A stretch of 64,000 nucleotides of DNA from Phenylobacterium sp. Root700 (GTDB lineage: Bacteria > Pseudomonadota > Alphaproteobacteria > Caulobacterales > Caulobacteraceae), in contig NZ_LMHT01000012.1 in the NCBI RefSeq assembly GCF_001429025.1, positions 184,361-248,360 on the forward strand. Reading direction: 5' to 3'. Shown in pieces: positions 1 through 64,000 of this stretch (position 1 is its first letter; each line of letters starts with the position of its first letter). The notes under the pieces were generated by a model, which was given only the letters and a program-made list of their open reading frames with translations, made no database searches and had not been told where the DNA came from. Position numbers and translations under genes: made by a program.

Positions 1-54
1 AGCCGGCAGCAGCGCATCCATAAAGCTGAACTGACCAGTACCCTTCACCGACAT
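1..54 (-). CDS. N-terminus of a probable IS5-type transposase (cut by window edge)
   Basis: An ATG on the minus strand at 54 opens a frame that runs off the left edge after 18 residues, reading MSVKGTGQFSFMDALLPA. A good ribosome-binding site (GGGAG, six bases from the ATG) lies just upstream. The pattern GQxSFxDALLP resembles, from memory, the first residues of IS5-family transposases. That is a family resemblance over 18 residues only, so the call is tentative. The flanking sequence could hold the insertion-sequence end (see the entry at 95-114). If correct, the element extends to the left of the window. Confidence 0.4.
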   Translation of the reverse strand, partial: MSVKGTGQFSFMDALLPA

Positions 55-94
55 CGACCACTCCCTGGCTCAGCAACAGGGAATCACGATCAGC

Positions 95-114
95 GAATTT
101 CGCAATAGGCCCCC
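95..114. repeat. possible terminal inverted repeat of the left-edge insertion sequence
   Basis: Read on the minus strand this stretch starts GGGGGCCTATTGCG and continues AAATTC, about 40 bases upstream of the transposase-like start codon. Position and sequence type suit an IS end, but the matching end lies outside the window, so no inverted-repeat pairing or target duplication can be shown. Confidence 0.25.
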
Positions 115-380
115 AGCGGAGGAGGATCTGGGCGACCCAGCCCAACACATCGTCATCCTCCGCACATGGGTTCCTCAGATCTCGCCGCGCGAGACCGGAG
201 GATGACCAACATGAGAAGAAGATGCTCCCCCACTGGGGGAGCTGGCGGCGAAGCCGACTGAGGGGGACTTTGACTCCTTCAGCGCGCCCCGACTTTTTCA
301 GCCCATTCGCGGCAAGATCGTCAGAACCAAACCGCCCGCCGTTCGTTAGTCGCAGTGTCCTATTGTAAGGGAGGCGGCGA
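114..380. other. non-coding stretch with nested hairpin and repeat copy
   Basis: I see no credible gene here. It holds a nested inverted repeat: GTCATCCTCCG at 152-162 pairs perfectly with CGGAGGATGAC at 196-206, and an inner TCTCG/CGAGA pair sits at 180-194. It also holds the first copy of the palindromic repeat (221-269). From about 270 to 367 there is nothing recognisable before the ribosome-binding site of the glycosyltransferase gene. Confidence 0.5.
221..269 (+). repeat. intergenic palindromic repeat, copy 1
   Basis: About 49 bases with two stem-loops. The first is CTCCCCC-ACT-GGGGGAG, the second CGGC-GAA-GCCG. They are followed by a conserved ACTGAGGGGG tail. A second copy in the same orientation lies at 1611-1656. 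The second stem differs between copies by a compensating base-pair change (G-C here, A-T there), which suggests that the folded form is what is conserved. Confidence 0.7.
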
Positions 381-1601
381 GTGTTCGACGTCACCGACGC
401 GCGGTCGGAGAATCTGATACGGTTGAACCTGTCAGAGGCTCCTCATTTTGGCGCTCCGGGTCGCATGGGTTTCCACCTGATCGACACCACCATGATGTAC
501 GCGCCGCGTTCCGGCGGCGTGAAGCGCTACCTTTTGCAAAAGCGGGACTGGCTGACCAAGCGCCGGCCCGACATCACCCACACCCTGGTTGTTCCTGGGC
601 CGACCACCGGCCTCTCGGCGCCTGGCGTCGTCAGCGTCGCCGCCGCCCGCCTGCCGTTTGGCGACGGTTACCGGATGCCGGCCTCGACCACCAAGTGGGA
701 GACCGTCCTGCGGATGCTGGAGCCCGACATCATCGAGGCCGGCGACATGTTCGTGCCGGGCCACGCCGCGCTTGAGGCCGGCGAGGCGCTGGACGTTCCC
801 GTGGTCGGGTTCTGCCACACCGACGCGGCCGCCCTCGCCGCCCTGCACTTTGGCGAATGGGCCGAGGCCCCGGCTATGAAGCACTGGGCCGCGACCTTCG
901 CCCGCTTCGACCGCGTCGTCGCCCCCAGCCGCCATATCGCCGCCCGCCTGGGCGAGGCCGGGGTCGAGAAGGTCAGCGTGCAGATGCTGGGCGTCGACAC
1001 CGAGCTGTTCCATCCCGACCGCGCCGAGGCCGCCAAGCTGAAGCGCAGCCTGGGCCTGCCCTCCAGCGCCAGGCTGCTGGTCTTCGCCGGCCGCCCGGCC
1101 CGCGAGAAGAACATCGAGAGCCTGATCTGCGCCGTCGAGCGCCTGGGCGCGCCCTATCACCTGCTGCTGGTCGGCGCCGGCAAGGACGCCCACTACTCGC
1201 CGCGTGTGATCCCGCTGGCCTATGAGCGCGACCCGCTGAAGCTCGCGACCTTGATCGCCAGCTGCGACGCCCTGGTCCACGCCAACGAGAACGAGCCTTT
1301 CGGCCTGATCGTGCTGGAGGCCCTGGCCGCCGGGGTTCCGGTGGTCGGCCCCTCGCGCGGGGGTATCGCCGAACTGATCGACGAGCGGGTCGGCCAGCAG
1401 GCGCTCACCGTCGATCCGGCAGGCATGGCCGAGGCGATCGAGGCCCTGTTCGCGCGCGAGCAGACCCCGATCAAGGTCGCCGCCCGTCGGCGGGCCGAGC
1501 AGCGCCATAGCTGGGACACGACCTTCGAAGGCCTGACCCGGATCTATGGCGAGCTCGTCGTCGGCCGCTCCAACGCCGCCCCGACACCGCTAAGGGCTTA
1601 A
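381..1601 (+). CDS. GT4-family glycosyltransferase
   Basis: This is a 406-residue GT-B fold glycosyltransferase of the GT4 (group 1) type, which transfers a sugar from a nucleotide-sugar donor. The acceptor is not predictable. The C-terminal half has the E-x7-E donor-site motif at E305 and E313 (NENEPFGLIVLE), followed by the usual ALAAGVPVV loop. The N-terminal SGGVKRYL is typical of the acceptor domain. I chose the GTG at 381 because AGGGAGG lies six bases upstream; an in-frame ATG at 465 is an alternative. The gene stands alone between two copies of a palindromic repeat (221-269 and 1611-1656), and the downstream copy may act as its terminator. Confidence 0.85.
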   Translation: MFDVTDARSENLIRLNLSEAPHFGAPGRMGFHLIDTTMMYAPRSGGVKRYLLQKRDWLTKRRPDITHTLVVPGPTTGLSAPGVVSVAAARLPFGDGYRMPASTTKWETVLRMLEPDIIEAGDMFVPGHAALEAGEALDVPVVGFCHTDAAALAALHFGEWAEAPAMKHWAATFARFDRVVAPSRHIAARLGEAGVEKVSVQMLGVDTELFHPDRAEAAKLKRSLGLPSSARLLVFAGRPAREKNIESLICAVERLGAPYHLLLVGAGKDAHYSPRVIPLAYERDPLKLATLIASCDALVHANENEPFGLIVLEALAAGVPVVGPSRGGIAELIDERVGQQALTVDPAGMAEAIEALFAREQTPIKVAARRRAEQRHSWDTTFEGLTRIYGELVVGRSNAAPTPLRA

Positions 1602-1610
1602 CGCCCGCCA

Positions 1611-1656
1611 GATGCTCCCCCGCTGGGGAGCTGTCAGCAAAGCTGACTGAGGGGGT
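1611..1656 (+). repeat. intergenic palindromic repeat, copy 2
   Basis: Same element and orientation as 221-269. First stem GCTCCCC-CGCT-GGGGAGC, second stem TCAGC-AAA-GCTGA, then ACTGAGGGGG-type tail (CTGAGGGGG). It starts nine bases after the glycosyltransferase stop and runs to the stop codon of the convergent acyl-CoA dehydrogenase, so it probably serves as a shared transcription terminator. Confidence 0.7.
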
Positions 1657-2882
1657 CACCTCCCCGTAGGCATGTCCTTGAACGCGATGTCCTTGTCGAC
1701 CCGGATGTCCCCGGGCAGGCCCAGCACGCGTTCGGCGATGATGTTGCGCAAGATCTCGTCGGTGCCGCCGGCGATCCGCAGGCCCGGCGCGAACATCAGC
1801 GACCAGTGGAACGCCGCGTCCTCGGGCGCCAGGTCGCCGTCGTTGATGATCCCATACTGGTCGAGCATCTCGATGGCGGTGTTGGCCAGCTCCTGCATCT
1901 GCACGGCCGAGATGATCTTGCCGATCGAGCTCTCCGGCCCCGGCGTCTGACCGCGCGACAAAGCCGTCATGGTCCGGTTCCGGGTATGCCGAAGCCCCTC
2001 GGCCTGGACATACCAGTCCGCCAGCTTCTCGCGCACCGCCTGGTCCTGCAGCGCCGAGGCGCCGTCCATACTGGGCGTGTTGCGCGCCGTCTCCATGAAC
2101 TGGCTCCAGCCCGCCCCCGTCGCGCCGCCCACCGCCAGCCGCTCGTTCATCAGGGTCACCAGGCTGACCTTCCAGCCCTCGCCCTCAGCCCCCAGCCGCT
2201 GACTGTCCTTGACCCGTACGTCGGTGAAGAACACCTCGTTGAACCCCGATCCGCCCGACATCTGGTGGATCGGCTTGATCTCGACCCCCGGATCCTTCAG
2301 GTCCAGCCAGAACATCGTCAGGCCCTTATGCTTGGGCACTTCCGGATTTGTCCTAACGATTACAATGCCATAGTCGGAAAACTGGGCGCCGGTCGTCCAC
2401 ACCTTTTGCCCGTTGATCAGCCAGTCGCCGGAGCCGTCCGGGACCCGCTCGGCCTTGGTGCGTGAAGCCGCCACGTCGGAGCCGCCGGAGGGCTCGGAGA
2501 ACAGCTGCGACCAGATTTCCTCGCCGCGAATGGCCGGCCCGACGAAGCGCTTCTTGGTCTCGTCGTCGGCGAAGGTCATGACCGTGGGCACGCACATGCC
2601 CAGCCCGATCTGGAAGGGGTTGGGCGGGATCGGATGCTTGGCCTCTTCCTGGCCGAAGATCACGTTCTGGACCGGGGTGCCGCCCTGGCCGCCCCACTCC
2701 TTGGGCCAGGTGATGCAGGCGTAGCCGGCCGCGGCCTTCTTGGCCTGCCAGGCCTTGGAGGCGCCCATGCTGTCGCCGCCCTCGGGATCGGCGCCCTCGC
2801 GCTTCTTGGGCGCATTGACGTCCAGCCACTGACGGACCTGTTGGCGATAGGCGGCTTCTTCGGGGGTGTCGTTGAAATCCAT
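1656..2882 (-). CDS. acyl-CoA dehydrogenase, larger subunit type
   Basis: This 408-residue flavoprotein belongs to the acyl-CoA dehydrogenase family, which introduces the alpha-beta double bond in acyl-CoA thioesters and passes electrons to ETF. Visible family signatures include the FAD/substrate stretch QLFSEPSGGSDVA near residue 165, WTTGAQFSDYGIV and the C-terminal AGGTDEILRNIIAERVLGLP. It is the second gene of an operon, 14 bases after a shorter acyl-CoA dehydrogenase (2897-4021). Adjacent long and short members of this kind are known to form alpha2-beta2 heterotetramers in sterol side-chain degradation; whether this pair does so is inference. The substrate is unknown. Confidence 0.88.
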   Translation of the reverse strand: MDFNDTPEEAAYRQQVRQWLDVNAPKKREGADPEGGDSMGASKAWQAKKAAAGYACITWPKEWGGQGGTPVQNVIFGQEEAKHPIPPNPFQIGLGMCVPTVMTFADDETKKRFVGPAIRGEEIWSQLFSEPSGGSDVAASRTKAERVPDGSGDWLINGQKVWTTGAQFSDYGIVIVRTNPEVPKHKGLTMFWLDLKDPGVEIKPIHQMSGGSGFNEVFFTDVRVKDSQRLGAEGEGWKVSLVTLMNERLAVGGATGAGWSQFMETARNTPSMDGASALQDQAVREKLADWYVQAEGLRHTRNRTMTALSRGQTPGPESSIGKIISAVQMQELANTAIEMLDQYGIINDGDLAPEDAAFHWSLMFAPGLRIAGGTDEILRNIIAERVLGLPGDIRVDKDIAFKDMPTGR

Positions 2883-2896
2883 GACCTATCTCCTGC

Positions 2897-4021
2897 TCAA
2901 GCGGCCGACGCCGCATTGCGGCGTTCGAGGTGGCTGACGAGGCGTTCCTTCCAGACCCGCGGCGCGCCGGCCACGAGGCTGAGCTGCCGCGAGCGGCGAT
3001 AATAGAGGTGGCAGTCCATTTCCCAGGTGAAGCCGATGCCGCCGTGGGTCTGGATGTTTTCCTTCGACGCGAACCAGAAAGCCTCGGAGGCCGCGATCCG
3101 GGCGGCGCTGGCGGCGACCGTGAGCTCCGGCGCGTTCGTGTTGAGCGCCCAGGCGCCGTAATAGGCGTTGGAACGGGACAGCTCGTTCTTCACATACATG
3201 TCGGCGAGCTTGTGCTTGATCGCTTGATACGAGGCGATGACCCGGCCAAAGGCGTAGCGTTCCAGCGCGTACTCCTTGGCCATCTCCAGGCAGCGGTCGG
3301 CGCCGCCGGTCTGTTCGAAGGCCAGCAGAACCGCCGCGCGGTCGAAGACCTGCTCGACCAACTCGAAGCCCTCGCCGGCGTTCCCGACCCGGCGCACCGG
3401 CGTGTTCTTGAACACCAGCCTGGCCGCGTCGCGGGTCGGATCGAGGGTCTTCACCGCCTCACGGGTCACCGAGCTGTCGGTCAGGTCGGCGAGGAACAGG
3501 CCGGGCTTGCCGTTCTCCTTGGCCAGCACCAGGGCGACATTAGCGATATCGCCGTCGGTGACAGGGATCTTCACGCCGGTCAGCTTGCCGTCGGTCACGG
3601 TGGATTGGAGCGTGCCGGCCGTCACCACGCCTGGACCTTCGGAGGTGGCGACGGCGCCGATGATCTCGCCCGCCGCGATCTTCGGCAGCAGATAGGCCTT
3701 CTGCTCTTCATTGCCGGCCAACATGATCGCCTCGGCCAGGAAGTAGACCGTCGAGGCGAACGGAATCGGCGCGACGACGCGGCCCAGTTCCTCGGCGATA
3801 ACGCAGAGTTCCAGGTGCCCCAACCCAAGACCGCCATGGGCCTCGGGGATCGCAGCGCCCAGCCAGCCCTGCGCGGCGACCGCCTTCCAGAGGTCCTCGT
3901 CGTAGGCCTTGTCCTTGTCGTCCAGCACGGCGCGCGCGCGGGTGGTCGGACTGTTGGCTTCGAGGAACTTGCGAGCCTCGCCCTTCAGAAATTTCTGATC
4001 GTCTGAGAAATCGAAATTCAT
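2897..4021 (-). CDS. acyl-CoA dehydrogenase, shorter subunit type
   Basis: This 374-residue acyl-CoA dehydrogenase family protein is the first gene of a two-gene operon with the 408-residue homologue downstream. The N-terminal helical domain (DFSDDQKFLKGEARKFL) and the C-terminal THGGIGFTWEMDCHLYYRR block are typical. The middle domain is shorter and less canonical than in its partner, as in the beta-type subunits of heteromeric acyl-CoA dehydrogenases. A short inverted repeat TTGAC-N5-GTCAA lies about 80 bases upstream of the start (4102-4116) and could be an operator. Chain-length specificity cannot be read from the sequence. Confidence 0.87.
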   Translation of the reverse strand: MNFDFSDDQKFLKGEARKFLEANSPTTRARAVLDDKDKAYDEDLWKAVAAQGWLGAAIPEAHGGLGLGHLELCVIAEELGRVVAPIPFASTVYFLAEAIMLAGNEEQKAYLLPKIAAGEIIGAVATSEGPGVVTAGTLQSTVTDGKLTGVKIPVTDGDIANVALVLAKENGKPGLFLADLTDSSVTREAVKTLDPTRDAARLVFKNTPVRRVGNAGEGFELVEQVFDRAAVLLAFEQTGGADRCLEMAKEYALERYAFGRVIASYQAIKHKLADMYVKNELSRSNAYYGAWALNTNAPELTVAASAARIAASEAFWFASKENIQTHGGIGFTWEMDCHLYYRRSRQLSLVAGAPRVWKERLVSHLERRNAASAA

Positions 4022-4101
4022 TTCCGCCCATTCCGCCGTTTGTCGGCCGGTTCAATGCTTGCTTGGCGGCCACCATACGCGCCCGGCGCACCTTGAAAAG
4101 A

Positions 4102-4116
4102 TTGACCTCGCGTCAA
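4102..4116. promoter_or_regulatory. possible operator, TTGAC-N5-GTCAA
   Basis: A five-base inverted repeat with a five-base spacer lies between the divergent acyl-CoA dehydrogenase operon and the gene at 4169. Its outer half-sites match those of the perfect palindrome at 55721-55745, though the spacing differs. The evidence is weak on its own. Confidence 0.3.
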
Positions 4117-4168
4117 GAATTTCAGGGTCTTATGGCCGATCTGACCAAGAGGTTCCGAAGGCGCGCGC

Positions 4169-4738
4169 ATGGCCAAGGCGATATTCCAGCGAAACCAGAA
4201 GGTTTGGGTCGAGAGCGTCGGCGTCTGGGCGATGATCGAGAAGATCGTGCCTGTCTGGGCCAAGGGCTTCGACGAACCGGTCCGGGTGACCTACGACGTG
4301 GGCCTGGGCCGCGACTTCCAGGGACACGAGCTTAAGCCGGAACAGGGCAGCGGCGCCGACGCCCTGGCCGACGGCGCGCCGCAATGGCGGCTGCTGCGGG
4401 CGCGCAACAAGTGGCAGGCCGAGGAAGACTCCGCCCATCACCCCTATCCGGGGACCTATCCGGTGGTGGTGACCGACGCCGCCGACTGGGGCGGCTGGCG
4501 GGTGCCGGGCGCCGAGTACGACCGCGATCCGCACAAGATCGAGTTTCAGGCGCGGCTGATCACCAGCGCGCCGCATCTGCTGGCGCTGGCCCGCCGGATC
4601 GTTCGCATCGTCGATGAAAGCGCCGGCGACGCGCCGCCCGAGTTGCAGCGCATCGCCGAGGACATCTCCAGGCTCGATCGGCTGTTCAACGAAACGCCGG
4701 TGGCCGGCCCTGCCGCCACACGCGTGGAAGTGGCCTAG
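4169..4738 (+). CDS. conserved-looking hypothetical protein
   Basis: I do not recognise a named family in this 189-residue soluble protein. It has no signal peptide or membrane segment. The N-terminal third (FQRNQKVWVESVGVWAMIEKIVPVWAKG) looks like a small beta-rich domain. The middle is rich in Trp and Pro, and the C-terminus (about 125-175) looks helical (LLALARRIVRIVDES, LQRIAEDISRLDRLF). The start at 4169 is an ATG shortly before a well-behaved reading frame whose codon use matches the neighbours. It is transcribed divergently from the acyl-CoA dehydrogenase operon and precedes pepN by about 77 bases. Function unknown. Confidence 0.7.
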   Translation: MAKAIFQRNQKVWVESVGVWAMIEKIVPVWAKGFDEPVRVTYDVGLGRDFQGHELKPEQGSGADALADGAPQWRLLRARNKWQAEEDSAHHPYPGTYPVVVTDAADWGGWRVPGAEYDRDPHKIEFQARLITSAPHLLALARRIVRIVDESAGDAPPELQRIAEDISRLDRLFNETPVAGPAATRVEVA

Positions 4739-4815
4739 ATATCACCCCCGAGATCGGCGGAAGCCGGAGGCTTTGATCCACCAGCGCACTGGCGATTGGC
4801 GCTGGCCGTGGCTAA

Positions 4816-7443
4816 ATGCCCCCCATGCGTACAGACACTCCCCAGCCGATCTCGCTCGCCGACTACACGCCCCCCGCCTTCCTGATCGATGAGGTCCATC
4901 TGGACTTCGCGCTCGCGGCGAACACCACGCGGGTCAAGGCGAAGCTGACGATCCGGCGCAACGGCGACCACACCGGACCGCTGGTGCTGAACGGCGAGCG
5001 GCTGAAGCCGATCTCGGTCGCGGTCGACGGCCGCGTCCTGGGCGACGGCGAGCGCACCATCGACGCCGAGTTCCTGACCGTTCCGGACGTGCCGGACGCC
5101 TTCGTGCTGGAAACCGAGGTCGAGATCGACCCGGAGAATAACAAGGCGCTGGAAGGGCTCTACATGTCCGGCGGCCGGTTCTGCACCCAGTGCGAGGCCG
5201 AGGGTTTCCGCAAGATCACCTGGTATCCCGACCGGCCCGACGTGCTGTCGCGCTTCACCGTGCGCATCGAGGCCGACAAGACGTTCCGCCACCTGCTGTC
5301 CAACGGCAACCTGATGAGCTCGGGCGAGTTGCCGGGCGGGCGTCACTTCGCCGTCTGGAACGACCCCTTCCCCAAGCCGGCCTATCTGTTCGCCCTGGTC
5401 GGCGGCGAGCTGGACGTTCTGGAAGACAAGCTGGTCACCATGAGCGGTCGCACGGTCGACCTGCGCATCTTCGTCGACACCGGCATGGCCGCGCGCGCCG
5501 CCTACGCCATGGACGCCCTGAAGCGTTCGATGGTCTGGGACGAGCAGACCTTTGGGCGCGAATACGATCTGGACCTGTTCATGATCGTCGCCGTTCGCGA
5601 CTTCAATTTCGGCGCGATGGAGAACAAGGGGTTGAACATCTTCAACTCCTCGCTGCTGCTGGCCGACCCGGCCACCGCCACCGACATGGACTTCGAGCGC
5701 ATCGAGAGCGTCGTCGCCCACGAGTATTTCCACAACTGGACCGGTGACCGGATCACCTGCCGCGACTGGTTCCAGCTGTGCCTGAAGGAGGGCCTGACGG
5801 TCTTCCGCGACCAGAGCTTCTCGGCCGACATGCGCGGCGCGGCCGTCCAGCGGATCAAGGACGTGAAGGCCCTGCGCGCGCGCCAGTTCCCTGAGGACCA
5901 GGGGCCGCTGGCCCACCCGGTGCGGCCGTCCAGCTACCTCAAGATCGACAACTTCTACACCGCGACCATCTACGAGAAGGGCGCCGAAGTGATCCGGATG
6001 CTCAAGACCCTGATCGGTCCTGAAAAATTCCGGGAGGGCATGGACCTCTATTTCGACCGCTGGGACGGCCACGCCACCACAGTCGAGGAGTTCATCCGTT
6101 GCTTCGCCGAGGTGACCGGCGAGGATCTGAGCGACTTCTTCGCCTGGTACGAACAGGCCGGCACGCCGAAGGTCTCGCTGAAGCACAGCTATGACGCCGG
6201 CGCCCGCACCCTGCAGATCGACCTCAGCCAGCACACCGCGCCGACCCCTGGCCAGCCGAACAAGCGGCCGCTGCCGGTCCCGGTCACCATCGGCCTGCTG
6301 GACGGCGAAGGCCGGACCCTGGCCTTCGAGCGCGACGGCAAGGCGCTGGACCAGACCGTGGTGGTGCTGGACGCCGCCCAGGCCAGCGTGACGCTGAGCG
6401 GCGTCGATGCGGCCCCGGTGATCTCGGCGCTGCGGGGCTTCTCCGCCCCAGTGACGCTGACCACCGACGCCCCAGCCAAGGACCGCTATGTCCAGCTGGC
6501 CTCGGACCCTGACCTGTTCAACCGTTGGGAGGCCGGCCAGGATCTGGCCCGCGCCCTGATCGTGGCCCGCGCCAAGGGCGCGCCCGACGAGGTCGGCGAG
6601 GAACGCTTCGCCGAGGCCATGGGCCGGGCCCTGAACGACCAGGCGTCCGATCCAGCCTTCAAGGCCTTGCTGCTCTCGCTGCCCAGCGAGTCCGACCTGG
6701 CGCTGGCGATCCAGCCCGCCGACCCGGCCGCGATCCACGCCGCCCGCGAGGCCCTGCGCACCCGCCTGTCGCTGCATCTCACCGAGGACCTGAAGCGCCT
6801 GCATATCGGCCTGCAGGAACTGGCCGAGTTCTCGCCGGACGCCGCCAGCGCCGGCCGCCGCGCCCTGCGCAACGCAGCCCTGGACCTGCTGGCCGCCAAT
6901 CCCCGCGCCGAAATCGGCGAACTGGCCGAGGGCCACTACCGCGCCGCGGCGAACATGACCGACGCCATCGGCGGCCTTTCGGCCCTGATGCTGGTCGGCG
7001 GCGAAGCCTATGAGGCCGCCCTGGCCGACTTCTTCGATCGTTGGAAGTCCGAGCCTATGGTCATCGACAAGTGGTTCGCCCTGCAGGCCCGCGACCCCGA
7101 CGAAAGCGCCCTGGGCCGGGTCATGGGCCTGACCGCCCATCCGGCCTTCGAGCAGAAGAACCCCAACCGCCTGCGGGCGTTGGTCTCGACCTTCGCCAAC
7201 TTCAATCCGTCGCGGTTCCACGATGCGAGCGGCGCCGGCTACCGGTTCCTCGCCGACCAGATCCTGGTCGTCGACAGCTTCAACCCGATGACCGCGGCGC
7301 GGCTGGTCGAGCCCCTGGGCGGCTGGCGGCGCTACAAGCCGGAACTGGGCGCGCTGATGAAGCGTGAACTGGCCCGGATCGCGGCGACCGAAGGACTTTC
7401 GAAGAACGTCTACGAGCTGGCCGCCAAGGCGCTCGCCGAATGA
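4816..7443 (+). CDS. pepN: aminopeptidase N (M1 family zinc metallopeptidase)
   Basis: At 875 residues this matches the usual length of bacterial PepN, the cytoplasmic M1 aminopeptidase that trims N-terminal residues in the late steps of protein turnover. The substrate-binding GAMEN motif is at residues 266-270. The zinc site HExxH is at 302-306 (HEYFH), with the third ligand E325 exactly 18 residues further on. The rest follows PepN architecture, ending in a long helical C-terminal domain. An alternative ATG lies nine bases downstream of the chosen one and the ribosome-binding site is weak, so the exact start is uncertain. It is followed by an inverted repeat (7452-7534) before the response regulator gene. 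Confidence 0.95.
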   Translation: MPPMRTDTPQPISLADYTPPAFLIDEVHLDFALAANTTRVKAKLTIRRNGDHTGPLVLNGERLKPISVAVDGRVLGDGERTIDAEFLTVPDVPDAFVLETEVEIDPENNKALEGLYMSGGRFCTQCEAEGFRKITWYPDRPDVLSRFTVRIEADKTFRHLLSNGNLMSSGELPGGRHFAVWNDPFPKPAYLFALVGGELDVLEDKLVTMSGRTVDLRIFVDTGMAARAAYAMDALKRSMVWDEQTFGREYDLDLFMIVAVRDFNFGAMENKGLNIFNSSLLLADPATATDMDFERIESVVAHEYFHNWTGDRITCRDWFQLCLKEGLTVFRDQSFSADMRGAAVQRIKDVKALRARQFPEDQGPLAHPVRPSSYLKIDNFYTATIYEKGAEVIRMLKTLIGPEKFREGMDLYFDRWDGHATTVEEFIRCFAEVTGEDLSDFFAWYEQAGTPKVSLKHSYDAGARTLQIDLSQHTAPTPGQPNKRPLPVPVTIGLLDGEGRTLAFERDGKALDQTVVVLDAAQASVTLSGVDAAPVISALRGFSAPVTLTTDAPAKDRYVQLASDPDLFNRWEAGQDLARALIVARAKGAPDEVGEERFAEAMGRALNDQASDPAFKALLLSLPSESDLALAIQPADPAAIHAAREALRTRLSLHLTEDLKRLHIGLQELAEFSPDAASAGRRALRNAALDLLAANPRAEIGELAEGHYRAAANMTDAIGGLSALMLVGGEAYEAALADFFDRWKSEPMVIDKWFALQARDPDESALGRVMGLTAHPAFEQKNPNRLRALVSTFANFNPSRFHDASGAGYRFLADQILVVDSFNPMTAARLVEPLGGWRRYKPELGALMKRELARIAATEGLSKNVYELAAKALAE

Positions 7444-7451
7444 ATTGAGCA

Positions 7452-7534
7452 GGCTGTCTCCCGCGTTAGGGAAAACCGAATCTTTACGTTAAATCCGCAA
7501 CTTCGTACGGAGGCGCGTAACTCGGGAGACAGCC
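7452..7534. promoter_or_regulatory. long inverted repeat enclosing a ribosome-binding site
   Basis: GGCTGTCTCCCG at 7452-7463 is perfectly complementary to CGGGAGACAGCC at 7523-7534, with 59 bases between. The right arm contains GGGAG, the only good ribosome-binding site for the ATG at 7540. In a transcript that contains both arms the site could be sequestered; a transcript starting inside the loop would escape this. Confidence 0.5.
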
Positions 7535-7539
7535 AGCCT

Positions 7540-8040
7540 ATGTCGGTCTCACTCAACCGGGTCCGGTTCCTGATCGTCGACGACAACACCCACGCGGTAA
7601 ACCTCGTCAAAGCGATGCTGCGGGGGTTCGGCGCCGATCAGCTCTACGACGCCCAGACCGTCGACGCCGCCAAGCGTCGGATGAAGATGACGCCGTGCGA
7701 CATTGTCATCCTCGACTACATGCTGAACGCCGAGGAAGGCGTCGCCTTCGCCCAGTGGCTGCGCAACGATCCCGAGAGCCCGGCCCCCTACACCCCGATC
7801 ATCCTGCTGACCGGTCATGCCGACCGCTCACGGATCATGGCGGCGCGCGACGCCGGGGTGAACGAGTTCTGCGTCAAGCCCGTCACCCCCGCCGACCTGA
7901 TGAAACGGATCGTCTGGGTGATCGATCGGGCCCGCCCGTTCGTGCGCAGCGAGAGCTATTTTGGGCCTGACAGGCGCCGTCACGACGACCCCAACTACAA
8001 GGGGCCGGAACGCCGGGCCGAGCGCCAAAGGAAACCGTGA
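7540..8040 (+). CDS. single-domain response regulator next to pleC
   Basis: This 166-residue protein is a CheY-like receiver. The acidic pair is D14/D15, the phospho-acceptor D59 (VILDY), the conserved Thr is in LLTGHA and the Lys in VKPV. No output domain follows. The last 35 residues are basic and polar, with the GPDRRRHDDPNYKGPERR tail often seen on stand-alone alphaproteobacterial receivers (from memory). It probably relays phosphate or acts by protein contact. It lies 97 bases upstream of the PleC-type kinase in the same direction, so a functional link is plausible but unproven. Its leader carries an inverted repeat covering the ribosome-binding site. Confidence 0.88.
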   Translation: MSVSLNRVRFLIVDDNTHAVNLVKAMLRGFGADQLYDAQTVDAAKRRMKMTPCDIVILDYMLNAEEGVAFAQWLRNDPESPAPYTPIILLTGHADRSRIMAARDAGVNEFCVKPVTPADLMKRIVWVIDRARPFVRSESYFGPDRRRHDDPNYKGPERRAERQRKP

Positions 8041-8087
8041 TCGTCCTGAGACCACGTGCCTCGTGACGCGCCACGCGCGCTTGCGTA

Positions 8088-8109
8088 GACTCACCCGCGC
8101 GAGTGACTC
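8088..8109. promoter_or_regulatory. two GANTC methylation-type sites in the pleC leader
   Basis: GACTC occurs at 8088-8092 and at 8105-8109, inside the short gap between the receiver gene and pleC. GANTC is the CcrM target in Caulobacterales, and GcrA acts at promoters carrying such sites. From memory, pleC has been listed among GcrA-dependent genes in Caulobacter crescentus. Confidence 0.4.
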
Positions 8110-8137
8110 GGGATAGGGCGCAAGGGAGCGGCGGGCT

Positions 8138-10672
8138 TTGGCCAGACGCGGGGGCAAAGACGCGGCTGAGACTGGGCCAAGCCAACCGAAGAGCGCTGCT
8201 GCGCCCGACGGCCGGAGAGGCGTGAGTCAGGGTTTCGTGCGGATCGCGATCCTCTCGACCCTGCTGCTGCTGGCCATCTACACCACCATCGCCATCTTCA
8301 AGATCAGCCGTGAGCCGCAGGCCGGCACGCTGGCGAACGCAGCCCTGCCCAGCCGGACGGAAACCCTGGCCGCCCGCGTCGACGTCGAGGGCGCGGCGTT
8401 GCGCGGCGGTCTGGCCGCCGCGCGCGAAACCTTGCAGCGCAAGGCCGATCCTCCCATCGACGCGGCCGAGACCGCCCTTGCGGTGGCCGGCGGCGCGGCC
8501 CTGGCCGTGGCCGTGACGGACGACCAGGGCGTCGTCGCCGTGAGCGGCAAGGCCGCCGGCGTGAACTGGGGCGAACTGGCGACTGAAGCCGAGCAGGCTG
8601 GCGGAAACGTCTGGATCGGCGCCTCGAACCAGACCCCGGCGTCGCTGGTCGTCGCCGGAAGCGTCGCCACCAGCAAGGGCCGCCGCCAGATCATCCTGGT
8701 CGGCGATCCGGCCCGCCTGAGCGCGCTGCTCGCCGCCGATCAGGTCGTGGCCACGACCAAGGGCCAGATCCTCGCCGCCGCCGGAGCCGGCGGCCTGGCC
8801 CAGGCCCGCGACGTGAACGAGGCGTTCGGCCTGACGGCGGCGCAGCTGAGCCGCGCGAGCGGCCTGGTGCGCGGGACCAAGCCCGACGGCGCGGCACAGG
8901 ATCTGGTCGGTCGCCCGGCGATGGACGGGGCGCTGCTGGCCGTGTCGGCGACGCCGTCCAGCGCGCACGAGATCAACTCCACCGCCCGGCAACTCGGCTG
9001 GCTGACCGCCCCCCTCGCCGTAGCCTTCATGCTGGGCCTGCTGCTGCTTAACCAGAGCCGCAAGATGGAGGACGCCCAGCAGGCGGTCATCGATTCCGAG
9101 CGACGCTTCCGGCTGGCCGTCGAAGCCGCCCGCTGCGGCATCTGGGAGTGGGACCTGACCACCGACCAGATGTTCATGTCCGACGTCACCGGCGCGATAT
9201 TCGGCTGGGGCGGCGGCGGCGTCGTGCCGGGCCAGGACGTGCTGGACCGCGTTTCCCCCGACCACCGCGAGCGGGTCCGCCAGGCGCTGTCCACCGCCGC
9301 CGTCTATGGCGGCTTCGACGTGTCGTTCCGGGTGCCCTCGCTTCAGGGCGGCCGGCCGATCTGGATCGACGCCCGCGGCCAGGCCTTCGGCCGCTCGGAA
9401 GAGTCGGGCTATTCGCGGATCATCGGGGTGGCCCTGGACGTCACCGAGGAGCGCATGGCCCAGGCCCGCGCCCAGGCCGCCGAGAGCCGCCTGCGCGACG
9501 CCATCGAAAGCGTGTCGGAAGCCTTCGTGCTGTGGGACCGCAACGGCCGCCTGCTGCTCTGCAACCACAACTACCGCAACGTCTTCTCGCTGGAGCCCAA
9601 GCTGCTGAAGCCGGGCGCCGGGCGCGAAGAGGTCAATCGTTTCGCCCAGCTCGCCATCCAGCAGGAGATGCCGAGCCCCGACGGCCGCAAGGGCGTGCGC
9701 GAGGCCGAACTGGCCGACGGCCGCTGGATCCAGATCTCCGAGCGGCGCACCGCCGAGGGCGGCCTGGTGATGACCGCCGCCGACATCACCGCCATCAAGA
9801 CCCAGGACGAGGCGCGCCGGCTCAACGAAGAACAGCTTCAGAAGGCCATCGTCAGTCTGGAGCGCAGCCAGGAGCAGCTTTCGGAACTGGCCCGCAAATA
9901 CGAGATGGAGAAGGTCCGGGCCGAGGGCGCCAACAAGGCCAAGAGCGAGTTCCTGGCCAATATGAGCCACGAATTGCGCACCCCGCTGAACGCCATCAAC
10001 GGCTTCTCCGAGATCATGGTCGGCGAGATGTTCGGCCAACTCGGCGACACCCGCTACAAGGGCTACGCCCAGGATATCCTCTCGTCGGGCCAGCACCTGC
10101 TGGCGCTGATCAACGACATCCTCGACATGTCGAAGATCGAGGCTGGCAAGATGGCGCTCAAGTTCGAGCCCCTGGCGCTGGAAGAGGTGGCCGAGGACGC
10201 CGTGCGCCTGGTCCGCAACCGGGCCGAGGCCGCGGGCCTGGCCCTGACCATCGACTTCCCGCACCTGCCCGAGGTCGAGGCCGACTACCGCGCCGTGAAG
10301 CAAGTGCTGCTGAACCTGCTGTCGAACGCCATCAAGTTCACCCCGCGCGGCGGCCGGGTGACGATCCGCGCCGAGGGCCGCCACGATCCGCTGGGCGAGC
10401 GCATCCGCGTCAGCGTGCAGGACACCGGCATCGGCATCGCCCAGGACGACCTGGCCCGGCTGGCCAAGCCCTTCGAGCAGGTCGAGAACCAGCACTCCAA
10501 GACCACCCAGGGCACGGGCCTGGGCCTGGCGCTCACCAAGTCGCTGGTGGAGATGCACGGCGGCTCGCTCGACATGCAGAGCGCGCCCGGCGAGGGCACC
10601 ATGGTCAGCTTCTCCCTGCCCATCCGTCAGAGCGGCGCCGTCCGCACCGTGCCGGGCTTCGCGGTCGCCTAG
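8138..10672 (+). CDS. pleC: PleC-type cell-cycle sensor histidine kinase
   Basis: This 844-residue membrane kinase starts with TTG, supported by AAGGGAG nine bases upstream. Order of parts: transmembrane helix at about 30-50, periplasmic domain of about 235 residues, second helix at about 287-306, two PAS-like regions (about 325-560), then HisKA with phospho-His H611 (MSHELRTPLNAINGF) and an ATPase domain ending near 832. Length, layout and His position agree closely with Caulobacter PleC (842 residues, His610), which acts as phosphatase and kinase on DivK and PleD at the cell pole. Its stop codon overlaps that of the convergent Crp-type gene by four bases. Assignment rests on architecture and the DivJ/PleC-type kinase core. 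Confidence 0.85.
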   Translation: MARRGGKDAAETGPSQPKSAAAPDGRRGVSQGFVRIAILSTLLLLAIYTTIAIFKISREPQAGTLANAALPSRTETLAARVDVEGAALRGGLAAARETLQRKADPPIDAAETALAVAGGAALAVAVTDDQGVVAVSGKAAGVNWGELATEAEQAGGNVWIGASNQTPASLVVAGSVATSKGRRQIILVGDPARLSALLAADQVVATTKGQILAAAGAGGLAQARDVNEAFGLTAAQLSRASGLVRGTKPDGAAQDLVGRPAMDGALLAVSATPSSAHEINSTARQLGWLTAPLAVAFMLGLLLLNQSRKMEDAQQAVIDSERRFRLAVEAARCGIWEWDLTTDQMFMSDVTGAIFGWGGGGVVPGQDVLDRVSPDHRERVRQALSTAAVYGGFDVSFRVPSLQGGRPIWIDARGQAFGRSEESGYSRIIGVALDVTEERMAQARAQAAESRLRDAIESVSEAFVLWDRNGRLLLCNHNYRNVFSLEPKLLKPGAGREEVNRFAQLAIQQEMPSPDGRKGVREAELADGRWIQISERRTAEGGLVMTAADITAIKTQDEARRLNEEQLQKAIVSLERSQEQLSELARKYEMEKVRAEGANKAKSEFLANMSHELRTPLNAINGFSEIMVGEMFGQLGDTRYKGYAQDILSSGQHLLALINDILDMSKIEAGKMALKFEPLALEEVAEDAVRLVRNRAEAAGLALTIDFPHLPEVEADYRAVKQVLLNLLSNAIKFTPRGGRVTIRAEGRHDPLGERIRVSVQDTGIGIAQDDLARLAKPFEQVENQHSKTTQGTGLGLALTKSLVEMHGGSLDMQSAPGEGTMVSFSLPIRQSGAVRTVPGFAVA

Positions 10673-11358
10673 AGCCTTGCCTTCGGATGGCCAGCCGCGC
10701 GCAGGGCCGCCGGATCGCGAATAGTGATCTGGGCGTAGGACAGCTCAACGATCCCGGCCCGCTCCAGCGACTTGAGCAGCTTGTTCAACGTCTGGCGCGA
10801 TACGCCCACCATCGCGGCCAGGTCCTCCTGACGAATGCGCAGCACGCCGGGCGAGGCGTCGGCCGCCGCCCGGACCGACGCGGCCAAAGTGCGGGCCAAC
10901 CGCACCCGCACCGGCTGGGCCAGGCTCTGGCCGACAACCGCCAGGGCTCCGCGCTGGTGGGCGCAGCCGAGCAGCGCGATGTCGCGGTAGATCTCGGGCC
11001 GCGCCGCCGCCAGCCGCGAGACCTCGTCCATCGGCAGGTTCACCACCCGGGCCGGGCCGAAACAGATGGCGTCGTGCGGCCGAGGCCCGCCGTCCAGGAC
11101 CGACAGCTCCCCGAACCAGCCGCCGGTTCCGACGATCAACCCGACCAGCTCCATGCCCACGGCCGGATAGCTGACCAGCCGCACCTCGCCCTGCAGCACC
11201 GCCCACAGGCCGTCGGGTTCGTCGCCGACGCCGTAGAGCAGCGCGCGGTCCCGCACCGCCCGGACATGGCCGATGTCGAGCAGCAACGCCTGGCGTTCGG
11301 GCGGCAGGGCGCCGAACCAACGGTCCCTCGACAGCGTCTCGCGTTCAGCCGGCGTCAT
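10669..11358 (-). CDS. Crp/Fnr family transcription regulator
   Basis: This 229-residue protein has an N-terminal cyclic-nucleotide-binding-type beta barrel (about 20-140, with GGWFGELSVLDGG in the ligand-pocket position) and a C-terminal winged helix (RQEDLAAMVGVSRQTLNKLLKSL at about 175-197). I see no cysteine cluster for an iron-sulfur centre, so it is not Fnr-like in that sense. The ligand is unknown. It is divergent from the class II aldolase gene at 11458. A Crp-spaced inverted repeat (11387-11402) sits between the two starts, which suggests autoregulation and control of the aldolase gene. It overlaps the pleC stop by four bases. Confidence 0.88.
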   Translation of the reverse strand: MTPAERETLSRDRWFGALPPERQALLLDIGHVRAVRDRALLYGVGDEPDGLWAVLQGEVRLVSYPAVGMELVGLIVGTGGWFGELSVLDGGPRPHDAICFGPARVVNLPMDEVSRLAAARPEIYRDIALLGCAHQRGALAVVGQSLAQPVRVRLARTLAASVRAAADASPGVLRIRQEDLAAMVGVSRQTLNKLLKSLERAGIVELSYAQITIRDPAALRAAGHPKARL

Positions 11359-11386
11359 CGGCTTGATCTGCCAGTTACGACGAGAT

Positions 11387-11402
11387 TGTCAACTTGGCGA
11401 CA
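11387..11402. promoter_or_regulatory. candidate Crp/Fnr-type operator
   Basis: TGTCA-ACTTGG-CGACA has the 5-6-5 spacing of Crp-family sites (TGTNA-N6-TNACA-like), with four-base perfect arms TGTC/GACA. It starts 29 bases upstream of the regulator's start codon and lies 56 bases before the aldolase start. Confidence 0.45.
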
Positions 11403-11457
11403 GAGTCGCCGTCCGATCGGTGGCAGGTAAGCCCATCCCCAGACACCGGAGCCGCCC

Positions 11458-12237
11458 ATGACCACCGCCCTGAAGCTGACCCCCAGCCTGCGCGACCAAG
11501 TCTCGCAGGAGGAGTGGGCGGTTCGCGTCGATCTGGCCGCCGCCTATCGGCTGGTGGCCCTCTATGGCTGGGACGACCTGATCTTCACCCATCTCAGCGC
11601 CCGCGTGCCGGGGCCCGAGCATCACTTCCTGATCAACCCCTACGACCTGATGTTCGAGGAGATAACCGCCTCGTCGCTGGTGAAGATCGATCATGAGGGA
11701 AACAAGATCGTCGACCGCCCAGCCTATGTGAACCGGGCCGGCTTTGTCATCCATTCGGCGATCCATATGGGCCGCGAGGACGCCCACGCGGTGCTGCACC
11801 TGCACACGCCGCACGGCCAGGCGGTCTCGGCCATGGCCGAGGGCCTGCTGCCCCACACCCAGACTGCGATGATCGCGATGCACGACGTCGCCTATCATGA
11901 CTTCGAGGGCATCGCGACGGAGCTGGAGGAGCGCGAGCGCCTGGTCGCCGACATGGGCGCCAAGAACGCCATGATCCTGCGCAATCACGGCACCCTGACG
12001 GTCGGCGAGTCCGTCGCCCAGGCGTTCCTGCGCATGTACTATCTGGAGCGCGCCTGCGAGGCGCAGGTGCTGATGCTGAGCGCCGGACGGGACGGACTGA
12101 ACACCCCGCCCCAGGGCGTGGCCGAAAAGGTCGAGATGCAGTCGGGCGCCGCGGGCATGAAGAAGCTCGCCGACCGGCTCGCCTGGCCGGCCCTGCTGCG
12201 CAAGCTCGATCGCATCGATCCCAGCTTCCGCAACTAG
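11458..12237 (+). CDS. class II aldolase/adducin family protein
   Basis: This 259-residue protein has the class II aldolase/adducin fold used by fuculose-phosphate aldolase and ribulose-5-phosphate epimerase. The metal-ligand pair is visible at H114 and H116 (HLHTPHG), with a further His in ILRNHGTLTVG. Members of this alphaproteobacterial subgroup often have no assigned substrate, and none can be read here. The gene is divergent from the Crp-type regulator and convergent with the periplasmic sensor gene, whose stop it overlaps by four bases. A Crp-like site lies in its promoter region. Confidence 0.85.
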   Translation: MTTALKLTPSLRDQVSQEEWAVRVDLAAAYRLVALYGWDDLIFTHLSARVPGPEHHFLINPYDLMFEEITASSLVKIDHEGNKIVDRPAYVNRAGFVIHSAIHMGREDAHAVLHLHTPHGQAVSAMAEGLLPHTQTAMIAMHDVAYHDFEGIATELEERERLVADMGAKNAMILRNHGTLTVGESVAQAFLRMYYLERACEAQVLMLSAGRDGLNTPPQGVAEKVEMQSGAAGMKKLADRLAWPALLRKLDRIDPSFRN

Positions 12238-12713
12238 CGCGGACCGTTCGGTCCTTGCGGCTGACCATGCCCTGGCCGTTCGGCCAGGGCCTTGGCCAGC
12301 TTCCGCCGCTCGCCCGGCGTCAGGCCGGCGGCGAAGTCGACGATGCGGGCGTCAATCTCGCCGCGCGTCGCGGCCTCCCGGCTGCGGATCTCGGCGAGCT
12401 TGTGCTTGCTCAGGGCCGGATCGAACGGTTCGGCGCCCAAGGTTCCCCAGGCCTGCGTCCGGGCCTCGCGCATCTGGCGCATATTGGCGCGGGCCTCCAT
12501 GCCCTCGCCGCGCAGCATGGTGCGATAGGCGCGCGCCTGTTCTGGGCTCAAGGCCTCCGCCGCCGCCCAGACCGGCTGATTCATGCGCGCCATCGGCGGC
12601 GGGCGGTCGGAGCGCAGGCGCTGGCCGACCACCAGACCGCCGACCACGCCGCCGATCAGGAACAGGTTCAGGGCCAGCGAGACGAAAAGAACGATCTGCG
12701 TTCGACGGCTCAT
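12234..12713 (-). CDS. membrane-anchored periplasmic sensor, heavy-metal-resistance/CpxP-like family
   Basis: This 159-residue protein has one N-terminal transmembrane helix (about 5-28, IVLFVSLALNLFLIGGVVGG) and a periplasmic helical domain with LxxxQ-like motifs: LSPEQARAYRTML and LTPGERRKLAKAL. This matches the CnrX/ZraP/CpxP type of helical hairpin sensor. It is the last gene of a sigma / anti-sigma / sensor operon, overlapping the anti-sigma stop by one base (TGATG). Only one His lies in the core helices (KHKLAEI), so the CnrX metal ligands are not conserved. It may sense another metal or envelope stress. Confidence 0.75.
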   Translation of the reverse strand: MSRRTQIVLFVSLALNLFLIGGVVGGLVVGQRLRSDRPPPMARMNQPVWAAAEALSPEQARAYRTMLRGEGMEARANMRQMREARTQAWGTLGAEPFDPALSKHKLAEIRSREAATRGEIDARIVDFAAGLTPGERRKLAKALAERPGHGQPQGPNGPR

Positions 12714-13132
12714 CAGGCGCCCTCCCCGACCACGACTTCCGAAAGATCGTCATAGCCGCTGAGCGCGGCGCTGACGGTGTCGTCCTGCTGGACCACCGTG
12801 TCCGACAGCCGCACCCCGACCACCAGGCCCGCCGCGCAGGCGCCGGCCAGGCCCACGCCCAACCCGGCACGCCAGAACCATCCCCGCACGCCAGACCGCG
12901 CGCGGGAGCGCGGCGCCGAGGCGATCACCGCCTCACGCAGTTGGTGCGTAACCGGCTGCGGCGCCCAGGCGCCGAGCAGGTCGTCCAACCCGGCGGGCGC
13001 GGCCAGCGCCGCCTTGGCGAAATCGGGATCGGCCGCCAGCAGCAAGGCGGCGGCGTCCCGTTCGGCCAGCGGCCAGCGGGCGATGTCGCCGCCATAGATC
13101 TCGGCCAGGTCCTCGAAGCGTTCGCGGGTCAT
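12713..13132 (-). CDS. anti-sigma factor, single transmembrane helix
   Basis: This 139-residue protein starts at the ATG at 13132, four bases after the sigma factor stop. The cytoplasmic N-terminal part (MTRERFEDLAEIYGGDIARWP, then LLLAADPDFAKAALAAP) resembles the short sigma-binding segments of ECF anti-sigma factors. A single transmembrane helix follows at about 88-108 (GVGLAGACAAGLVVGV), then a periplasmic tail of about 30 residues. Position between an ECF sigma gene and a periplasmic sensor gene supports the role: it would hold the sigma factor at the membrane until the sensor signals. No zinc-binding HxxxCxxC motif is present. Confidence 0.75.
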   Translation of the reverse strand: MTRERFEDLAEIYGGDIARWPLAERDAAALLLAADPDFAKAALAAPAGLDDLLGAWAPQPVTHQLREAVIASAPRSRARSGVRGWFWRAGLGVGLAGACAAGLVVGVRLSDTVVQQDDTVSAALSGYDDLSEVVVGEGA

Positions 13133-13136
13133 GACG

Positions 13137-13685
13137 TTAGCTTTCCACCATATCCGACAGGGCCGCGCGCAGGGCGCGCCGCCCCCGCGAGAGCAGGCTC
13201 TCCAAGGCCTCGACACTGACGCCCATCAGGGCGGCGGCCTCGATATTGGAAAGCTCCTGATAGTGACAGAGGCTGACAGCCTCGCGTTGACGGTCGGGCA
13301 AGGCGCGCATGGCGGCGGCCACGCGCAGGCCCACGTCCCGCGCCTGCAGGCCGCGATCGGGGGCCGGCCCCTCGTCGATCTGCTCCGGCGGATTGTCGGT
13401 CGCCACCTCGCGGCGGCGGCGCAGCCGGTCGTAGCAGAGGTTCAGCGCCACCCGGTGCAGCCAGGTGTCGAACTTGGCCACGCCCGGCCGCCAGTCCCGT
13501 GCCTGTTTCCAGGCCCGCACGAAGGTCTCCTGAGCGACATCCTCGGCCTCGGCCGCATCGCCCAGCATCCGTCCGGCCAGCGCCAGCAGACGCGGCAGCT
13601 TGCGGGCCACCAGGGCGCGCACGGCCGCAGGGTCGCCCTCGCCCACGCGCGCCAGCAACGCCTCGTCCGGGTCGCCAGGATCCAA
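13137..13685 (-). CDS. ECF (group 4) RNA polymerase sigma factor
   Basis: This 182-residue protein has both ECF sigma domains. Region 2 runs from about 10 to 80, with the core-binding and -10 stretch DAAEAEDVAQETFVRAWK. Region 4 runs from about 120 to 175, with LPDRQREAVSLCHYQELSNIEAAALMGVSVEALESLL as the -35 helix-turn-helix. It is the first gene of a three-gene operon with an anti-sigma factor and a membrane-anchored CnrX-like sensor, all nearly overlapping. It likely drives its own operon; a GGAAT-N14-CGGTT sequence lies upstream (13729-13752). Target genes cannot be told from this window. Confidence 0.9.
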   Translation of the reverse strand: MDPGDPDEALLARVGEGDPAAVRALVARKLPRLLALAGRMLGDAAEAEDVAQETFVRAWKQARDWRPGVAKFDTWLHRVALNLCYDRLRRRREVATDNPPEQIDEGPAPDRGLQARDVGLRVAAAMRALPDRQREAVSLCHYQELSNIEAAALMGVSVEALESLLSRGRRALRAALSDMVES

Positions 13686-13728
13686 GCCTCACCTCACCCT
13701 TGTCGGGTTCAAGCTTGCTATGTCCTTC

Positions 13729-13752
13729 AACCGACGTCACGGCCGCGATTCC
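13729..13752 (-). promoter_or_regulatory. possible ECF-type promoter of the sigma operon
   Basis: On the minus strand GGAAT (13752-13748) and CGGTT (13733-13729) are 14 bases apart, about 44 bases before the sigma start codon. GGAA-type -35 elements are the rule for ECF sigma factors, but the spacer is one or two bases short of typical. Confidence 0.25.
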
Positions 13753-13838
13753 GGCGCAGGGCGTGCTTCATGGAATTTCCTTGGGGCGGCCAAGCGCCCG
13801 TCTATTCCTCTAACGTCGCGCGCGACGCCTTCCGTCGC

Positions 13839-16736
13839 TCAGGATCGCAGAATGACGTCATAGGCCTGACGCGCGCCCTTGCGGGCGGTGTCGAGCTTGG
13901 CCGTCAGAGCCCGGAAATCGCGCGCCTCTCCCGCCCGCGCCAGCAAGGCGCGGAACGCCTTCGGCTCGCCGGACGGATCGGTGTTGTCGGCCAGCGCCAC
14001 CTTCAAAAGTTGGGTCAGGTTCTGCTGCAGGGTCCAGGCCTTGCGCAGCGCCGCCAGGGCCTCAGTGGAGGCCAGGCCCGCAGCGCCCGCCGCAGCCAGG
14101 GCCTGGGCGGTGTTCTGGCTGAGCGGTCCGCCCTCTCCGGCGTGGGCGAGTTGCAGGAACTGGGCGGCGAACTCGATATCGACCAGGCCGCCCGGCGAGA
14201 GCTTCAGGTCCCACTGCCCCTTCGGCGGACGTTCCTGCTCCAGCAGCTCGCGCATTTCGCGGACGTCCTTGGCGGTGCGGGCGCGATCGCGCGAGCGCCG
14301 CAACGCCGCCTCGATCGCCGCCGCCGCGTCGGCCGCGAAGCTCTCGGACGAGGCCCAAACCACCCGCGCGCGGGTCAGGGCCATCAATTCCCAGGTCTCG
14401 GCCTCGCGTTCGTAATATTCCTCGAAGGCCGGGAAGCTGACCGCCACCGGCCCCTTGGTGCCGGAAGGGCGCAGCTGCATGTCGACCTCGTAGAGCTCCC
14501 CCTCCCCGGTTGGGATCGACAGCGCGGCGATCAGGCGCTGGGTGAACCGGCCATAGAAGGTCTCCGCTCCCCACTCCTTGACCGACGACACCGCACCGGG
14601 CGACGACGCGCGATAGAGGGTCATCAGATCAAGGTCGGAGCCCGCGCTCATCTCGCGCGAGCCGCACTTGCCGAGCGCGATCACCGCCGCCTCGCCCTCG
14701 AATTGGCCGCCCAGCCGCTCGGCCTCGGCCAGCGCCGCCGGGGCCAGGGTCTCGATGCAGATATCGGCGAGGTCGGCGAAGGCCCGGCCGGCGGTCTCGG
14801 CGCTGGCCGCCCCGCTCATCACCTGGACGCCGACCCGGAAGGCCTGCTCGCGATGCACCCGGCGCACAGCGTCCATGACGCCTTCGAAGCCGTCGGCCCG
14901 CGCCACCGCGACCGCCATCATGCTGCGGTCTTCCTCGGAATCGAGATTGGCGAAGAAGGCGCCGTCCAGCAGGGCGTCGAGGGCGGCTGGCCGCCGGGCC
15001 AGGGTGTTGGCCAGGCGCGGCGCGAAGGCCATCACCTGCACCATCAGTTCGAACAGCTTCGGCTGGGCCAGGAACAGTGACTGCAGCTGCACCCCCGACG
15101 ACAGCTTGGAGAAGAAATCCTCGAAGCGGGTGAAGGCGGTGTCGGCCGCGCCGGAGGCCTGAGCCGCGTCGAGCAGGCGCGGCGCCAGCCGGGTGAGCAG
15201 CTCCCGCCCGCGTTCGGTCCGCGTGGCCTGGATATGCCCGTGGTGCCAGTTGCGAATGGTCTGGGAGACGCGAGCGGGGTTGGAGAACCCCATCCGGCTG
15301 AGCGTGGCCAGGGTCTCTGGATCATCGTCGACGCCGGTGAAGATCAGGCTGCCGAACTTCGACGACAGCTGCTCCTCGTCGGGGAACAGCTCGCCATAGC
15401 GGCGATTGACGGTCTTCAAGGTCCGCTCGATGGCCGCGTCGAAGCTGCGCACCCGGTCATAGCCCGACAGCGCCGCAACCCGTTTGCGCTCACCATCGGA
15501 TTCCGACAGCCGATGGGTCTGCTCGTCGGCCAGCATCTGGATGCGGTGCTCGGCGGACCGCAGCTGCCGGTAGGCCTCGGTCAGTTCGTCGGCGGCCTGG
15601 CTGGAGACGTGACCCGCCGCTTCCAGGGCGCGCAGGGCGTCCAGGGTGCGCGGCGAGCGCAGCTCGAGGTGCCGGCCGCCCAGGATCAATTGCTGGGTCT
15701 GGACGTAGAACTCAATCTCGCGGATGCCGCCGCGACCGAGCTTCAGGTCCACGCCCTTGGCGGTCAGGCGGTCGTCGACCTTGTGGACGTGGATCTGGCG
15801 CTTGATGGAGTGGATGTCGGCGATGGCGGCGAAGTCGAGGTTCTTGCGCCAGATGAACGGCGCCAGTTCGGCCAGGAACGCCCGGCCCCGCCCGACGTCT
15901 CCGGCCGCCGCGCGCGCCTTGATGAAGGCCGCCCGCTCCCAGTTCTGGCCGACGCTCTCGTAGTAGTCGAAGGCCGCCGCCGCCGGAATCGCCGGCGGGG
16001 TCGAGGACGGATCGGGCCGTAGCCGCAGGTCGACGCGGAAGACATAGCCGTCGCCGGTCTTGTCCTGCATCAGTTCGGCCAGCCGGTGGGTCAGGCGGAC
16101 CGCGAAGCCTTGGGTCTCGATCCCCTCGGCCAGGGGCAGCGCCTCCGGCTCGTAGAAGACCGAGATGTCGATATCGCTGGAATAGTTCAGCTCATAGGCG
16201 CCGTGCTTGCCCATGGCGATGCAGAACCAGCCGGGCACCGGACCTTCGTCGCCCGTTCCGATCCGCGTCAGGCGGCCGGCCTCCAGCTCGGCCTGGGCCG
16301 CGACGGTCAGGGCCGTGTAGAGGGCGGCGTCGGCGAAGCGGGTCAGCCCGCCGGTGACCGCGTCCAGATCCCAGACCCCGCCCAGATCAGCCAGGGCGAT
16401 CAGCAGGTGGGCCTCGGCCTTCAGCTTGCGCAGGCCCGACTTGGCGCCTTCCCAATCGGACGACGCCAGGGCTGTGGTCCGCGCCAGCAGGTCGGCGAAG
16501 CGCACATCCGGGTCGCTCTCCAGCAGGACGCGCAGCCGCACCGGGTCGCGGCGGGCCAGGCTCGTCAGGTACGGCGAGGCGCCGAACACCGGCGCCAGGG
16601 CGGGCCAGGCGGCGTCCAGCAACTCCATCCAGCCGTCGCGCGTGGCGGCCTCGACCAGCACGTTACGCGCACGGTCGGCGGCCTTGAGGTCGGCCACCGG
16701 ACCGCAGGGTTTGAGAACGTCCAGAAGATGAGTCAT
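13839..16736 (-). CDS. glnE: glutamine synthetase adenylyltransferase/deadenylylase
   Basis: This protein of about 965 residues fits GlnE, the bifunctional enzyme that adenylylates glutamine synthetase under nitrogen excess and removes AMP under limitation. It has two nucleotidyltransferase domains. The N-terminal one has YELNYSSDIDISVFY near residues 183-197, the C-terminal one SREMSAGSDLDLMTLY near 690-705. Each carries the paired-aspartate catalytic motif. I prefer the ATG at 16736 to the GTG at 16745. It is 34 bases downstream of the histidine kinase at 16780, so likely part of the ccm-degP-two-component transcription unit, an order that I recall from other alphaproteobacteria. Confidence 0.95.
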   Translation of the reverse strand: MTHLLDVLKPCGPVADLKAADRARNVLVEAATRDGWMELLDAAWPALAPVFGASPYLTSLARRDPVRLRVLLESDPDVRFADLLARTTALASSDWEGAKSGLRKLKAEAHLLIALADLGGVWDLDAVTGGLTRFADAALYTALTVAAQAELEAGRLTRIGTGDEGPVPGWFCIAMGKHGAYELNYSSDIDISVFYEPEALPLAEGIETQGFAVRLTHRLAELMQDKTGDGYVFRVDLRLRPDPSSTPPAIPAAAAFDYYESVGQNWERAAFIKARAAAGDVGRGRAFLAELAPFIWRKNLDFAAIADIHSIKRQIHVHKVDDRLTAKGVDLKLGRGGIREIEFYVQTQQLILGGRHLELRSPRTLDALRALEAAGHVSSQAADELTEAYRQLRSAEHRIQMLADEQTHRLSESDGERKRVAALSGYDRVRSFDAAIERTLKTVNRRYGELFPDEEQLSSKFGSLIFTGVDDDPETLATLSRMGFSNPARVSQTIRNWHHGHIQATRTERGRELLTRLAPRLLDAAQASGAADTAFTRFEDFFSKLSSGVQLQSLFLAQPKLFELMVQVMAFAPRLANTLARRPAALDALLDGAFFANLDSEEDRSMMAVAVARADGFEGVMDAVRRVHREQAFRVGVQVMSGAASAETAGRAFADLADICIETLAPAALAEAERLGGQFEGEAAVIALGKCGSREMSAGSDLDLMTLYRASSPGAVSSVKEWGAETFYGRFTQRLIAALSIPTGEGELYEVDMQLRPSGTKGPVAVSFPAFEEYYEREAETWELMALTRARVVWASSESFAADAAAAIEAALRRSRDRARTAKDVREMRELLEQERPPKGQWDLKLSPGGLVDIEFAAQFLQLAHAGEGGPLSQNTAQALAAAGAAGLASTEALAALRKAWTLQQNLTQLLKVALADNTDPSGEPKAFRALLARAGEARDFRALTAKLDTARKGARQAYDVILRS

Positions 16737-16779
16737 CGCAAACACTCTAGCCGGGTGGCGATAGAGATTTCACTAGCGC

Positions 16780-18183
16780 TTAGGCCGGGCGCGGCAGGAT
16801 CAGGGCGACGCGGAGGCCTGGGCCCATCTCACCGACCTTGCCTGGCCCCTCCGACAGCTCCAGCCGCCCGCCATGCGCCTCGGCGACGGCGGCGACCAGC
16901 GACAGGCCAAGGCCCGAGCCCGGTTCGCTCCGGCTGTTCTCCAGGCGGACGAAACGTTCGACTACCCGCGCGCGGTCCTCGTCGGGCACGCCTGGCCCAG
17001 TGTCGGTGATCGAATATTCGACCTCGCCGGACGAACGGCGACGGACCCGCAGCATGATCGCGCCGCCAGCCGGGGTGTACTTCACGGCGTTGTCCAGCAG
17101 ATTGGCCAGGGCCTGGGCCAGGAACTCGCGGTTACCGCGCACCTGGAGGTCCCGGGTCAGTTCGGCGTCGAACTCCAGCCCCTTGTCCTCGCAGGTCGGC
17201 TCGTAGAGTTCGGCGAGATCGGCGGCGAGATCGGCCGGGTCGAACAGCACCTGGTCGGGGGCCTGCCCCGCCGCCTGCAGCCGGGCGATGGACAGCACCG
17301 CGCCAAAGGTCTTCAGCACGCCGTCGGTGTCGTCCAGCGCCTGGCCCAGCGCTTCCTCGGCGTTGCCCTTGCCGGCCTCGACGTCGAGATAGGCCGTCTC
17401 CAGCCGCGCCCGCAGGCGGGTCAGGGGCGAGCGCAGGTCGTGGGCGATGGCGTCGCCGGCGTGACGATGGCCGGCCATCGAGCGTTCCAGCCGGTCGAGC
17501 ATCTCGTTGACGCCCTCGGAGAGTTCATCGAACTCGTCACGGGTGCCGCGCACCGTGGCCCTGGCGCCGAAGTCGCCGTTGCGCACGGCGGCGACGACAT
17601 CGTTCAACGCCCCCATGCTGCGCGAGACGTTGCGGCTGACCAGCAGGCCCCCGGCCAAGCCGAGCACGATGACCAGGGCGCCCGCGCCCCACAGGGCCCG
17701 GACGATCTTGACGACATAGGCCTGGTCTTCGCTGACGTCGGCGCCGACGAACAGGATCTCGCCGCCGCTCAGCCGCTCCTGGAAGCCGCGCGCCGGGTGC
17801 TTCACCAGCCGCCCCTGGGCGTCGTAATCAGTGACCGAGAAACTGGCGCGCGAAGGGGCGCCGCGGACGTCTTCCAACGGCGACTCGGCGATGGAGCCCG
17901 AGATCCGCGTCCCGTCCGGCTTCATGAGCAGGTAGAGGAACGGCCGTTCGCTGGCCGCGCGCTCGATCAGCGACTGGTTCACGGCGTCGACGCCGGCCCG
18001 GTCATAGGCCGCGACCAGCGAGCGCATCTCGCGCGTGATGTTCTGGTCGGTCCGCCGCGTCGCCTCCCCGGCGGTCGCCAGGTAGATGTAGGCCAGGAAG
18101 GCGCTGGCCGCCGCGGCGAACAACGCCAGGAACAGCAGGGTCAGCCGGAACGGCGTGGTTCTGAAAAGCCTGGGCAGGCGCAT
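16780..18183 (-). CDS. sensor histidine kinase, partner of the response regulator at 18199
   Basis: This 467-residue inner-membrane kinase has a transmembrane helix at about 10-32, a periplasmic sensor of about 125 residues, a second helix at about 160-182 (GAGALVIVLGLAGGLLVSRN), a HAMP domain, and HisKA with phospho-His H248 (IAHDLRSPLTRLRARLE). The ATPase domain has its N box at NLLDNAVKYTP and the G boxes at DTGPGVPDEDRARV and GSGLGLSLV. It lies 15 bases downstream of its OmpR-type regulator and downstream of degP. A role in envelope homeostasis is inferred from context. In rhizobia and Brucella the equivalent pair next to degP is, from memory, called FeuP/FeuQ. Confidence 0.9.
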   Translation of the reverse strand: MRLPRLFRTTPFRLTLLFLALFAAAASAFLAYIYLATAGEATRRTDQNITREMRSLVAAYDRAGVDAVNQSLIERAASERPFLYLLMKPDGTRISGSIAESPLEDVRGAPSRASFSVTDYDAQGRLVKHPARGFQERLSGGEILFVGADVSEDQAYVVKIVRALWGAGALVIVLGLAGGLLVSRNVSRSMGALNDVVAAVRNGDFGARATVRGTRDEFDELSEGVNEMLDRLERSMAGHRHAGDAIAHDLRSPLTRLRARLETAYLDVEAGKGNAEEALGQALDDTDGVLKTFGAVLSIARLQAAGQAPDQVLFDPADLAADLAELYEPTCEDKGLEFDAELTRDLQVRGNREFLAQALANLLDNAVKYTPAGGAIMLRVRRRSSGEVEYSITDTGPGVPDEDRARVVERFVRLENSRSEPGSGLGLSLVAAVAEAHGGRLELSEGPGKVGEMGPGLRVALILPRPA

Positions 18184-18198
18184 GGCGTGCGCCGGCCC

Positions 18199-18870
18199 TT
18201 AAGGATCGAGACGATAGCCCGCGCCGCGGACCGTCTGCAGCATCGGCTTGTCGAAGCCCTTGTCGATCTTGGAGCGCAGACGGGAAATATGGACGTCGAT
18301 GACGTTGGTCTGAGGATCGAAGTGATACTCCCAGACCTTCTCCAGCAGCATGGTGCGCGTCACCGACTGCCCGGCATGGCGCATCATGAACTCCAGCAGC
18401 TGGAATTCGCGCGGCTGCAGGTCGATCTCCTTGCCCTGGCGATGCACGGCGCGGCCGATCAGGTCCATCTCCAATTCGCCGACCCGCAGCATGGTCTGCA
18501 CCGAGCCGGTTTCGCGCCGGCGCGAGAGCGCCTCGACCCGGGCGATCAGTTCGGCGAAGGCGTAGGGCTTGACCAGATAATCGTCGCCGCCGGCCTTCAG
18601 GCCCTCGACGCGGTCGTTGATCTCGCCCAGGGCCGACAGGAACAGCACCGGGGTCTGATCGCCTTCGCGGCGGATGGTCTGGATCATGGTGACCCCGTCC
18701 ATCCGCGGCATCATGCGGTCGACGATCATCACGTCGTATTCGCCGGCGCGAGAGGCGGCCAGGCCGTCCTCGCCGTCCGGCGCGCGAACGCATTCGTGAC
18801 CCGCCTCGGTGAGACCGCGGTCCATGACTTCCGCGGCCTCGAGGTCGTCCTCGACAATCAGAATACGCAT
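18199..18870 (-). CDS. OmpR/PhoB family response regulator
   Basis: This 223-residue regulator has a receiver with acidic residues E7-D8-D9, phospho-acceptor D51 (VMIVDRMMP) and Lys in YLVKPY. A C-terminal winged-helix domain follows (about 125-220, LQPREFQLLEFMMRHAGQSVTRTMLLEKVW; then TNVIDVHISRLRSKID). It is downstream of degP by about 30 bases and immediately upstream of its cognate kinase gene. The tight spacing suggests co-transcription with degP and the ccm genes. No separate promoter is apparent. Confidence 0.92.
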   Translation of the reverse strand: MRILIVEDDLEAAEVMDRGLTEAGHECVRAPDGEDGLAASRAGEYDVMIVDRMMPRMDGVTMIQTIRREGDQTPVLFLSALGEINDRVEGLKAGGDDYLVKPYAFAELIARVEALSRRRETGSVQTMLRVGELEMDLIGRAVHRQGKEIDLQPREFQLLEFMMRHAGQSVTRTMLLEKVWEYHFDPQTNVIDVHISRLRSKIDKGFDKPMLQTVRGAGYRLDP

Positions 18871-18902
18871 CGTGCTTCAGAGCCCCCGGGCGTTACGTCA
18901 GA

Positions 18903-20504
18903 CTAGCCGGAAATCTTCAGCGGCAGGAAGGAGGTGCGGCCACCGCGATGCACCCCGACCAGGATGCTCGGGCGTCCGGCCTTCTTGGCCGCCGTGACCG
19001 CCGCGGAGAACTCCGCCGCCGTCGTCACCGGTTCGCCGCTGGCCTGGACGATGATGTCGTCCTTGCGCAGGCCGCGCTGGGCAGCGTCCGACGATTGGTC
19101 GATGCTGGCGATCAGCACGCCGCGAACCGCCGGATCGAGGCTGAGACGACGACGCGCGGCCTCGTCCAGCGGCGCAAGCGCCAGGCCGAGCACCACCGGA
19201 CGCTGAGCCTGGGCGCCGGAGCCTTCGCCGCCGCCGCGGTTCGGACCGCCCTGCGGGTTGTCGTTGGCCGCCAGTTCCTTCTCGGTCGGGCGCACGCCTG
19301 AACGGATCTCGACCACCTTGCGCTTGCCGGCCCGTAGCAGGTCCAGGCGCAGCACGTCGCCGGCCTTGGCCTTGGCGACTTCGCGGGTCAGTTCGGACGA
19401 GGTCTTCACGCCCACGCCGTTGACCGAGGTCACGATGTCGCCCGACAGCAGGCCGGCGCGATCCGACGGACCGCCCGGCGTCACATTGGCGACGATGGCG
19501 CCGCGCTGGGCGCCGAGACCCTGGGCTTCGGCCATCTCGGCGGTGAAGTTCTGGATCGAGGCGCCGATATAGCCGCGGGTGATCTTGCCGCCGGAGATCA
19601 GCTGCTTGGTGATCGAGTCGGCGACGTCGGCCGGAATGGCGAAGCCGATGCCGACCGAGCCGCCCGAGGGCGAGAAGATCGCGGTGTTCACCCCGATCAC
19701 CCGGCCATAGACGTCGAAGGTCGGGCCGCCGGAGTTACCCCGGTTGATGGGGGCGTCGATCTGGATGTAGTCGACGAAGGTCTCGCCGATGTCACGGCCA
19801 TAGGCCGAGATGATCCCGGCGGTGGCGGTGCCGCCGAGGCCGAACGGGTTGCCGACGGTGATGACCCAGTCGCCGACCCGAGGCTTGCCCGCGTTCTCGA
19901 AGTTCACAAACGGGAAGCCCGAACCCTTGACCTTCAGGACGGCCAGGTCGGTGCCCTCGTCGCGGCCCACGACCACGGCGTCGAGTTCGCGCTCGTCCTT
20001 GAGCACGACCTTGATCTCCTTGGCGTTCTCCACGACGTGATTGTTGGTCACGATGTAGCCGTCGCCCGAGATGAAGAAGCCCGAGCCCGAGGATTGCTGG
20101 CTGGGCAGGCGCGGCTGGCCGCCACGGCCGCCAGGGCCCGGTTGCGCCGGCTGACCGGGCTGAGCGTCTTCGCCCTCTTCACCGCCCGGCCCCTGGCGCG
20201 GCACGATGTCGAAGGGGAAGTTCTCGAAGCCGGGGACCCGGCGCAACGCCGAGGCGTCGACTTCCGAGGTCACGTTGATCGACACAACGGCCGGCGAAAC
20301 CTTTTCGAAGATGTCGGCGAACGACAACGGCGCGCCGGGCGGCGGCGCGAAGATCGGCGCCGTCGAGGTCTTCATCAGCAGGCCGCGCTGCACGTTGGAG
20401 TCGGCCAAGGGGTTGTCGGCCAAGTTGGCGCCAGCGAGGGCCGCGGTGGCGACGCCGACACCCGCCAGGGCGCCGAGGAGATAACCGGTCTTCTTCGAGG
20501 TCAT
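18903..20504 (-). CDS. degP: DegP/HtrA periplasmic serine protease
   Basis: This 533-residue Do-family protease/chaperone degrades or refolds misfolded envelope proteins. A short N-terminal hydrophobic segment (about 7-25) acts as export signal or anchor. The catalytic triad is H156 (TNNHVVE), D186 (TDLAVLK) and S258 (GNSGGPTF). Two PDZ domains follow (about 300-400 and 440-525), separated by a glycine-rich linker. A proline/glycine-rich insertion lies before the catalytic domain (about 104-135). It follows ccmH after a 160-base gap that probably holds its own promoter. The ribosome-binding site GAAGG lies close to the ATG. Confidence 0.95.
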   Translation of the reverse strand: MTSKKTGYLLGALAGVGVATAALAGANLADNPLADSNVQRGLLMKTSTAPIFAPPPGAPLSFADIFEKVSPAVVSINVTSEVDASALRRVPGFENFPFDIVPRQGPGGEEGEDAQPGQPAQPGPGGRGGQPRLPSQQSSGSGFFISGDGYIVTNNHVVENAKEIKVVLKDERELDAVVVGRDEGTDLAVLKVKGSGFPFVNFENAGKPRVGDWVITVGNPFGLGGTATAGIISAYGRDIGETFVDYIQIDAPINRGNSGGPTFDVYGRVIGVNTAIFSPSGGSVGIGFAIPADVADSITKQLISGGKITRGYIGASIQNFTAEMAEAQGLGAQRGAIVANVTPGGPSDRAGLLSGDIVTSVNGVGVKTSSELTREVAKAKAGDVLRLDLLRAGKRKVVEIRSGVRPTEKELAANDNPQGGPNRGGGEGSGAQAQRPVVLGLALAPLDEAARRRLSLDPAVRGVLIASIDQSSDAAQRGLRKDDIIVQASGEPVTTAAEFSAAVTAAKKAGRPSILVGVHRGGRTSFLPLKISG

Positions 20505-20664
20505 AAGCCTTCAATTTCCCTGTGGGCGCCCGTGGTCACATAACACGCGCACGTCCCCGACAACCTAGGTTCGATGCCTTAGAGTGCAATGTCTCTCAAG
20601 TTACGTTTAGGTCACGCTACGAGCTTCATAGCGCTCATTCTTTGGCGCAATCTTGTCATGCCCC
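20505..20664 (-). promoter_or_regulatory. degP upstream region, promoter expected
   Basis: This 160-base gap between ccmH and degP is less GC-rich than its surroundings and is the only sizeable gap in the minus-strand block from 24.6 to 16.7 kb. A degP promoter is expected here, but I could not identify a convincing heat-shock or ECF consensus. Confidence 0.35.
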
Positions 20665-21102
20665 TCAATCCCGCGACAAGCCGTCCAGCCGCTTGGCTTC
20701 TTCGGGGGTCAGTTCCTCGTCCGCCGGACGGTTCCGGAAACTCTGGAACAGCAGCAGCAGCCCAAGGATAACCACGACGAAGGGCGCGCCCCAGAGGACG
20801 GCGTTGCCCCATGAGAAGGCCGGCTTCAACAGCACGAACTCGCCGTAGCGGCCGGTCAGGTGGGCCCGGACCTGCTCGTCGGTCTTGCCGGCCTTGATCT
20901 CGTCGCGGACCAGTCGGCGCAGATCACCGGCCAGTTCGGCGTTGGAGTCGTCGATCGACTCGTTCTGACAGACCATGCAGCGGACTTCGCGGAACAGCTC
21001 GCGCGCCCGCGCTTCCTGGGCCGGATCGGGCAGCCGGTCGGCCGGGTCCGACGCCGCCGCCAGGCACAGCACCGCGCCGAGTATGGCCAGGACCCGCCTC
21101 AC
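20665..21102 (-). CDS. ccmH: cytochrome c maturation protein CcmH/CycL
   Basis: This 145-residue protein has a signal sequence (VLAILGAVLCLAAA), a periplasmic thiol domain with the family motif RCMVCQNESIDDSNA (CxxC) and a C-terminal membrane helix (VLWGAPFVVVILGLLLLFQ). It reduces or presents the apocytochrome c haem-binding cysteines for ligation. I chose the GTG at 21102, whose GTGA overlaps the ccmF stop. It is the last gene of the ccmI-E-F-H operon. Confidence 0.93.
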   Translation of the reverse strand: MRRVLAILGAVLCLAAASDPADRLPDPAQEARARELFREVRCMVCQNESIDDSNAELAGDLRRLVRDEIKAGKTDEQVRAHLTGRYGEFVLLKPAFSWGNAVLWGAPFVVVILGLLLLFQSFRNRPADEELTPEEAKRLDGLSRD

Positions 21103-23072
21103 GCGGCGGCCTCCGCCTTGCGCCCGGCCGCCAACCGCAGGCGACGGTCGCTGAGCGACACCACCCCGCCCAGGGCCATGATGCCCGGGCCGATGAAGAT
21201 CAGCAGCGCCCAGGGGTTCCAATAGGCCCGCACCAGCCAGACCGGCGCGCCGGTCGTGGGACGGCGCTCGCCCAGTACCACATAGAGATGGTTGACCCCG
21301 AGCGTGCAGATCGCGACCTCGGACGTCGTCTGGCCGCCGGTCGGATAGAGCCGGCGCTCCGGGGTCGGGGCGCAGATCTGCTTGTCGCCCTTGAAGGCCC
21401 GCAACTGACCACGTTCGGCGTCGTAGTTCGGCCCTTCAAGGCCGCGCACCTCGTCCAGCACCAGGTGATATTCGCCAAGGTTCAGGCGGCCGCCGACCGG
21501 CAGGGCCTCGGCGGCTTCCAGCTTCCAGCCGGTTTCGAAACAGGCGCCAAGCACGAACACGCCAAGGCCCAGGTGGGCCAGGGTCATGCCCCAGGCGCCG
21601 CGAGGCAGGCCGATCAGTCGCCGCCAGGACTCCGCGGCCGAGGTGCGGAAGGCGCGCGTGCGCTCGCCGATCTCCACCAGGGCGCCGATCACCAGCCAGG
21701 CGCCCATGGCCACGCCCACCGAGGCGAAAGCCTTGCGCGGGCTGATCAGGGCGAAGGCGGCCAGGCCGCAGGCCGCCGCGATCAGGGCCGCGACCCACAG
21801 CCGCTGCATCACGCCCTGGGCGTCGGCGCGCTTCCAGGCGAGCAATGGTCCCGCCGGCAGCAGGATGGCCAGCGCCGCCATCAGCGGCGTGAAGGTCAGG
21901 TTGAAGAAGGGAGGGCCGACCGAGATCGCCTCGCCGGTCGCAGCTTCCCGCATCAACGGATAGAGCGTGCCCAGCAGGACGGTGGCGGTGGCCGCCGCCA
22001 GCAGGATGTTGTTCAGGACCAGCGCGCTCTCGCGGCTGACCGGCGCGAAGACCCCGCCCCGCTTCAGGGCCGGGGCGCGCCAGGCGAACAGGGCGAAGCC
22101 CGCGCCGGCCGTAACGCCGAGGATGGCCAGCAGCAGGACGCCGCGGGTCGGATCGACCGCGAAGGCGTGGACCGAGGTCAGAACGCCCGAACGCACCAGG
22201 AAGGCGCCCAGCATCGAGAAGGTGAAGGCCGCCAGCGCCAGGAACACCGTCCAGCCGGACATCGCTCCGCGCTTTTCGGTGACGATGGCCGAGTGCAACA
22301 GCGCCGTGGCGATCAGCCAGGGCATGAAGCTGGCGTTCTCGACCGGGTCCCAGAACCACCAGCCGCCCCAGCCCAGTTCGTAATAGGCCCAGAAGGCGCC
22401 GAGCGTGATGCCGACCGTCAGCGCGCTCCAGGCGGCGAGCGTCCACGGCCGGACCCAGCGGGCCCAGGCGGCGTCGACGCGGCCCTCGATCAGGGCGGCG
22501 ACGGCGAAGGAGAACACCACCGACATGCCGACATAGCCGAGGTAGAGCATGGGCGGGTGGAAGGCGAGCGCCGGGTCCTGCAACAGCGGGTTCAGCGAGC
22601 GGCCCTCGATCGGCGGCTGCGCCAGCCGAACAAACGGGTTCGAAGCGAACACCGTATAGGCCAGGAAGACCACGCCCAGCAGGCCCTGGACGCTGATGGT
22701 CAGGGTCTTGAGCCCGGCCGGCAGGTCGCGGCCCACGGCGGCGACGGCCGCGCCGCAGCCGGTCAGGGCCAGGCACCAGAGCAGCATCGAGCCCTCGTGG
22801 CTGCCCCAGGTCCCGGCCACTCGATAGAGCAGCGGCTTGGCGGTGTGGGAGTTGGCGGCGACGTTCGAGACCGAGAAGTCCGAGGTCACGAAGGCGTACA
22901 TCAGGGCGGCGAAGGCGACGACCAGACCCGCAAAGGCTCCGATAGCCGCGCCCTGCCCCGCGCCGGCCAGCACCACCGAGCGCCGTATGCGCGCGACGCC
23001 GGCCAGCAGGGCCTGCGCAAGCGACAGCGCCAGGGCCAGGGCGAGCGAAAACGACCCGATTTCAACGATCAT
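21099..23072 (-). CDS. ccmF: cytochrome c haem lyase subunit CcmF/CycK
   Basis: This protein of about 657 residues is a polytopic membrane protein that ligates haem from CcmE onto apocytochrome c. The tryptophan-rich WWD signature is clear (WGGWWFWDPVENASFMPWL), as are the many hydrophobic segments and the conserved His-containing loops. The start at 23072 gives the usual MIVEIG-type N-terminus, and its ATGA overlaps the ccmE stop. It lies between ccmE and ccmH in the standard order. Confidence 0.95.
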   Translation of the reverse strand: MIVEIGSFSLALALALSLAQALLAGVARIRRSVVLAGAGQGAAIGAFAGLVVAFAALMYAFVTSDFSVSNVAANSHTAKPLLYRVAGTWGSHEGSMLLWCLALTGCGAAVAAVGRDLPAGLKTLTISVQGLLGVVFLAYTVFASNPFVRLAQPPIEGRSLNPLLQDPALAFHPPMLYLGYVGMSVVFSFAVAALIEGRVDAAWARWVRPWTLAAWSALTVGITLGAFWAYYELGWGGWWFWDPVENASFMPWLIATALLHSAIVTEKRGAMSGWTVFLALAAFTFSMLGAFLVRSGVLTSVHAFAVDPTRGVLLLAILGVTAGAGFALFAWRAPALKRGGVFAPVSRESALVLNNILLAAATATVLLGTLYPLMREAATGEAISVGPPFFNLTFTPLMAALAILLPAGPLLAWKRADAQGVMQRLWVAALIAAACGLAAFALISPRKAFASVGVAMGAWLVIGALVEIGERTRAFRTSAAESWRRLIGLPRGAWGMTLAHLGLGVFVLGACFETGWKLEAAEALPVGGRLNLGEYHLVLDEVRGLEGPNYDAERGQLRAFKGDKQICAPTPERRLYPTGGQTTSEVAICTLGVNHLYVVLGERRPTTGAPVWLVRAYWNPWALLIFIGPGIMALGGVVSLSDRRLRLAAGRKAEAAA

Positions 23073-23566
23073 TGCTGGGCGGCGCCGGTCTGATAGCTGG
23101 GCTGAGGCGCGCCTTCGCCGCGCCATTCGCCCTGTTCCTTCAGCGCCTTGGTGATCTCACGCGGCATGTAGCGCTCATCGTGCTTGGCCAGCACCTGCTT
23201 GGCCTGGAAGTCGCCGTCGGCGCGGAAGGCGCCGGTCGCCACGATCCCCTGTCCCTCACGGAACAGGTCCGGTAGGTCGCCGGAGAAATGAACCCGTGTG
23301 GTCGCCTTCTGGTCGGCGACGGTGAACTCGACCCGGCCATCGGAATGCTTAACCACGCTGCCGCCCTCGACAAGCCCGCCGAGCTGGATCGAACGCCCGA
23401 CCGGCGGCTTGGCCTCGGCCGCCTGGGCCGGGGTGTAGAAATAGGAGATCGAATCCGAGAGGCCCCACAGCGTCAGCCCGACCGCCAGGGCCAGCACCGG
23501 CGCGATGGCCGCGATCAGGGTCAGGCGCCTGCGCGCCTTCGGAGACTTGGGCAGCCAGCCGCTCAT
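23069..23566 (-). CDS. ccmE: haem chaperone CcmE/CycJ
   Basis: This 165-residue protein has one N-terminal membrane anchor (about 14-36) and a periplasmic OB-fold. The covalent haem-binding site is H129 in LAKHDERYMP, with Y133 four residues on (HxxxY type). The protein carries haem from CcmC/D to CcmF. It overlaps both neighbours (ccmI and ccmF) by four bases, indicating translational coupling. Confidence 0.95.
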   Translation of the reverse strand: MSGWLPKSPKARRRLTLIAAIAPVLALAVGLTLWGLSDSISYFYTPAQAAEAKPPVGRSIQLGGLVEGGSVVKHSDGRVEFTVADQKATTRVHFSGDLPDLFREGQGIVATGAFRADGDFQAKQVLAKHDERYMPREITKALKEQGEWRGEGAPQPSYQTGAAQQ

Positions 23567-24648
23567 CGCATCGGTTCCGTCTTGGCCGCCAGGTCCAGCG
23601 CCTTCAGCACATCGGGGTTGGCGGCGTATTTCGTCCGCGCCTTGGCCAGGGCCGCGTCGCGATTAGCCTGATCGCCCAGCACCGCATAGGAGCGCACCAG
23701 CCGGACCCAGCCCTCTTCGTCGTCGGGATTGTCCTCAAGACGCGCGGCCAGGCTAGCCACCATTCCCTGGACCGCGGCCAACTGCCCGCCGAGCGCGGGA
23801 CCGGCGGCCGGCGCAGCTTGGCCTTCGGCCGAGGCGATCGCGCTTTGCACAGCCGCGCGGCGCGGATCGCCAGTCGGCAGTTCGGCGACCAGCGCGCGCC
23901 AGTCGGCCAGGCCCACGTCGCGCTGGCCCGCCGCGATCCGCGCGCGGCCGACATGGAAGCGAGCGTTCACCAATTTCGGATCGTGCTTCAGCGCCTCCAG
24001 GAAGGCGCGCTCGGCCTGCGGCGAGACATCTCCCTGCGCCTCGACCAACAACACCTCGCCCAGGCCCTCCCAGAGGTCGGCGCGGTTGGGGTCGAGCTCG
24101 ATGGCTCGGCGCAGGGCGCGGGCCGCGCCCGAAGGATTGTCGGACGCCATCTCGGCCTGAGCCAGATAGCCATAGGCCTCGGGGTCGCCCCCGCGTTCCT
24201 TGATCAACTCCTGCAGGACCACGGCCATTTCCGGCGGCGTCAGGGTCGCCGGTTCGGCGGCGCGCCAAGCCGCGACGCGGCTCTTGAACGGCTGGTCAGG
24301 CAGGCCGGGCGATCCGACCGCGATGTAGCAGCCCAGCGCCAGCAGCGGGGTCAGGGCCGCGACGACCAGGACCGGCTTGCGCAGGCTGGTGTCGGCCGTC
24401 CAGGCCTGGGCCTGGTTGTCGGTCGCCGCCAGCAGACGGCGCGCGGCCTCGGCGTGGGTCGTCGTGCGTTCAGTCTCTGGGATCAGGCCACGGTCGGCGA
24501 GATCGTCGATCTCGCGCAGTTGGCGGCGATAGAGTTCAGTCGTCGGATCCGCGGCCCCGGCGCGCGTAGCGGCACGGGCGGCACTGGACAGGATGACACC
24601 GGCGCAAGCGGCCGAAAGCACGCCCGCGACCACCCAAAAAGCGATCAT
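23563..24648 (-). CDS. ccmI: cytochrome c maturation protein CcmI/CycH
   Basis: This 361-residue protein has two N-terminal membrane helices (about 2-20 and 95-112), with a cytoplasmic loop between that contains LYRRQLREIDDLADRGLI, typical of CcmI. A periplasmic tetratricopeptide region follows (from about 140: EAYGYLAQAEMASDNPSGAARALRRAIELDPNRAD). It acts as the apocytochrome c chaperone of the haem ligation complex. It is the first gene of the ccmI-E-F-H operon. ccmABCD are not in this window. Confidence 0.93.
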   Translation of the reverse strand: MIAFWVVAGVLSAACAGVILSSAARAATRAGAADPTTELYRRQLREIDDLADRGLIPETERTTTHAEAARRLLAATDNQAQAWTADTSLRKPVLVVAALTPLLALGCYIAVGSPGLPDQPFKSRVAAWRAAEPATLTPPEMAVVLQELIKERGGDPEAYGYLAQAEMASDNPSGAARALRRAIELDPNRADLWEGLGEVLLVEAQGDVSPQAERAFLEALKHDPKLVNARFHVGRARIAAGQRDVGLADWRALVAELPTGDPRRAAVQSAIASAEGQAAPAAGPALGGQLAAVQGMVASLAARLEDNPDDEEGWVRLVRSYAVLGDQANRDAALAKARTKYAANPDVLKALDLAAKTEPMR

Positions 24649-24711
24649 GAGGCGCGTGTAGCGGAAAGAGAGAGCGAGTTCTACAGGCCCGAAGGGCGCA
24701 GGCTGTGCAAA

Positions 24712-26106
24712 TCAGAGCAGCTTGGCGGGATCTTCGAGATTGGGGCGCTGCGGCCTGACGGCGCCGAAGGCGGTCGCGGCCCGGCGACGGACGATATCGC
24801 CGGCCCGAGGCTCATGAATCGGGCTGGCGAACTCGGCGGCGACCTGCAGGAAACGCCCGGCGATTTCGCGGTCCGGAACCTCGTCGTCGCGCACCAGCGA
24901 CAGCACGTCCTCGACGTACTGGTCCAGGGTCTCGCCCGCCGCCTCGATCACCTTGGCGCGGGTTGAGGAGAAGCCGCCATAGTTGGCGCTAGCGCGGATG
25001 CCTTCGGCGAAAGCCAGCAGGCTGCGGCAACGATCGACCAGCTTCATGTCCGGCTCGATCGTCAGGCGCGGCTCGGAAACCGTGGCGCGGGCGACGCGGA
25101 CCTTGTGGCTCGGCAGCGCGGCGTTCTGCAGCTTGGGCAATTCGCGCAGCCTGCTCTCGACCACCCCGGCCAGGGACAGCTTCTGCTTGTGGATGCGCCC
25201 GCCCCAGCCGCCTTCACGGCCAAGGTCGATGGCGTTCTCCAGCTCGGTGATCTGCAGGGTCAGGGTTTCGACCGTCGCAGCAGCAGCAGCGCCGGCGGCC
25301 ACGCCGCCGTTCAGATCGAACCCGGACACCTTCTTCAGGTTGACGTCGAGCTGGTCCATCAGCCGGGTCGCGAACACCGAAAGCTCCGATCCCGCCAGAT
25401 AGCCTTCGGCCGGGCGATCCATCACCGCCGACACGATGCGCAGGATGGTCCAGGGTTCGGCGAGCTGGGCGCCAAGCATTTCAAAGAAACATGGGCCGGC
25501 GTCGTCGCCGAACCGGCAGGCGTCGCGGTAGGCCAGGCGCGCGGCGGCGGCGCGTTCCTGGGTCGTGCGGCTGATCCATTCGGGCAGGCGAAGCGTCGCG
25601 CGGCGCACCACCGCTGACATCGCGAGGCAAGAGAGCAAGACGCCGGTCCCGCCGGGTTTCGCGCCTTCGATCATTTCGAGCGCGGCGACATAGTCGCGCT
25701 GCTCGCCCACCTGAAGGCCATAGGCCAGTTGCTCGACCAGACTGTCGAACGGTTCGGTGGAGCTCTCGTCGGGCTGGTAGTCGGGTAGGAAGCGGGCGGC
25801 CGCCCCGATCTCGTCGGGCGCCTGCGCCTTCAGGCCCCGCCAGAGCAGGGTCAAGGCGCGGGCGGGGAAATTGAGCCTGTCGCTCGCGCTGCCGTCGCCG
25901 ACGAACAGCGGCGCGATCGGCTCCAGGACCTTGTTGCGCAGGTTACGGTCGTCGACCTCGGCGTCCACGACACGCCGAACGCCGGCGAGCGCAGTGTCGC
26001 CGTCGGCCAGGGCCAAGGCGTTGCGCAGGCCGGTGACCACCTTGTCGGGCGCGTCCCGGACAAGGGTGCGGACAATATCGATCTTGGCGTCGGGCAACCC
26101 GGCCAT
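24712..26106 (-). CDS. hypothetical protein, helical
   Basis: I do not recognise a family in this protein of about 464 residues. It has no signal peptide and no convincing membrane segment. Most of it is predicted by eye to be alpha-helical, with an alanine-rich stretch (GVAAGAAAAATVETLTLQITELENAI, about 250-275) that could be a coiled coil. I prefer the ATG at 26106, which has GGAG ten bases upstream; the frame is open to an ATG at 26157. It lies between the ccm block and the PhoQ-like kinase gene, same strand. Function unknown. Confidence 0.65.
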   Translation of the reverse strand: MAGLPDAKIDIVRTLVRDAPDKVVTGLRNALALADGDTALAGVRRVVDAEVDDRNLRNKVLEPIAPLFVGDGSASDRLNFPARALTLLWRGLKAQAPDEIGAAARFLPDYQPDESSTEPFDSLVEQLAYGLQVGEQRDYVAALEMIEGAKPGGTGVLLSCLAMSAVVRRATLRLPEWISRTTQERAAAARLAYRDACRFGDDAGPCFFEMLGAQLAEPWTILRIVSAVMDRPAEGYLAGSELSVFATRLMDQLDVNLKKVSGFDLNGGVAAGAAAAATVETLTLQITELENAIDLGREGGWGGRIHKQKLSLAGVVESRLRELPKLQNAALPSHKVRVARATVSEPRLTIEPDMKLVDRCRSLLAFAEGIRASANYGGFSSTRAKVIEAAGETLDQYVEDVLSLVRDDEVPDREIAGRFLQVAAEFASPIHEPRAGDIVRRRAATAFGAVRPQRPNLEDPAKLL

Positions 26107-26196
26107 GAACAGTACGCTCCACGCGCGCGGACGCATGCCCCACGCGGCGCCGACCATGCGCCCGCCGAGTTAAGGTTTTCCAAAACGCCTGAAAAT

Positions 26197-27585
26197 TCAG
26201 GCCTCGGCGCGGGGCAGCTCCAACTCGACCAGCAGGCCGCCCAACCGCGCCTGCCCCAGCTTCAGCGAACCGCCATAGGCGCGGGCCAGCTCGTCGACGA
26301 TCGACAGGCCAAGGCCCGAGCCGGGCGCGGTCTCGTCCAGCCTGGCGCCGCGCTGCACCACCTCGTCGCGCTGCTCGGCGGTCAGGCCGGGGCCGTCGTC
26401 CTCGATCGTCAGCTTCAGCCGCTCGGCGCTGGAGGGGATCGCCCGCACCCGCACGCGGCCGGTGCACCACTTGCCGGCGTTCTCCATGGCGTTGCCGGCC
26501 AGTTCGAGCAGGTCCTGGCGTTCGCCCAGGAAATAGAGGTCGTCCTCGGCGTCCCAGTCGATCTCCACGCCCTTGTCGAGGAAGATCCGCTCCAGGGTGC
26601 GCGACAGCTCGTCCAGCACGTCGGCCACCGAGGTGCGCTCGCCCGAACCTTGGGTGCGCGCCGCGGCGCGGGCGCGGCGCAGGTGGTGATCCACCTGCAG
26701 ACGCATGGCCTCGGCCTGGGCCTCGACGATGTCGGCCAACGGGCCGCCGGTCTGCCGCGCCTCGGTCAGCATCACCGACAGCGGGGTCTTCAGGGCATGG
26801 GCCAGATTGCCGACATGGGTCCGTTGACGCTCCACGACCTCCTGATTGTGGGCCATCAAGGCGTTCAGCTCCTCGGCCAGGGGCGAAAGCTCGGTCGGAT
26901 AGGTCCGCTGCACCCGCTCGGCCTTGCCCCGGCGCACCGAGGCCACCTCGCGGCGCAGGGCGAACAGCGGGTTCAGGCCGACGCGGACCTGGATGACCAC
27001 CGCGGCGATCATGCCCACGCCCAGCAGCAGGAACGCCACCGCCGTGGCGGTGATGAAGCCGCGAACATCGTGGTCGACCGGACTGCGGTCCTCGGCGGCC
27101 ATGAAGATCACCGGCGCGGCGCGGTTGGGCAGCTTGGCCTGGGTCGACATGGCGCGAAGCGGCTCGTTCAACGGCCCGCGCGTATCGTAGGAGACCGGCC
27201 GCCCCGGCTCGGCGTTCAGCCGCGCGACGATGTCGGCCGGGGCCTTCAGTTCGCTGTCCCACAGCGAGCGCGAGCGGACCAGGACGCGCAGCTTGCCGCC
27301 CGCCGCCGGCTCGGCGATCTGCCAGTACTTGCCGGAGAAGGCCCGCAGCGCCCGCAGATCGGTCAGGGCCGGCGCGATCACCTCGCCCTTGTCGGCGATG
27401 GTGGTGCCGGCGGTGAGGTTGTCGATCAGCTCGGACAGGCCCTGGTCGAAGCGCCGGATCGCCGCCTGCTGGAACAGCATGGCCAGCACGATCGCCGAGA
27501 CCAGCAGCACCGCCAGGCTCCAGCCAGCGGCCAGGATCACCAGCCGCCGGACGAGCGAGGGCTGGCGCAGGGCCTCCATGCTCAC
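26197..27585 (-). CDS. PhoQ-like sensor histidine kinase
   Basis: This 462-residue kinase has a transmembrane helix at about 12-37, a periplasmic domain of about 140 residues, a second helix at about 175-197, and HisKA with phospho-His H263 (GNLAHALKTPLSVMLTEAR). The ATPase domain has its N box at ELAGNAMENAGKW and the G box at DDGPGLTAEQRDEV. The HALKTPL motif and the M-E-N-A N box are typical of PhoQ-type kinases. The start overlaps the response regulator stop by four bases. The operon begins with a PepSY protein gene. Confidence 0.9.
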   Translation of the reverse strand: MSMEALRQPSLVRRLVILAAGWSLAVLLVSAIVLAMLFQQAAIRRFDQGLSELIDNLTAGTTIADKGEVIAPALTDLRALRAFSGKYWQIAEPAAGGKLRVLVRSRSLWDSELKAPADIVARLNAEPGRPVSYDTRGPLNEPLRAMSTQAKLPNRAAPVIFMAAEDRSPVDHDVRGFITATAVAFLLLGVGMIAAVVIQVRVGLNPLFALRREVASVRRGKAERVQRTYPTELSPLAEELNALMAHNQEVVERQRTHVGNLAHALKTPLSVMLTEARQTGGPLADIVEAQAEAMRLQVDHHLRRARAAARTQGSGERTSVADVLDELSRTLERIFLDKGVEIDWDAEDDLYFLGERQDLLELAGNAMENAGKWCTGRVRVRAIPSSAERLKLTIEDDGPGLTAEQRDEVVQRGARLDETAPGSGLGLSIVDELARAYGGSLKLGQARLGGLLVELELPRAEA

Positions 27586-28274
27586 GGCTTGGCCGCCTCG
27601 CTTCCCAGTTCATCGGCCGGCGCCGTCAGACGGTAGCCCAGGCCCCGGACCGTCTCGATCCGGTCGGAGCCGATCTTCTTGCGCACCCGGCCGATGAACA
27701 CCTCGATGGTGTTGGAGTCGCGATCGAAGTCCTGGTCGTACAGGTGCTCGACCAGCTCGGTGCGGCTGATCACCCGGCCCTGGTGCATCATCAGATAGTG
27801 CAGCAGGCGATATTCCAGCGAGGTGAGGCGCAGCGGCTCGCCGTTGACGCTGGCCCGCGCGGCGCGGGGATCTAGGCGCAGGCCGCCCAGCGCCAGGCTG
27901 GGCGCGGCGTGGCCGGCCGAGCGGCGCAGCAGGGCGCGCAGGCGAGCCAGCAGCTCCTCGGTGTGGAAGGGCTTGGTCAGATAGTCGTCGGCCCCGGCGT
28001 CGAAGCCGGCGACCTTCTCGCTCCAGGCGCCGCGGGCGGTCAGGATCAGCACCGGCACGGCCATGTTCTCGCGACGCCAGCGCTCCAGCACCGAAACCCC
28101 GTCCACCTTGGGCAGGCCAAGGTCGAGGATCACCGCGTCATAGGGTTCGGTCTCGCCCAGGAACTGGGCTTCCTCGCCGTCCGGCGCGTGGTCGACCGCA
28201 TAGCCGGCGTCGCCCAAGGCCGACTTCAACTGGCGCGACAGATCCGGATCGTCCTCGACAAGTAGAATACGCAT
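27582..28274 (-). CDS. PhoP-like OmpR-family response regulator
   Basis: This 230-residue regulator has a receiver with D8/D9 and phospho-acceptor D51 (AVILDLGLPKVDG), then a winged-helix DNA-binding domain (about 125-222; LTSLEYRLLHYLMMHQGRVISRTELVEHLYDQDFDRDSNTIEVFIGRVRKKIG). It lies between a small PepSY protein gene and the kinase gene. A TTCAG-N6-TTCAG tandem repeat with 11-base periodicity, as expected for a dimeric OmpR-family regulator, lies upstream of the operon (28644-28659). Confidence 0.92.
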   Translation of the reverse strand: MRILLVEDDPDLSRQLKSALGDAGYAVDHAPDGEEAQFLGETEPYDAVILDLGLPKVDGVSVLERWRRENMAVPVLILTARGAWSEKVAGFDAGADDYLTKPFHTEELLARLRALLRRSAGHAAPSLALGGLRLDPRAARASVNGEPLRLTSLEYRLLHYLMMHQGRVISRTELVEHLYDQDFDRDSNTIEVFIGRVRKKIGSDRIETVRGLGYRLTAPADELGSEAAKP

Positions 28275-28282
28275 GAGACTCC

Positions 28283-28618
28283 TTAACCGCCCTGACGGGA
28301 GATGATCGCCCCGCTCTGGGCGTCGACGACGAAAATGATCACCCTGCCGTCATTGGTCTGCCACTGGACGAAATAGGCCGGACGTCCGCCGGCCTCGCCC
28401 TGGGTTGTGTTGAGCTGCCGGCCCGGGGTGCGGGCCGAAATCGTGGCGATGACCTGGGACAGCGGCACCTGCCGGCCACCGCGCACCGCCTCGCGAGCGG
28501 TGTCCTGATCGCCCCGACCGCCGCCATATGAGGATCGGCCGTAGTCGGGGCCAGGCTGTGCATGGCCCGCCGCGGGAACGGCGACCATCAGCGCGGCGAT
28601 GACGAGAAGGCGTTTCAT
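28283..28618 (-). CDS. small periplasmic PepSY-domain protein
   Basis: This 111-residue protein has a clear signal peptide (KRLLVIAALMVAVPAAGHA). The single PepSY-like domain runs from about 45 to 108 and includes VPLSQVIATISARTPGRQL, AYFVQWQTNDGRVIIFVVDAQSGAII. PepSY modules are thought to inhibit peptidases or take part in signalling in the periplasm. It is the first gene of a PepSY / response regulator / kinase operon, nine bases before the regulator start, and may tune the kinase's sensing. I chose the ATG at 28618 because the signal peptide starts there. Confidence 0.82.
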   Translation of the reverse strand: MKRLLVIAALMVAVPAAGHAQPGPDYGRSSYGGGRGDQDTAREAVRGGRQVPLSQVIATISARTPGRQLNTTQGEAGGRPAYFVQWQTNDGRVIIFVVDAQSGAIISRQGG

Positions 28619-28643
28619 GGTCAGAAGGATTACAACCAAGTCA

Positions 28644-28659
28644 CTGAACCGAGCCTGAA
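28644..28659 (-). promoter_or_regulatory. candidate response-regulator binding site, TTCAG-N6-TTCAG
   Basis: On the minus strand TTCAG is repeated with an 11-base period (CTGAA at 28644 and 28655 on the plus strand). A looser third copy (TTCAT) lies at 28670-28674. The site is about 26 bases upstream of the PepSY gene start, in the promoter region of the PhoPQ-like operon. Confidence 0.4.
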
Positions 28660-28711
28660 TGGCAGGTTTATGAATGGCCCGCGGCGGTCTGTCACTCCGA
28701 CCGCACCCCGA

Positions 28712-29611
28712 TCACTTCTTCTTGGGCGTGTATGGCCGTTCTTTTCGCCAGCGTTCGGCGAAGGCTTCGAGCTCGGCGTCGGGCTTTTCGGGCAGCATCA
28801 GGACGATGCGGGCCAGCAGGTCGCCGCGCTTGCCGCGCGAATCCGAGCCGCCCCGGCCCTTCAGGCGCAGGGATTGGCCGCTGTTGGCGCCCTTGGGCAC
28901 GGTCAGCGTCACCGGGCCGTCCGGCGTGCGCGCCTCGACCTTGCCGCCCAGCACGGCGTCGGGAATCGAAACCGCCAGGTCCATGACCAGGGCCTCGCCC
29001 TCGCGCCGGAAGATCGGGTGCGGCCTGATCACCAGTTCGATGAACGCATCGCCCGGGCCGGATCGTCCCGGCGAGCCCTGGCCCTTCAGGCGTAGGGTCT
29101 GGCCTTCTTCGGCGCCCTTCGGAATGCTGACGTCGATGGTGCGGCCGTCGGAAAAGGCGATGCGCTTCTTCGCGCCATGGATGGTGTCTTCCAGGTCGAT
29201 CTCGAGCTTGGCCCGGACATCGGCGCCCTTTTGCGAGAAACCGCCGAACCCGCCGCCACCGCCGCCCCGGCGGCCGAGGATCTCGCTGAACAGGTCGCCA
29301 AGATCGGCGCCCTCCATGCTTTCGGCGTTGCGCGATTGATTCCAGGGACCGCCGCCACCGGCGCCGCCGAAGCCGCGCATGGTCTCGCGGCCGTCGGCGT
29401 CGATCTCGCCGGCGTCGAACTTCTTGCGCTTCTCGACGTCGCCCAGGATGTCGAAGGCGGCGCTGACCTGCTTGAAGCGTTCCTCGGCGGCCTTGTTGCC
29501 CGGATTGGTGTCGGGGTGATGCTGCTTGGCGAGCTTGCGGAACGCCTTGCGGACCTCGTCGGCGCTCGCGCCGCGAGACACACCGAGTTCCAGATAGGGG
29601 TCGCGCGCCAA
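28712..29611 (-). CDS. DnaJ-class co-chaperone, CbpA-like
   Basis: This protein of about 299 residues has an N-terminal J domain with the HPD motif (KQHHPDTNPG), a Gly-rich linker (GGAGGGG, GGGGGGFGGF) and two C-terminal substrate-binding beta domains (DGRTIDVSIPKGAEEGQTLRLKG and GPVTLTVPKGANSGQSLRLKG). It lacks the cysteine-rich zinc domain of DnaJ, so it is a class II (CbpA-type) partner of DnaK. I chose the TTG at 29611 because the J domain begins right after it and GAGAGG lies just upstream. A possible heat-shock promoter lies at 29651-29681. Confidence 0.88.
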   Translation of the reverse strand: MARDPYLELGVSRGASADEVRKAFRKLAKQHHPDTNPGNKAAEERFKQVSAAFDILGDVEKRKKFDAGEIDADGRETMRGFGGAGGGGPWNQSRNAESMEGADLGDLFSEILGRRGGGGGGFGGFSQKGADVRAKLEIDLEDTIHGAKKRIAFSDGRTIDVSIPKGAEEGQTLRLKGQGSPGRSGPGDAFIELVIRPHPIFRREGEALVMDLAVSIPDAVLGGKVEARTPDGPVTLTVPKGANSGQSLRLKGRGGSDSRGKRGDLLARIVLMLPEKPDAELEAFAERWRKERPYTPKKK

Positions 29612-29650
29612 GGAAAAGACCTCTCGAAAACGTGTAAGAAACTCAGGGCC

Positions 29651-29681
29651 CTCAATTAGGCCGTTTGGCGAGGCGCGCAAG
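29651..29681 (-). promoter_or_regulatory. possible sigma-32-type promoter of the DnaJ-like gene
   Basis: On the minus strand CTTG (29681-29678) and CCTAATTGAG (29660-29651) are 17 bases apart, close to the alphaproteobacterial heat-shock pattern CTTG-N17-CYTATNT. The predicted transcript would start about 35 bases before the TTG start codon. Confidence 0.35.
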
Positions 29682-29719
29682 CCTCAATGTGACATATTTG
29701 CCACATATATGCGAAGCGG

Positions 29720-30184
29720 CTAGTCGTCGCCCCGCTCCTCTAGCAGATCCCAGGCGGCATATTGGATGGCGTCGTCGGGGTCGGCGAGGGTCTCCTCGCT
29801 GACCGTTTCGCCGCGGATCGAAACCCCGGCGCTATGGACGCTTTCCGGATCGCCCGAGATCAGCGGGTGCCAGTCGGCCAGGCCCCGCCCCTCGTTCACC
29901 CGGCGATAGGCGCAGCTGAGCGGCATCCATTTCAGGGTGTCGACATTCTGCGGCGTCAGCTTGATGCAGTCAGGCACGTGGCGCTTGCGCTGGGCGTAGT
30001 TCGAACAGGCGCAGCTCTCGGAATCAAACAGACGGCAATGCACTCTGGTGGGAATGATCTCGCCGGTGTCTTCATCTTCGAAACGGATCAGGCAGCACAG
30101 GCCGCAACCGTCGCAGAGGCTCTCCCACTCGCGCGGCGTCATCTCAGCGAGAGACTTCGTTTCCCAGAAAGGCCTCGAAGCCAT
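29720..30184 (-). CDS. YcgN/UPF0260 family cysteine-cluster protein
   Basis: This 154-residue protein has the family's cysteine cluster C24-x2-C27-x2-CC (CDGCGLCC) and further cysteines in HCRLFDSESCACSNY and VPDCIKL. Together these probably bind a metal or iron-sulfur centre. The family is conserved in proteobacteria and its function is not established. The gene is divergent from the penicillin-binding protein gene, with only 45 bases between start codons. Confidence 0.9.
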   Translation of the reverse strand: MASRPFWETKSLAEMTPREWESLCDGCGLCCLIRFEDEDTGEIIPTRVHCRLFDSESCACSNYAQRKRHVPDCIKLTPQNVDTLKWMPLSCAYRRVNEGRGLADWHPLISGDPESVHSAGVSIRGETVSEETLADPDDAIQYAAWDLLEERGDD

Positions 30185-30229
30185 GCTACAGGCGTCCTAC
30201 ACAAACTCAGAAGCCGACCCAGACTATCC

Positions 30230-32380
30230 GTGACCGACAATAATAACGATCCGCGCGCCTCAAAGGCGCCCACCGGCGGCCTGCGCCGCGGGAAGTCCGC
30301 CGCAACCAAGCCGGACGAACCGTTCCGCGCCGACCTGCCCCGTGGGCGCGCTAAAGGCAAGCGCGGCGGCGGCGGCCAAGGGCCGCGGCGGCCGCTGAAC
30401 CTGCGTTGGTTGTGGATCACCCTGGCCCTGATCGGGGGGCTTGGCCTCGCCACGGTGCTGGTCGCGGCCGACTACATCAACAAGAACTACCTGCAGGATC
30501 TGCCCGAGGTTCCCAGCCGTCAGGCGCTCTACGCCTCGACCCGCGCCCCGGCGATCAAGTTCTACGACATGAACGGCGTGTTCCTGGCCTCACGCGGACC
30601 GCAATACGGCGAGGACGTCCGCCTGGCCCGCCTGCCCAACTATGTGCCCAAGGCCTTCCTCGCCGCCGAAGACCGTCGTTTCTACCAGCACGGGGCGGTC
30701 GATTTCTGGGCCATCGCCCGGGCCGCGCGCGCCAACCACCAGGCCGGCCGGGTGGTCGAGGGCGGCTCGACCATCTCCCAGCAACTCGCCAAGGGCCTGT
30801 TCCTCAGCCCCGACCAGAACCTGCGCCGCAAGATCCAAGAGGCCGCCCTGGCCTATAAGCTGGAGCAGGTGATGACCAAGGACGAGGTGCTCGAGCTCTA
30901 TCTCGACCGCATCTATTTCGGGGCCAACACCTTCGGGCTGGACGGCGCGGCGCGCACCTATTTCGGCAAGCCGGCCAGCCAGCTGACCCTGGCCGAAGCC
31001 GCCCTGCTCGCGGCCCTGCCCAAGGCGCCCTCGCGGATGGCGCTCCACCACAACATGGAGGGCGCGCTGAAGCGCCAGCGCCTGGTGCTGGAACGGATGG
31101 TCGGCGAGAACTGGATCAGCCAAGACGAGATGAACGCGGCGATCGCCTCGCCGCCGAAGCTCGCAGCCACGGCCCTGGCCAATGACGGCGACAACGGCTA
31201 CGCGCTCGACTACGCCACCGGCGAGGTCCTGAAGATGGTGGGTCCGAACTCGCCCGACCTGGTCGTGCGCCTGACCATCGACACCAAGCTGCAGGCCACC
31301 GGCGCCCAGGTGCTGAGACGCATCATCGAGGGCCAGGGCAAGGCCAGCGGCGCCAGCCAGGGGGCGATGATCTCCATCGACGCCAGGGGCGCGATCCGCA
31401 CCATGGTCGGCGGCGTCGACTATACCCGCAGCGTCTTCAACCGCGCGGTCCAGGCCAAGCGCCAGCCGGGCTCCAGCTTCAAGCCCTTCGTCTACGCCGC
31501 CGCCCTGGAGAAAGGCGTCCTGCCGACCGACATCCGCGTCGACAGCCCGGTGAAGATCGGCGACTGGGAACCCAAGAACTACGGTGGCCGCTATCGCGGC
31601 GCGGTGACCGTGGAGACGGCCCTGGCGCAATCGCTCAACACCGTGGCGGTCAAGCTGGGCGAAGAGGTCGGAACCGCCGCGATCGCCAATCTGGTCTCGC
31701 GGTTCGGGATCACCACCCTGCCGCCGAACCCCAACCTCTCAGTCTCGCTAGGCGCTTACGAGGTGCCGCTGATCGAGATGACCTCGGCCTATCAGGTGTT
31801 CCAGCAGGCCGGGAACCGCATCACGCCCTTCATCGTCAGCGAGATCGCCACCATCGACGGGCAGATCATCTTCTCTCACCAGACCGCCTCGCCGGTCCCG
31901 GCCTATGACATCCACTGGGCCAGCATGATGGTGAAGATGATGCAGAAGGTGGTCACCAGCGGCACCGGCACGCGCGCCGCCTTCGATCGCCCGGCGGCCG
32001 GCAAGACCGGCACCAGCCAGAACTGGCGCGACGCCTGGTTCATCGGCTTCACCCCGGACTACGTGGCCGGGGTCTGGGTCGGCAACGACGACGACAAGCC
32101 GATGAACAAGGTGACCGGCGGCGAGGTCGCGGCCGCGATCTGGCATGACTACATGGTGGTCGCCCACGCCGGCCTGCCGGCGCGCGATTTCGACTGGCTG
32201 CTGCCCGATCCGGTCCCGACCTATGAGGAGGACCCGCGCAACGGCTTCTTCCAGGGTCTGGCCGAGGATTTCGAGGAAACCCGGGTCGAGGCTGAGCCGC
32301 CCCCCGCGCCGCCGCCAGTGATCGAGCCGCCGGCCCCCACCACCCAGCCGCCGGTCACGATGGAGCCGATCCCGAACTGA
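30230..32380 (+). CDS. class A penicillin-binding protein (PBP1A-type)
   Basis: This 716-residue bifunctional peptidoglycan synthase starts at the GTG at 30230. It has a short basic cytoplasmic tail, one membrane helix (about 60-82, WLWITLALIGGLGLATVLVAA), a GT51 glycosyltransferase domain with E147 (EDRRFYQHG) and GGSTISQQLAK, and a transpeptidase domain. In the latter the nucleophile is S415 (SSFK), followed by SLN and K592 (KTGT). The C-terminus is proline-rich (about 680-716). Shorter than E. coli PBP1A, it lacks the extra OB-type domain. The ribosome-binding site is weak, so the start is less certain than the product. Confidence 0.92.
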   Translation: MTDNNNDPRASKAPTGGLRRGKSAATKPDEPFRADLPRGRAKGKRGGGGQGPRRPLNLRWLWITLALIGGLGLATVLVAADYINKNYLQDLPEVPSRQALYASTRAPAIKFYDMNGVFLASRGPQYGEDVRLARLPNYVPKAFLAAEDRRFYQHGAVDFWAIARAARANHQAGRVVEGGSTISQQLAKGLFLSPDQNLRRKIQEAALAYKLEQVMTKDEVLELYLDRIYFGANTFGLDGAARTYFGKPASQLTLAEAALLAALPKAPSRMALHHNMEGALKRQRLVLERMVGENWISQDEMNAAIASPPKLAATALANDGDNGYALDYATGEVLKMVGPNSPDLVVRLTIDTKLQATGAQVLRRIIEGQGKASGASQGAMISIDARGAIRTMVGGVDYTRSVFNRAVQAKRQPGSSFKPFVYAAALEKGVLPTDIRVDSPVKIGDWEPKNYGGRYRGAVTVETALAQSLNTVAVKLGEEVGTAAIANLVSRFGITTLPPNPNLSVSLGAYEVPLIEMTSAYQVFQQAGNRITPFIVSEIATIDGQIIFSHQTASPVPAYDIHWASMMVKMMQKVVTSGTGTRAAFDRPAAGKTGTSQNWRDAWFIGFTPDYVAGVWVGNDDDKPMNKVTGGEVAAAIWHDYMVVAHAGLPARDFDWLLPDPVPTYEEDPRNGFFQGLAEDFEETRVEAEPPPAPPPVIEPPAPTTQPPVTMEPIPN

Positions 32381-32422
32381 GGAGTCGCTTGAAGCGCCCG
32401 GTGCGGCTATGTCCCTGGCCGC

Positions 32423-34222
32423 ATGAAGCCCCCTATTCTCGCGCTTAAAAACGTCCGTCTCGCCGACGGGCCGAAGATGTTGTTCGACGGCGTCGATCTG
32501 GCCGTGGAGCCGCGCTCGCGCGCCTGCCTGGTCGGACGCAACGGCGCCGGCAAGTCGACCCTGCTGAAGATCCTCGCCGGCCAGATCCAGGCCGACGACG
32601 GCGAGCGCAGCATCCAGCCCGCCACCCGCATCACCTATGTCCCGCAGGAGCCGGAGATCACCGGCGAGACCCTGCTGGACTACGTCACGCTCGGCGGCGC
32701 CGAACCCCATCGCGGGGAAGCGGCCCTCGAACTGTTCAGCATGGACCCGGGCAAGTCCGCCAAGGGCCTCTCGGGCGGCGAGATCCGCCGCGCGGCCCTG
32801 GCCCGCGCCTTCGCCGAGGAGCCGGACATCCTGCTGCTCGACGAGCCGACCAACCACCTGGACATCCTGGCCATCGAAACCCTGGAGACCGAGCTCGCCT
32901 CCTCGCGTTCGGCCCTGGTCATCGTCAGCCACGACCGCGCCTTCTTGGGCCGCGTCACCAACCGCTCGTTCTGGCTGGAGCACCGCAAGATCCGCCGACT
33001 GGATAAGGGCTTTGTGGAATTCGACGCCTGGGTCGAGCGGGTCCTGGCCGCCGAGGCCGAGGAAGGCCGTAAGCTCGATAAGCTGCTCGAGAAGGAAGAA
33101 TACTGGCTGCAGCGCGGCGTCACCGGCCGCCGGGCCCGCAACGAGGGCCGACGCCGCGCCCTGATGGACCTGCGCAAGACCAAGGTCGAACGCCTGCGCG
33201 AGGTGCGCGGCGACCTGTCGATGGGCATCGCCTCCTCCGGCATGTCCGGCCAGCGGGTCGCCGAGGTGAAGGGCATCTCCAAGTCCTTCGGTGATCGGAC
33301 GCTGGTGAAGGAGTTCTCCACCCGCATCCTGCGCGGCGACCGGGTCGCCATCGTCGGGCCGAACGGCGCCGGCAAGACCACGATGGTCAAGCTGCTGCTG
33401 GGCGAACTCGCCCCCGACGAAGGCAGCGTCAACCTCGGGGCCAATCTGGAGATCGCCTATATCGACCAGGCGCGCGCCGACCTGAAGCCGGACATGATGC
33501 TGCGGGACGTCCTGACCCCGATGGGCGGCGACCAGGTGATGGTGCGCGGCCAGCCCAAGCACGTCGCCGCCTACGCCAAGGACTTCCTGTTCACCGACCA
33601 GCAACTGCGCCAACCGGTCCGCAGCCTGTCAGGCGGCGAACGCAACCGCCTGCTGCTGGCCCGCGCCCTGGCGACCCCCGCCAACCTGCTGGTGCTCGAC
33701 GAACCGACCAACGACCTGGACATGGACACCCTCGACCTGCTCGAGGACCTGTTGGCTGACTATGAGGGCACGTTGATCCTGGTCAGCCACGACCGCGACT
33801 TCATCGACCGGCTGGCCACCTCGACCATCGCCCTGGACGGCCGCGGGAACTCGGTCGAGACCCCCGGCGGCTGGCAGGATTTCCTGTCGCAGAACCCCGG
33901 CTTCTTCCGCGCCATCGGGGCCACGTCGACGCCCGCCGCGTCCAAGGCCGCGCCGGCCAAGGCCGAAACCGCCAAGCCGACCAAGCTCTCCTACAAGGAC
34001 CAGCGCCGGTTGCAGGAACTGGACAGCGCCATCGCCGCCCTGCCCGGCAAGATCAAGAAACTGGAAACCGACCTCGCCGACCCCGGCCTCTACGCCCGCG
34101 ACATCGCCGCTTTCGACAAGATCAACAAGACCCTGGAGGCGTCGCGCAAAGAGCTGTCAGCCGCCGAAGAGGAATGGTTGGCGCTGGAGGAACGCCGCGA
34201 GGCCCTGGAGACCAGCCGCTAG
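32423..34222 (+). CDS. uup: ABC-F ATPase, Uup type
   Basis: This 599-residue soluble protein has two ABC ATPase domains and no membrane segment. Walker A motifs are GRNGAGKST (about 37-45) and GPNGAGKTT (about 312-320). Signature motifs are LSGGE twice, and Walker B is LLLDEPTNHLD and LVLDEPTNDLD. A charged linker joins the domains. The C-terminal coiled-coil extension (about 520-599, SYKDQRRLQELDSAIAALPGKIKKLETDL) is characteristic of Uup, which acts on ribosomes or branched DNA in E. coli. It lies 42 bases after the penicillin-binding protein gene. Confidence 0.9.
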   Translation: MKPPILALKNVRLADGPKMLFDGVDLAVEPRSRACLVGRNGAGKSTLLKILAGQIQADDGERSIQPATRITYVPQEPEITGETLLDYVTLGGAEPHRGEAALELFSMDPGKSAKGLSGGEIRRAALARAFAEEPDILLLDEPTNHLDILAIETLETELASSRSALVIVSHDRAFLGRVTNRSFWLEHRKIRRLDKGFVEFDAWVERVLAAEAEEGRKLDKLLEKEEYWLQRGVTGRRARNEGRRRALMDLRKTKVERLREVRGDLSMGIASSGMSGQRVAEVKGISKSFGDRTLVKEFSTRILRGDRVAIVGPNGAGKTTMVKLLLGELAPDEGSVNLGANLEIAYIDQARADLKPDMMLRDVLTPMGGDQVMVRGQPKHVAAYAKDFLFTDQQLRQPVRSLSGGERNRLLLARALATPANLLVLDEPTNDLDMDTLDLLEDLLADYEGTLILVSHDRDFIDRLATSTIALDGRGNSVETPGGWQDFLSQNPGFFRAIGATSTPAASKAAPAKAETAKPTKLSYKDQRRLQELDSAIAALPGKIKKLETDLADPGLYARDIAAFDKINKTLEASRKELSAAEEEWLALEERREALETSR

Positions 34223-34231
34223 GCTCTAGCG
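34217..34231. repeat. perfect palindrome across two convergent stop codons
   Basis: CGCTAG-GCT-CTAGCG contains the TAG stops of both uup and the convergent SPOR gene, three bases apart. It is too short to be a strong terminator. Confidence 0.5.
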
Positions 34232-35251
34232 AACAAAGCAGGCCGCGCTCAAACGGGCGCAGAAGGCCTGCGCCTCGTCGCGGGTCTGGAAGCCGGTGAT
34301 CAGCGCGCGGTGGAAGACCTTGCCGTCCACCGTGACGCTGCGAACCGAGGTGGAGAGCGGCGCGCTCACCTTCCCCTTCACCCGCGCCAAGGCTTCGCGA
34401 GCCTGGCTCTCGGTGGACGAGGCGGCGATCTGGACGCTGACCTTGCCGGGCGTCTTAGGCTTCGCAGGCGCGGGCTTCGGCGCGGCAGGCTTGGCCGGGG
34501 CCGGCTTCAACGCGGGCTTCGGCGCCGGCTTGTCGGCGACCGGCCAAGGGATTTCAGGACGAAGCGGCGGCGGCGTCGCCGCGGGCGCGCCGGCTCTAGC
34601 CAGCCGCGCGTCGATCGAGGTTCGGAAGGGCCGATCTTCGTCCGGTGCGGGCCGGGCGCGTTCGACGACCGGGGCCGCAGCCGGGACCGACGCCGTCACC
34701 GCAGGACGTTTAGGCGGTGTCGCGGCGACCGTCGCACGTCGCGCAGGCGCGGCGGGCGTGGGCGCGGCCGCCGCCACCCGGGGCCCCGAACCGCAGATGT
34801 CTCCCATCACGTCGGACAGATAGGCGCCGGGCGAGGGTTGAACCCATCCGCCAGGCGTCTGGCGATTGACCACCTGCCCCTTGCCCTTCGGCTCGCTGAA
34901 CACCGCCATCTTCACCACCATCTCGCGACGGCGGACGCAGTCGACGTTCACCGTCGATTGCATGGAGCGATAGCCCATGATCTGGGCGGCGTCGCTGGAG
35001 ACGACTTCCCCCTGCAGGACCACGCCCTCGATGACCCCGCCGCCGACGCTGGGGGTTCCACGGCTGCGGATCGCGATCACCATGTCCGGCTTCACCGACA
35101 CGACCGAGGCGCGAGCCAGGCCGCTGGCGGCGATCGCGCGACGTTCGACGGCGCTCCACGACGCGTCGCTCGCTTCAGCCGCCGCGCCTTGAGCAAAAGC
35201 CGCGCCCGCGATGACCACGACCGCCGCCGCAAACCGCACTCGAACTCTCAC
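34226..35251 (-). CDS. secreted SPOR-domain protein
   Basis: This 341-residue protein has an N-terminal signal peptide (about 1-25, VRFAAAVVVIAGAAFAQGAAA). An uncharacterised domain follows at about 28-155, containing two well-spaced cysteines (VDCVRRRE, GDICGSG). A long Ala/Pro/Lys-rich linker runs from about 155 to 265. A C-terminal SPOR domain (about 268-341, KVSVQIAASSTESQAREALARVKGK ... HRALITGFQTRDEAQAFCARL) ends it. SPOR domains bind denuded glycan strands at the septum, so a role at division or in envelope remodelling is likely. The two-part architecture is less usual than a plain SPOR protein. Confidence 0.85.
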   Translation of the reverse strand: MRVRVRFAAAVVVIAGAAFAQGAAAEASDASWSAVERRAIAASGLARASVVSVKPDMVIAIRSRGTPSVGGGVIEGVVLQGEVVSSDAAQIMGYRSMQSTVNVDCVRRREMVVKMAVFSEPKGKGQVVNRQTPGGWVQPSPGAYLSDVMGDICGSGPRVAAAAPTPAAPARRATVAATPPKRPAVTASVPAAAPVVERARPAPDEDRPFRTSIDARLARAGAPAATPPPLRPEIPWPVADKPAPKPALKPAPAKPAAPKPAPAKPKTPGKVSVQIAASSTESQAREALARVKGKVSAPLSTSVRSVTVDGKVFHRALITGFQTRDEAQAFCARLSAACFVR

Positions 35252-35416
35252 GCCAGTGGGCCTCTCTTAACCAAGCTAATTCAGTCAAGCCGTCGCATAG
35301 ATCGGTTCGCCATAACAGAGTCGGCGGCAATGAAGTCGTGGCGCGGCGCAACCCAGCATTCCTGTGGATCGTTTTTGGGGGCTTGGCCTGCTGCGACATA
35401 CTGTCCAGCGGGCGCG

Positions 35417-35443
35417 CGCCTTAAACCTTTGGTTCCTAAGGCG
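35417..35443 (+). promoter_or_regulatory. hairpin in the leader of the MASE1 kinase gene
   Basis: CGCCTTA (35417-35423) pairs with TAAGGCG (35437-35443). Inside, AACC pairs with GGTT around a TTT loop, leaving a two-base bulge. GGTTTTCTC follows after eight bases. The structure sits 36 bases before the ATG and looks like a weak terminator or attenuator. Confidence 0.4.
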
Positions 35444-35478
35444 GGCGCAGGGTTTTCTCGAACTTGCGGGAACGCCCG

Positions 35479-37551
35479 ATGGCTCGGACCAACCGGTCTC
35501 ACAACCTGATGCTCAGCGGCGGCCTGGTCTTGGCCTTCGTCGCCTGCGTGCTGTTCAGCCTGACCCTGACCCGGGGCAGCGAAGGCGTGGCCGTCATCTG
35601 GTTGGCCAGCGGCATCCTTGCGGCCGCATTCCTGCTGCTGCCCTGGCGCTGGAGCCTGGGCATGGTCGTCATCTGCTTCAGCTTCAATTTCGGCTACAAT
35701 CTGGTGGTCGGGAACTCACCGATAGCGTCCTTCATCTTCCCGGTGCTCACCTTCTCGGAGGCGTTCGGCGCCGCTTGGCTGGCCCGCAGGACCTGCGGCG
35801 CGACCGTGCGCCTGACCAGCTTCAACCGCGTGGCGCGCCTGCTCCTGCTGGCTGTCGCTCCCGCCACCGCGGCCAGCGCGCTGGCCGCGGCCGACATCTT
35901 CACGATCTACGGCCGCAACTTCGACAGCGTCCTGACCAGCTGGTTCTACGGCCACGCCCTGGGGATGGCGATCATGCTGCCGGCGGTCCTGCTGATCGCC
36001 CGCCCCGAAATGGTCCGCGATTTTCGCCGCTCCCCCTGGGAAGAAATCGGGCTCTATGCGCTGATCGCCGCGGTCAGCACGCTGATCTTCCTGCCGGTGC
36101 GGTTTCCCATGCCGCTGCTGATCTTCCCGGCCCTGGCGCTGCTGTCCTTCCGGCTGGGGCCAAGAGGCGCCGCCGTCTCCGCCTTGATCATGGCCGCCAT
36201 CCTCTCCAGTCTGGTGATCGTGGTTTCGACGCCGCCCAACCAGGCGACCTGGACCCTGGCGGAAAAAACCCGCGGCCTGCAGTTCCTGATCGCGGTCGGC
36301 TTCTTCACCAGCCTGGCCACCGCCATGGCCATCGCCAACCAGAAGCGGATGAAGCGGCTGTGGGCCAGCCGCAGCCGGATCGCCCGCCTGGCCCAGGCCC
36401 GCGCGGTCGCCGCCGGCCTCGCCAAGACCGAATTCCTGGCGACGATGAGCCACGAAATCCGCACGCCGATGACCTCGATCGTCGGCTTCACCGAGGTGCT
36501 GCTCAAGCGCGAGGACTTGCCCGACCCCGCCCGGCGGCAATTGGCCCTGATCGACCGGGCCGGCGCCTCGCTGCTGACCGTGGTCAACGACATCCTGGAC
36601 TTCTCCAAGGTCGAGGCCGGCGAGGTGGAGCTACGCCCGAACCAGGCCCTGCCCCGCGCCATCGCCCAGGACGCCCTGGCCATCGTCACCGAGGCCGCCC
36701 GCCGCAAAGACATCGACCTGCAGCTCAGCTTCATCGGACCCGTGGAATCCCCGGTGCTGATCGACGACCTGCGCGTGCGCCAGATCCTGCTCAATCTGCT
36801 GTCCAACGCCATCAAGTTCACCGAGCGCGGCCGGGTCGGCCTGGAACTCCAGGTCTTCGAGCAGGGCGACGGCGCCCATCTGCTGCGGTTCAAGATCTCC
36901 GACACCGGGATCGGGATCCCCTCCGACCAGGTCGAGCGCCTGTTCAAGCGCTTCAGCCAAGGCGACTCCTCGGTCAGCCGCACCCATGGCGGCACGGGGC
37001 TGGGACTGGCCATCTGCAAGGGTCTGACCGACCTGATGGGGGGCAAGATCGGCGTCACGAGCACCCTTGGCGCCGGGTCGACCTTCTGGTTCGAACTGAT
37101 CGCCCCTCGGGCGCAGACCGGCGCGGCCGCCAAGCCGGCGCGCCCTGATGACGGCCCGCTGAAGGCGCGGATCCTGCTGGTCGACGATCACCCGATGAAC
37201 CGGGAGCTGGGCGCGACGGTGCTGGGGCTGCTCGGTTGCGAGGTGGTCCTGGCCGAGAACGGCGAAGAGGGTGTGGCGGCGGCCAAGATCGGCGATTGCG
37301 ACCTGATCCTGATGGACGTTCACATGCCGCGCATGGACGGACTGGAGGCCACCCGCGCCATCCGCGCCCTGGGCGGCGTCAACGCCGTCGTCCCGATCAT
37401 CGCCATGAGCGCCGACGTCATGCCGGAGATGGAGGCCGCCTGCCTGAAGGCCGGCATGAACGCCGCCGTCGGCAAGCCGATCCAGATCCAGGCCCTGCAC
37501 GACGTGCTGGCCAAGTGGCTCTCCCCCGACCCCAACGCGGCGGCGGCCTAA
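35479..37551 (+). CDS. MASE1-type membrane hybrid histidine kinase
   Basis: This protein of about 690 residues starts at the ATG at 35479. The N-terminal half (about 10-300) is a polytopic MASE1-like sensor domain with about eight hydrophobic helices (VIWLASGILAAAFLLLPWRW is typical). HisKA has phospho-His H325 (MSHEIRTPMTSIVGF). The ATPase domain has NLLSNAIKFTE, DTGIGIP and GTGLGLAI. A C-terminal receiver has phospho-acceptor D613 (LILMDVHMPRMDG) and VGKPI. It ends without an Hpt domain, so an external phosphotransfer protein is needed. The signal is unknown. It is divergent from the SPOR gene. Confidence 0.9.
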   Translation: MARTNRSHNLMLSGGLVLAFVACVLFSLTLTRGSEGVAVIWLASGILAAAFLLLPWRWSLGMVVICFSFNFGYNLVVGNSPIASFIFPVLTFSEAFGAAWLARRTCGATVRLTSFNRVARLLLLAVAPATAASALAAADIFTIYGRNFDSVLTSWFYGHALGMAIMLPAVLLIARPEMVRDFRRSPWEEIGLYALIAAVSTLIFLPVRFPMPLLIFPALALLSFRLGPRGAAVSALIMAAILSSLVIVVSTPPNQATWTLAEKTRGLQFLIAVGFFTSLATAMAIANQKRMKRLWASRSRIARLAQARAVAAGLAKTEFLATMSHEIRTPMTSIVGFTEVLLKREDLPDPARRQLALIDRAGASLLTVVNDILDFSKVEAGEVELRPNQALPRAIAQDALAIVTEAARRKDIDLQLSFIGPVESPVLIDDLRVRQILLNLLSNAIKFTERGRVGLELQVFEQGDGAHLLRFKISDTGIGIPSDQVERLFKRFSQGDSSVSRTHGGTGLGLAICKGLTDLMGGKIGVTSTLGAGSTFWFELIAPRAQTGAAAKPARPDDGPLKARILLVDDHPMNRELGATVLGLLGCEVVLAENGEEGVAAAKIGDCDLILMDVHMPRMDGLEATRAIRALGGVNAVVPIIAMSADVMPEMEAACLKAGMNAAVGKPIQIQALHDVLAKWLSPDPNAAAA

Positions 37552-37625
37552 ACTTCCGCGACTGCGACCTTGGAACGACGCACGCCAGCGCATAGGCTCG
37601 CGCCCGTTCAGTTTGGGGGATGTCC

Positions 37626-38636
37626 ATGAAGGTCCTGCGTCTCGTCGCCGTCGCGCTTGCGGCCCTGGTGTGCGCCTGTTCTCCAACTGAGAAACAAGCC
37701 GCCGCCCCTGCCGACGGCGCGCCCACCAAGATCCGCTTCGCCACCGACTGGCGCGCCCAGGCCGAACAGGGCGGCTTCTACCAGGCTGTGGCCACCGGCG
37801 AGTACGCCAAGCGCGGCCTGGACGTGCAGATCGTCCAGGGCGGCCCCGGCGTGAACGTGCCGCAGTTGCTGGCCTCCGGCGCGGTCGAGGCGGGCATGGG
37901 CTCCAACAGCTTCATCGTCATGAACCTCGCCAAGGAGAACATTCCGGTGAAGGCCGTGGCGGCGATGATGCAAAAGGACCCGCAGGTCCTGATCGCCCAC
38001 CCCGGCCAAGGCCTGGAGAAGATCGCCGACCTGAAAGGCCGCCCGATCCTGCTGTCCGACGCCTCGGTCACCGCCTTCTGGGTCTGGCTGAAGTCAAAGT
38101 ACGGCTTCACCGACGATCAGGTCCGCAAATACACCTTCAACGCCGCGCCCTTCCTGTCCGACAAGCGCGTGGTCCAGCAGGGCTACGTCACCTCCGAGCC
38201 CTATACGATTGAAAAGCAGGCGGGACTGAAGACCAAGGTCTTCCTGCTCGCCGACGAGGGCTATCCCGGCTACGCCACCATGATCCTCATGCCCGACAGC
38301 TTGATCGCCCAGAACCCCGCGGCGGTGAAGGCCTTCGTCGAGGCCTCGGCCGCCGGCTGGAAGAGCTATCTCGACGGTGACGCGGCGCCGGGCGACGCCC
38401 TGATCAAGAAGGACAATCCGGAAATGACCCAGGACGTCCTCGATCAAGCCCGCGAAAAGCTGAAATCCTACGGCATCGTCGATTCCGGCGACGCCAAGAC
38501 CGGCGGCCTCGGGGTGATGACCGACGCGCGCTGGGCCGAGTTCTTCAAGGTCGCCTCCGAGCAAGGCGTCTACCCGCCGACCATGGACTACAAGCGCGCC
38601 TACACCCTGCAATTCGTGACACCTGCGGCGAAGTAG
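37626..38636 (+). CDS. ABC importer substrate-binding lipoprotein, NMT1/SsuA-like
   Basis: This 336-residue protein starts at the ATG at 37626, which has GGGGG six bases upstream (an ATG at 37620 is less well placed). The signal peptide ends in a lipobox-like LVCAC, so it is probably a lipoprotein. The NMT1/THI5-like fold is shown by KIRFATDWRAQAEQGGFYQAVATGEYAKRGLDVQI near residues 35-70. Members bind hydroxymethylpyrimidine, thiamine precursors, sulfonates or nitrate. It forms an operon with an ATPase and a permease gene. No TPP riboswitch is visible upstream, which argues weakly against a thiamine role. Confidence 0.85.
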   Translation: MKVLRLVAVALAALVCACSPTEKQAAAPADGAPTKIRFATDWRAQAEQGGFYQAVATGEYAKRGLDVQIVQGGPGVNVPQLLASGAVEAGMGSNSFIVMNLAKENIPVKAVAAMMQKDPQVLIAHPGQGLEKIADLKGRPILLSDASVTAFWVWLKSKYGFTDDQVRKYTFNAAPFLSDKRVVQQGYVTSEPYTIEKQAGLKTKVFLLADEGYPGYATMILMPDSLIAQNPAAVKAFVEASAAGWKSYLDGDAAPGDALIKKDNPEMTQDVLDQAREKLKSYGIVDSGDAKTGGLGVMTDARWAEFFKVASEQGVYPPTMDYKRAYTLQFVTPAAK

Positions 38637-38640
38637 GCGG

Positions 38641-39393
38641 GTGTCGGTGAGCGTTGCGACGTTAGACGGGGTCGAGGTCGACTATCCTGGGCGCGGGCGA
38701 GCGCTCGGGCCGGTCAGCCTCACCATCACCGCCGGCGAGGTCCTGGCGCTGGTCGGGCCCTCGGGCTGCGGCAAGTCCACGGCGCTTCGGTTGCTGGCCG
38801 GGCTGGAAGGCCCGACGCGCGGAACCCTGACCCGCGCCGCCGGTCGCGGCGAGACCGCCGTGGTCTTCCAGGCGCCGACCCTGGCGCCCTGGCTGACGGC
38901 CCAGGCCAATGTCGCCCTGCCCCTCGAGCTATCGCGCGTTCCCCGGACCGAGGCCTATGCCCGTGCCGCGCTCGCACTGGAGCGTGTGGGCCTGGCCGCC
39001 GCGGTGCAGGCCCGCCCGGCGACCCTGTCCGGCGGCATGGCCATGCGGGTCTCGCTGGCCCGCGCCCTGGTCACCGAGCCGCGCCTGATGCTGCTGGACG
39101 AACCGTTCGCGGCCCTGGACGAGATCACCCGCCGCACCCTGGCCGACGATGTGCTGGCGCTGTGGAGCGCCTCGCGTCCGGCCATCGTCTTCGTGACCCA
39201 CAATGTCGAGGAGGCCGTCTACATGGCCGACCGCGTCGTGGTCCTGACCCGCGGCCCGGGCCGCATCGCCGGCATCACCCAGGTCGCCGGCGCCCTGCCC
39301 CGCCCCGCCGGCTTCCGCACCTCGGAGGGTTTCCGGGCGGCGGTCGAAGAGGTGACGAACCTGCTGGCCCAGGGCATGGAGAGCGCGGCATGA
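38641..39393 (+). CDS. ABC importer ATPase, SsuB/TauB-like
   Basis: This 250-residue ATPase starts with GTG at 38641, just after the binding-protein stop. It has Walker A GPSGCGKST (about 40-48), signature LSGGMAMRVSLARAL, and Walker B LMLLDEPFAALD, with the switch His in VTHNVEEAVYMADR. It energises import by the adjacent permease and belongs to the nitrate/sulfonate/taurine group. Its TGA overlaps the permease ATG (ATGA). Confidence 0.9.
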   Translation: MSVSVATLDGVEVDYPGRGRALGPVSLTITAGEVLALVGPSGCGKSTALRLLAGLEGPTRGTLTRAAGRGETAVVFQAPTLAPWLTAQANVALPLELSRVPRTEAYARAALALERVGLAAAVQARPATLSGGMAMRVSLARALVTEPRLMLLDEPFAALDEITRRTLADDVLALWSASRPAIVFVTHNVEEAVYMADRVVVLTRGPGRIAGITQVAGALPRPAGFRTSEGFRAAVEEVTNLLAQGMESAA

Positions 39394-40148
39394 CCCGCGC
39401 GCTCGCACCCTTCGTGCTGATCGCCATCCTGCTGGCGGCCTGGGAGATCGCCGTGCGGGCGATGGGGGTCCCGGCCTACTTCCTGCCCCCGCCCTCGGGG
39501 GTCGCCGTCGCCCTGGCCGAAAACCTGCCCAGCCTGATGGCCGCGGCTTGGATCACCCTGTCGACGGCGATCATCGCCCTGGTCATCGCCAGCCTGGTCG
39601 CCATCGCCGTCGCCGTCATCATCGGCCTCAACCCGGTCCTGGAGGCCGCCGTCCGTCCGCTCGCCTCAGTGCTCCAGGTGACGCCGGTGGTCGCCATCGC
39701 GCCGCTGGTGCTGATCTGGGCCGGGATCGACCACCCGGAGCGGGCGATCATCGCCCTGGCCGTGCTGGTGGCCTTCTTTCCGATCTTCTCGGGCGCGGTC
39801 ACCGGACTGCGCGCCGCCGATCCGGACCTGGAGCGGCTGTTCGACCTCTATGGCGCCGGCCGCTGGCAGCGGGTGATGCGCCTGCGCCTGCCCTCGTCGG
39901 TGCCGTTCCTGCTGGAGGGCCACAAGGTGGGCGCGGGCCTGGCCATCATCGGCGCTGTCGTGGCGGAGTTCGGCGCGGGGTCGGGCGGCGTTCGCGGATT
40001 GGCCTGGCAGATCCTCGACGCGGGCAACAAATTGCAGACCGCCCGGATGATCGCCGCCCTGGTGGTCCTGGGGCTGATGGGCGTGGTTCTGCACGCCCTG
40101 CTGGACCGGGCCGAGCAGGCCGGCCTGAAATGGTGGCGCGGGCGTTAA
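39390..40148 (+). CDS. ABC importer permease, SsuC/TauC-like
   Basis: This 252-residue protein has about six membrane helices and the binding-protein-dependent transport signature (ERLFDLYGAGRWQRVMRLRLPSSVPFLLEGHKVGAGLAIIGAVVAEF). It starts at the ATG overlapping the ATPase stop. With the two genes upstream it forms a complete importer. The substrate could be a pyrimidine, sulfonate or other small organic anion; the genes alone do not decide this. Confidence 0.9.
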   Translation: MTRALAPFVLIAILLAAWEIAVRAMGVPAYFLPPPSGVAVALAENLPSLMAAAWITLSTAIIALVIASLVAIAVAVIIGLNPVLEAAVRPLASVLQVTPVVAIAPLVLIWAGIDHPERAIIALAVLVAFFPIFSGAVTGLRAADPDLERLFDLYGAGRWQRVMRLRLPSSVPFLLEGHKVGAGLAIIGAVVAEFGAGSGGVRGLAWQILDAGNKLQTARMIAALVVLGLMGVVLHALLDRAEQAGLKWWRGR

Positions 40149-40199
40149 GCTCAGCCGTTAGGCGGGGATTAAGCGGCGGTGGGTTAACGCTCTTGAGCC

Positions 40200-40868
40200 A
40201 TGCGCCTTGTCCTCGCCATAGCCGTCGTGTTCGCATGCCCGCTGGCCGCCGCCGCGCAAAGCGCCGGGGACCGCTACGGGCCGTGGTCGAACGCGCGCGT
40301 CGAGAGCGCCGCGACCGCCGCGGCGGGCGCAGCCTATCAGGGCCGGACGCTCGGCTGGGCCAACAAGCAGATCGCGGGCCCGAAACCTCAGCAGGCTGAG
40401 ATCCGCCCGCAGCCAACCGCCGCGAGCAACCTGCCCGCCGCTCCGGGCATCTACCGCGCGCCGCCGGCCTCGACCTATGTCCCCTTCCAGCCGCAGGTTC
40501 CGCTGTCCATGCAGCAGGCCGCTCTGGTCGCGCCCGTCGCTCCGCCTGTCCAGCCTGCCGCCGCGCAACCGCGCAAGGCCCTGCCGACCAGCATCTATGG
40601 CGAAGCCGCGCCGCAAGCCGCGCCCGCCCCGGCCGCCCCGCCGCAAAAGCTGGCCGCCTTGGCCCCAACGCCTACGCCCGCGCGAACCGTCGGCGGCGCC
40701 ACCCGGCTCTATTCGGTGCATCGCGGCTACGGCCTCACGCCCGACGCCATTCCAGAGCCGCCAGCCGGTAATCGTTACGTCCTGATCGGTCCGCCTGACG
40801 GCGGCGGCGTCGAGGCGAAGTCCAACATTGAAGATGACGCGCCGGACAATCGTCCGGCCGCCTTCTGA
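40200..40868 (+). CDS. secreted proline/alanine-rich hypothetical protein
   Basis: This 222-residue protein has a clean signal peptide (RLVLAIAVVFACPLAAAA, cut near 20). Most of the mature chain is low-complexity Ala/Pro/Gln, with Tyr-containing islands (GDRYGPWSN, GIYRAPPASTYVPFQP, TRLYSVHRGYGL, NRYVLIGPP). I recognise no domain. It is probably disordered and in the periplasm or envelope. It precedes a DUF2336 gene by 14 bases, so the two are likely co-transcribed. Confidence 0.7.
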   Translation: MRLVLAIAVVFACPLAAAAQSAGDRYGPWSNARVESAATAAAGAAYQGRTLGWANKQIAGPKPQQAEIRPQPTAASNLPAAPGIYRAPPASTYVPFQPQVPLSMQQAALVAPVAPPVQPAAAQPRKALPTSIYGEAAPQAAPAPAAPPQKLAALAPTPTPARTVGGATRLYSVHRGYGLTPDAIPEPPAGNRYVLIGPPDGGGVEAKSNIEDDAPDNRPAAF

Positions 40869-40882
40869 AGAAGACCGTTTCC

Positions 40883-41980
40883 ATGGCGCGCAGCAAACTT
40901 CACGACCTGATCGAGATGGCCCAGGAGCCATCCAGCGAACGGCGCCGCGAGCTGCTGCGCGGCGTGACCGACCTATTCTTCTCCAACGAAGGTGTTCGCG
41001 GCCCCGAGGAGATGGGCCTGTTCGACGACGTGATGAGCCAACTGGCCGGCGAAATGGAAGAGGCGGTCCGCGCCGAGCTCGCCATCCGCATGGCCGGCGC
41101 CGAGACGCCGCCGAGCGGGCTGTTGCGGGACCTGGCCCGCGACGTGTCCATCGAGGTCGCCCGGCCGGTGCTGGCCAACTCCAAGGCGCTGACAGAGGAC
41201 GACCTGCTGTCCGTCGTCCGCACGCGCGGCCAAGACCATCTACGCGCCATTTCGCAACGCCCGCTGGTTCCCGAGGCGGTGTCGGAAGCCATCGTCGAGC
41301 GCGGCGACGACGCCACCTTGGGCGTCCTGCTGGCCAACGAAGGCGCACGGCTGTCGCGCGAAACCCAGGAGCTGGTGGTTGACCGGGCCAGCGACAATCC
41401 GGCCCTGCACGCCGCCGTCGTGGCGCGCAAGTCGCTGCCGATCGACCTGCTGAACGAGATGTATTTCGTGGTCGAAGCCCGCCTGCGCGGCGAGATCCTC
41501 GCCCGCAACGAGACCGTCGATCCGGCCGAGTTGGACGCCGCCCTCGCCGCCGGCCGCAAGCAGCTGGCCGCCCGCGACGGCTCCCTGCCGGCCGACTATG
41601 CCGAGGCCGAGACCCAGGTCCGCCTGCTGCGGCAACGCGACGCCATCACCCCGCAGGTGCTGGCCGGCTTCCTGCGCGCGCGTGAAACCACCAAGTTCCT
41701 GGTCGCGCTCAGCGAAATGGCCGACATCGATTTCCACACCGCCCGCCGGATCCTGGAGCGGCGCGAGTTGGACGCGCTGTCGATCGTCTGCAAGGCGGCC
41801 GGCTTCGACCGCTCGCTCTACCTGACCTTCACGGTGCTGATCCTCGACCGCGACGCCAACGCCATGGGCCGGGCGCGCGAATACGGCGAGCTCTACGAAG
41901 CCCTGCCGCGTGAAGCGGCCCAGCGCACCATCCGGTTCTGGCGCGTACGCCGCCGCTCCGGCGACATGGCCGCCGCCTAG
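40883..41980 (+). CDS. DUF2336 family protein
   Basis: This 365-residue cytoplasmic protein shows the helical-repeat pattern of DUF2336, an alphaproteobacterial family of unknown function. Examples are SNEGVRGPEEMGLFDDVMSQLAGEMEEAVRAELAIRMA and the repeated A-rich helices between 70 and 180 (ARPVLANSKALTEDDLLSVV; DDATLGVLLANEGARLSRETQELVVDRASDNPALHAAVV). The C-terminal part (about 255-365) is a distinct helical domain. A second member lies at 53524-54747. The stop overlaps that of the convergent TonB-C-repeat gene by four bases. Confidence 0.82.
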   Translation: MARSKLHDLIEMAQEPSSERRRELLRGVTDLFFSNEGVRGPEEMGLFDDVMSQLAGEMEEAVRAELAIRMAGAETPPSGLLRDLARDVSIEVARPVLANSKALTEDDLLSVVRTRGQDHLRAISQRPLVPEAVSEAIVERGDDATLGVLLANEGARLSRETQELVVDRASDNPALHAAVVARKSLPIDLLNEMYFVVEARLRGEILARNETVDPAELDAALAAGRKQLAARDGSLPADYAEAETQVRLLRQRDAITPQVLAGFLRARETTKFLVALSEMADIDFHTARRILERRELDALSIVCKAAGFDRSLYLTFTVLILDRDANAMGRAREYGELYEALPREAAQRTIRFWRVRRRSGDMAAA

Positions 41981-42999
41981 GGCAGATCGTAGCGGATCGG
42001 CACCCTTATCCGACCGCCGACGGTAGGCAGGCCCTCCGCCGTCCAGCGGCTGACCTCGAACGCGTTCGCCAGGGCAAGCGCCGAGGCTGCAAAGCCAAGT
42101 CCCGCCGGCTCTTCCTTCTCAGGCGCACAGCCGGAAAGTCGCCCGCCGGACGCCACGTCGCATGCGATGATCACACGGGCCTGGCGAACGCCAGCCTGAA
42201 TCGCGGCGTTCGGATAGCCTGCCATCATGTCCTCGCCCTTCGGGAGAGCGGTCCAGCGGGGCTTGCCGATCAGGCGCCTTTCCGGATCGAGCATCTCGAC
42301 CGCGAAGGTGAATGGGATCTGGGTCATGACGCCGACCGTCGACTTGCCGTCCGACATGGCCGCCGGGCCGCGGAACTCACCGACCAGCGTCTTCGCGGCG
42401 GCAGCGAAGCCGTGCCTCTTCGGCTCCTCCTGAAGGGCGTCGCATCGGCCGATCTTGCCGTCTTCCTTGAACTTGCAAACGAGCGTGACCCGCCCACCGA
42501 CCTGCGCCTCCCGCGCCTTCAGCGGATAGACTGCCGCGACTTGGGCATAGGTCGGCGCCTGGCGCCAGGACACATCGCTCAATACCTCGCGCGTAAGCGG
42601 CGCGTAGAGGCCCTGGCCCGGGATGTGCGAGCCGGTGGCCGTGCGCGGCGCCACGAAATTGATCGGGATACTGGCGCCGCTGACCACCGGCTTTCCATCG
42701 CGCGTCGCTGGTTTCATCAGGAACTGCGGGGTCAGGGCTATGGCTGCGGCGCCAAAGCCCGCGCCAGCTGGCGTCTCGCTTTCCACGATGCAGTCAAACA
42801 GCGCGCCCTGCGTGCTGATCTTGCAGGCGATTTGAGCGCGGCCGCCGATGCCGGCCTTCATCGCTTGGGTCGGCCACACGGCCAGCAAGTCCTCGGCGGA
42901 TGGCTTCTTCAGCCAGTCCGCCTCAGTTTCCACGGCCAGGGCCGGCCCGATCATTGTCATCAGGCCCAATAGGACCGTGGCTAGGCCAAGCGCTCGCAT
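41977..42999 (-). CDS. secreted protein with three tandem TonB-C-like repeats
   Basis: This protein of about 340 residues has a signal peptide (RALGLATVLLGLMTMIGPALA) and three copies of a domain of about 95 residues, starting near 40, 145 and 250. Each copy has the pattern WP/YP-x-A-x2-AGVxG, then a beta strand with Cys, G-x2-x-x-C (second Cys), then E-x-P-x-G-x-GF-xx-AA. This resembles the TonB C-terminal fold. In each copy the two cysteines are about 12-16 residues apart (ACKISTQGALFDC, CKFKEDGKIGRC, ACDVASGGRLSGC), probably a disulfide. No TonB-like membrane anchor or Pro-rich spacer is present, so it is not an ordinary energy transducer. The start at 42999 fits the signal peptide. Confidence 0.75.
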   Translation of the reverse strand: MRALGLATVLLGLMTMIGPALAVETEADWLKKPSAEDLLAVWPTQAMKAGIGGRAQIACKISTQGALFDCIVESETPAGAGFGAAAIALTPQFLMKPATRDGKPVVSGASIPINFVAPRTATGSHIPGQGLYAPLTREVLSDVSWRQAPTYAQVAAVYPLKAREAQVGGRVTLVCKFKEDGKIGRCDALQEEPKRHGFAAAAKTLVGEFRGPAAMSDGKSTVGVMTQIPFTFAVEMLDPERRLIGKPRWTALPKGEDMMAGYPNAAIQAGVRQARVIIACDVASGGRLSGCAPEKEEPAGLGFAASALALANAFEVSRWTAEGLPTVGGRIRVPIRYDLP

Positions 43000-43057
43000 G
43001 TTCCCCCCAGAACAACCGCGTAACGCTTGACGCAAACACGCCTGGGTAGCAAGCGGC

Positions 43058-44437
43058 CTAGTAGGCCGACTTTGCGGATGCTCCTGCGGTGCTGAGACGC
43101 TCCAGGGCGTCGGCGGCGATCGCGCTCAGCGAGCGCAGCCCCATCTCGCCGAACACGTCGAGGGCGGCGTTCAGCGCCATGGCCGCCGAGGCGCGTTCGC
43201 CGCGATCCAGGCCGGTGATGTCCATGCGGGCTTCATAGAGCCGGGCGAGGTTCACCTGCAGCAGGGCCCAGGCGGCCGGGTCGCGCTTGGCGGCGATGGC
43301 GGTCAGTTCGATCTTGAACGCGGACTCAGCGGCGTCCAGCACGGTGAGATCGCCGGAGAGCTCGGCCGAGCGCGCCAGGCAGAGGGCGCGGTTAGAAGCG
43401 CCGAACGCGCGCAGCGACAGGGCCGGAGCGTTCTTCAGCACGTAGGCGGCGCGATCGTAGCAGGTGACGGCCTGCTCATAGGCGCGCTCCGACGCGCCGG
43501 CTTCACCCAGCGCCTGAAGGCCCTGGGCCAGGGCGGTCTGAATCCGCGCCCAATCGAGCGGGCTCTGTTCGCGGGAAAGTTCGCTGACCACCTCGGCCAG
43601 GGCGCTGACGGCCTCTGCCATCACCTCGACCTCGCCGGTGACCTCGCCCAGCAGGCTGAGCGCCTGGCCACGCAGCGCCACGGCGCGGGCCCAGCTCAGC
43701 GGCTCATAGGCGACGTCCAGCCCATCGGCGGCGCGGTCGGCTTCGTCGTGGGCCATGGTGAGAAGTTCGGTGTCACGCAGGCGCGCGCCCCAGCCGATCA
43801 GCAGGTCGGCGAGCACGAGGCGGGCCTCGACCGCCAGCAGCCGCGCGGCGCGGCAACGGCGGGTCAGGCTTTCCAGCCCGGAGATCGGACCTGCGAACCG
43901 GGCGGCGGCGATGCGGGCGGCCTGGGCGTCGCCGGTCGCCATCTGTTCGCGCGCTTCGATGGCGACAATGCCGACATCGGCCAATGGCAGGGAGAGCCCG
44001 CCGCGCGCGGCCGAACGGGCGTCACGGAAAGCGACGTCGGCGGCGGCGTTCAAGCCTTCATCGCCGAACAGCTCGGCGCCCAGCATGGCGCAGAAGGCCT
44101 GTTCGCAGCGCGCCCGCGCCCAGCCGTCCGGCCGGCGGTCGCGCCCGAAGGCCTCGGCGGCGGCCTCGGCGGTGGCGGCGGCCTTGCGCAGCGCGGCCGC
44201 GTCGCCCGAGCGGCGGGCGACCTCGCGCCAGATAATGGCGCTTTCCAGCCGGCGCTGGGCCTTGTCCTTGGCCCCCACCCGGCCGGCGGCGATATCGGCG
44301 GCGCGGCCCTCCTGGGCGATCATTTTGAGATCGAGCAGCTCCAGCAACGAGGCGTCGCCGCCCGTCAGCCCGTCACGCGGGGCGTTGAGGGAGTCAGAGC
44401 CGAACAGACGCTTTAGCTCTCGACCGAACTCGAACAT
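43058..44437 (-). CDS. tetratricopeptide-like helical repeat protein
   Basis: This 459-residue cytoplasmic protein is built of alanine-rich helix pairs with TPR-like spacing (for example WARIQTALAQGLQALGEAGASERAYEQAVTCYDRAAYVLK; LLQVNLARLYEARM; LGEVTGEVEVMAEAVSALAEVV). I do not recognise a named family. It probably acts as a protein-binding scaffold. The upstream region (44438-44600) is unusually AT-rich for this window and carries a CtrA-like TTAACCAT sequence and two GGTTAAC direct repeats, which suggests cell-cycle-linked transcription. The gene is on the same strand as prfC but 276 bases downstream of it. Confidence 0.7.
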   Translation of the reverse strand: MFEFGRELKRLFGSDSLNAPRDGLTGGDASLLELLDLKMIAQEGRAADIAAGRVGAKDKAQRRLESAIIWREVARRSGDAAALRKAAATAEAAAEAFGRDRRPDGWARARCEQAFCAMLGAELFGDEGLNAAADVAFRDARSAARGGLSLPLADVGIVAIEAREQMATGDAQAARIAAARFAGPISGLESLTRRCRAARLLAVEARLVLADLLIGWGARLRDTELLTMAHDEADRAADGLDVAYEPLSWARAVALRGQALSLLGEVTGEVEVMAEAVSALAEVVSELSREQSPLDWARIQTALAQGLQALGEAGASERAYEQAVTCYDRAAYVLKNAPALSLRAFGASNRALCLARSAELSGDLTVLDAAESAFKIELTAIAAKRDPAAWALLQVNLARLYEARMDITGLDRGERASAAMALNAALDVFGEMGLRSLSAIAADALERLSTAGASAKSAY

Positions 44438-44534
44438 GACCAGGCTCCGATCACCTCGCGGCGTCTCATCACGGGACGCCTACGGAAGGTTCAGACCAGA
44501 CGGAGCAAACCCGGAGCCGAGTTCGTAAACAAGT

Positions 44535-44590
44535 GGTTAACTTGCTGGTTATGGTTAACGAAGTCTGAATTTCTTGTGTACGGACATTAA
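44535..44590 (-). promoter_or_regulatory. candidate CtrA-type sites upstream of the TPR-like gene
   Basis: Two GGTTAAC direct repeats start at 44535 and 44553. The second reads TTAACCAT on the minus strand (44558-44551), the known CtrA half-site form. A further TTAACC lies at 44587. No exact TTAA-N7-TTAA is present, so binding is a suggestion only. Confidence 0.4.
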
Positions 44591-44683
44591 CCCTAACTGG
44601 CCCGGAACTTGCGTAGGCCCGCCCAGGCTGGAAGAGACCGGCTACGGCCACACGACCATGGGGGTCCTGGCCCCGTTCGGGAA

Positions 44684-44706
44684 CCGGCTGCGGTTCTCGC
44701 AGCCGG
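44684..44706 (-). terminator. hairpin after prfC
   Basis: CCGGCTGCG pairs perfectly with CGCAGCCGG around a five-base loop, starting eight bases after the prfC stop on the minus strand. No T-run follows, so it is a weak or Rho-assisted terminator candidate. Confidence 0.5.
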
Positions 44707-44713
44707 ACGCCGA

Positions 44714-46315
44714 CTAGGCGCGTTCCTTCGACCGCTCGAAACCGATCTTCGGGAAGCGTTCGGCCACGTAGCCGATTTCCCAGGACGACTTGGCCAGGAA
44801 CACCGGCTGCTCGTCGATGTCGGTCCCCATCGCGCCCTTGTGCTTATTGGCGAAGTCCTCGACCTCGGCCTTTTCGCCGGTCAGCCAGCGGGCCTCGGAA
44901 TAGGGCGCCGGCTCGAAGATCACGTCGAGCTGGTACTCGTTGGACAGCCGGTCGGCCATGACCTCGAACTGCAGCGGTCCGACCGCGCCAACGATGAAGT
45001 CGGCGCCGATCACCGGGCGGAACAGCTGGGTCACCCCCTCCTCGGCCAGGCCTTCCAGCGCCTTCTTCAGGTGCTTGGCCTTGAGCGGGTCCTTCACGCG
45101 CACCCGCTGCAGGATTTCCGGCGCGAAGTTCGGCAGCCCGGCGAAGCGCAGGGTCCCGGTCTCCGACAGGCTGTCGCCCACCCGCAGGACGCCGTGGTTG
45201 GGGATGCCGATCACGTCGCCGGCGAAGGCTTCCTCGGCCAGTTCGCGGTCGGAGGCGAAGAACATGATCGGCGCATTGACCGAAAGCTGACGTCCGGTGT
45301 TCTGGACCTTCAGCTTCATGCCACGCTGGAACTTGCCCGAGGTCAGTCGCAGGAAGGCGATCCGGTCGCGGTGGTTGGGGTCCATGTTCGCCTGGACCTT
45401 GAAGACGAAGCCGGTGACCTCGGAGTCGCCCGGCGCGACATGGGTGGATGCGCCGGCCTTCACCGCAGACATCGCCTTCGGCGGCGGAGCGTAGGCGCCC
45501 AGGCCCTCCAGAAGCTGATCGATGCCGAAGTGGCGCAGGGCCGAGCCGAAGAACACCGGCGTCATGTGGCCTTCGAGGAACGACTGGGGATCGAAGGGCT
45601 TGGAGGCCTCCTGGACGAGCATGGAGCCCTCTTCCAGTTCGGCCTGTTCGTCGGGATCGAGGTAGCGGTCGACCGCATTGCCGTGGAAGGCGATGGCGTC
45701 CGGATGGCCCTCATCCTTGTTGTCGTGGGTCTTCTTGGCGAAGGGCAGGAACTTGTCGGTCCGCAGGTCCAGCATGCCCTTGAACCGTCCGCCCGAGCCC
45801 GCCGGCCAGAACAGCGGCGCGGGATCCAGCGCCAGCTTCGAGGCGATCTCGTCCAGCAGTTCGATGGGGTCCTGGGCCTCGCGGTCCATCTTGTTGATGA
45901 AGGTGACGATCGGGATGTCGCGCAGGCGGCAGACCTCGAACAGCTTCAGGGTCTGGGGTTCGATGCCCTTGGCGGCGTCCAGCACCATGACCGCGGCGTC
46001 GGCGGCGGTCAGGGTCCGGTAGGTGTCTTCCGAGAAGTCTTCGTGGCCAGGGGTGTCCAGCAGATTGAACATCAGCCCGGCGTGGTCGAAGGTCATGACG
46101 CTGGCCGAGACCGAGATGCCGCGCTCGCGTTCGATCTTCATCCAGTCAGACCGGGTCCGCCGGTTCTCACCGCGCGCGCGCACCGCGCCAGCCGCGCGGA
46201 TCGCGCCGCCCGCCAGCAGCAGGTTTTCGGTCAGGGTCGTCTTGCCGGCGTCCGGGTGCGAGATGATGGCGAAGGTGCGCCGGCGGGCGGCCTCGGCGGC
46301 GGGAGAATTGCTCAT
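44714..46315 (-). CDS. prfC: peptide chain release factor 3
   Basis: This 533-residue translational GTPase matches RF3, which removes RF1/RF2 from the ribosome after termination. The G motifs are SHPDAGKTTLTE (P loop, about 18-29), DTPGHEDFSEDTYRTL (G3, about 90) and FINKMDRE (G4, about 145). The domain II region and C-terminal portion follow RF3 length and content (LRHFGIDQLLEGL; NPAPLFWP-like GSGGRFKGMLDL). I chose the ATG at 46315, as longer in-frame extensions are low-complexity and lack a ribosome-binding site. It is divergent from the metallo-hydrolase gene. Confidence 0.95.
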   Translation of the reverse strand: MSNSPAAEAARRRTFAIISHPDAGKTTLTENLLLAGGAIRAAGAVRARGENRRTRSDWMKIERERGISVSASVMTFDHAGLMFNLLDTPGHEDFSEDTYRTLTAADAAVMVLDAAKGIEPQTLKLFEVCRLRDIPIVTFINKMDREAQDPIELLDEIASKLALDPAPLFWPAGSGGRFKGMLDLRTDKFLPFAKKTHDNKDEGHPDAIAFHGNAVDRYLDPDEQAELEEGSMLVQEASKPFDPQSFLEGHMTPVFFGSALRHFGIDQLLEGLGAYAPPPKAMSAVKAGASTHVAPGDSEVTGFVFKVQANMDPNHRDRIAFLRLTSGKFQRGMKLKVQNTGRQLSVNAPIMFFASDRELAEEAFAGDVIGIPNHGVLRVGDSLSETGTLRFAGLPNFAPEILQRVRVKDPLKAKHLKKALEGLAEEGVTQLFRPVIGADFIVGAVGPLQFEVMADRLSNEYQLDVIFEPAPYSEARWLTGEKAEVEDFANKHKGAMGTDIDEQPVFLAKSSWEIGYVAERFPKIGFERSKERA

Positions 46316-46455
46316 GGCCCGCAGGTAGCGCAGCCACGCCCCGCGCGAAAGCCCGCGCGTCGTCTCAGCCCTGCCGATCAGCGCCGCGTGAGGCGATTGC
46401 GGTCCCCGAGAAGAGGCATACGGTGGTCCAGCCCCATCGCCATGAGGACGGCGCA

Positions 46456-47412
46456 ATGAAGATGCTTCCAGCCATGTCAGCGCTCACCGCGCTGGCGCTA
46501 TCTTCGTTCGCCCCGAGCGCCCAGGCCGCCGACAACGGAATTCCGGTAAACCAGGCCCAGTACGCCAACCGCAGCGTCCTGCCCGATTTCACCGCGCCCG
46601 ACTGCCCAAGCAACCCGCGCGGCCTGACGCAGGTTAAGGGAAACCTCTACCGCCACACCACCGGCGCCGGCTTGGCGGTCCACAGCGGCTTGGTGCTGAT
46701 CACCAAGGAGGGCGCGCTGGTCATCGATCCGGCCATGACCTGCACCGCCGGCTGGCTGCGCGACGAGATCAAGAACCGCTTCAACGTGTCGGTGAAGTAC
46801 GTAGTCTACACTCACGGGCACGCCGACCATGTCAGCGGCGCGCAGGTCTTCCAGAAGGACGGGGCCATCGTCGTCGCCAACCAGCGCGCGATCGAGCCGA
46901 TCGTCGGCGAGAAGATCCCCACCGCGGTTCCCGACCGCGTCTTCGACAAGGACATGACCATCACGCTGGGCGGCGAGACCGTGCTGTTGCACCGGGTGGC
47001 GCCCAGCCACTCCGACAGCATGATCATGGTGCTGTTTCCCAAGTACAAAGCGCTGCAGTGCACTGACGTCTGCGAGAGCAAGTCGATGCCCTACAACGAC
47101 TTCCTGGACTTCTACTATCCCGGCTGGATCGAGACCCTCGACTGGGTCCTGCAGCAGGACGTGGATTTCATCGACGTCGGCCACTACACCCCCGCCACCA
47201 AGTCCGATGAGGCGGCGCTGCGCACCTATATGATCGACCTGCACCAGCAGGTGCTGGACCTGGTGCGCAACGGCCAGTCCTGGGATCAGCTCTATCGCAA
47301 TGTGCGTTTCAGCGACGAGGTGAAGTCGTGGATCGCGTTCGACACCATGCACACCCTGAATGTCATGGGCATGCACCGGTGGGTCACCAATCACCGCCGC
47401 GGCGAATGGTGA
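46456..47412 (+). CDS. secreted metallo-beta-lactamase-fold hydrolase
   Basis: This protein of about 318 residues has a signal peptide (MKMLPAMSALTALALSSFAPSAQA, cut near 24-25) and an MBL fold. The metal motif HxHxDH is at H120-H122-D124-H125 (THGHADH) and a further ligand is probably H185 (VAPSHSD). A last His lies in DVGHYTPAT. The usual Asp after the third strand is not in canonical context (LQCTDVCESK). Secretion and size recall subclass B3 lactamases and related quorum or lactone hydrolases, but neither activity can be claimed. I chose the ATG at 46456 because the signal peptide starts there. Confidence 0.82.
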   Translation: MKMLPAMSALTALALSSFAPSAQAADNGIPVNQAQYANRSVLPDFTAPDCPSNPRGLTQVKGNLYRHTTGAGLAVHSGLVLITKEGALVIDPAMTCTAGWLRDEIKNRFNVSVKYVVYTHGHADHVSGAQVFQKDGAIVVANQRAIEPIVGEKIPTAVPDRVFDKDMTITLGGETVLLHRVAPSHSDSMIMVLFPKYKALQCTDVCESKSMPYNDFLDFYYPGWIETLDWVLQQDVDFIDVGHYTPATKSDEAALRTYMIDLHQQVLDLVRNGQSWDQLYRNVRFSDEVKSWIAFDTMHTLNVMGMHRWVTNHRRGEW

Positions 47413-47419
47413 GGTTGCT

Positions 47420-47800
47420 CTAAGCCGCCAACCGCCGCCAGACCTGACGGTCGGTCCAGACAGTGTCCATCAGGCCCTGGTCTTGACGGCTGCTCAGGCG
47501 CGCCATCACCTCGAAGTCGACATTGGCGTAGCGCAGGGTGACTTCGTCGGGCGTGCAGCCGTAGCGAGGCGCCACGAACAGCGCCGCATTGATCGCCGGG
47601 GCCTTGGCCTTGATCAGGGTGGCGAGCCGCCTGGCCCGCTCGGGTCGGTCGAAATGCAGCAGCGGCTCTTCGGAATAGAGTTCCTGACCAAGCTGGCTGA
47701 CGACGTTGAACGGCAGAGCCCTGAACCGCCGCCCGGCCATCTGCGGCGAGAGCGCCATGCCGCTGAGGTTGATCACAACGTCGTTCAGGAGAAAGAGCAT
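47420..47800 (-). CDS. small hypothetical protein
   Basis: This protein of about 126 residues (ATG at 47800; TTG at 47809 is the alternative) has no signal peptide and no family that I recognise. Its first residues (MLFLLNDVVINLSGMALSPQMAG) are mildly hydrophobic but not a clear helix. A compact mixed fold is suggested by AAPINAALFVAPRYGCTPDEVTLRYANVDFEVMARL-like alternation in the second half. Codon use matches neighbours and the gene is convergent with the MBL-fold gene at a distance of seven bases. Function unknown. Confidence 0.55.
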   Translation of the reverse strand: MLFLLNDVVINLSGMALSPQMAGRRFRALPFNVVSQLGQELYSEEPLLHFDRPERARRLATLIKAKAPAINAALFVAPRYGCTPDEVTLRYANVDFEVMARLSSRQDQGLMDTVWTDRQVWRRLAA

Positions 47801-47899
47801 ACTCGGCAAGCGCTCACGTTTCGGGAACGCGGTTGTTTGCCATGGCCGTGCTTACGCGGCGGTTGAGGAAGGCGGTGAATCGGCCGCTAACCTTGCCGC

Positions 47900-48232
47900 T
47901 CAGCCCTCCTCCACCGCCTCGGTGAGGAAGTGGCGGCCGTCCTTGTCCTCCACCTCGACGACCCAGATGTCGGGGTCGATGCGGATGGCGCGCTCGATAT
48001 AACGGTCGAGATCGCTCTCCTGGTCGGAGAGGGCCGGGCGCATCCAGACCCGCTCGCCGTCGCCCCTGGTGGCCTCGCCATAGAGCCTGAACGTGCGGTC
48101 GCTTCGGTTCATCACCTTGACCAGGACGCTGCCGGCCCGCGCGTCGCCCTTGCGCACCACGACCGCATATCCGCCGCCCAGTTCGACGCGGCGGATCAGC
48201 GCCGCGACCCAGATGTCGGTGGAAAGCAACAT
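47900..48232 (-). CDS. DUF1491 family protein
   Basis: This 110-residue protein fits DUF1491, an alphaproteobacterial family of unknown function that starts with a T/D-x-W-V-x-A-L-I-R-R motif (STDIWVAALIRRVELGGGYAVVVRKGDARAGSVLVKV). It shows the later conserved W-VVEVEDKDGRHFL segment. It is small, soluble and without a signal. It is divergent from the secreted hypothetical gene at 48316; an 18-base inverted repeat (TTCTCG-N6-CGAGAA, 48287-48304) lies in the gap. Confidence 0.85.
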   Translation of the reverse strand: MLLSTDIWVAALIRRVELGGGYAVVVRKGDARAGSVLVKVMNRSDRTFRLYGEATRGDGERVWMRPALSDQESDLDRYIERAIRIDPDIWVVEVEDKDGRHFLTEAVEEG

Positions 48233-48286
48233 TTTGGCGGTCTCGATAACGGAGCGGAAAGGCTGTGCTTCTACGGTCGCCCGAAG

Positions 48287-48304
48287 TTCTCGAACATACG
48301 AGAA
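48287..48304. promoter_or_regulatory. inverted repeat TTCTCG-N6-CGAGAA
   Basis: Perfect six-base arms with a six-base spacer, in the divergent gap between DUF1491 and the gene at 48316. The right arm abuts the ribosome-binding site GAAGGAAG. It could be an operator or a leader hairpin. Confidence 0.3.
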
Positions 48305-48315
48305 AAGAAGGAAGC

Positions 48316-49233
48316 ATGACGAGTACGCGCAGAACCGCGCGGCGCGTCGTGTGTGGATGGATGGGTCTGGCCGCGGCGGGGGGGCTTCTCGCAGCGCCCG
48401 GTGTGTCGATGGCGCAGGCCGCCGACCTCTTCTACGAGCGCACGGTGATGGCCGCCGCCGACGCCCGCTGTGGGCTGTTCCAAGCTCCGATCGGGGCCGC
48501 GCTGGCGGCGAGCCGCATGCAGGCGCGGGGCGCGGCTGTACGCGCCGGCGTCGACAGGGCGAGCCTAGCGGCCACCGAACGGCGCGCCTGGGCCAAGGCG
48601 GCCTCCAGCCCCTGTGATTCCGACGACCTCAGCCTCGCCGCGGCGCGCGTGCGGCACGCCTTCGACGGCTACGCCCAGCTCAGCCGAATGACCTATCCGG
48701 GCGAACTCGCCGAGTGGCGCGCCGATCGGGCGAGCGGCCCGGCCATCCGCTGGCGCCTGCAACAGACCGCCAGTTTCGGCTGGAACCGGATGATCTTCGG
48801 GCTGGCCGGCCGCGAAGGGGCCAACTCCCTCATGGCCGTGGCGCACTTTCCCGACGGCCAGGTCCCCTACGCCGCGCACCTGGTGCTGCGTGACGCCTCG
48901 ACCACCCAGGGTCCGTATCTGGACAATCGCGGCCAACCGCTCGCCACCCTGCCCTTGGCGCGCCGGCTGCCGCCGCCGGCCGCCCGCAGCGTCTATTCGG
49001 CCGAGGCCCGCAGCCCGGCCGGACTGGACCTGACGCCCAAGGACATGAAGAGCGCCTGGGCCTTCCGCTTCCCGCCGAGCGCCGCCCAAGCGCTGGCCCA
49101 GCTCGACCCGCGCGAAGCCGTCGCCGTCGAATTCCTGTTTGGGGCCGGAGAAGGCGAGGCCGTGCGCCGCGCCTATGTCGAGGTCGGCGACTTCGCCGCC
49201 GGCCGCGCCTTCCTGCAGGTCGCCAGCCGCTAA
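48316..49233 (+). CDS. secreted hypothetical protein
   Basis: This protein of about 305 residues has a long signal peptide with a twin-arginine-like basic start (TSTRRTARRVVCGWMGLAAAGGLLAAPGVSMAQA). The RRTARR does not match the strict Tat motif. The mature protein has two cysteines (DARCGLF, SSPCDSDD) about 48 residues apart, probably a disulfide, and a C-terminal part of mixed strands (EAVAVEFLFGAGEGEAVRRAYVEVGDFAAGRAFL). I recognise no family. The ATG at 48316 has GAAGGAAG upstream. Its stop overlaps that of the convergent DivJ-type gene by four bases. Confidence 0.7.
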   Translation: MTSTRRTARRVVCGWMGLAAAGGLLAAPGVSMAQAADLFYERTVMAAADARCGLFQAPIGAALAASRMQARGAAVRAGVDRASLAATERRAWAKAASSPCDSDDLSLAAARVRHAFDGYAQLSRMTYPGELAEWRADRASGPAIRWRLQQTASFGWNRMIFGLAGREGANSLMAVAHFPDGQVPYAAHLVLRDASTTQGPYLDNRGQPLATLPLARRLPPPAARSVYSAEARSPAGLDLTPKDMKSAWAFRFPPSAAQALAQLDPREAVAVEFLFGAGEGEAVRRAYVEVGDFAAGRAFLQVASR

Positions 49234-50720
49234 GGGACGTTGGCGACGACCGGGTGTTCGATCACCGGCAGCCGCACCGTCACCGTCGTGCCCTCGCCCA
49301 GACGGCTTTCGATCTCCATCTGGCCGCCGTGCAGTTCGGCGAACGACCTGACCAGCGACAGGCCAAGGCCCGTGCCCGCCGCCCGCTGCGCCGGGCCTCC
49401 GGCCTGTTCATAGGGCCGGCCCAGCCGCAGGAGATCCTCGGCGCCGATCCCGACCCCGGTGTCGGCGACGACCAGCTCCAGCACGTTCCCATCGGCATGG
49501 ACCGTCACCGTGACGCCGCCGCCGCGCGGCGTGAACTTCAGGGCGTTGGACAGCAGGTTCAGGGCGATCTGCTTCACGGCCCGACGGTCGGCGACGACAT
49601 CGAGCGGATCGCGCGGCAACAGGCCGCGCAGTTGCACGCCCGCCCGGTCGGCCTGTCCGCGCATCAGCCGCAGGACCCCGGCGACCGTATCGCGCACATC
49701 AAAGACGTCACGAGCCAGCTCGAACCGCTCGGCCTCGATCTTCGACATGTCCAGCACGTCGCTGATCAGGTCCAGCAGGTGTCCGCCGGAGTCGTGGATC
49801 AGCTCGGCATACTCGGCGTAGCGGCCCGAAAGCGGGCCGAACAAGCCCTGCCGCATGATGTCGGAGAAGCCCATGATGGCGTTGAGCGGCGTACGCAGCT
49901 CGTGGCTCATATTGGCCAGGAACCGCGACTTGCCCGCGTTCTGCGCCTCGGCGTCGGCGCGCGCCCGTTCCAGGCCGGCCTCGTGGTCGCGCGCGGCGGC
50001 GGCGTCGCGGACCGACCCCATCAGCCGGCCGCCGCCGACCCGGCGCAGGCTGAGCGCCAGCCAGCCGTCCGGCGCATGTTCCGGCGCGAACCCTACCTCG
50101 GCGGACCCGTCCGTCAGGGCGACAGCGAGCGCCTCCTGCACGCGGGCGCGGTCGGCCTGCGAGACCAAATCGATGAGCAGCCGATTGCCGGCGGCGAGAC
50201 CGGCCGGTTCCGGCCCCCAGGTGCCGATGATCCGGCCCAGGCGGTTGATCGCCACCAGCAGATGCGGCTGGTCGTCGAGCGCCTGACGCAGGCGGGCCTC
50301 GGTTTCACGGCGCGCTCGCGCGTCCTGCCCCGCGCCGCGCTGGAGGATCACCAGCCCCGCGCCCAGGCCGACCACGGTTGTGGTCATGGCCACGACGCCG
50401 AGGATGTTGGCCAGCGCCGGGCCCGGCGTCGGAAGCTGCAAGGTCAGTCCAGCCAGCGCCGCCACGCCGACCGCCGCCAGCGAAACCGCCGCGCCGAGCG
50501 CCAGGCGTTCGCCGTGGTTCATGACCGCCGCCGCCGCCAGCGGCGCTAGGCACCAGACCGCCAAGGGGCCGGCGACGCCGCCCGTAAGGATCGCCGCGGC
50601 CGCGCCGGCCAGACCCAGGCCCAGAACAGCGAGGACCGAGACCAAGCCGCTGCGGCCAGTCTTCGACGTCGTCCTGGGCAGGGAGCTCTCGATCACGGGA
50701 TGTCTCGACGCCTCCTTCAC
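49230..50720 (-). CDS. divJ: DivJ-type cell-cycle sensor histidine kinase
   Basis: This 496-residue kinase has an N-terminal block of about five to six membrane helices (about 25-125), a degenerate PAS-like region (about 140-240), HisKA with phospho-His H273 (NMSHELRTPLNAIMGFSDIM) and an ATPase domain (NLLSNALKFTP, DTGVGIGAEDL, GTGLGLSLV). The multi-helix N-terminus without a periplasmic domain and the SGGHLLDLISDVLDMSKIEAER stretch point to DivJ, the stalked-pole kinase for DivK and PleD. It is shorter than Caulobacter DivJ (about 597). GTG at 50720 is the longest start; an in-frame GTG at 50696 follows an AAGGAGG. A divergent paralogous kinase gene lies next to it. Confidence 0.75.
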   Translation of the reverse strand: MKEASRHPVIESSLPRTTSKTGRSGLVSVLAVLGLGLAGAAAAILTGGVAGPLAVWCLAPLAAAAVMNHGERLALGAAVSLAAVGVAALAGLTLQLPTPGPALANILGVVAMTTTVVGLGAGLVILQRGAGQDARARRETEARLRQALDDQPHLLVAINRLGRIIGTWGPEPAGLAAGNRLLIDLVSQADRARVQEALAVALTDGSAEVGFAPEHAPDGWLALSLRRVGGGRLMGSVRDAAAARDHEAGLERARADAEAQNAGKSRFLANMSHELRTPLNAIMGFSDIMRQGLFGPLSGRYAEYAELIHDSGGHLLDLISDVLDMSKIEAERFELARDVFDVRDTVAGVLRLMRGQADRAGVQLRGLLPRDPLDVVADRRAVKQIALNLLSNALKFTPRGGGVTVTVHADGNVLELVVADTGVGIGAEDLLRLGRPYEQAGGPAQRAAGTGLGLSLVRSFAELHGGQMEIESRLGEGTTVTVRLPVIEHPVVANVP

Positions 50721-50728
50721 TGGGCGGT

Positions 50729-50763
50729 GACTCGAGGATCTACTGTAGCGGTCGTCGTGAGTC
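50729..50763. promoter_or_regulatory. two GANTC sites between the DivJ-type gene and its divergent neighbour
   Basis: GACTC at 50729-50733 and GAGTC at 50759-50763 lie 30 bases apart directly upstream of the DivJ-type start. This fits possible CcrM/GcrA control, as for the pleC leader. Confidence 0.35.
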
Positions 50764-50897
50764 CCCGCGAGGCCGCTCGCCTTGCGCGCGACCCATTCTG
50801 GGCGCCAACCACATGATCTTGTTGGTCGAAACGAAATCGTAAGCGGGGCCCTCTAGGGGTAGTGGGTCAAAGTCCGCGAGGCTCTTAAGTACAGTCC

Positions 50898-51698
50898 ATG
50901 GCCCAGGCGGCTCCCATACGACCGATCCACGGCTCCGAGCCGGAACCGGTTCCCGCCGCCGAGGCGGCGCCGCGCTCGACAGCGCGTTCTCGCCGCGAGG
51001 CGGCGCTGGATGAAACCAAGCGCTCGTTCCTGCGCATGGTCAGCCACGAACTGCGCACGCCGCTGAACTCCATTCTCGGCTTTTCCGAAATCATCGCCTC
51101 GGAGCTCTACGGCCCGCTCGGCGCCCCGCAGTACAAGGAATACGCCGGCATCATCCGCATGAGCGGCGCCCGGCTGCTGAACCTGGTGAACCAGGTCCTG
51201 GAGATCGCGCGGCTGGAAGGCCGGGCGATGGACCTGGACCTGCGCCCGGAGTCGATCGATCACGCCCTGGACGACGCCATCGACGGGCTGCGCGACGAGA
51301 TCACCCAGCACAACGTGACCATCGCGATCGAGAACCAGGGCGCCCTGCCCTTGGTGATCGCCGACGCACGCGGCCTTCGCAACATCCTGACCAACCTGAT
51401 CCAGAACGCCGTGACCTTCGCCCCGGAGGGGTCTGAGATCATGATCCGCGCCGAGCCGCTCGGCGACAGCGTGGAGATTTCGATCATCGACCGCGGTCCG
51501 GGCGTCGATCCGGCCGACATCCCCCGGCTGCTGCTGCCGTTCGAGCAGGGCGAGAACGCCCTGACCCGGCGTAGCGAGGGCGCGGGCCTTGGCCTGCCCA
51601 TCGTCGAACTGCTGTGCGTGGCGATGAGCGGCCGGCTGAAGCTGCTGTCGGCGCCAGGTCGCGGCCTGACGGCCAATGTTCGCCTGCCCGCGGCTTAA
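50898..51698 (+). CDS. soluble histidine kinase of the DivJ/PleC family
   Basis: This 266-residue protein consists of little more than a kinase core: a disordered N-terminus of about 40 residues, HisKA with phospho-His H50 (MVSHELRTPLNSILGFSEII) and an ATPase domain (NLIQNAVTFAP, DRGPGVDPADI, GAGLGLPIV). There is no membrane segment or sensor domain. The kinase core is of the DivJ/PleC type. From memory, Caulobacter crescentus has such a kinase (CC_1062) next to divJ (CC_1063), which supports both calls. The first glycine box is DRGPG in place of DTGxG, so ATP binding may be altered. It is divergent from the DivJ-type gene and precedes sufE. Confidence 0.82.
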   Translation: MAQAAPIRPIHGSEPEPVPAAEAAPRSTARSRREAALDETKRSFLRMVSHELRTPLNSILGFSEIIASELYGPLGAPQYKEYAGIIRMSGARLLNLVNQVLEIARLEGRAMDLDLRPESIDHALDDAIDGLRDEITQHNVTIAIENQGALPLVIADARGLRNILTNLIQNAVTFAPEGSEIMIRAEPLGDSVEISIIDRGPGVDPADIPRLLLPFEQGENALTRRSEGAGLGLPIVELLCVAMSGRLKLLSAPGRGLTANVRLPAA

Positions 51699-51744
51699 GG
51701 CCCCGGTTGCGTTCGGGCCTCGCGGCGCCTAAGTCGCAATTGAT

Positions 51745-52170
51745 ATGACGACGATCACGCAAGACCTCGAAGAGCTGTCCCAAGAATTCGACCTGCTGGG
51801 CGATTGGGAGGAACGCTACCGCTACGTGATCGACCTGGGACGCGAGCTGGAGCCGCTGACCGACACCGAGCGCAACGACGCCAACAAGGTGCGCGGCTGC
51901 GCCAGCCAGGTCTGGCTGGTGACCGAACCGCAGGCCGATGGGACCGTGGTGTTTCGCGGCGATTCCGACGCCCACATCGTGCGCGGCCTGATCGCGGTGC
52001 TGTTCCGGCTGTTTTCGGGCAAGCCCGCGCAGGACATCCTGGCCTTCGACGCCAAGGCCGCCTTCGAGAAGCTGGGATTGAGCGGCCACCTGTCGGCCCA
52101 GAGGTCGAATGGCCTGGCCTCGATGGTTGGCCGGGTGCGGCGCGACGCCGAGGCGCTGACCGCGGCCTAA
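51745..52170 (+). CDS. sufE: cysteine desulfuration protein SufE
   Basis: This 141-residue protein matches SufE, which accepts persulfide sulfur from the cysteine desulfurase SufS for Fe-S cluster assembly. The active-site Cys is C52 in the conserved stretch NKVRGCASQVWL, and the IRGLIAVLFRLFSGK helix is typical. Length is as expected. It lies 46 bases after the soluble kinase gene. The rest of the suf operon is not in the window. Confidence 0.93.
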   Translation: MTTITQDLEELSQEFDLLGDWEERYRYVIDLGRELEPLTDTERNDANKVRGCASQVWLVTEPQADGTVVFRGDSDAHIVRGLIAVLFRLFSGKPAQDILAFDAKAAFEKLGLSGHLSAQRSNGLASMVGRVRRDAEALTAA

Positions 52171-52175
52171 GGTTT

Positions 52176-52667
52176 CTAGGCGGCGCGTATGCCGCTGATG
52201 ACCGAGTCGCCCTGGACGCCGACCACGGCGTCGTAACCCAGGATCATGTCGACATCCTTGCCGTTCGACGCCAACGGCAGGCGCAGCCACAGGATCGACA
52301 GGTGGGCGGCGCCGCGCCAGGCCAGGCTGTGCGCCCCGACCGCCGGGCGACGATCCTGAACCAGCTTCGTCAGTTCGTGCCGCCAGTAATCCGACGCGGC
52401 TGAGTTGTAGACCTCGCCCAAGGTCCGGCCGGTGATCTCGCGACCATAGACGCCGTAGAGGCCGGTGCCGGCCAGGCGCAGTCGGAACTCCATCGGGTCA
52501 CGGCGCACGTCGATCAGGCTGACCGTCGGCAGCAGGCGTTTGAAGTCCTCCGGGCGGATATCGCTTCGCCCAGGCAGCTGGGCGCCATGCCGAAGCCGGG
52601 CCCAATAGGCGTACAATTCCTCGTGTGCGCGGGCGGCCGCCGCCGAAGCTCCGATCTGTGCGGCCAT
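52176..52667 (-). CDS. PAS-domain protein (PAS_5 type)
   Basis: This 163-residue protein matches the alphaproteobacterial stand-alone PAS family: ELYAYWARLRHGAQLPGRSDIRPEDFKRLLPTVSLIDV, then FRLRLAGTGLYGVYGREITGRTLGEVY. There is no output domain, signal or membrane segment. I chose the ATG at 52667; the frame is open to 52709. Four GANTC sites lie in the 58 bases directly upstream of this start, an unusual cluster. A strong terminator separates it from mucR upstream. The ligand and partner are unknown. Confidence 0.8.
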   Translation of the reverse strand: MAAQIGASAAAARAHEELYAYWARLRHGAQLPGRSDIRPEDFKRLLPTVSLIDVRRDPMEFRLRLAGTGLYGVYGREITGRTLGEVYNSAASDYWRHELTKLVQDRRPAVGAHSLAWRGAAHLSILWLRLPLASNGKDVDMILGYDAVVGVQGDSVISGIRAA

Positions 52668-52672
52668 ATTCA

Positions 52673-52730
52673 GATTCCTTAACAACCCCTTGGAATCACG
52701 ACGAATCACTTATCGCCCGGAGGGTGATTC
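52673..52730. promoter_or_regulatory. cluster of four GANTC (CcrM-type) sites
   Basis: GATTC at 52673, GAATC at 52693 and 52703, and GATTC at 52726. Four five-base sites occur within 58 bases where about 0.2 would be expected for an even base composition. They immediately precede the PAS-protein start codon. Confidence 0.6.
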
Positions 52731-52824
52731 TGCGGCAAGTGGAAATCTTTCCGCGTAGTAAGAAATCAGGCCAAAAGTAGGCCGACCCGCCTCGGCGAGC
52801 GCATCGGCCGCACCCCCCAAAGCA

Positions 52825-52852
52825 AAACGCCCGCCGGTGAGGGCGGGCGTTT
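52825..52852 (-). terminator. intrinsic terminator after mucR
   Basis: An 11-bp perfect stem (AAACGCCCGCC with GGCGGGCGTTT) around a six-base loop. On the minus strand it continues TTTTGCTTT, a good T-run. It lies 26 bases after the mucR stop. Confidence 0.85.
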
Positions 52853-52878
52853 CAAAGTCGGTGGTTAGCCGGCCTGTC

Positions 52879-53301
52879 TTACTTGGTGCGCTTACGCGGC
52901 GCCTGACGGCCACCTTGACCAAGGCCCATCTGCTTGGCCAGATCCGAACGCGCCTTAGCATAGTTCGGTGCAACCATGGGGTAGTCCTTCGGGAGACCCC
53001 ACTTCGCACGGTATTCTTCAGGGCTCATATTGTACTTGGTGCGCAGGTGGCGCTTGAGCGACTTGAATTTGCGGCCGTCTTCCAGGCAAACCAGATGATC
53101 AGGCGTGATCGAACGGCGCACAGGAACCGCCGGTTCCTTGGGCGCGGCTTCCTGAACATCGGAACCCGAGGAAATACCCGCCAACGCGCGGTGCACACTC
53201 TGGATCAGATTGGGGAGATCGGCCGCGGCGACCGAATTGTTTCCGACATACGCGGAAACAATATCCGCCGTCATCTCAATGACTTCCGATTTCTCGTCCA
53301 T
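52879..53301 (-). CDS. mucR: MucR/Ros family transcription regulator
   Basis: This 140-residue protein belongs to the MucR/Ros family of AT-rich-DNA-binding regulators, which in Caulobacter repress G1-phase genes and act against CtrA/SciP outputs. The C-terminal domain has LVCLEDGRKFKSLKRHLRTKYNMSPEEYRAKWGLPKDYPMVAP. The zinc ligands of Ros (Cys-Cys-His-His) are only partly present: C72, D75 and H85 are in place, while the last His positions read K89-Y90. DNA binding may thus not depend on zinc. The long upstream gap (53302-53523) is AT-rich and has two GANTC sites. A strong terminator follows the gene. Confidence 0.9.
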   Translation of the reverse strand: MDEKSEVIEMTADIVSAYVGNNSVAAADLPNLIQSVHRALAGISSGSDVQEAAPKEPAVPVRRSITPDHLVCLEDGRKFKSLKRHLRTKYNMSPEEYRAKWGLPKDYPMVAPNYAKARSDLAKQMGLGQGGRQAPRKRTK

Positions 53302-53523
53302 ATTTCTCGGTTCCGTGAGTGCGGTTGCACCAAGTTGGGGGATGACTGATTCACGACATCAGTGATCGCGTTAATATCTGGAAGCCAACTCAAGCACAAG
53401 CATGGAACAGACTCTTGTTCTTCAACGAACACGTTCACCATTAAGTTTAGGGTGCTGCACCGCAACAAATTCTTGCACAAGGCGTGACTATTGCCGTGCG
53501 ATGAAATGTCACAACGGCAGAGT
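53302..53523 (-). promoter_or_regulatory. mucR upstream region
   Basis: This 222-base gap is much more AT-rich than the surrounding DNA. It carries GANTC sites at 53348-53352 and 53410-53414. MucR proteins bind AT-rich, T-A-step-containing DNA and often repress themselves, so autoregulation here is likely. No convincing gene lies in it. Confidence 0.45.
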
Positions 53524-54747
53524 TTAGCGGCCGAAGTCCTTGGACAAGGCCAGCATGGCGGCTCTTTGAGGCGCCGAGTATTCGTCCAGAGAGTCTTCGT
53601 CACCATCACGAATGGCGCGTAACAGCGCAGGCGTCAGCGCCGAGGTCAGCGACCAGTTCCAATATCGAAGCACCGTCTGGGCCCGGTCCACCGCGATCAT
53701 GTCGTAGACCAGCATCGCCCGCTCCAGCGCAGGCGCCATGCCGCCTGCGCCGTCGCTCTCCGATCGCTTCAAGCCGCGCCAGAGCGCGCGGATCGCCGGC
53801 TTGGGCAGACCGGTCGCCTTGCAGAGCACGGCGATGGGCTCGCCGCCCGGATCGGTGAAAATCTTCGCCCCAGTCATGGGTTTCAGGCCCGAGAGATAGG
53901 AAATCTCCTCGGCGATCTCGCGGGTCAGACCATGCTGGGCGGCCGCCATGGCGTCCTCCAGGCTGTCGAAGGGGCTCTTGTCGATGGCCGCGCGATTGCG
54001 CTGGCGCCGCTCGATGAACTGCAGAGCCTTGCGTGAGAGCGCATCTTGCCAGTTCTCTTCAGCCGCCATGGCGAAGATGTCGCTGGCGGCCTCCTGCAAG
54101 ACTTCCCGAGAGACCGCGAAACGCTGAAGGATGATCATCCGCGTCTCGGCGTCGGCCCACCAGAACAGCACATAGGCATGGGCCGGGCGCAGTTCAGGCC
54201 GCCGGAGCAGGGTGGCGGTCAGCCGGGCGTCGCCGCGCGTCAGGGCCACCACCGCCTCGACCCCGCCGGTGGAGAACCGCGCGTCGTCATTACGCAGCAG
54301 GCACTCCAGCACCAGGATTTCACCGAACTCGATCAAGACGTCGCAGACGACCTCGCTGACCCCTCGGCGCAAGGCGATCAGCCGCCGATGCTCCAGACCG
54401 GTCATCCGCGCGCAATCCAGCAGATCGGCGTCGGAGAGCACGACGGCGTTGATCAGCAGCTCTTCGGCGACGTCGGACTCATCGCGCAGCAGCAGACGCA
54501 CCAGGCTGGCCGGGATTTCCACCAGGCCGGCCAGCCGGCGCGCCACCTTCTTGCGTTCGGCCGGCTCGGCCTCGCGCAGCATGTCGACCAGCAGGTCGGC
54601 GGTCATCGCGCGTTCGAAGGCGTTCACTCGCGACATCGGCAGACAGACGACGTCAGCGAGCCGCTTCAGCAGCACGCCCCGCGCGCGGGAGGCCTGCGCG
54701 GCCTCCGGCGTGGGTTCAAGATCGGACGGGAACGGCGGCAGATTCAT
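53524..54747 (-). CDS. DUF2336 family protein, second member
   Basis: This 407-residue cytoplasmic protein has the helical-repeat pattern of DUF2336: LADVVCLPMSRVNAFERAMTADLLVDMLREAEPAERKKVARRLAGLVEIPASLVRLLLRDESDVAEELLINAVVLSDADLLDCARM. The C-terminal half is a different helical domain ending in LRAIRDGDEDSLDEYSAPQRAAML. It is a distant relative of the protein at 40883-41980. It lies upstream of mucR on the same strand, separated by the 222-base mucR promoter region. Function unknown. Confidence 0.82.
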   Translation of the reverse strand: MNLPPFPSDLEPTPEAAQASRARGVLLKRLADVVCLPMSRVNAFERAMTADLLVDMLREAEPAERKKVARRLAGLVEIPASLVRLLLRDESDVAEELLINAVVLSDADLLDCARMTGLEHRRLIALRRGVSEVVCDVLIEFGEILVLECLLRNDDARFSTGGVEAVVALTRGDARLTATLLRRPELRPAHAYVLFWWADAETRMIILQRFAVSREVLQEAASDIFAMAAEENWQDALSRKALQFIERRQRNRAAIDKSPFDSLEDAMAAAQHGLTREIAEEISYLSGLKPMTGAKIFTDPGGEPIAVLCKATGLPKPAIRALWRGLKRSESDGAGGMAPALERAMLVYDMIAVDRAQTVLRYWNWSLTSALTPALLRAIRDGDEDSLDEYSAPQRAAMLALSKDFGR

Positions 54748-54803
54748 GGTCGGTCCGGATCGAAGCCGACCACCATCGAATCACAATGCGCTTAACCATG
54801 CGT

Positions 54804-55688
54804 TCACTTGAACTCGGGCGCCTCCCAATGCGGCCAAATATCGGGCAAATCGGTCGAAACGCGGTTCGGGAACACCGGCGGACGCTTCTCCAGGAACGAC
54901 ATCACGCCCTCGCGCGCATCGCCCATGGCCCCGCGAGTCTGGATGCCGCGGCTGTCGGCGCGGTGGGCGTGCATCGGATGCGGCGCGCCGGCCATCCGCC
55001 AGATCAGTTGACGGGTCAGGGCGATCGAGACCGGCGCGGTGTTCTCGACGATCTCGCGAGCCAGGGCCTTGGCGGCCGGCAACAGCTCGTCGGGAGCGTG
55101 CAGCGAGCGCACCAGCCCGCGCTCCAGCGCTTCCTGGGCCGAGAACACCCGCCCGGTGTAGCACCACTCCAGCGCCGTCTGGACGCCGACCAGCCTGGGC
55201 AGGAACCAGGACGAGGCCGCCTCGGGGTTCAGGCCGCGCCGGGCGAACACCAGGCCGAACCGCGCCTCGGTCGAGGCCAGCCGGATATCCATCGGCAGCT
55301 GCATGGTGACCCCGACCCCGACGGCCGGCCCGTTCACCGCCGCGATCACCGGCTTCAGGCTCTCATAGATACGCAGCGACACCAGCCCGCCGCCATCGCG
55401 CTGCACGCCGTCCCGCTGACGCGCCGCCAGGGCGTCGCCGCCGCGCTTGTCGTAGTCGAAGGTCTCCCCGCCGGCCGAAAGGTCGGCCCCGGCGCAAAAG
55501 CCGCGCCCGGCCCCGGTCACGATCACCGCCTTCACCGCGTCGTCGGCGTCCGTGACGTCGAACACCGCGATCAGGTCCTTCATCATCTGGGTGTTGAAGG
55601 CGTTGAGCTTCTCGGGACGATTAAGGGTGATCGTCGCCACCCCGTCCTCAAGGTCGTAAGCCAAGGTCTCGAAGCTGTGGTTCGCCAT
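54804..55688 (-). CDS. enoyl-CoA hydratase/isomerase family protein
   Basis: This 294-residue crotonase-fold protein has the oxyanion-hole segment VIVTGAGRGFCAGADLSAG (about 55-75) and the second oxyanion segment AVNGPAVGVGVTMQLPMDIRLA (about 118-139). Of the two catalytic Glu of enoyl-CoA hydratase, only the second is visible (GLNPEAASSW, about 160). The first position lies in GVGVTMQLP, without Glu. This pattern is closer to delta3-delta2-enoyl-CoA isomerases than to true hydratases, so the reaction is open. It has a strong ribosome-binding site (GGGAGG). It is divergent from an acyl-CoA synthetase gene across a perfect palindrome. Confidence 0.85.
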   Translation of the reverse strand: MANHSFETLAYDLEDGVATITLNRPEKLNAFNTQMMKDLIAVFDVTDADDAVKAVIVTGAGRGFCAGADLSAGGETFDYDKRGGDALAARQRDGVQRDGGGLVSLRIYESLKPVIAAVNGPAVGVGVTMQLPMDIRLASTEARFGLVFARRGLNPEAASSWFLPRLVGVQTALEWCYTGRVFSAQEALERGLVRSLHAPDELLPAAKALAREIVENTAPVSIALTRQLIWRMAGAPHPMHAHRADSRGIQTRGAMGDAREGVMSFLEKRPPVFPNRVSTDLPDIWPHWEAPEFK

Positions 55689-55720
55689 CTGATCCTCCCG
55701 TGGTTTTGTTCATTCCGCCC

Positions 55721-55745
55721 CGCTTGACGGACGGTCCGTCAAGCG
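55721..55745. promoter_or_regulatory. perfect 12-1-12 palindrome, TetR-type operator candidate
   Basis: CGCTTGACGGAC-G-GTCCGTCAAGCG lies between the divergent enoyl-CoA hydratase and acyl-CoA synthetase genes, 32 bases before the first start and 83 before the second. Perfect symmetry over 25 bases and placement in a divergent promoter region mark it as a protein-binding site. The TTGAC...GTCAA ends resemble TetR-family fatty-acid regulator sites. No such regulator gene is adjacent. Confidence 0.7.
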
Positions 55746-55828
55746 CCGCATATTCGTCTGAACAACGATAACTCAGGGAGGACGGTCGAGACGCGAGACA
55801 AGCGCCCGACCGCCGCAAGGAAGAGTTC

Positions 55829-57367
55829 ATGCATCCGGTTACCCACGCGCAGACCCATCCCGACCGCCCCGCCTACATCATGGCGGGCTCCGGCGAGACG
55901 GTGACCTACAAGCAGCTCGACGAGCGCTCGAACCAGGGCGCGCAGCTGTTCCGGTCGATGGGGCTGAAGAGCGGCGACGTGATCGCGATCCTGATGGACA
56001 ACCATCCACGCTTCTTCGAGATCGCCTGGGCCGCCCAGCGCGCAGGCCTCTACTACGCCTGCATCTCCTCGAAACTGACCTCGGGCGAGATCGAGTACAT
56101 CATGACCGACTGCGAGGCGAAGGTGCTGATCACCTCGGCCGGCGTCGGCCCGGTGATCGACGAGATGCCCGCCCTGCTGCCGGGGGTGAAGCTGTTCATG
56201 GTCGGCGAGGCCCGCGCGCCCTACGAGAGCTTCGAAGCGGCGCGCGACAAGATGCCGGTGACGCCGATCGCCGATGAGACCTCCGGCGCCGACATGCTCT
56301 ACTCATCGGGCACGACTGGCCGCCCCAAAGGCATCAAGCCGCCGCTGAGCGGGGCCCCAATCGACGCCCCGGTGGCGCTAGCGATGATGGCCCAGGGGCT
56401 GTTCGGGTTCCAGAACGACAGCGTCTACATCTCGCCCGCCCCGCTTTATCACGCCGCGCCGCTGCGCTGGTGCATGAGCGTCCACCGCCTCGGCGGCACG
56501 GTCGTGGTGATGGAGAAATTCGACCCGGAAGAGACGCTGGCGCTCATCCAGAAGTACAAGGTCGATGTCGGCCAGTTCGTGCCGACCCACTTCGTGCGGA
56601 TGCTGAAACTGCCGCCCGAGGTCCGCGCCAAGTACGACGTCTCCTCGATGCGTTCGGCCGTCCACGCCGCCGCCCCCTGCCCCATCCCCGTCAAGGAACA
56701 GATGATGGAATGGTGGGGCCCGGTGATCCACGAGTACTACGCCGGCAGCGAGGGCAACGGCTTCTGCTACATCGGCCCGCACGACTGGCTGACCCACAAG
56801 GGTTCGGTGGGCAAGGCGACCACCGCTGAGCTGCATATCGTGGACGAGGACGGCGAAGAGGTCGCTCCGCGCACCGAGGGCACCATCTACTTCGGCGGCG
56901 GCACCCCGCTAAGCTATCACAACGCCCCGGAGAAGATCGCCGAGAACACCAACAAGCACGGCTGGACGACGCTGGGCGACGTGGGCTGGGTGGACGAGGA
57001 GGGCTTCCTCTACCTCACCGACCGCAAGAGCTTCATGATCATCTCCGGCGGGGTGAACATCTATCCGCAGGAGCTTGAGAACCTGCTGATCACCCACCCG
57101 AAGGTGGCCGACGCCGCCGTGGTCGGCGCCCCGCACGAGGAGATGGGCGAACAGGTGGTGGCGGTGATCCAGCCGATGGACTGGGCCGCGGCCAATGATG
57201 AGCTGAAGGCCGAACTCGCCGCCTTCTGCCGCGCCAATCTCAGCCACGTAAAATCGCCCCGCAGGATCGACTTCATGCAGGAACTGCCCCGCCACCCGAC
57301 CGGCAAGCTCTACAAGCGCCTGATCCGCGACGCCTATTGGGGCAAGGAAGGCTCGAAGATCGTCTAG
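55829..57367 (+). CDS. acyl-CoA synthetase (AMP-forming)
   Basis: This 512-residue member of the adenylate-forming superfamily activates a carboxylic acid to its CoA thioester through an acyl-AMP. Motifs in order: P-loop-like MLYSSGTTGRPKG (about 155-167), EYYAGSEGNGF (about 305), GDVGWVDEEGFLYLTDRKSFMIISGGVNIYP (about 380-412) and the catalytic-Lys region HPTGKLYKR near 497. The C-terminal domain is complete. It has AAGGAAGAG before the ATG. The gene is divergent from the enoyl-CoA hydratase family gene, and both probably answer to the palindrome at 55721-55745. The acid substrate is unknown. The stop overlaps the convergent kinase stop by four bases. Confidence 0.9.
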   Translation: MHPVTHAQTHPDRPAYIMAGSGETVTYKQLDERSNQGAQLFRSMGLKSGDVIAILMDNHPRFFEIAWAAQRAGLYYACISSKLTSGEIEYIMTDCEAKVLITSAGVGPVIDEMPALLPGVKLFMVGEARAPYESFEAARDKMPVTPIADETSGADMLYSSGTTGRPKGIKPPLSGAPIDAPVALAMMAQGLFGFQNDSVYISPAPLYHAAPLRWCMSVHRLGGTVVVMEKFDPEETLALIQKYKVDVGQFVPTHFVRMLKLPPEVRAKYDVSSMRSAVHAAAPCPIPVKEQMMEWWGPVIHEYYAGSEGNGFCYIGPHDWLTHKGSVGKATTAELHIVDEDGEEVAPRTEGTIYFGGGTPLSYHNAPEKIAENTNKHGWTTLGDVGWVDEEGFLYLTDRKSFMIISGGVNIYPQELENLLITHPKVADAAVVGAPHEEMGEQVVAVIQPMDWAAANDELKAELAAFCRANLSHVKSPRRIDFMQELPRHPTGKLYKRLIRDAYWGKEGSKIV

Positions 57368-58716
57368 CCGAGCTGCAGGCGGAACGTCGCCCCGCCGCCC
57401 GGCGTCTCCTCGACGGAGACGCCGCCGCCGTGGGCGATGGCGGTCTCCTTGACGATGGTCAGACCAAGCCCCGCGCCTGGGTGCAGTTCGTCGCGACGCC
57501 AGAACGGATCGAAGATGCTCTCGCGATCAGCAAGGGCGACGCCGGCGCCGTGGTCGACGACCAGGATCTGGCCGGGCGAACGGACGATCACGTCCACCGT
57601 TCCGCCCAGCGGCTCGGCGCGGACGGCGTTCTGCACGAGATTGAGCAAGGCGCTCTCCAGCACCTGGCGGCCGCCACGTACAGGCAGCTGCCCCACCTCC
57701 GGCGTCAGGGCCAGGTCGCGGCCGCCGGCGATGGCCAAGGGCGTGCAGTCGGCCACCACGTCGCGGGCCAGGGCGACCAGGTCGACGGTCTCCTCCAACC
57801 GCACGTCCCGGCGCTCCAGCCGCGCCACCAGCAGCAACTGGTCGACCAGGGTCCGCATCCGCTCCACATCGCGGCGCATGCCGTCCGCCTGCCCGGCGTC
57901 CTGCTGGCTGTCGATCCGGGCCGCCATGATCGCCAACGGCGTGCGCATCTCGTGCGCCGCCTCGGCGGCGAACCGCTGTTGGCGGCTGAAACCTTCGTCC
58001 AACCGATCCAACGCGACGTTGATGGACCGCACCAGCGGCAAAAGCTCCGAGGGCACGCCGGCCCCGTCGGGCAGCCGCAGGTCGCGGGACCGCAGATCGA
58101 TCTTCGCCGCCGACCTCGACGCTTCGTTGAGCGGTCGCAGCGCGCGGTGAATGACGAAGGGCACGATCAGGACCGAACCCAGCAGCACGACACCCATCAC
58201 CCGGATCAGATAGCCGAACATATATTGGCTGAGGGCCGGCACATCGGCCGTCTGGAGGGGGTTATCTGTGCTGATCACCACCACCTCGCCCCACTTGGTC
58301 TCCACGGCCGAGCCCGCCGCCGTTGAGCCGGCCAGCGGCCCCTCGGTGAAGGCGAAGGTCACATTCATGAACCGCGGCAGGCCAAGGTGGCGCAAGGCGG
58401 CGGTCAACTCCGGCGACGATCCGGGGAGAACCTCCCGTCCCTGCATCGCCGCGACGCGGACGCTCGGCCGCTCGCTGCGGAACGCCTTCAGCTCAGGAGT
58501 CTCTCCGATGGTCAGCTGGCCATCCGACCCCACCACCAGGGCCTCGCCGACCAGGTCGGCGATGTGCATCTGCGCGAAGGCGTACTCGTCGCCGACCTGA
58601 CGCCAGAAGAACAGCGAGGCGGCCATCCCCAGGACCGAGACGATCGACTGGAAGATCACGAACCAGACGACCAGCCGCGCCGCCAGCGACCTCGCCACCG
58701 ACCTCGTCAGCACCAT
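57364..58716 (-). CDS. sensor histidine kinase, partner of the regulator at 58716
   Basis: This 450-residue kinase has a membrane helix at about 12-34, a periplasmic domain of about 125 residues, a second helix at about 165-187 (YLIRVMGVVLLGSVLIVPFVI), and HisKA with phospho-His H255 (AAEAAHEMRTPLAIM). The ATPase domain has NLVQNAVRAEP, VDHGAGVALADR and GAGLGLTIV. The ATG overlaps the response-regulator stop by one base (TGATG). The signal is unknown. The first glycine box reads DHGAG, a common variant. Confidence 0.9.
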   Translation of the reverse strand: MVLTRSVARSLAARLVVWFVIFQSIVSVLGMAASLFFWRQVGDEYAFAQMHIADLVGEALVVGSDGQLTIGETPELKAFRSERPSVRVAAMQGREVLPGSSPELTAALRHLGLPRFMNVTFAFTEGPLAGSTAAGSAVETKWGEVVVISTDNPLQTADVPALSQYMFGYLIRVMGVVLLGSVLIVPFVIHRALRPLNEASRSAAKIDLRSRDLRLPDGAGVPSELLPLVRSINVALDRLDEGFSRQQRFAAEAAHEMRTPLAIMAARIDSQQDAGQADGMRRDVERMRTLVDQLLLVARLERRDVRLEETVDLVALARDVVADCTPLAIAGGRDLALTPEVGQLPVRGGRQVLESALLNLVQNAVRAEPLGGTVDVIVRSPGQILVVDHGAGVALADRESIFDPFWRRDELHPGAGLGLTIVKETAIAHGGGVSVEETPGGGATFRLQLG

Positions 58717-59390
58717 CAGGCCTGCCTCATCAGATAGCCGACATTGCGGACCGGATGGATCACCACCCCGGCCTCCAGCTCGGTCAGGCGCTTGCGCAGC
58801 CGCGAGACGTGGCTGTCCAGCGCCTTGGGCTGCACCTCGTCGTCCATGCCGTAGACTGCGTCGATCAGGGCGTCGCGCTGCACCACCCGGCCGGCCCGGC
58901 GGATCAGCGCCTCCAGCACCAGCAGTTCGCGGCGCTTGAACGCCAGCGGCTGGCCGTCGATCCAGGCCTCGCGGCTGCCGGGATCGAACCGTAGCCGCCC
59001 GCACATCTGGGCGGCGGCAGGCTCGGCGCCCGGGCGCCGCAGCGCAGCGCGAATCCGCGCCATCAGCTCGTCATTGAAAAACGGCTTGGTCAGATAGTCG
59101 TCGGCCCCGGCGTCCAGGCCGTGCACCTTGTCGTCCAACTGGTCGAGCGCGGTCAGCAAGATCACCGGCGTCCCTGGCTGCCGGGCGCGAACCACCGCCA
59201 GCAACGACAGGCCGTCGCCATCGGGCAGGCGGCGGTCGAGCAGGACCAGGCCGTAGCGCGCGACCTCCAGCGACAGACGCGCCTCCTCGCAGGACCCGGC
59301 CCGGTCCACCAGGAACCCCCCCTTGGCGATGTTCCCTGCGACCAGCTTGGCCATCTCCGGCTCATCCTCGATCAGAAGAATCCGCGTCAT
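58716..59390 (-). CDS. OmpR family response regulator
   Basis: This 224-residue regulator has a receiver with E8-D9-E10, phospho-acceptor D52 (LVLLDRRLPDGDG) and Lys in YLTKPF, then a winged-helix domain (FKRRELLVLEALIRRAGRVVQRDALIDAVYGMDDEVQPKALDSHVSRLRKRL). I chose the ATG at 59390, where the receiver begins. It is the first gene of a two-gene operon with the kinase at 57364. An imperfect inverted repeat lies upstream (59432-59477), between it and the divergent methyltransferase gene. Confidence 0.92.
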   Translation of the reverse strand: MTRILLIEDEPEMAKLVAGNIAKGGFLVDRAGSCEEARLSLEVARYGLVLLDRRLPDGDGLSLLAVVRARQPGTPVILLTALDQLDDKVHGLDAGADDYLTKPFFNDELMARIRAALRRPGAEPAAAQMCGRLRFDPGSREAWIDGQPLAFKRRELLVLEALIRRAGRVVQRDALIDAVYGMDDEVQPKALDSHVSRLRKRLTELEAGVVIHPVRNVGYLMRQA

Positions 59391-59431
59391 TCCGTTCCCT
59401 GCGCCGTCACGTCCGAGCGCCATCGTCGCCT

Positions 59432-59477
59432 GCTCAGGTTGCACGTAGGTCTCCGGCGCCCTGCCGCAACCTTGAGC
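59432..59477. promoter_or_regulatory. inverted repeat in the divergent promoter region
   Basis: GCTCAGGTTGC (59432-59442) pairs with GCAACCTTGAGC (59466-59477), 11 base pairs with a single bulged T and a 23-base spacer. It could be an operator for the adjacent response regulator or a leader hairpin of its own gene. Confidence 0.3.
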
Positions 59478-59530
59478 GCCTATCGCTCCGCCCGGCTCGT
59501 TCGATCCTCGTCGAGGCCCTGGAGGTTCCC

Positions 59531-60433
59531 ATGATTTGGTCTTTGGCGACGGCGGCGATCGCCGTCCTGGCGCTCGCGGCGGTGCTGATCCTCCTGGCTC
59601 CGGTCTGGTTGCGGCGCAAGAAACGCACTCACAGCCAGCGCGGCAAGCTCTGGGAGTTGCTCTACGGCCTCGACTGGGGGGCGGTCAGCACCAACAATTA
59701 CGGCTTCGCGCCGGCCGAGGGCGACACGCCCGAGCGGCACCAGTTGCAGATGTACGCCGAGCACCTGAAGGCGCTGCGGGCCAGCGGCCGGCTGAAGGGC
59801 CACACCCGGCTGCTCGAGGTGAGCTGCGGGCGCGGCGGCGGCCTGGCCCATCTGGTCGCCCGCTGGCCCGGAACCGTCGAAGCCACCGGCCTCGACCTGT
59901 CGGAAAACGCCCTGCGCGCTTGCCGAGAGGCGCATGGACACTTCGACAACCTCAGCTTCGTCCCCGGCTCGGCCCTGGCCCTGCCGTTCCCCGACGCCTC
60001 GTTCGACGTGGTGTTGAACGTCGAGGCCTCGAACGACTATGGCGACTTCGCCGGGTTCTTCGCCGAGGTCGAGCGGGTTCTGCGGCCGGGCGGCGCCTTC
60101 CTCTACTGTGACAGCCGCCGCGCCGGCGAGGCCTCCGGCGTGGGCAGGATGATGGTGGGGGCAGGACTGGCGGGCGAATTCCGCGACATCACCGAGAACG
60201 TGCTGACCGCCTGCCGCCAGGACAGCCCCCGGCGCCTGCGGCTGATCGAGAGCCGCGTGCCGTGGATCTATCGCCTGATGTTCGGCCGCGAGCTGCGCAG
60301 CTACGCCGCCGTCGAGGGCAGCAAGAAGTTCGAGGCCTTCGTCAGCCGCCGCCGGCGTTACGTGATGACCTGCGCGATCAAGGCCGAGATCGCTCAAATC
60401 CAGCCAGCCCTGGCCTATGCCGAGTCCGCGTAA
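59531..60433 (+). CDS. membrane-anchored SAM-dependent methyltransferase
   Basis: This 300-residue protein has an N-terminal membrane helix (about 3-26, LATAAIAVLALAAVLILLAPVWL) followed by a class I methyltransferase domain. SAM-binding motif I is RLLEVSCGRGGGLAHLV (about 97-113), motif II region EATGLDLSENALRAC, motif IV FDVVLNVEASNDYG. The overall order recalls the methyltransferases acting on lipid-type secondary metabolites in actinobacteria, but the acceptor here is unknown. It is divergent from the two-component operon and lies 203 bases before a second, unrelated methyltransferase gene. Confidence 0.85.
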   Translation: MIWSLATAAIAVLALAAVLILLAPVWLRRKKRTHSQRGKLWELLYGLDWGAVSTNNYGFAPAEGDTPERHQLQMYAEHLKALRASGRLKGHTRLLEVSCGRGGGLAHLVARWPGTVEATGLDLSENALRACREAHGHFDNLSFVPGSALALPFPDASFDVVLNVEASNDYGDFAGFFAEVERVLRPGGAFLYCDSRRAGEASGVGRMMVGAGLAGEFRDITENVLTACRQDSPRRLRLIESRVPWIYRLMFGRELRSYAAVEGSKKFEAFVSRRRRYVMTCAIKAEIAQIQPALAYAESA

Positions 60434-60511
60434 CATCGGTCTGGCGCGGTGGCGCAGAACCGCCTAAGCTCGAGCGTGATGCACGTCCAGCCCAGCCAAG
60501 TTCAGAACGTA

Positions 60512-60630
60512 TCCGTCCCCGCCCTGGGGACCTGACGGACGAACTCGGCCCTGACTCGGCCGCTCTCTCGCCGGTTCCCTTCCCTCGCGGATGGACCGGC
60601 CAAAACTCTCCATCCGCCTACCTGATGGAG
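60512..60630 (+). promoter_or_regulatory. candidate translational switch in the leader of a methyltransferase gene
   Basis: The leader has three parts. First, a hairpin TCCGTC (60512-60517) with GACGGA (60534-60539), containing CCC/GGG pairs. Second, CGGATGGA (60588-60595) pairs perfectly with TCCATCCG (60609-60616), eight base pairs. Third, the overlapping segment CTCCATC (60608-60614) is also perfectly complementary to GATGGAG (60624-60630), which contains the GGAG ribosome-binding site six bases before the GTG start. The second and third pairings are mutually exclusive, the layout of a ribosome-binding-site switch. I do not recognise a known riboswitch class. Confidence 0.45.
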
Positions 60631-60636
60631 ATACAC

Positions 60637-61326
60637 GTGACCCAACCCGACTGGTGGTACGACGACCTCAAGCAGGTCGGCCTCGATTTCGAGGACGAAA
60701 CCGAGGTCTCGACCTATGACGCCCGCCAAGGCGGATCGAGCGAGGAAGACGCCGCCCTGCTCCACCGGCTGGGCGTGACGCCCAGGACCGCCATGGCCGA
60801 CATCGGCTGCGGCACCGGGCTGCTGGCCTGCACGGCGGCGGCGATGGCCGGGTCGGTTCGCGCGATCGACGTGTCGGGCGCCATGCTGCGCGCCGCCCAG
60901 GCGCGGGCGAAGTCGCTCGGCCTGGCCAACATCACCTTCGAGCGTGACGGCTTCCTGACCTTCGCCGGATCAGGCGACCTGGACCTGATCGTCACCAAGG
61001 CGGCGCTGCATCACCTGCCCGACTTCTGGAAGGCCGTGGCCCTGACCCGGATGCGCGATGCGCTGAAGCCGGGCGGGCGGCTCTACATCCGCGACGTGGC
61101 CTTCAATTGCAGTCCCGACGCCCTGCCGCTGACGGCCGAGCGCTGGATCGAGGACCTGGTCCGCCAGAGCGGCTACAGCCGCGCCGACGGCGCCTGCCAC
61201 GTGCGGGAAGAGCACTCGACCTTCGGCTGGATCCTCGAACGGATGATCAGCGAGGCGGGCTTCACGCTGCTGGAGCGCACCCACGACGGCGTCTACGCCA
61301 CCTACCTCGCCGAGGCGCCCGGCTAG
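60637..61326 (+). CDS. SAM-dependent methyltransferase, soluble
   Basis: This protein of about 229 residues has a class I methyltransferase domain with motif I MADIGCGTGLLACTAAAMA (about 50-68), motif II SVRAIDVSGAMLRAAQ, motif IV DLDLIVTKAALHHLPDFW and ALKPGGRLYIRDVAF. The N-terminus (TQPDWWYDDLKQVGLDFEDETEVSTYDAR) precedes the domain. I chose the GTG at 60637, which has GGAG six bases upstream; an ATG at 60625 is in frame but lacks a clear site. The leader can fold so that this site is hidden (60512-60630). The stop overlaps that of the convergent proS by four bases. Substrate unknown. Confidence 0.85.
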   Translation: MTQPDWWYDDLKQVGLDFEDETEVSTYDARQGGSSEEDAALLHRLGVTPRTAMADIGCGTGLLACTAAAMAGSVRAIDVSGAMLRAAQARAKSLGLANITFERDGFLTFAGSGDLDLIVTKAALHHLPDFWKAVALTRMRDALKPGGRLYIRDVAFNCSPDALPLTAERWIEDLVRQSGYSRADGACHVREEHSTFGWILERMISEAGFTLLERTHDGVYATYLAEAPG

Positions 61327-62882
61327 TAGGAGCGCCCGATCAGGATTTCCTCGACACCGGGCTCACCGGTGAAGACGCAGGGTCCAAAGCTCGACGGCTG
61401 GTTCATCGGCGCATTGCGCAGAGTGAGCTTGAAGGCCTTGAGGCGCTGCTCGACAGCGTCCAAGGCCTCGCCGGTCGGGCGCGACCAGGAGGCGCGGACC
61501 CAGCCCTTGAAGGCCGAGGCCTCTTCTTCTTCGTCCGACACCTTGCCGAAGTACTCGGCCACCTGATCGAAGGTGGTGAGGTCGGCGCGAATGTTGGCGT
61601 CAAGACGCGCCTTGGCTTCCTCGAACAGAGTCTGCTGGATCGCAGCCAGCAGGCCCGGCGCGGCGTCGACGAACTCGTCACGCGACATCGCCTGCGACTG
61701 CACCTTGTCACCATCGCGCAGATTGTCGCGGCGCATGAAGGTCACCTGGCCGGAGGCCGCGTCGCGCGGGCCCAGCTCGACGATGATCGGCGCGCCGCGG
61801 CGCACCCAGTTCCAGCGCTTGTCGCTCGACTTCTGGTCCTTGGTGTCCAGCAGGGCGCGGATCGGTTCGCCCAGCGCGACCTTCTCATGCAGCGCCTTCA
61901 CCAGGCCCTCGGCGAAGGCCAGGACCTCGGCGTCTTCGGGCTTGCCGCGCAGCATCGGCACCACGACGATCTGGCGCGGGGCGATGGCGGGCGGCAGGCG
62001 CAGACCGTCGTCGTCGCCGTGGGTCATGATCACGCCGCCGATCAGGCGGGTCGAAACACCCCAGCTCGAGGTGTGGCAGAATTCCAGTTCGCCGCTGTCG
62101 CTCTGATAGCGGATGTTCTGGGCGTGGGAGAAGCTGGTGCCCAGATAGTGCGAGGTGCCGGCCTGCAGCGCCTTGCCGTCCTGCATCATCGCTTCGATGG
62201 AATAGGTGGCTTCCGCGCCGGGGAAGCGTTCGTTCTCGGGCTTCTCACCGGCGACCACCGGCATGGCCAGGACGGTTTCGGAGAACTCCCGGTACATCTC
62301 CAGGGACAGCAGGGTGGAGGCCAGGGCGTCCTCGCGGCTGGCGTGGGCCGTGTGGCCCTCCTGCCAGAGGAACTCCGACGTGCGCAAGAACATACGCGTG
62401 CGCATTTCCCAACGGACCACGTTGGCCCATTGGTTGATCTTCAGCGGCAGGTCGCGATAGCTCTTGATCCAGCGCGAGAAGGCGTCGCCGATGATCGTCT
62501 CCGAGGTCGGGCGGACGATCAGGGGCTCTTCCAGCTTGGCGTCGGGATCGGGCTGCAGCTTGCCGTCGATATTCTTGAGCCGGTGGTGGGTGACCACCGC
62601 CATTTCCTTGGCGAAGCCCTCGACGTGCTCGGCCTCCTTGGCGAAGAAGCTCAGCGGGATGAACAGCGGGAAGTAGGCGTTATCGACGCCCATCTCCTTG
62701 ATGCGGCGATCCATGGTGTGCTGGATGCGCTCCCAGACCCCATAGCCCCACGGTTTGATGATCATCGACCCGCGCACGGGGCTGACCTCGGCCATGTCCG
62801 CCTCGCGGACGATGGCTTGATACCAGTCGGGGAAGGTCGACTTGTTGCCGGTCATCCGGCTGACGCTGAGAGCTCGTTGCAT
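61323..62882 (-). CDS. proS: prolyl-tRNA synthetase, archaeal/eukaryotic type
   Basis: This 519-residue class II synthetase charges tRNA-Pro. It is of the archaeal/eukaryotic-like form (ProS type 3): FPDWYQAIVREADMAEVSPVRGSMIIKPWGYGVWE at the start, RPTSETIIGDAFSRWI and FLWQEGHTAHA in the catalytic core, an anticodon-binding domain (ROIVVVPMLRGKPEDAEVLAF-like stretch), and a C-terminal domain ending in Tyr (EEILIGRSY). The INS editing insertion of the long bacterial form is absent. From memory, alphaproteobacteria usually carry a short bacterial-type ProRS of about 440 residues, so this form is unusual. I chose the ATG at 62882; TTG at 62939 is in frame. Confidence 0.9.
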   Translation of the reverse strand: MQRALSVSRMTGNKSTFPDWYQAIVREADMAEVSPVRGSMIIKPWGYGVWERIQHTMDRRIKEMGVDNAYFPLFIPLSFFAKEAEHVEGFAKEMAVVTHHRLKNIDGKLQPDPDAKLEEPLIVRPTSETIIGDAFSRWIKSYRDLPLKINQWANVVRWEMRTRMFLRTSEFLWQEGHTAHASREDALASTLLSLEMYREFSETVLAMPVVAGEKPENERFPGAEATYSIEAMMQDGKALQAGTSHYLGTSFSHAQNIRYQSDSGELEFCHTSSWGVSTRLIGGVIMTHGDDDGLRLPPAIAPRQIVVVPMLRGKPEDAEVLAFAEGLVKALHEKVALGEPIRALLDTKDQKSSDKRWNWVRRGAPIIVELGPRDAASGQVTFMRRDNLRDGDKVQSQAMSRDEFVDAAPGLLAAIQQTLFEEAKARLDANIRADLTTFDQVAEYFGKVSDEEEEASAFKGWVRASWSRPTGEALDAVEQRLKAFKLTLRNAPMNQPSSFGPCVFTGEPGVEEILIGRSY

Positions 62883-62919
62883 AGGGCGCTCTTTAAAGTC
62901 CCTTTCGGCGACGTCAAAG

Positions 62920-62941
62920 AGTTGCTCAAGGCTCGGCAACT
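62920..62941. promoter_or_regulatory. inverted repeat AGTTGC-N10-GCAACT
   Basis: Perfect six-base arms lie in the gap between the divergent proS and maoC starts. They could be an operator, but the arms are short and no regulator is adjacent. Confidence 0.25.
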
Positions 62942-62985
62942 GCTAGACCTCGAACACCTGTTTCAATTCGATTTGGGAGAAGACG

Positions 62986-63435
62986 ATGAACCCGGTGGAG
63001 TTCAAGGACCTGCCTGGCCTGGTGGGCCAAGAAGTCGGCGTGTCGGATTGGGTGGAAATCACCCAAGAACGCGTCAATCAATTCGCCGAAGCCACCGGCG
63101 ACCATCAATGGATCCACGTGGACGTCGAGCGCGCCACCAAGGAAATCGGCGGGCCGATCGCTCACGGCTACCTGACCCTGTCGCTGATCCCGTTCCTGGG
63201 CGCCGGCATGCTGCCGATCTCGGGCGTGACCCGCGGCATCAACTACGGTTCCGACAAGGTGCGCTTCATCAACATGGTTCGCGTCGGCAAGCGCGTGCGC
63301 ATGCGCCAGAAGCTGATCGGCGCCGAGGCCAAGGCCGGCGGCATGCAGCTGAAGAACGAGTGCACCATCGAGATCGAAGGCGAGACCAAGCCCGCCTGCA
63401 TCGCCGAGACCATTTCGGTCGTCTACGGCGCCTAA
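62986..63435 (+). CDS. MaoC-like (R)-specific enoyl-CoA hydratase
   Basis: This 149-residue hot-dog-fold protein has the hydratase-2 motif D39-x4-H44 (ATGDHQWIHVD) and the conserved GGPIAHGYLTLSLIP stretch. It probably hydrates enoyl-CoA to (R)-3-hydroxyacyl-CoA, as in polyhydroxyalkanoate precursor supply or acyl-chain metabolism. The close relative NodN is also this size. Length is normal for the single-domain form. It has GGGAG before the ATG, is divergent from proS, and is followed by a strong hairpin terminator. Confidence 0.9.
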   Translation: MNPVEFKDLPGLVGQEVGVSDWVEITQERVNQFAEATGDHQWIHVDVERATKEIGGPIAHGYLTLSLIPFLGAGMLPISGVTRGINYGSDKVRFINMVRVGKRVRMRQKLIGAEAKAGGMQLKNECTIEIEGETKPACIAETISVVYGA

Positions 63436-63466
63436 GAGCCGCGCCCTGCGCGGAGCGATCCGCCAT

Positions 63467-63498
63467 CTGGACCTCGCGGGATTTCCCGCGAGGTCCAG
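63467..63498 (+). terminator. hairpin terminator after maoC
   Basis: A 15-bp perfect stem (CTGGACCTCGCGGGA with its complement) around a two-base centre, followed by GGGGTTCTT. It lies between the convergent maoC and the gene at 63521, so it may serve both strands. Confidence 0.8.
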
Positions 63499-63520
63499 GG
63501 GTTCTTGAAGCCGCGAACGG

Positions 63521-64000
63521 CTACTGCCGGAACTGATTGACCGTGATCTCGACCACCGTGTTGGGTCGATAGCTGGACCAATCACGCGCCAGCCCCTGGT
63601 CCTGAACGGACACGTGGAAGCTACGCAGATCGCCCTTGGCGTCGCGCACGATCCACTGGAACTGGCTTTCCTGCACCCATTCCCCGCTCGCTAGCGGCTT
63701 GCGAAACTTGGTCAGCAGCCCGCGTTTCTTCGCGCCGGGCATGTCGCGGCCATCGGGGCCCAGCTCAACATCGAAGCCGTGCGCGTCGAGCGACAGGATC
63801 ACCGGCGTCGAGCCCCCTGGCCGAATGCTCTCATGTCCATCCTCGGAGCTGTAGTCGACCTTGCCGCCCAGCTTGCCGAGGTAGAAGCCGTGAACCTCCT
63901 CGGGCGTCACCGCGACGACGTAGGCGCGCTTCACGCCCGACACGAAGGCGATCGGATCGTTCTCGTTCATCAGCACCTCGCCGCCCTCGGCGACCGGCTC
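63521..64000 (-). CDS. hypothetical protein, C-terminal part (start outside window)
   Basis: The frame is open from the stop at 63521 to the right edge without an upstream stop, so this is probably the end of a longer gene; GTG at 63976 and ATG at 63970 are possible internal starts. The visible 159 residues are mixed alpha/beta: AFVSGVKRAYVVAVTPEEVHGFYLGKL, SLDAHGFDVELGPDGRDMPG, ESQFQWIVRDAKGDLRSFHVSV. I recognise no family and see no membrane segment. It is convergent with maoC, separated by the hairpin at 63467-63498. Confidence 0.6.
   Translation of the reverse strand, partial: EPVAEGGEVLMNENDPIAFVSGVKRAYVVAVTPEEVHGFYLGKLGGKVDYSSEDGHESIRPGGSTPVILSLDAHGFDVELGPDGRDMPGAKKRGLLTKFRKPLASGEWVQESQFQWIVRDAKGDLRSFHVSVQDQGLARDWSSYRPNTVVEITVNQFRQ

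Follow-up and report, generated by a model that had tools for sequence, protein, structure and literature searches.

What does a CnrX-like membrane sensor respond to when the residues with which CnrX binds metal are absent? This question is raised by a three-gene cassette of Phenylobacterium sp. Root700, contained in a 64,000-nucleotide stretch of DNA (the window). Our best explanation is that the cassette encodes a metal-blind ECF sigma switch of the CnrYXH architecture class, most likely an envelope-stress system orthologous to SigV of Caulobacter, and we put the probability of this reading at roughly two in three. A signal other than metal, such as envelope stress, was already proposed in the initial annotation, and we likewise infer that such a signal is likelier than metal.

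Layout and components of the cassette

The genes run in the order sigma, anti-sigma, sensor (H-Y-X) and are tightly packed, with four bases between the sigma and anti-sigma genes and a single base shared by the anti-sigma stop and the sensor start (Table 1). Coordinates, family matches and transmembrane (TM) calls all agree with the initial description of a compact operon for an ECF sigma factor, a one-helix anti-sigma factor and a membrane-anchored sensor. Its end had been placed at 13760, which is 75 bases too far upstream, as the sigma gene starts with TTG at 13685; the reading frame opens just one codon before this TTG. The cassette is flanked by a class II aldolase gene and glnE, and no metal efflux gene is adjacent, as was also noted at the outset.

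Table 1 Features of the cassette and its upstream region, with positions in the window.
Feature	Position	Strand	Basis
Operon promoter-like site, GCGACGGA-N15-CGTTAGA (-35/-10), adjoining the glnE stop codon	13809..13838	-	Motif match
Scar left upstream by an EF-hand gene of CaBP type: its start, MKHA, is fused to its tail, LRRNRGRDVG, and stop	13727..13771	-	Comparison with loci L034 and L037
ECF sigma factor of the PRK05602 family (182 aa, starting with TTG); probable SigV ortholog	13137..13685	-	NF004113, Sigma70_r2/r4
Candidate anti-sigma factor of 139 aa with one TM and a helical cytoplasmic part	12713..13132	-	Position, TM, conserved columns, AF2 model
Periplasmic sensor of 159 aa, anchored by a TM, with PF13801/CnrX-like fold but no CnrX ligands	12234..12713	-	PF13801, AF2, Foldseek, VIA-align

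The sigma factor scores 289.4 bits against NF004113/PRK05602 (curated equivalog cut-off 208), matches the Pfam Sigma70_r2/r4 domains and is 64–87% identical to 21 aligned relatives. The product of the middle gene is a candidate anti-sigma factor, for which activity is proposed from its place and architecture. It has a single TM at about residues 89–107 with a short tail beyond, and its conserved columns among 107 relatives are an RWP motif at 19–21, D50 and a TM G102-x3-G106 pair (G102 kept in 107/107, G106 in 106/107). Residues 1–50 are modelled by AF2 as helices with pLDDT 94–98. Searches of Pfam and NCBIfam gave no family match for this protein, and Foldseek with its model matched no solved anti-sigma fold, an absence that is not evidence of novelty. 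Kinship with CnrY was rejected, as neither PF17524 nor NF033790 was matched, while CnrY itself scores 174.9 and 139 bits.

Conservation of the cassette was assessed across related loci, wherein the class-level set comprised the 30 best-scoring matches to the sigma query. Loci L003–L032 were retrieved with the sensor as query, and therefore only the 109 loci retrieved by the sigma gene alone give an unbiased test of sensor presence. The sensor gene lies downstream of the sigma gene in 105 of these; in the other four the sequence ends too early, and if they are excluded the count is 105/105. The association of sigma and sensor is therefore not due to chance. Across all loci with sufficient sequence the sensor follows the sigma gene in 133/133, and an anti-sigma frame was not found by our script in five of them (L121, L122, L123, L132 and L139). 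Left out of the counts were L001, L002 and L114 (duplicates or paralog) and L016 and L032 (stretches without the sigma gene).

Sensor fold and ligand columns

The initial annotation related the third protein to the PF13801/CnrX fold, and this was borne out. The sensor scores 85.6 bits against PF13801 (cut-off 29.2), where CnrX scores 91.2, and this is the only cut-off that it passes. Foldseek with the AF2 model (pLDDT 88) returned CnrX first, with probability 0.99 and E 0.13. CnrX was also the top match in VIA-align, with a Z of 9.5 over residues 46–149, to be read against helical bundles being telling only from Z of about 13 and unrelated helical proteins reaching 7–8.6 in the same list. Spy, CpxP and ZraP were further structural matches. 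The periplasmic part of the sensor shares its fold class and an L-x4-R motif (L131-x4-R136) with Spy/CpxP (PF07813, LTXXQ), but the sensor is TM-anchored beside a sigma gene and does not match PF07813. Its TM carries the motif S12-x3-N16-x-F18, in which N16 is present in 132/133 sensors. When the profile of the sensor family was compared with CnrX only, the probability was 14%, and direct sequence search of the PDB gave matches at chance level only. The family profile, searched against the PDB, matched a repeat in an entry named 'lysozyme' (5i8l, E 0.0006), a VirG-like protein of Salmonella (5ihf, E 0.003) and, with E 0.27–0.8, Spy, each of which is a lead at most.

The metal ligands of CnrX, which we take to be H42, H46, E63, H119 and M123 (E63 and M123 are named also in structure titles), were compared by aligned columns. 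The window sensor keeps 0/5; of 133 related sensors, 123 likewise have none of the five and the other 10 have a single one. The core lacks His in 63/133 sensors, and Cys is absent in 129/133; the window sensor has a single His in its core helices, a reading of the initial annotation that holds. Metal sensing through the CnrX site is rejected on these columns.

The cassette resembles CnrYXH/NccYXH in having an ECF sigma factor, a small anti-sigma factor, a PF13801 X protein and closely packed genes. However, the CnrYXH system of Cupriavidus metallidurans pMOL28 (NC_007972) has the order Y-X-H and adjoins cnrCBA efflux genes, neither of which is the case in the window; its CnrY belongs to PF17524 and its CnrX has all five ligands, unlike the window anti-sigma and sensor. 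The locus was initially described as CnrYXH-like with the ligands missing. We retain a CnrX-fold cassette without ligands, but not a local loss within a CnrYXH member, because the absence is family-wide, there is no CnrY match and the gene order differs. By these results, 'periplasmic heavy metal sensor' appears to be a misleading name for the family.

Promoter motif and predicted targets

A CGACGGA-N15-CGTT motif lies upstream of the operon. Its relaxed form was found in 77/77 other Caulobacter-type loci with 1 kb of upstream sequence, compared to 4/243 background windows, and its strict form in 68/77 compared to 0/243. Among class loci, drawn from the 30 best-scoring matches, the relaxed motif is absent in 13/26. 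The pattern GCGACGGA-N15/16-CGTTNNA gave 257 sites in 149 genomes, against 20 for a reversed control; the exact site is absent in 34 of these 149 family genomes. Within the Root700 genome, exact CGACGGA-N15/16-CGTT gave 11 sites against 1 in the control, and with two mismatches allowed there was little enrichment (39 against 29). Several of the exact sites lie within genes and were treated as chance, and sites before a GNAT gene and a gene for a small lipoprotein-like product (L143, L145) were left as unsupported.

The genome's LTXXQ (Spy/CpxP-type) gene has the motif at -62. Homologues of this gene are preceded by the motif at 13/30 loci (absent in 17/30) compared to 13/3276 background windows, and by its strict form at 8/30 compared to 0/3276; within the genus, where 13 genomes have a homologue, the motif was present in 10 of 11 loci read. 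A TonB-plug-like outer-membrane protein is probably a further target in Root700. In other genera the motif precedes efflux-adaptor, EF-hand and DUF1800 genes, and the adaptor has a CusB/HlyD domain in some genomes. The 117 annotated sites comprise 16 efflux adaptors, 15 LTXXQ, 15 EF-hand, 11 sigma, 4 DUF1800, 4 TetR, 4 pectic lyase-type, 3 plug-like, 2 DUF192, 2 outer-membrane barrel, 1 other and 40 unclassified; as the sites of 40 regions were hand-picked from the site listing, partly for looking alike, these counts show kinds that occur and not frequencies. For 64 of the 117, a coding-potential flag points to a possible location within a reading frame, on the same strand for 25 and on the opposite strand for 39.

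Proposed relation to SigV and competing explanations

In Caulobacter vibrioides, the CaBP-SigV circuit (CCNA_02838, CCNA_02837; PMC13171946) has an EF-hand gene ahead of the gene for its ECF sigma factor, an arrangement also seen in most relatives of the window cassette. SigV is positively autoregulated, activating both cabp and its own promoter, with induction by acid and EGTA. The cabp start mapped by 5'RACE has a -10 of CGTTCA and a -35 of GGAAA with 13 nt spacing, and the window site agrees with it in the -10 type (CGTTAGA in the window) and the spacing; a primer of that paper ends in GCGCGACGGA. The same paper reports that sigV has its own promoter inside cabp and is monocistronic and SigT-dependent, which disagrees with a single operon promoter. 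The peptide HRVALN, encoded by a primer, is present in the window sigma factor, and it is from this peptide, the type of neighbour and the promoter that orthology to SigV is proposed as most likely. A primer pattern for the NA1000 locus had no matches in 338 loci and 75 genomes, and the pattern encoding HRVALN matched only L059. Among open-licence PMC papers, none carried the tags CCNA_02835, CCNA_02836, CC_2750 or CC_2751, which we assume to be neighbours of the sigV locus, and none combined PF13801 with 'sigma factor'. The consulted passages of PMC7403779, PMC9731502 and PMC3511200 hold nothing on the window locus.

In the published model (PMC13171946, 2026) a membrane component that links CaBP in the periplasm to SigV is left unnamed and drawn as a question mark, and the consulted sections name neither an anti-sigma or sensor gene nor a wider regulon. 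The anti-sigma and sensor proteins would fit as candidates for this missing link, so that two genes can be named for it. At rest, the one-TM anti-sigma and the CnrX/CpxP-fold sensor may hold sigma at the membrane, with a likely contact between the conserved TM Asn of the sensor and the TM GxxxG of the anti-sigma. Envelope trouble (for SigV, acid shock or calcium depletion) would alter the sensor and free sigma, which would then read CGACGGA-N15/16-CGTT promoters, boost its own operon and induce periplasmic protection genes, such as that for the LTXXQ protein and probably the plug-like outer-membrane protein. For Root700, sequestration, TM contact, signal and promoter activity are all inferred. 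The EF-hand protein, first in the operon of most relatives, would be an accessory part.

It could instead be that the EF-hand CaBP is the true sensor, detecting calcium in the periplasm and acting on the anti-sigma, with the PF13801 protein secondary. This agrees with the published C. vibrioides model. EGTA induces cabp and CaBP overexpression raises sigV (PMC13171946), and an EF-hand gene (scored by an EF-hand motif, with at least one loop, at most 260 bases from the sigma gene) precedes sigma in 89/107 Caulobacter-type loci and 12/27 wider class loci, the latter from the 30 best-scoring matches. However, the other 18 of the 107 keep sigma and sensor without it, and 13 changes in its presence are needed on the tree, 9 of them forced by well-supported branches. 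Unlike the cabp-sigV locus (PMC13171946), the window has the gene reduced to a scar, and in L034 and L037 a full EF-hand gene is flanked by a similar start and tail; by this comparison the gene has been deleted in Root700 and the remaining cassette kept. The scars in the window and L033 differ. The best EF-hand protein elsewhere in the genome is 36% identical and its gene lacks the promoter site. CaBP without calcium also does not regulate its own promoter according to the results of PMC13171946, although the discussion says the opposite. We consider CaBP as the primary sensor unlikely.

That the PF13801 protein is an output only, a membrane-tethered Spy-like chaperone, with the anti-sigma alone sensing stress (for example by regulated proteolysis), would suit the fold class common to Spy and CpxP, a further Spy-type gene as a predicted target and the tail of the anti-sigma past its TM. 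Set against this are the invariable presence of the sensor at testable loci, its nearly invariant TM Asn and the precedent that CnrX gives for signalling by such a sensor, and we regard an output-only role as distinctly unlikely. Least probable, and by our estimate very much so, is a metal-resistance switch in which the sensor binds a transition metal via non-CnrX residues. The PF13801 name, CnrX as nearest fold and the CusB/HlyD-domain adaptors behind the motif speak for it; the absent ligands, the frequent lack of core His and of Cys and the absence of adjacent metal genes speak against it. So does a second cassette, of Cnr type, that retains the five ligands and lies on another contig of the genome, next to genes for a multicopper oxidase and CopB.

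The envelope-stress reading can be extended, tentatively and at somewhat less than even odds, to a widespread alphaproteobacterial sigma family (SigV, perhaps RpoE8) in which the CnrX fold has become a metal-free envelope-stress receptor with intramembrane Asn16/GxxxG communication. Such a family would use a promoter code of its own, and its core regulon would encode chaperone-like proteins of the periplasm, calcium-binding proteins and efflux adaptors, with the EF-hand protein a dispensable, repeatedly lost tuner; the sensor looks obligate, the EF-hand protein does not. The promoter code and target list are directly testable in C. vibrioides. By gene descriptions, Azospirillum brasilense has a similar operon, that of RpoE8, with a sigma factor, a small hypothetical protein and a 'periplasmic heavy metal sensor' (PMC12826043, 2025); the consulted passages of that paper, which deals with RpoE6, do not mention an EF-hand gene or a regulon, and state that the function is unknown and that the operon is autoactivated by RpoE8.

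Gene content and conservation of the cassette

The initial annotation had claimed a sigma/anti-sigma/sensor operon in the window (G000:C12:184361-248360, contig C12 of a Caulobacteraceae genome, G000), and three packed minus-strand genes were found there. Directly after glnE (PF03710) come the genes for an ECF sigma factor, a 139-aa protein and a 159-aa protein, separated by a 4-base gap and then a 1-base overlap. The middle protein, an anti-sigma candidate, matched no family in Pfam or NCBIfam. The relation of the third protein to the PF13801/CnrX fold, on which the annotation depended, was borne out by its PF13801 match. Gene content and architecture point to a sigma/anti-sigma/sensor switch. 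By sigma-factor kinship, the nearest named relatives are Phenylobacterium. Upstream of the cassette (13839-20504, minus strand) lie glnE, a histidine kinase, a response regulator and a DegP/HtrA-type protease; among relatives with 5 kb of upstream sequence, glnE is found in 61/62 and the kinase in 55/62.

A PF13801 gene lies downstream of the sigma gene, on the same strand, in 133 of 137 related-genome loci, and the other four (L082, L091, L100 and L118) stop short of where it could appear. For sigma-fetched loci only (n = 109), it was present in 105/105 of sufficient length. The association of sigma factor and sensor is not due to chance. A reading frame with a transmembrane (TM) helix intervenes in 128 of the 133 loci, and in 117 of these frames RW[PS] occurs close to the N-terminus.

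Features of the cassette and related loci
Feature	Position	Strand	Details
ECF sigma factor	window 13137-13685	minus	NF004113/PRK05602, 289.4 bits (cut-off 208)
Anti-sigma candidate	window 12713-13132	minus	139 aa, one TM helix
Membrane-anchored sensor	window 12234-12713	minus	159 aa; PF13801, 85.6 bits
Promoter-like site	window 13809-13838		
Second cassette	L244:8467-9778 (G000:C5)		anti-sigma candidate, sensor, sigma, in order
Second cassette with multicopper oxidase and CopB genes	L244:8467-12605 (G000:C5)		
LTXXQ candidate target	L245:4835-5353 (G000:C34)		in ccm (cytochrome c maturation) cluster, between ccmB and cytochrome c assembly gene

Sensor fold and metal ligands

The AlphaFold2 model of the sensor (pLDDT 88) shows one TM helix plus a helical hairpin bundle. 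Among solved structures, those of CnrX top both the Foldseek list (E 0.13, probability as high as 0.99) and the VIA-align list (Z 9.5, rmsd 3.5, 104 residues), scores that are modest for a helical bundle; ZraP, NccX, CpxP and Spy appear lower, mixed with unrelated helical proteins. Profile comparison with CnrX alone was weak (14%), and the PF13801 match is stronger evidence of kinship than the structure scores.

The likeness to CnrYXH, the Cupriavidus nickel/cobalt switch, holds for the class of architecture but not for the metal site. We take the numbering of the five CnrX metal ligands to be H42, H46, E63, H119 and M123. The window sensor keeps 0/5, in agreement with the missing ligands claimed initially, and in a MAFFT alignment of 133 sensors 123 have none and 10 have one. 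The missing ligands speak against the window cassette being a Cnr-type metal switch. A second PF13801 gene, on contig C5 of the same genome, keeps all five ligands. Its cassette is followed on the same strand by multicopper oxidase (PF07732) and CopB (PF05275) genes, and adjoins a DUF411 gene (PF04214). This cassette looks like the genome's metal system, a Cnr-type switch that may control copper resistance; that of the window belongs to another branch.

Conservation within the sensor TM helix is strong at S12 (127/133), N16 (132/133) and F18 (122/133), and near the last helix of the protein at L131 (125/133) and R136 (131/133). As the TM helix of the anti-sigma candidate also carries a conserved G102-x3-G106 (107/107 and 106/107, respectively), intramembrane contact between the two helices is a reasonable proposal from sequence.

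Operon promoter and EF-hand gene

The motif CGACGGA-N15-CGTT lies upstream of a small EF-hand gene or, in loci without one, of the sigma gene. Among Caulobacter-type loci with 1 kb upstream, its relaxed (looser) form occurs in 77/77 and its strict (tighter) form in 68/77, against 4 and 0 of 243 background windows; for 26 loci of the wider class (Alphaproteobacteria) the counts are 13 and 8.

The EF-hand gene directly precedes sigma in 89/107 Caulobacter-type loci (those with 450 or more bases upstream) and 12/27 wider class loci. Its products are predicted to have usually 3-4 loops and a signal peptide, and Pfam confirmed the assignment for the L034 protein. The window lacks the gene; instead, a start MKHA is fused in frame to a tail LRRNRGRDVG (13771-13727), and matching ends enclose a full EF-hand gene in the related loci L034 and L037. 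A different short remnant, MTHVPQAAVLTLRQNHGRDAA, is found at L033:1981-2160, which suggests repeated in-frame loss with start and stop retained; leader translation may matter for sigma. Only a readable EF-hand tail is seen in L004, L005, L039 and L041. On the sigma tree, EF-hand presence needs 13 changes, 9 of them forced by starred branches. The gene was therefore gained or lost many times while the sensor stayed in place. The best EF-hand protein elsewhere in G000 is 36% identical, its gene having no promoter site.

Candidate regulon and related systems

Across 149 family genomes, GCGACGGA-N15/16-CGTTNNA gave 257 sites against 20 for a reversed control, and the stricter CGTTNAA form gave 36 against 1 (60 genomes). 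G000 has three such sites (control 0), one being that of the operon itself. Another precedes an LTXXQ gene (PF07813, 47.2 bits); a relaxed site lies within 300 bases of LTXXQ homologues in 13/30 loci, and 10/11 within the genus, against 13/3276 background windows. The third lies before the gene of a plug-like outer-membrane protein (PF07715, slightly under cut-off); sites also stand before the genes of an 83% identical protein in L296 and of related proteins in L297 and L307.

In the accessible text of a May 2026 paper (PMC13171946), the periplasmic EF-hand gene cabp adjoins the ECF gene sigV in Caulobacter. Its start, mapped by 5'RACE, gives a -35 GGAAA, a 13-nt spacer and a -10 CGTTCA, which coincide in position with our motif (in CGACGG-N16-CGTT, GG opens GGAAA, leaving 13 bases). 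The primer for cloning cabp has GCGCGACGGA at its end. HRVALN, a peptide encoded by another of the primers, is also present in the window sigma factor. Activity of the cabp and sigV promoters rises with SigV overexpression and falls with deletion, and the inducers described are acid and calcium depletion. Unlike our reading of a single operon promoter, that text reports that sigV has a separate promoter within cabp, that the units are monocistronic and that there is dependence on SigT. The SigV system is a probable ortholog of the window cassette, whose anti-sigma candidate and sensor genes fit the gap in the published model, where the membrane link is a question mark and an anti-sigma factor is suggested.

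Of the candidate targets that can be recognised, many encode proteins that are exported or belong to the envelope. Given this, the architecture, the missing ligands and the response of the probable ortholog to acid and calcium depletion, an envelope-stress sigma system is the best explanation of the cassette. The CnrX/CpxP-fold protein would act as obligate receptor and the EF-hand protein as optional partner; we infer the exact signal, protein contacts and TM mechanism. The rpoE8 operon of Azospirillum (2025), described in the accessible text as autoactivated and of unknown function, shares the annotated layout (PMC12826043).

In other genera, where sites were partly hand-selected and about half of those annotated are flagged as possibly coding, the genes that follow encode CusB/HlyD-type efflux adaptors, further EF-hand proteins, DUF1800 proteins, TetR regulators and others. 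The motif precedes an efflux adaptor in the Brevundimonas-type loci L299-L306, L308, L309, L312 and L316 (sites hand-picked; Pfam on L299 only), which suggests that efflux belongs to the regulon in such genomes. It also precedes DUF1800 genes (PF08811) in L194, L195, L249 and L334, from several genera, a lead on the function of that family.
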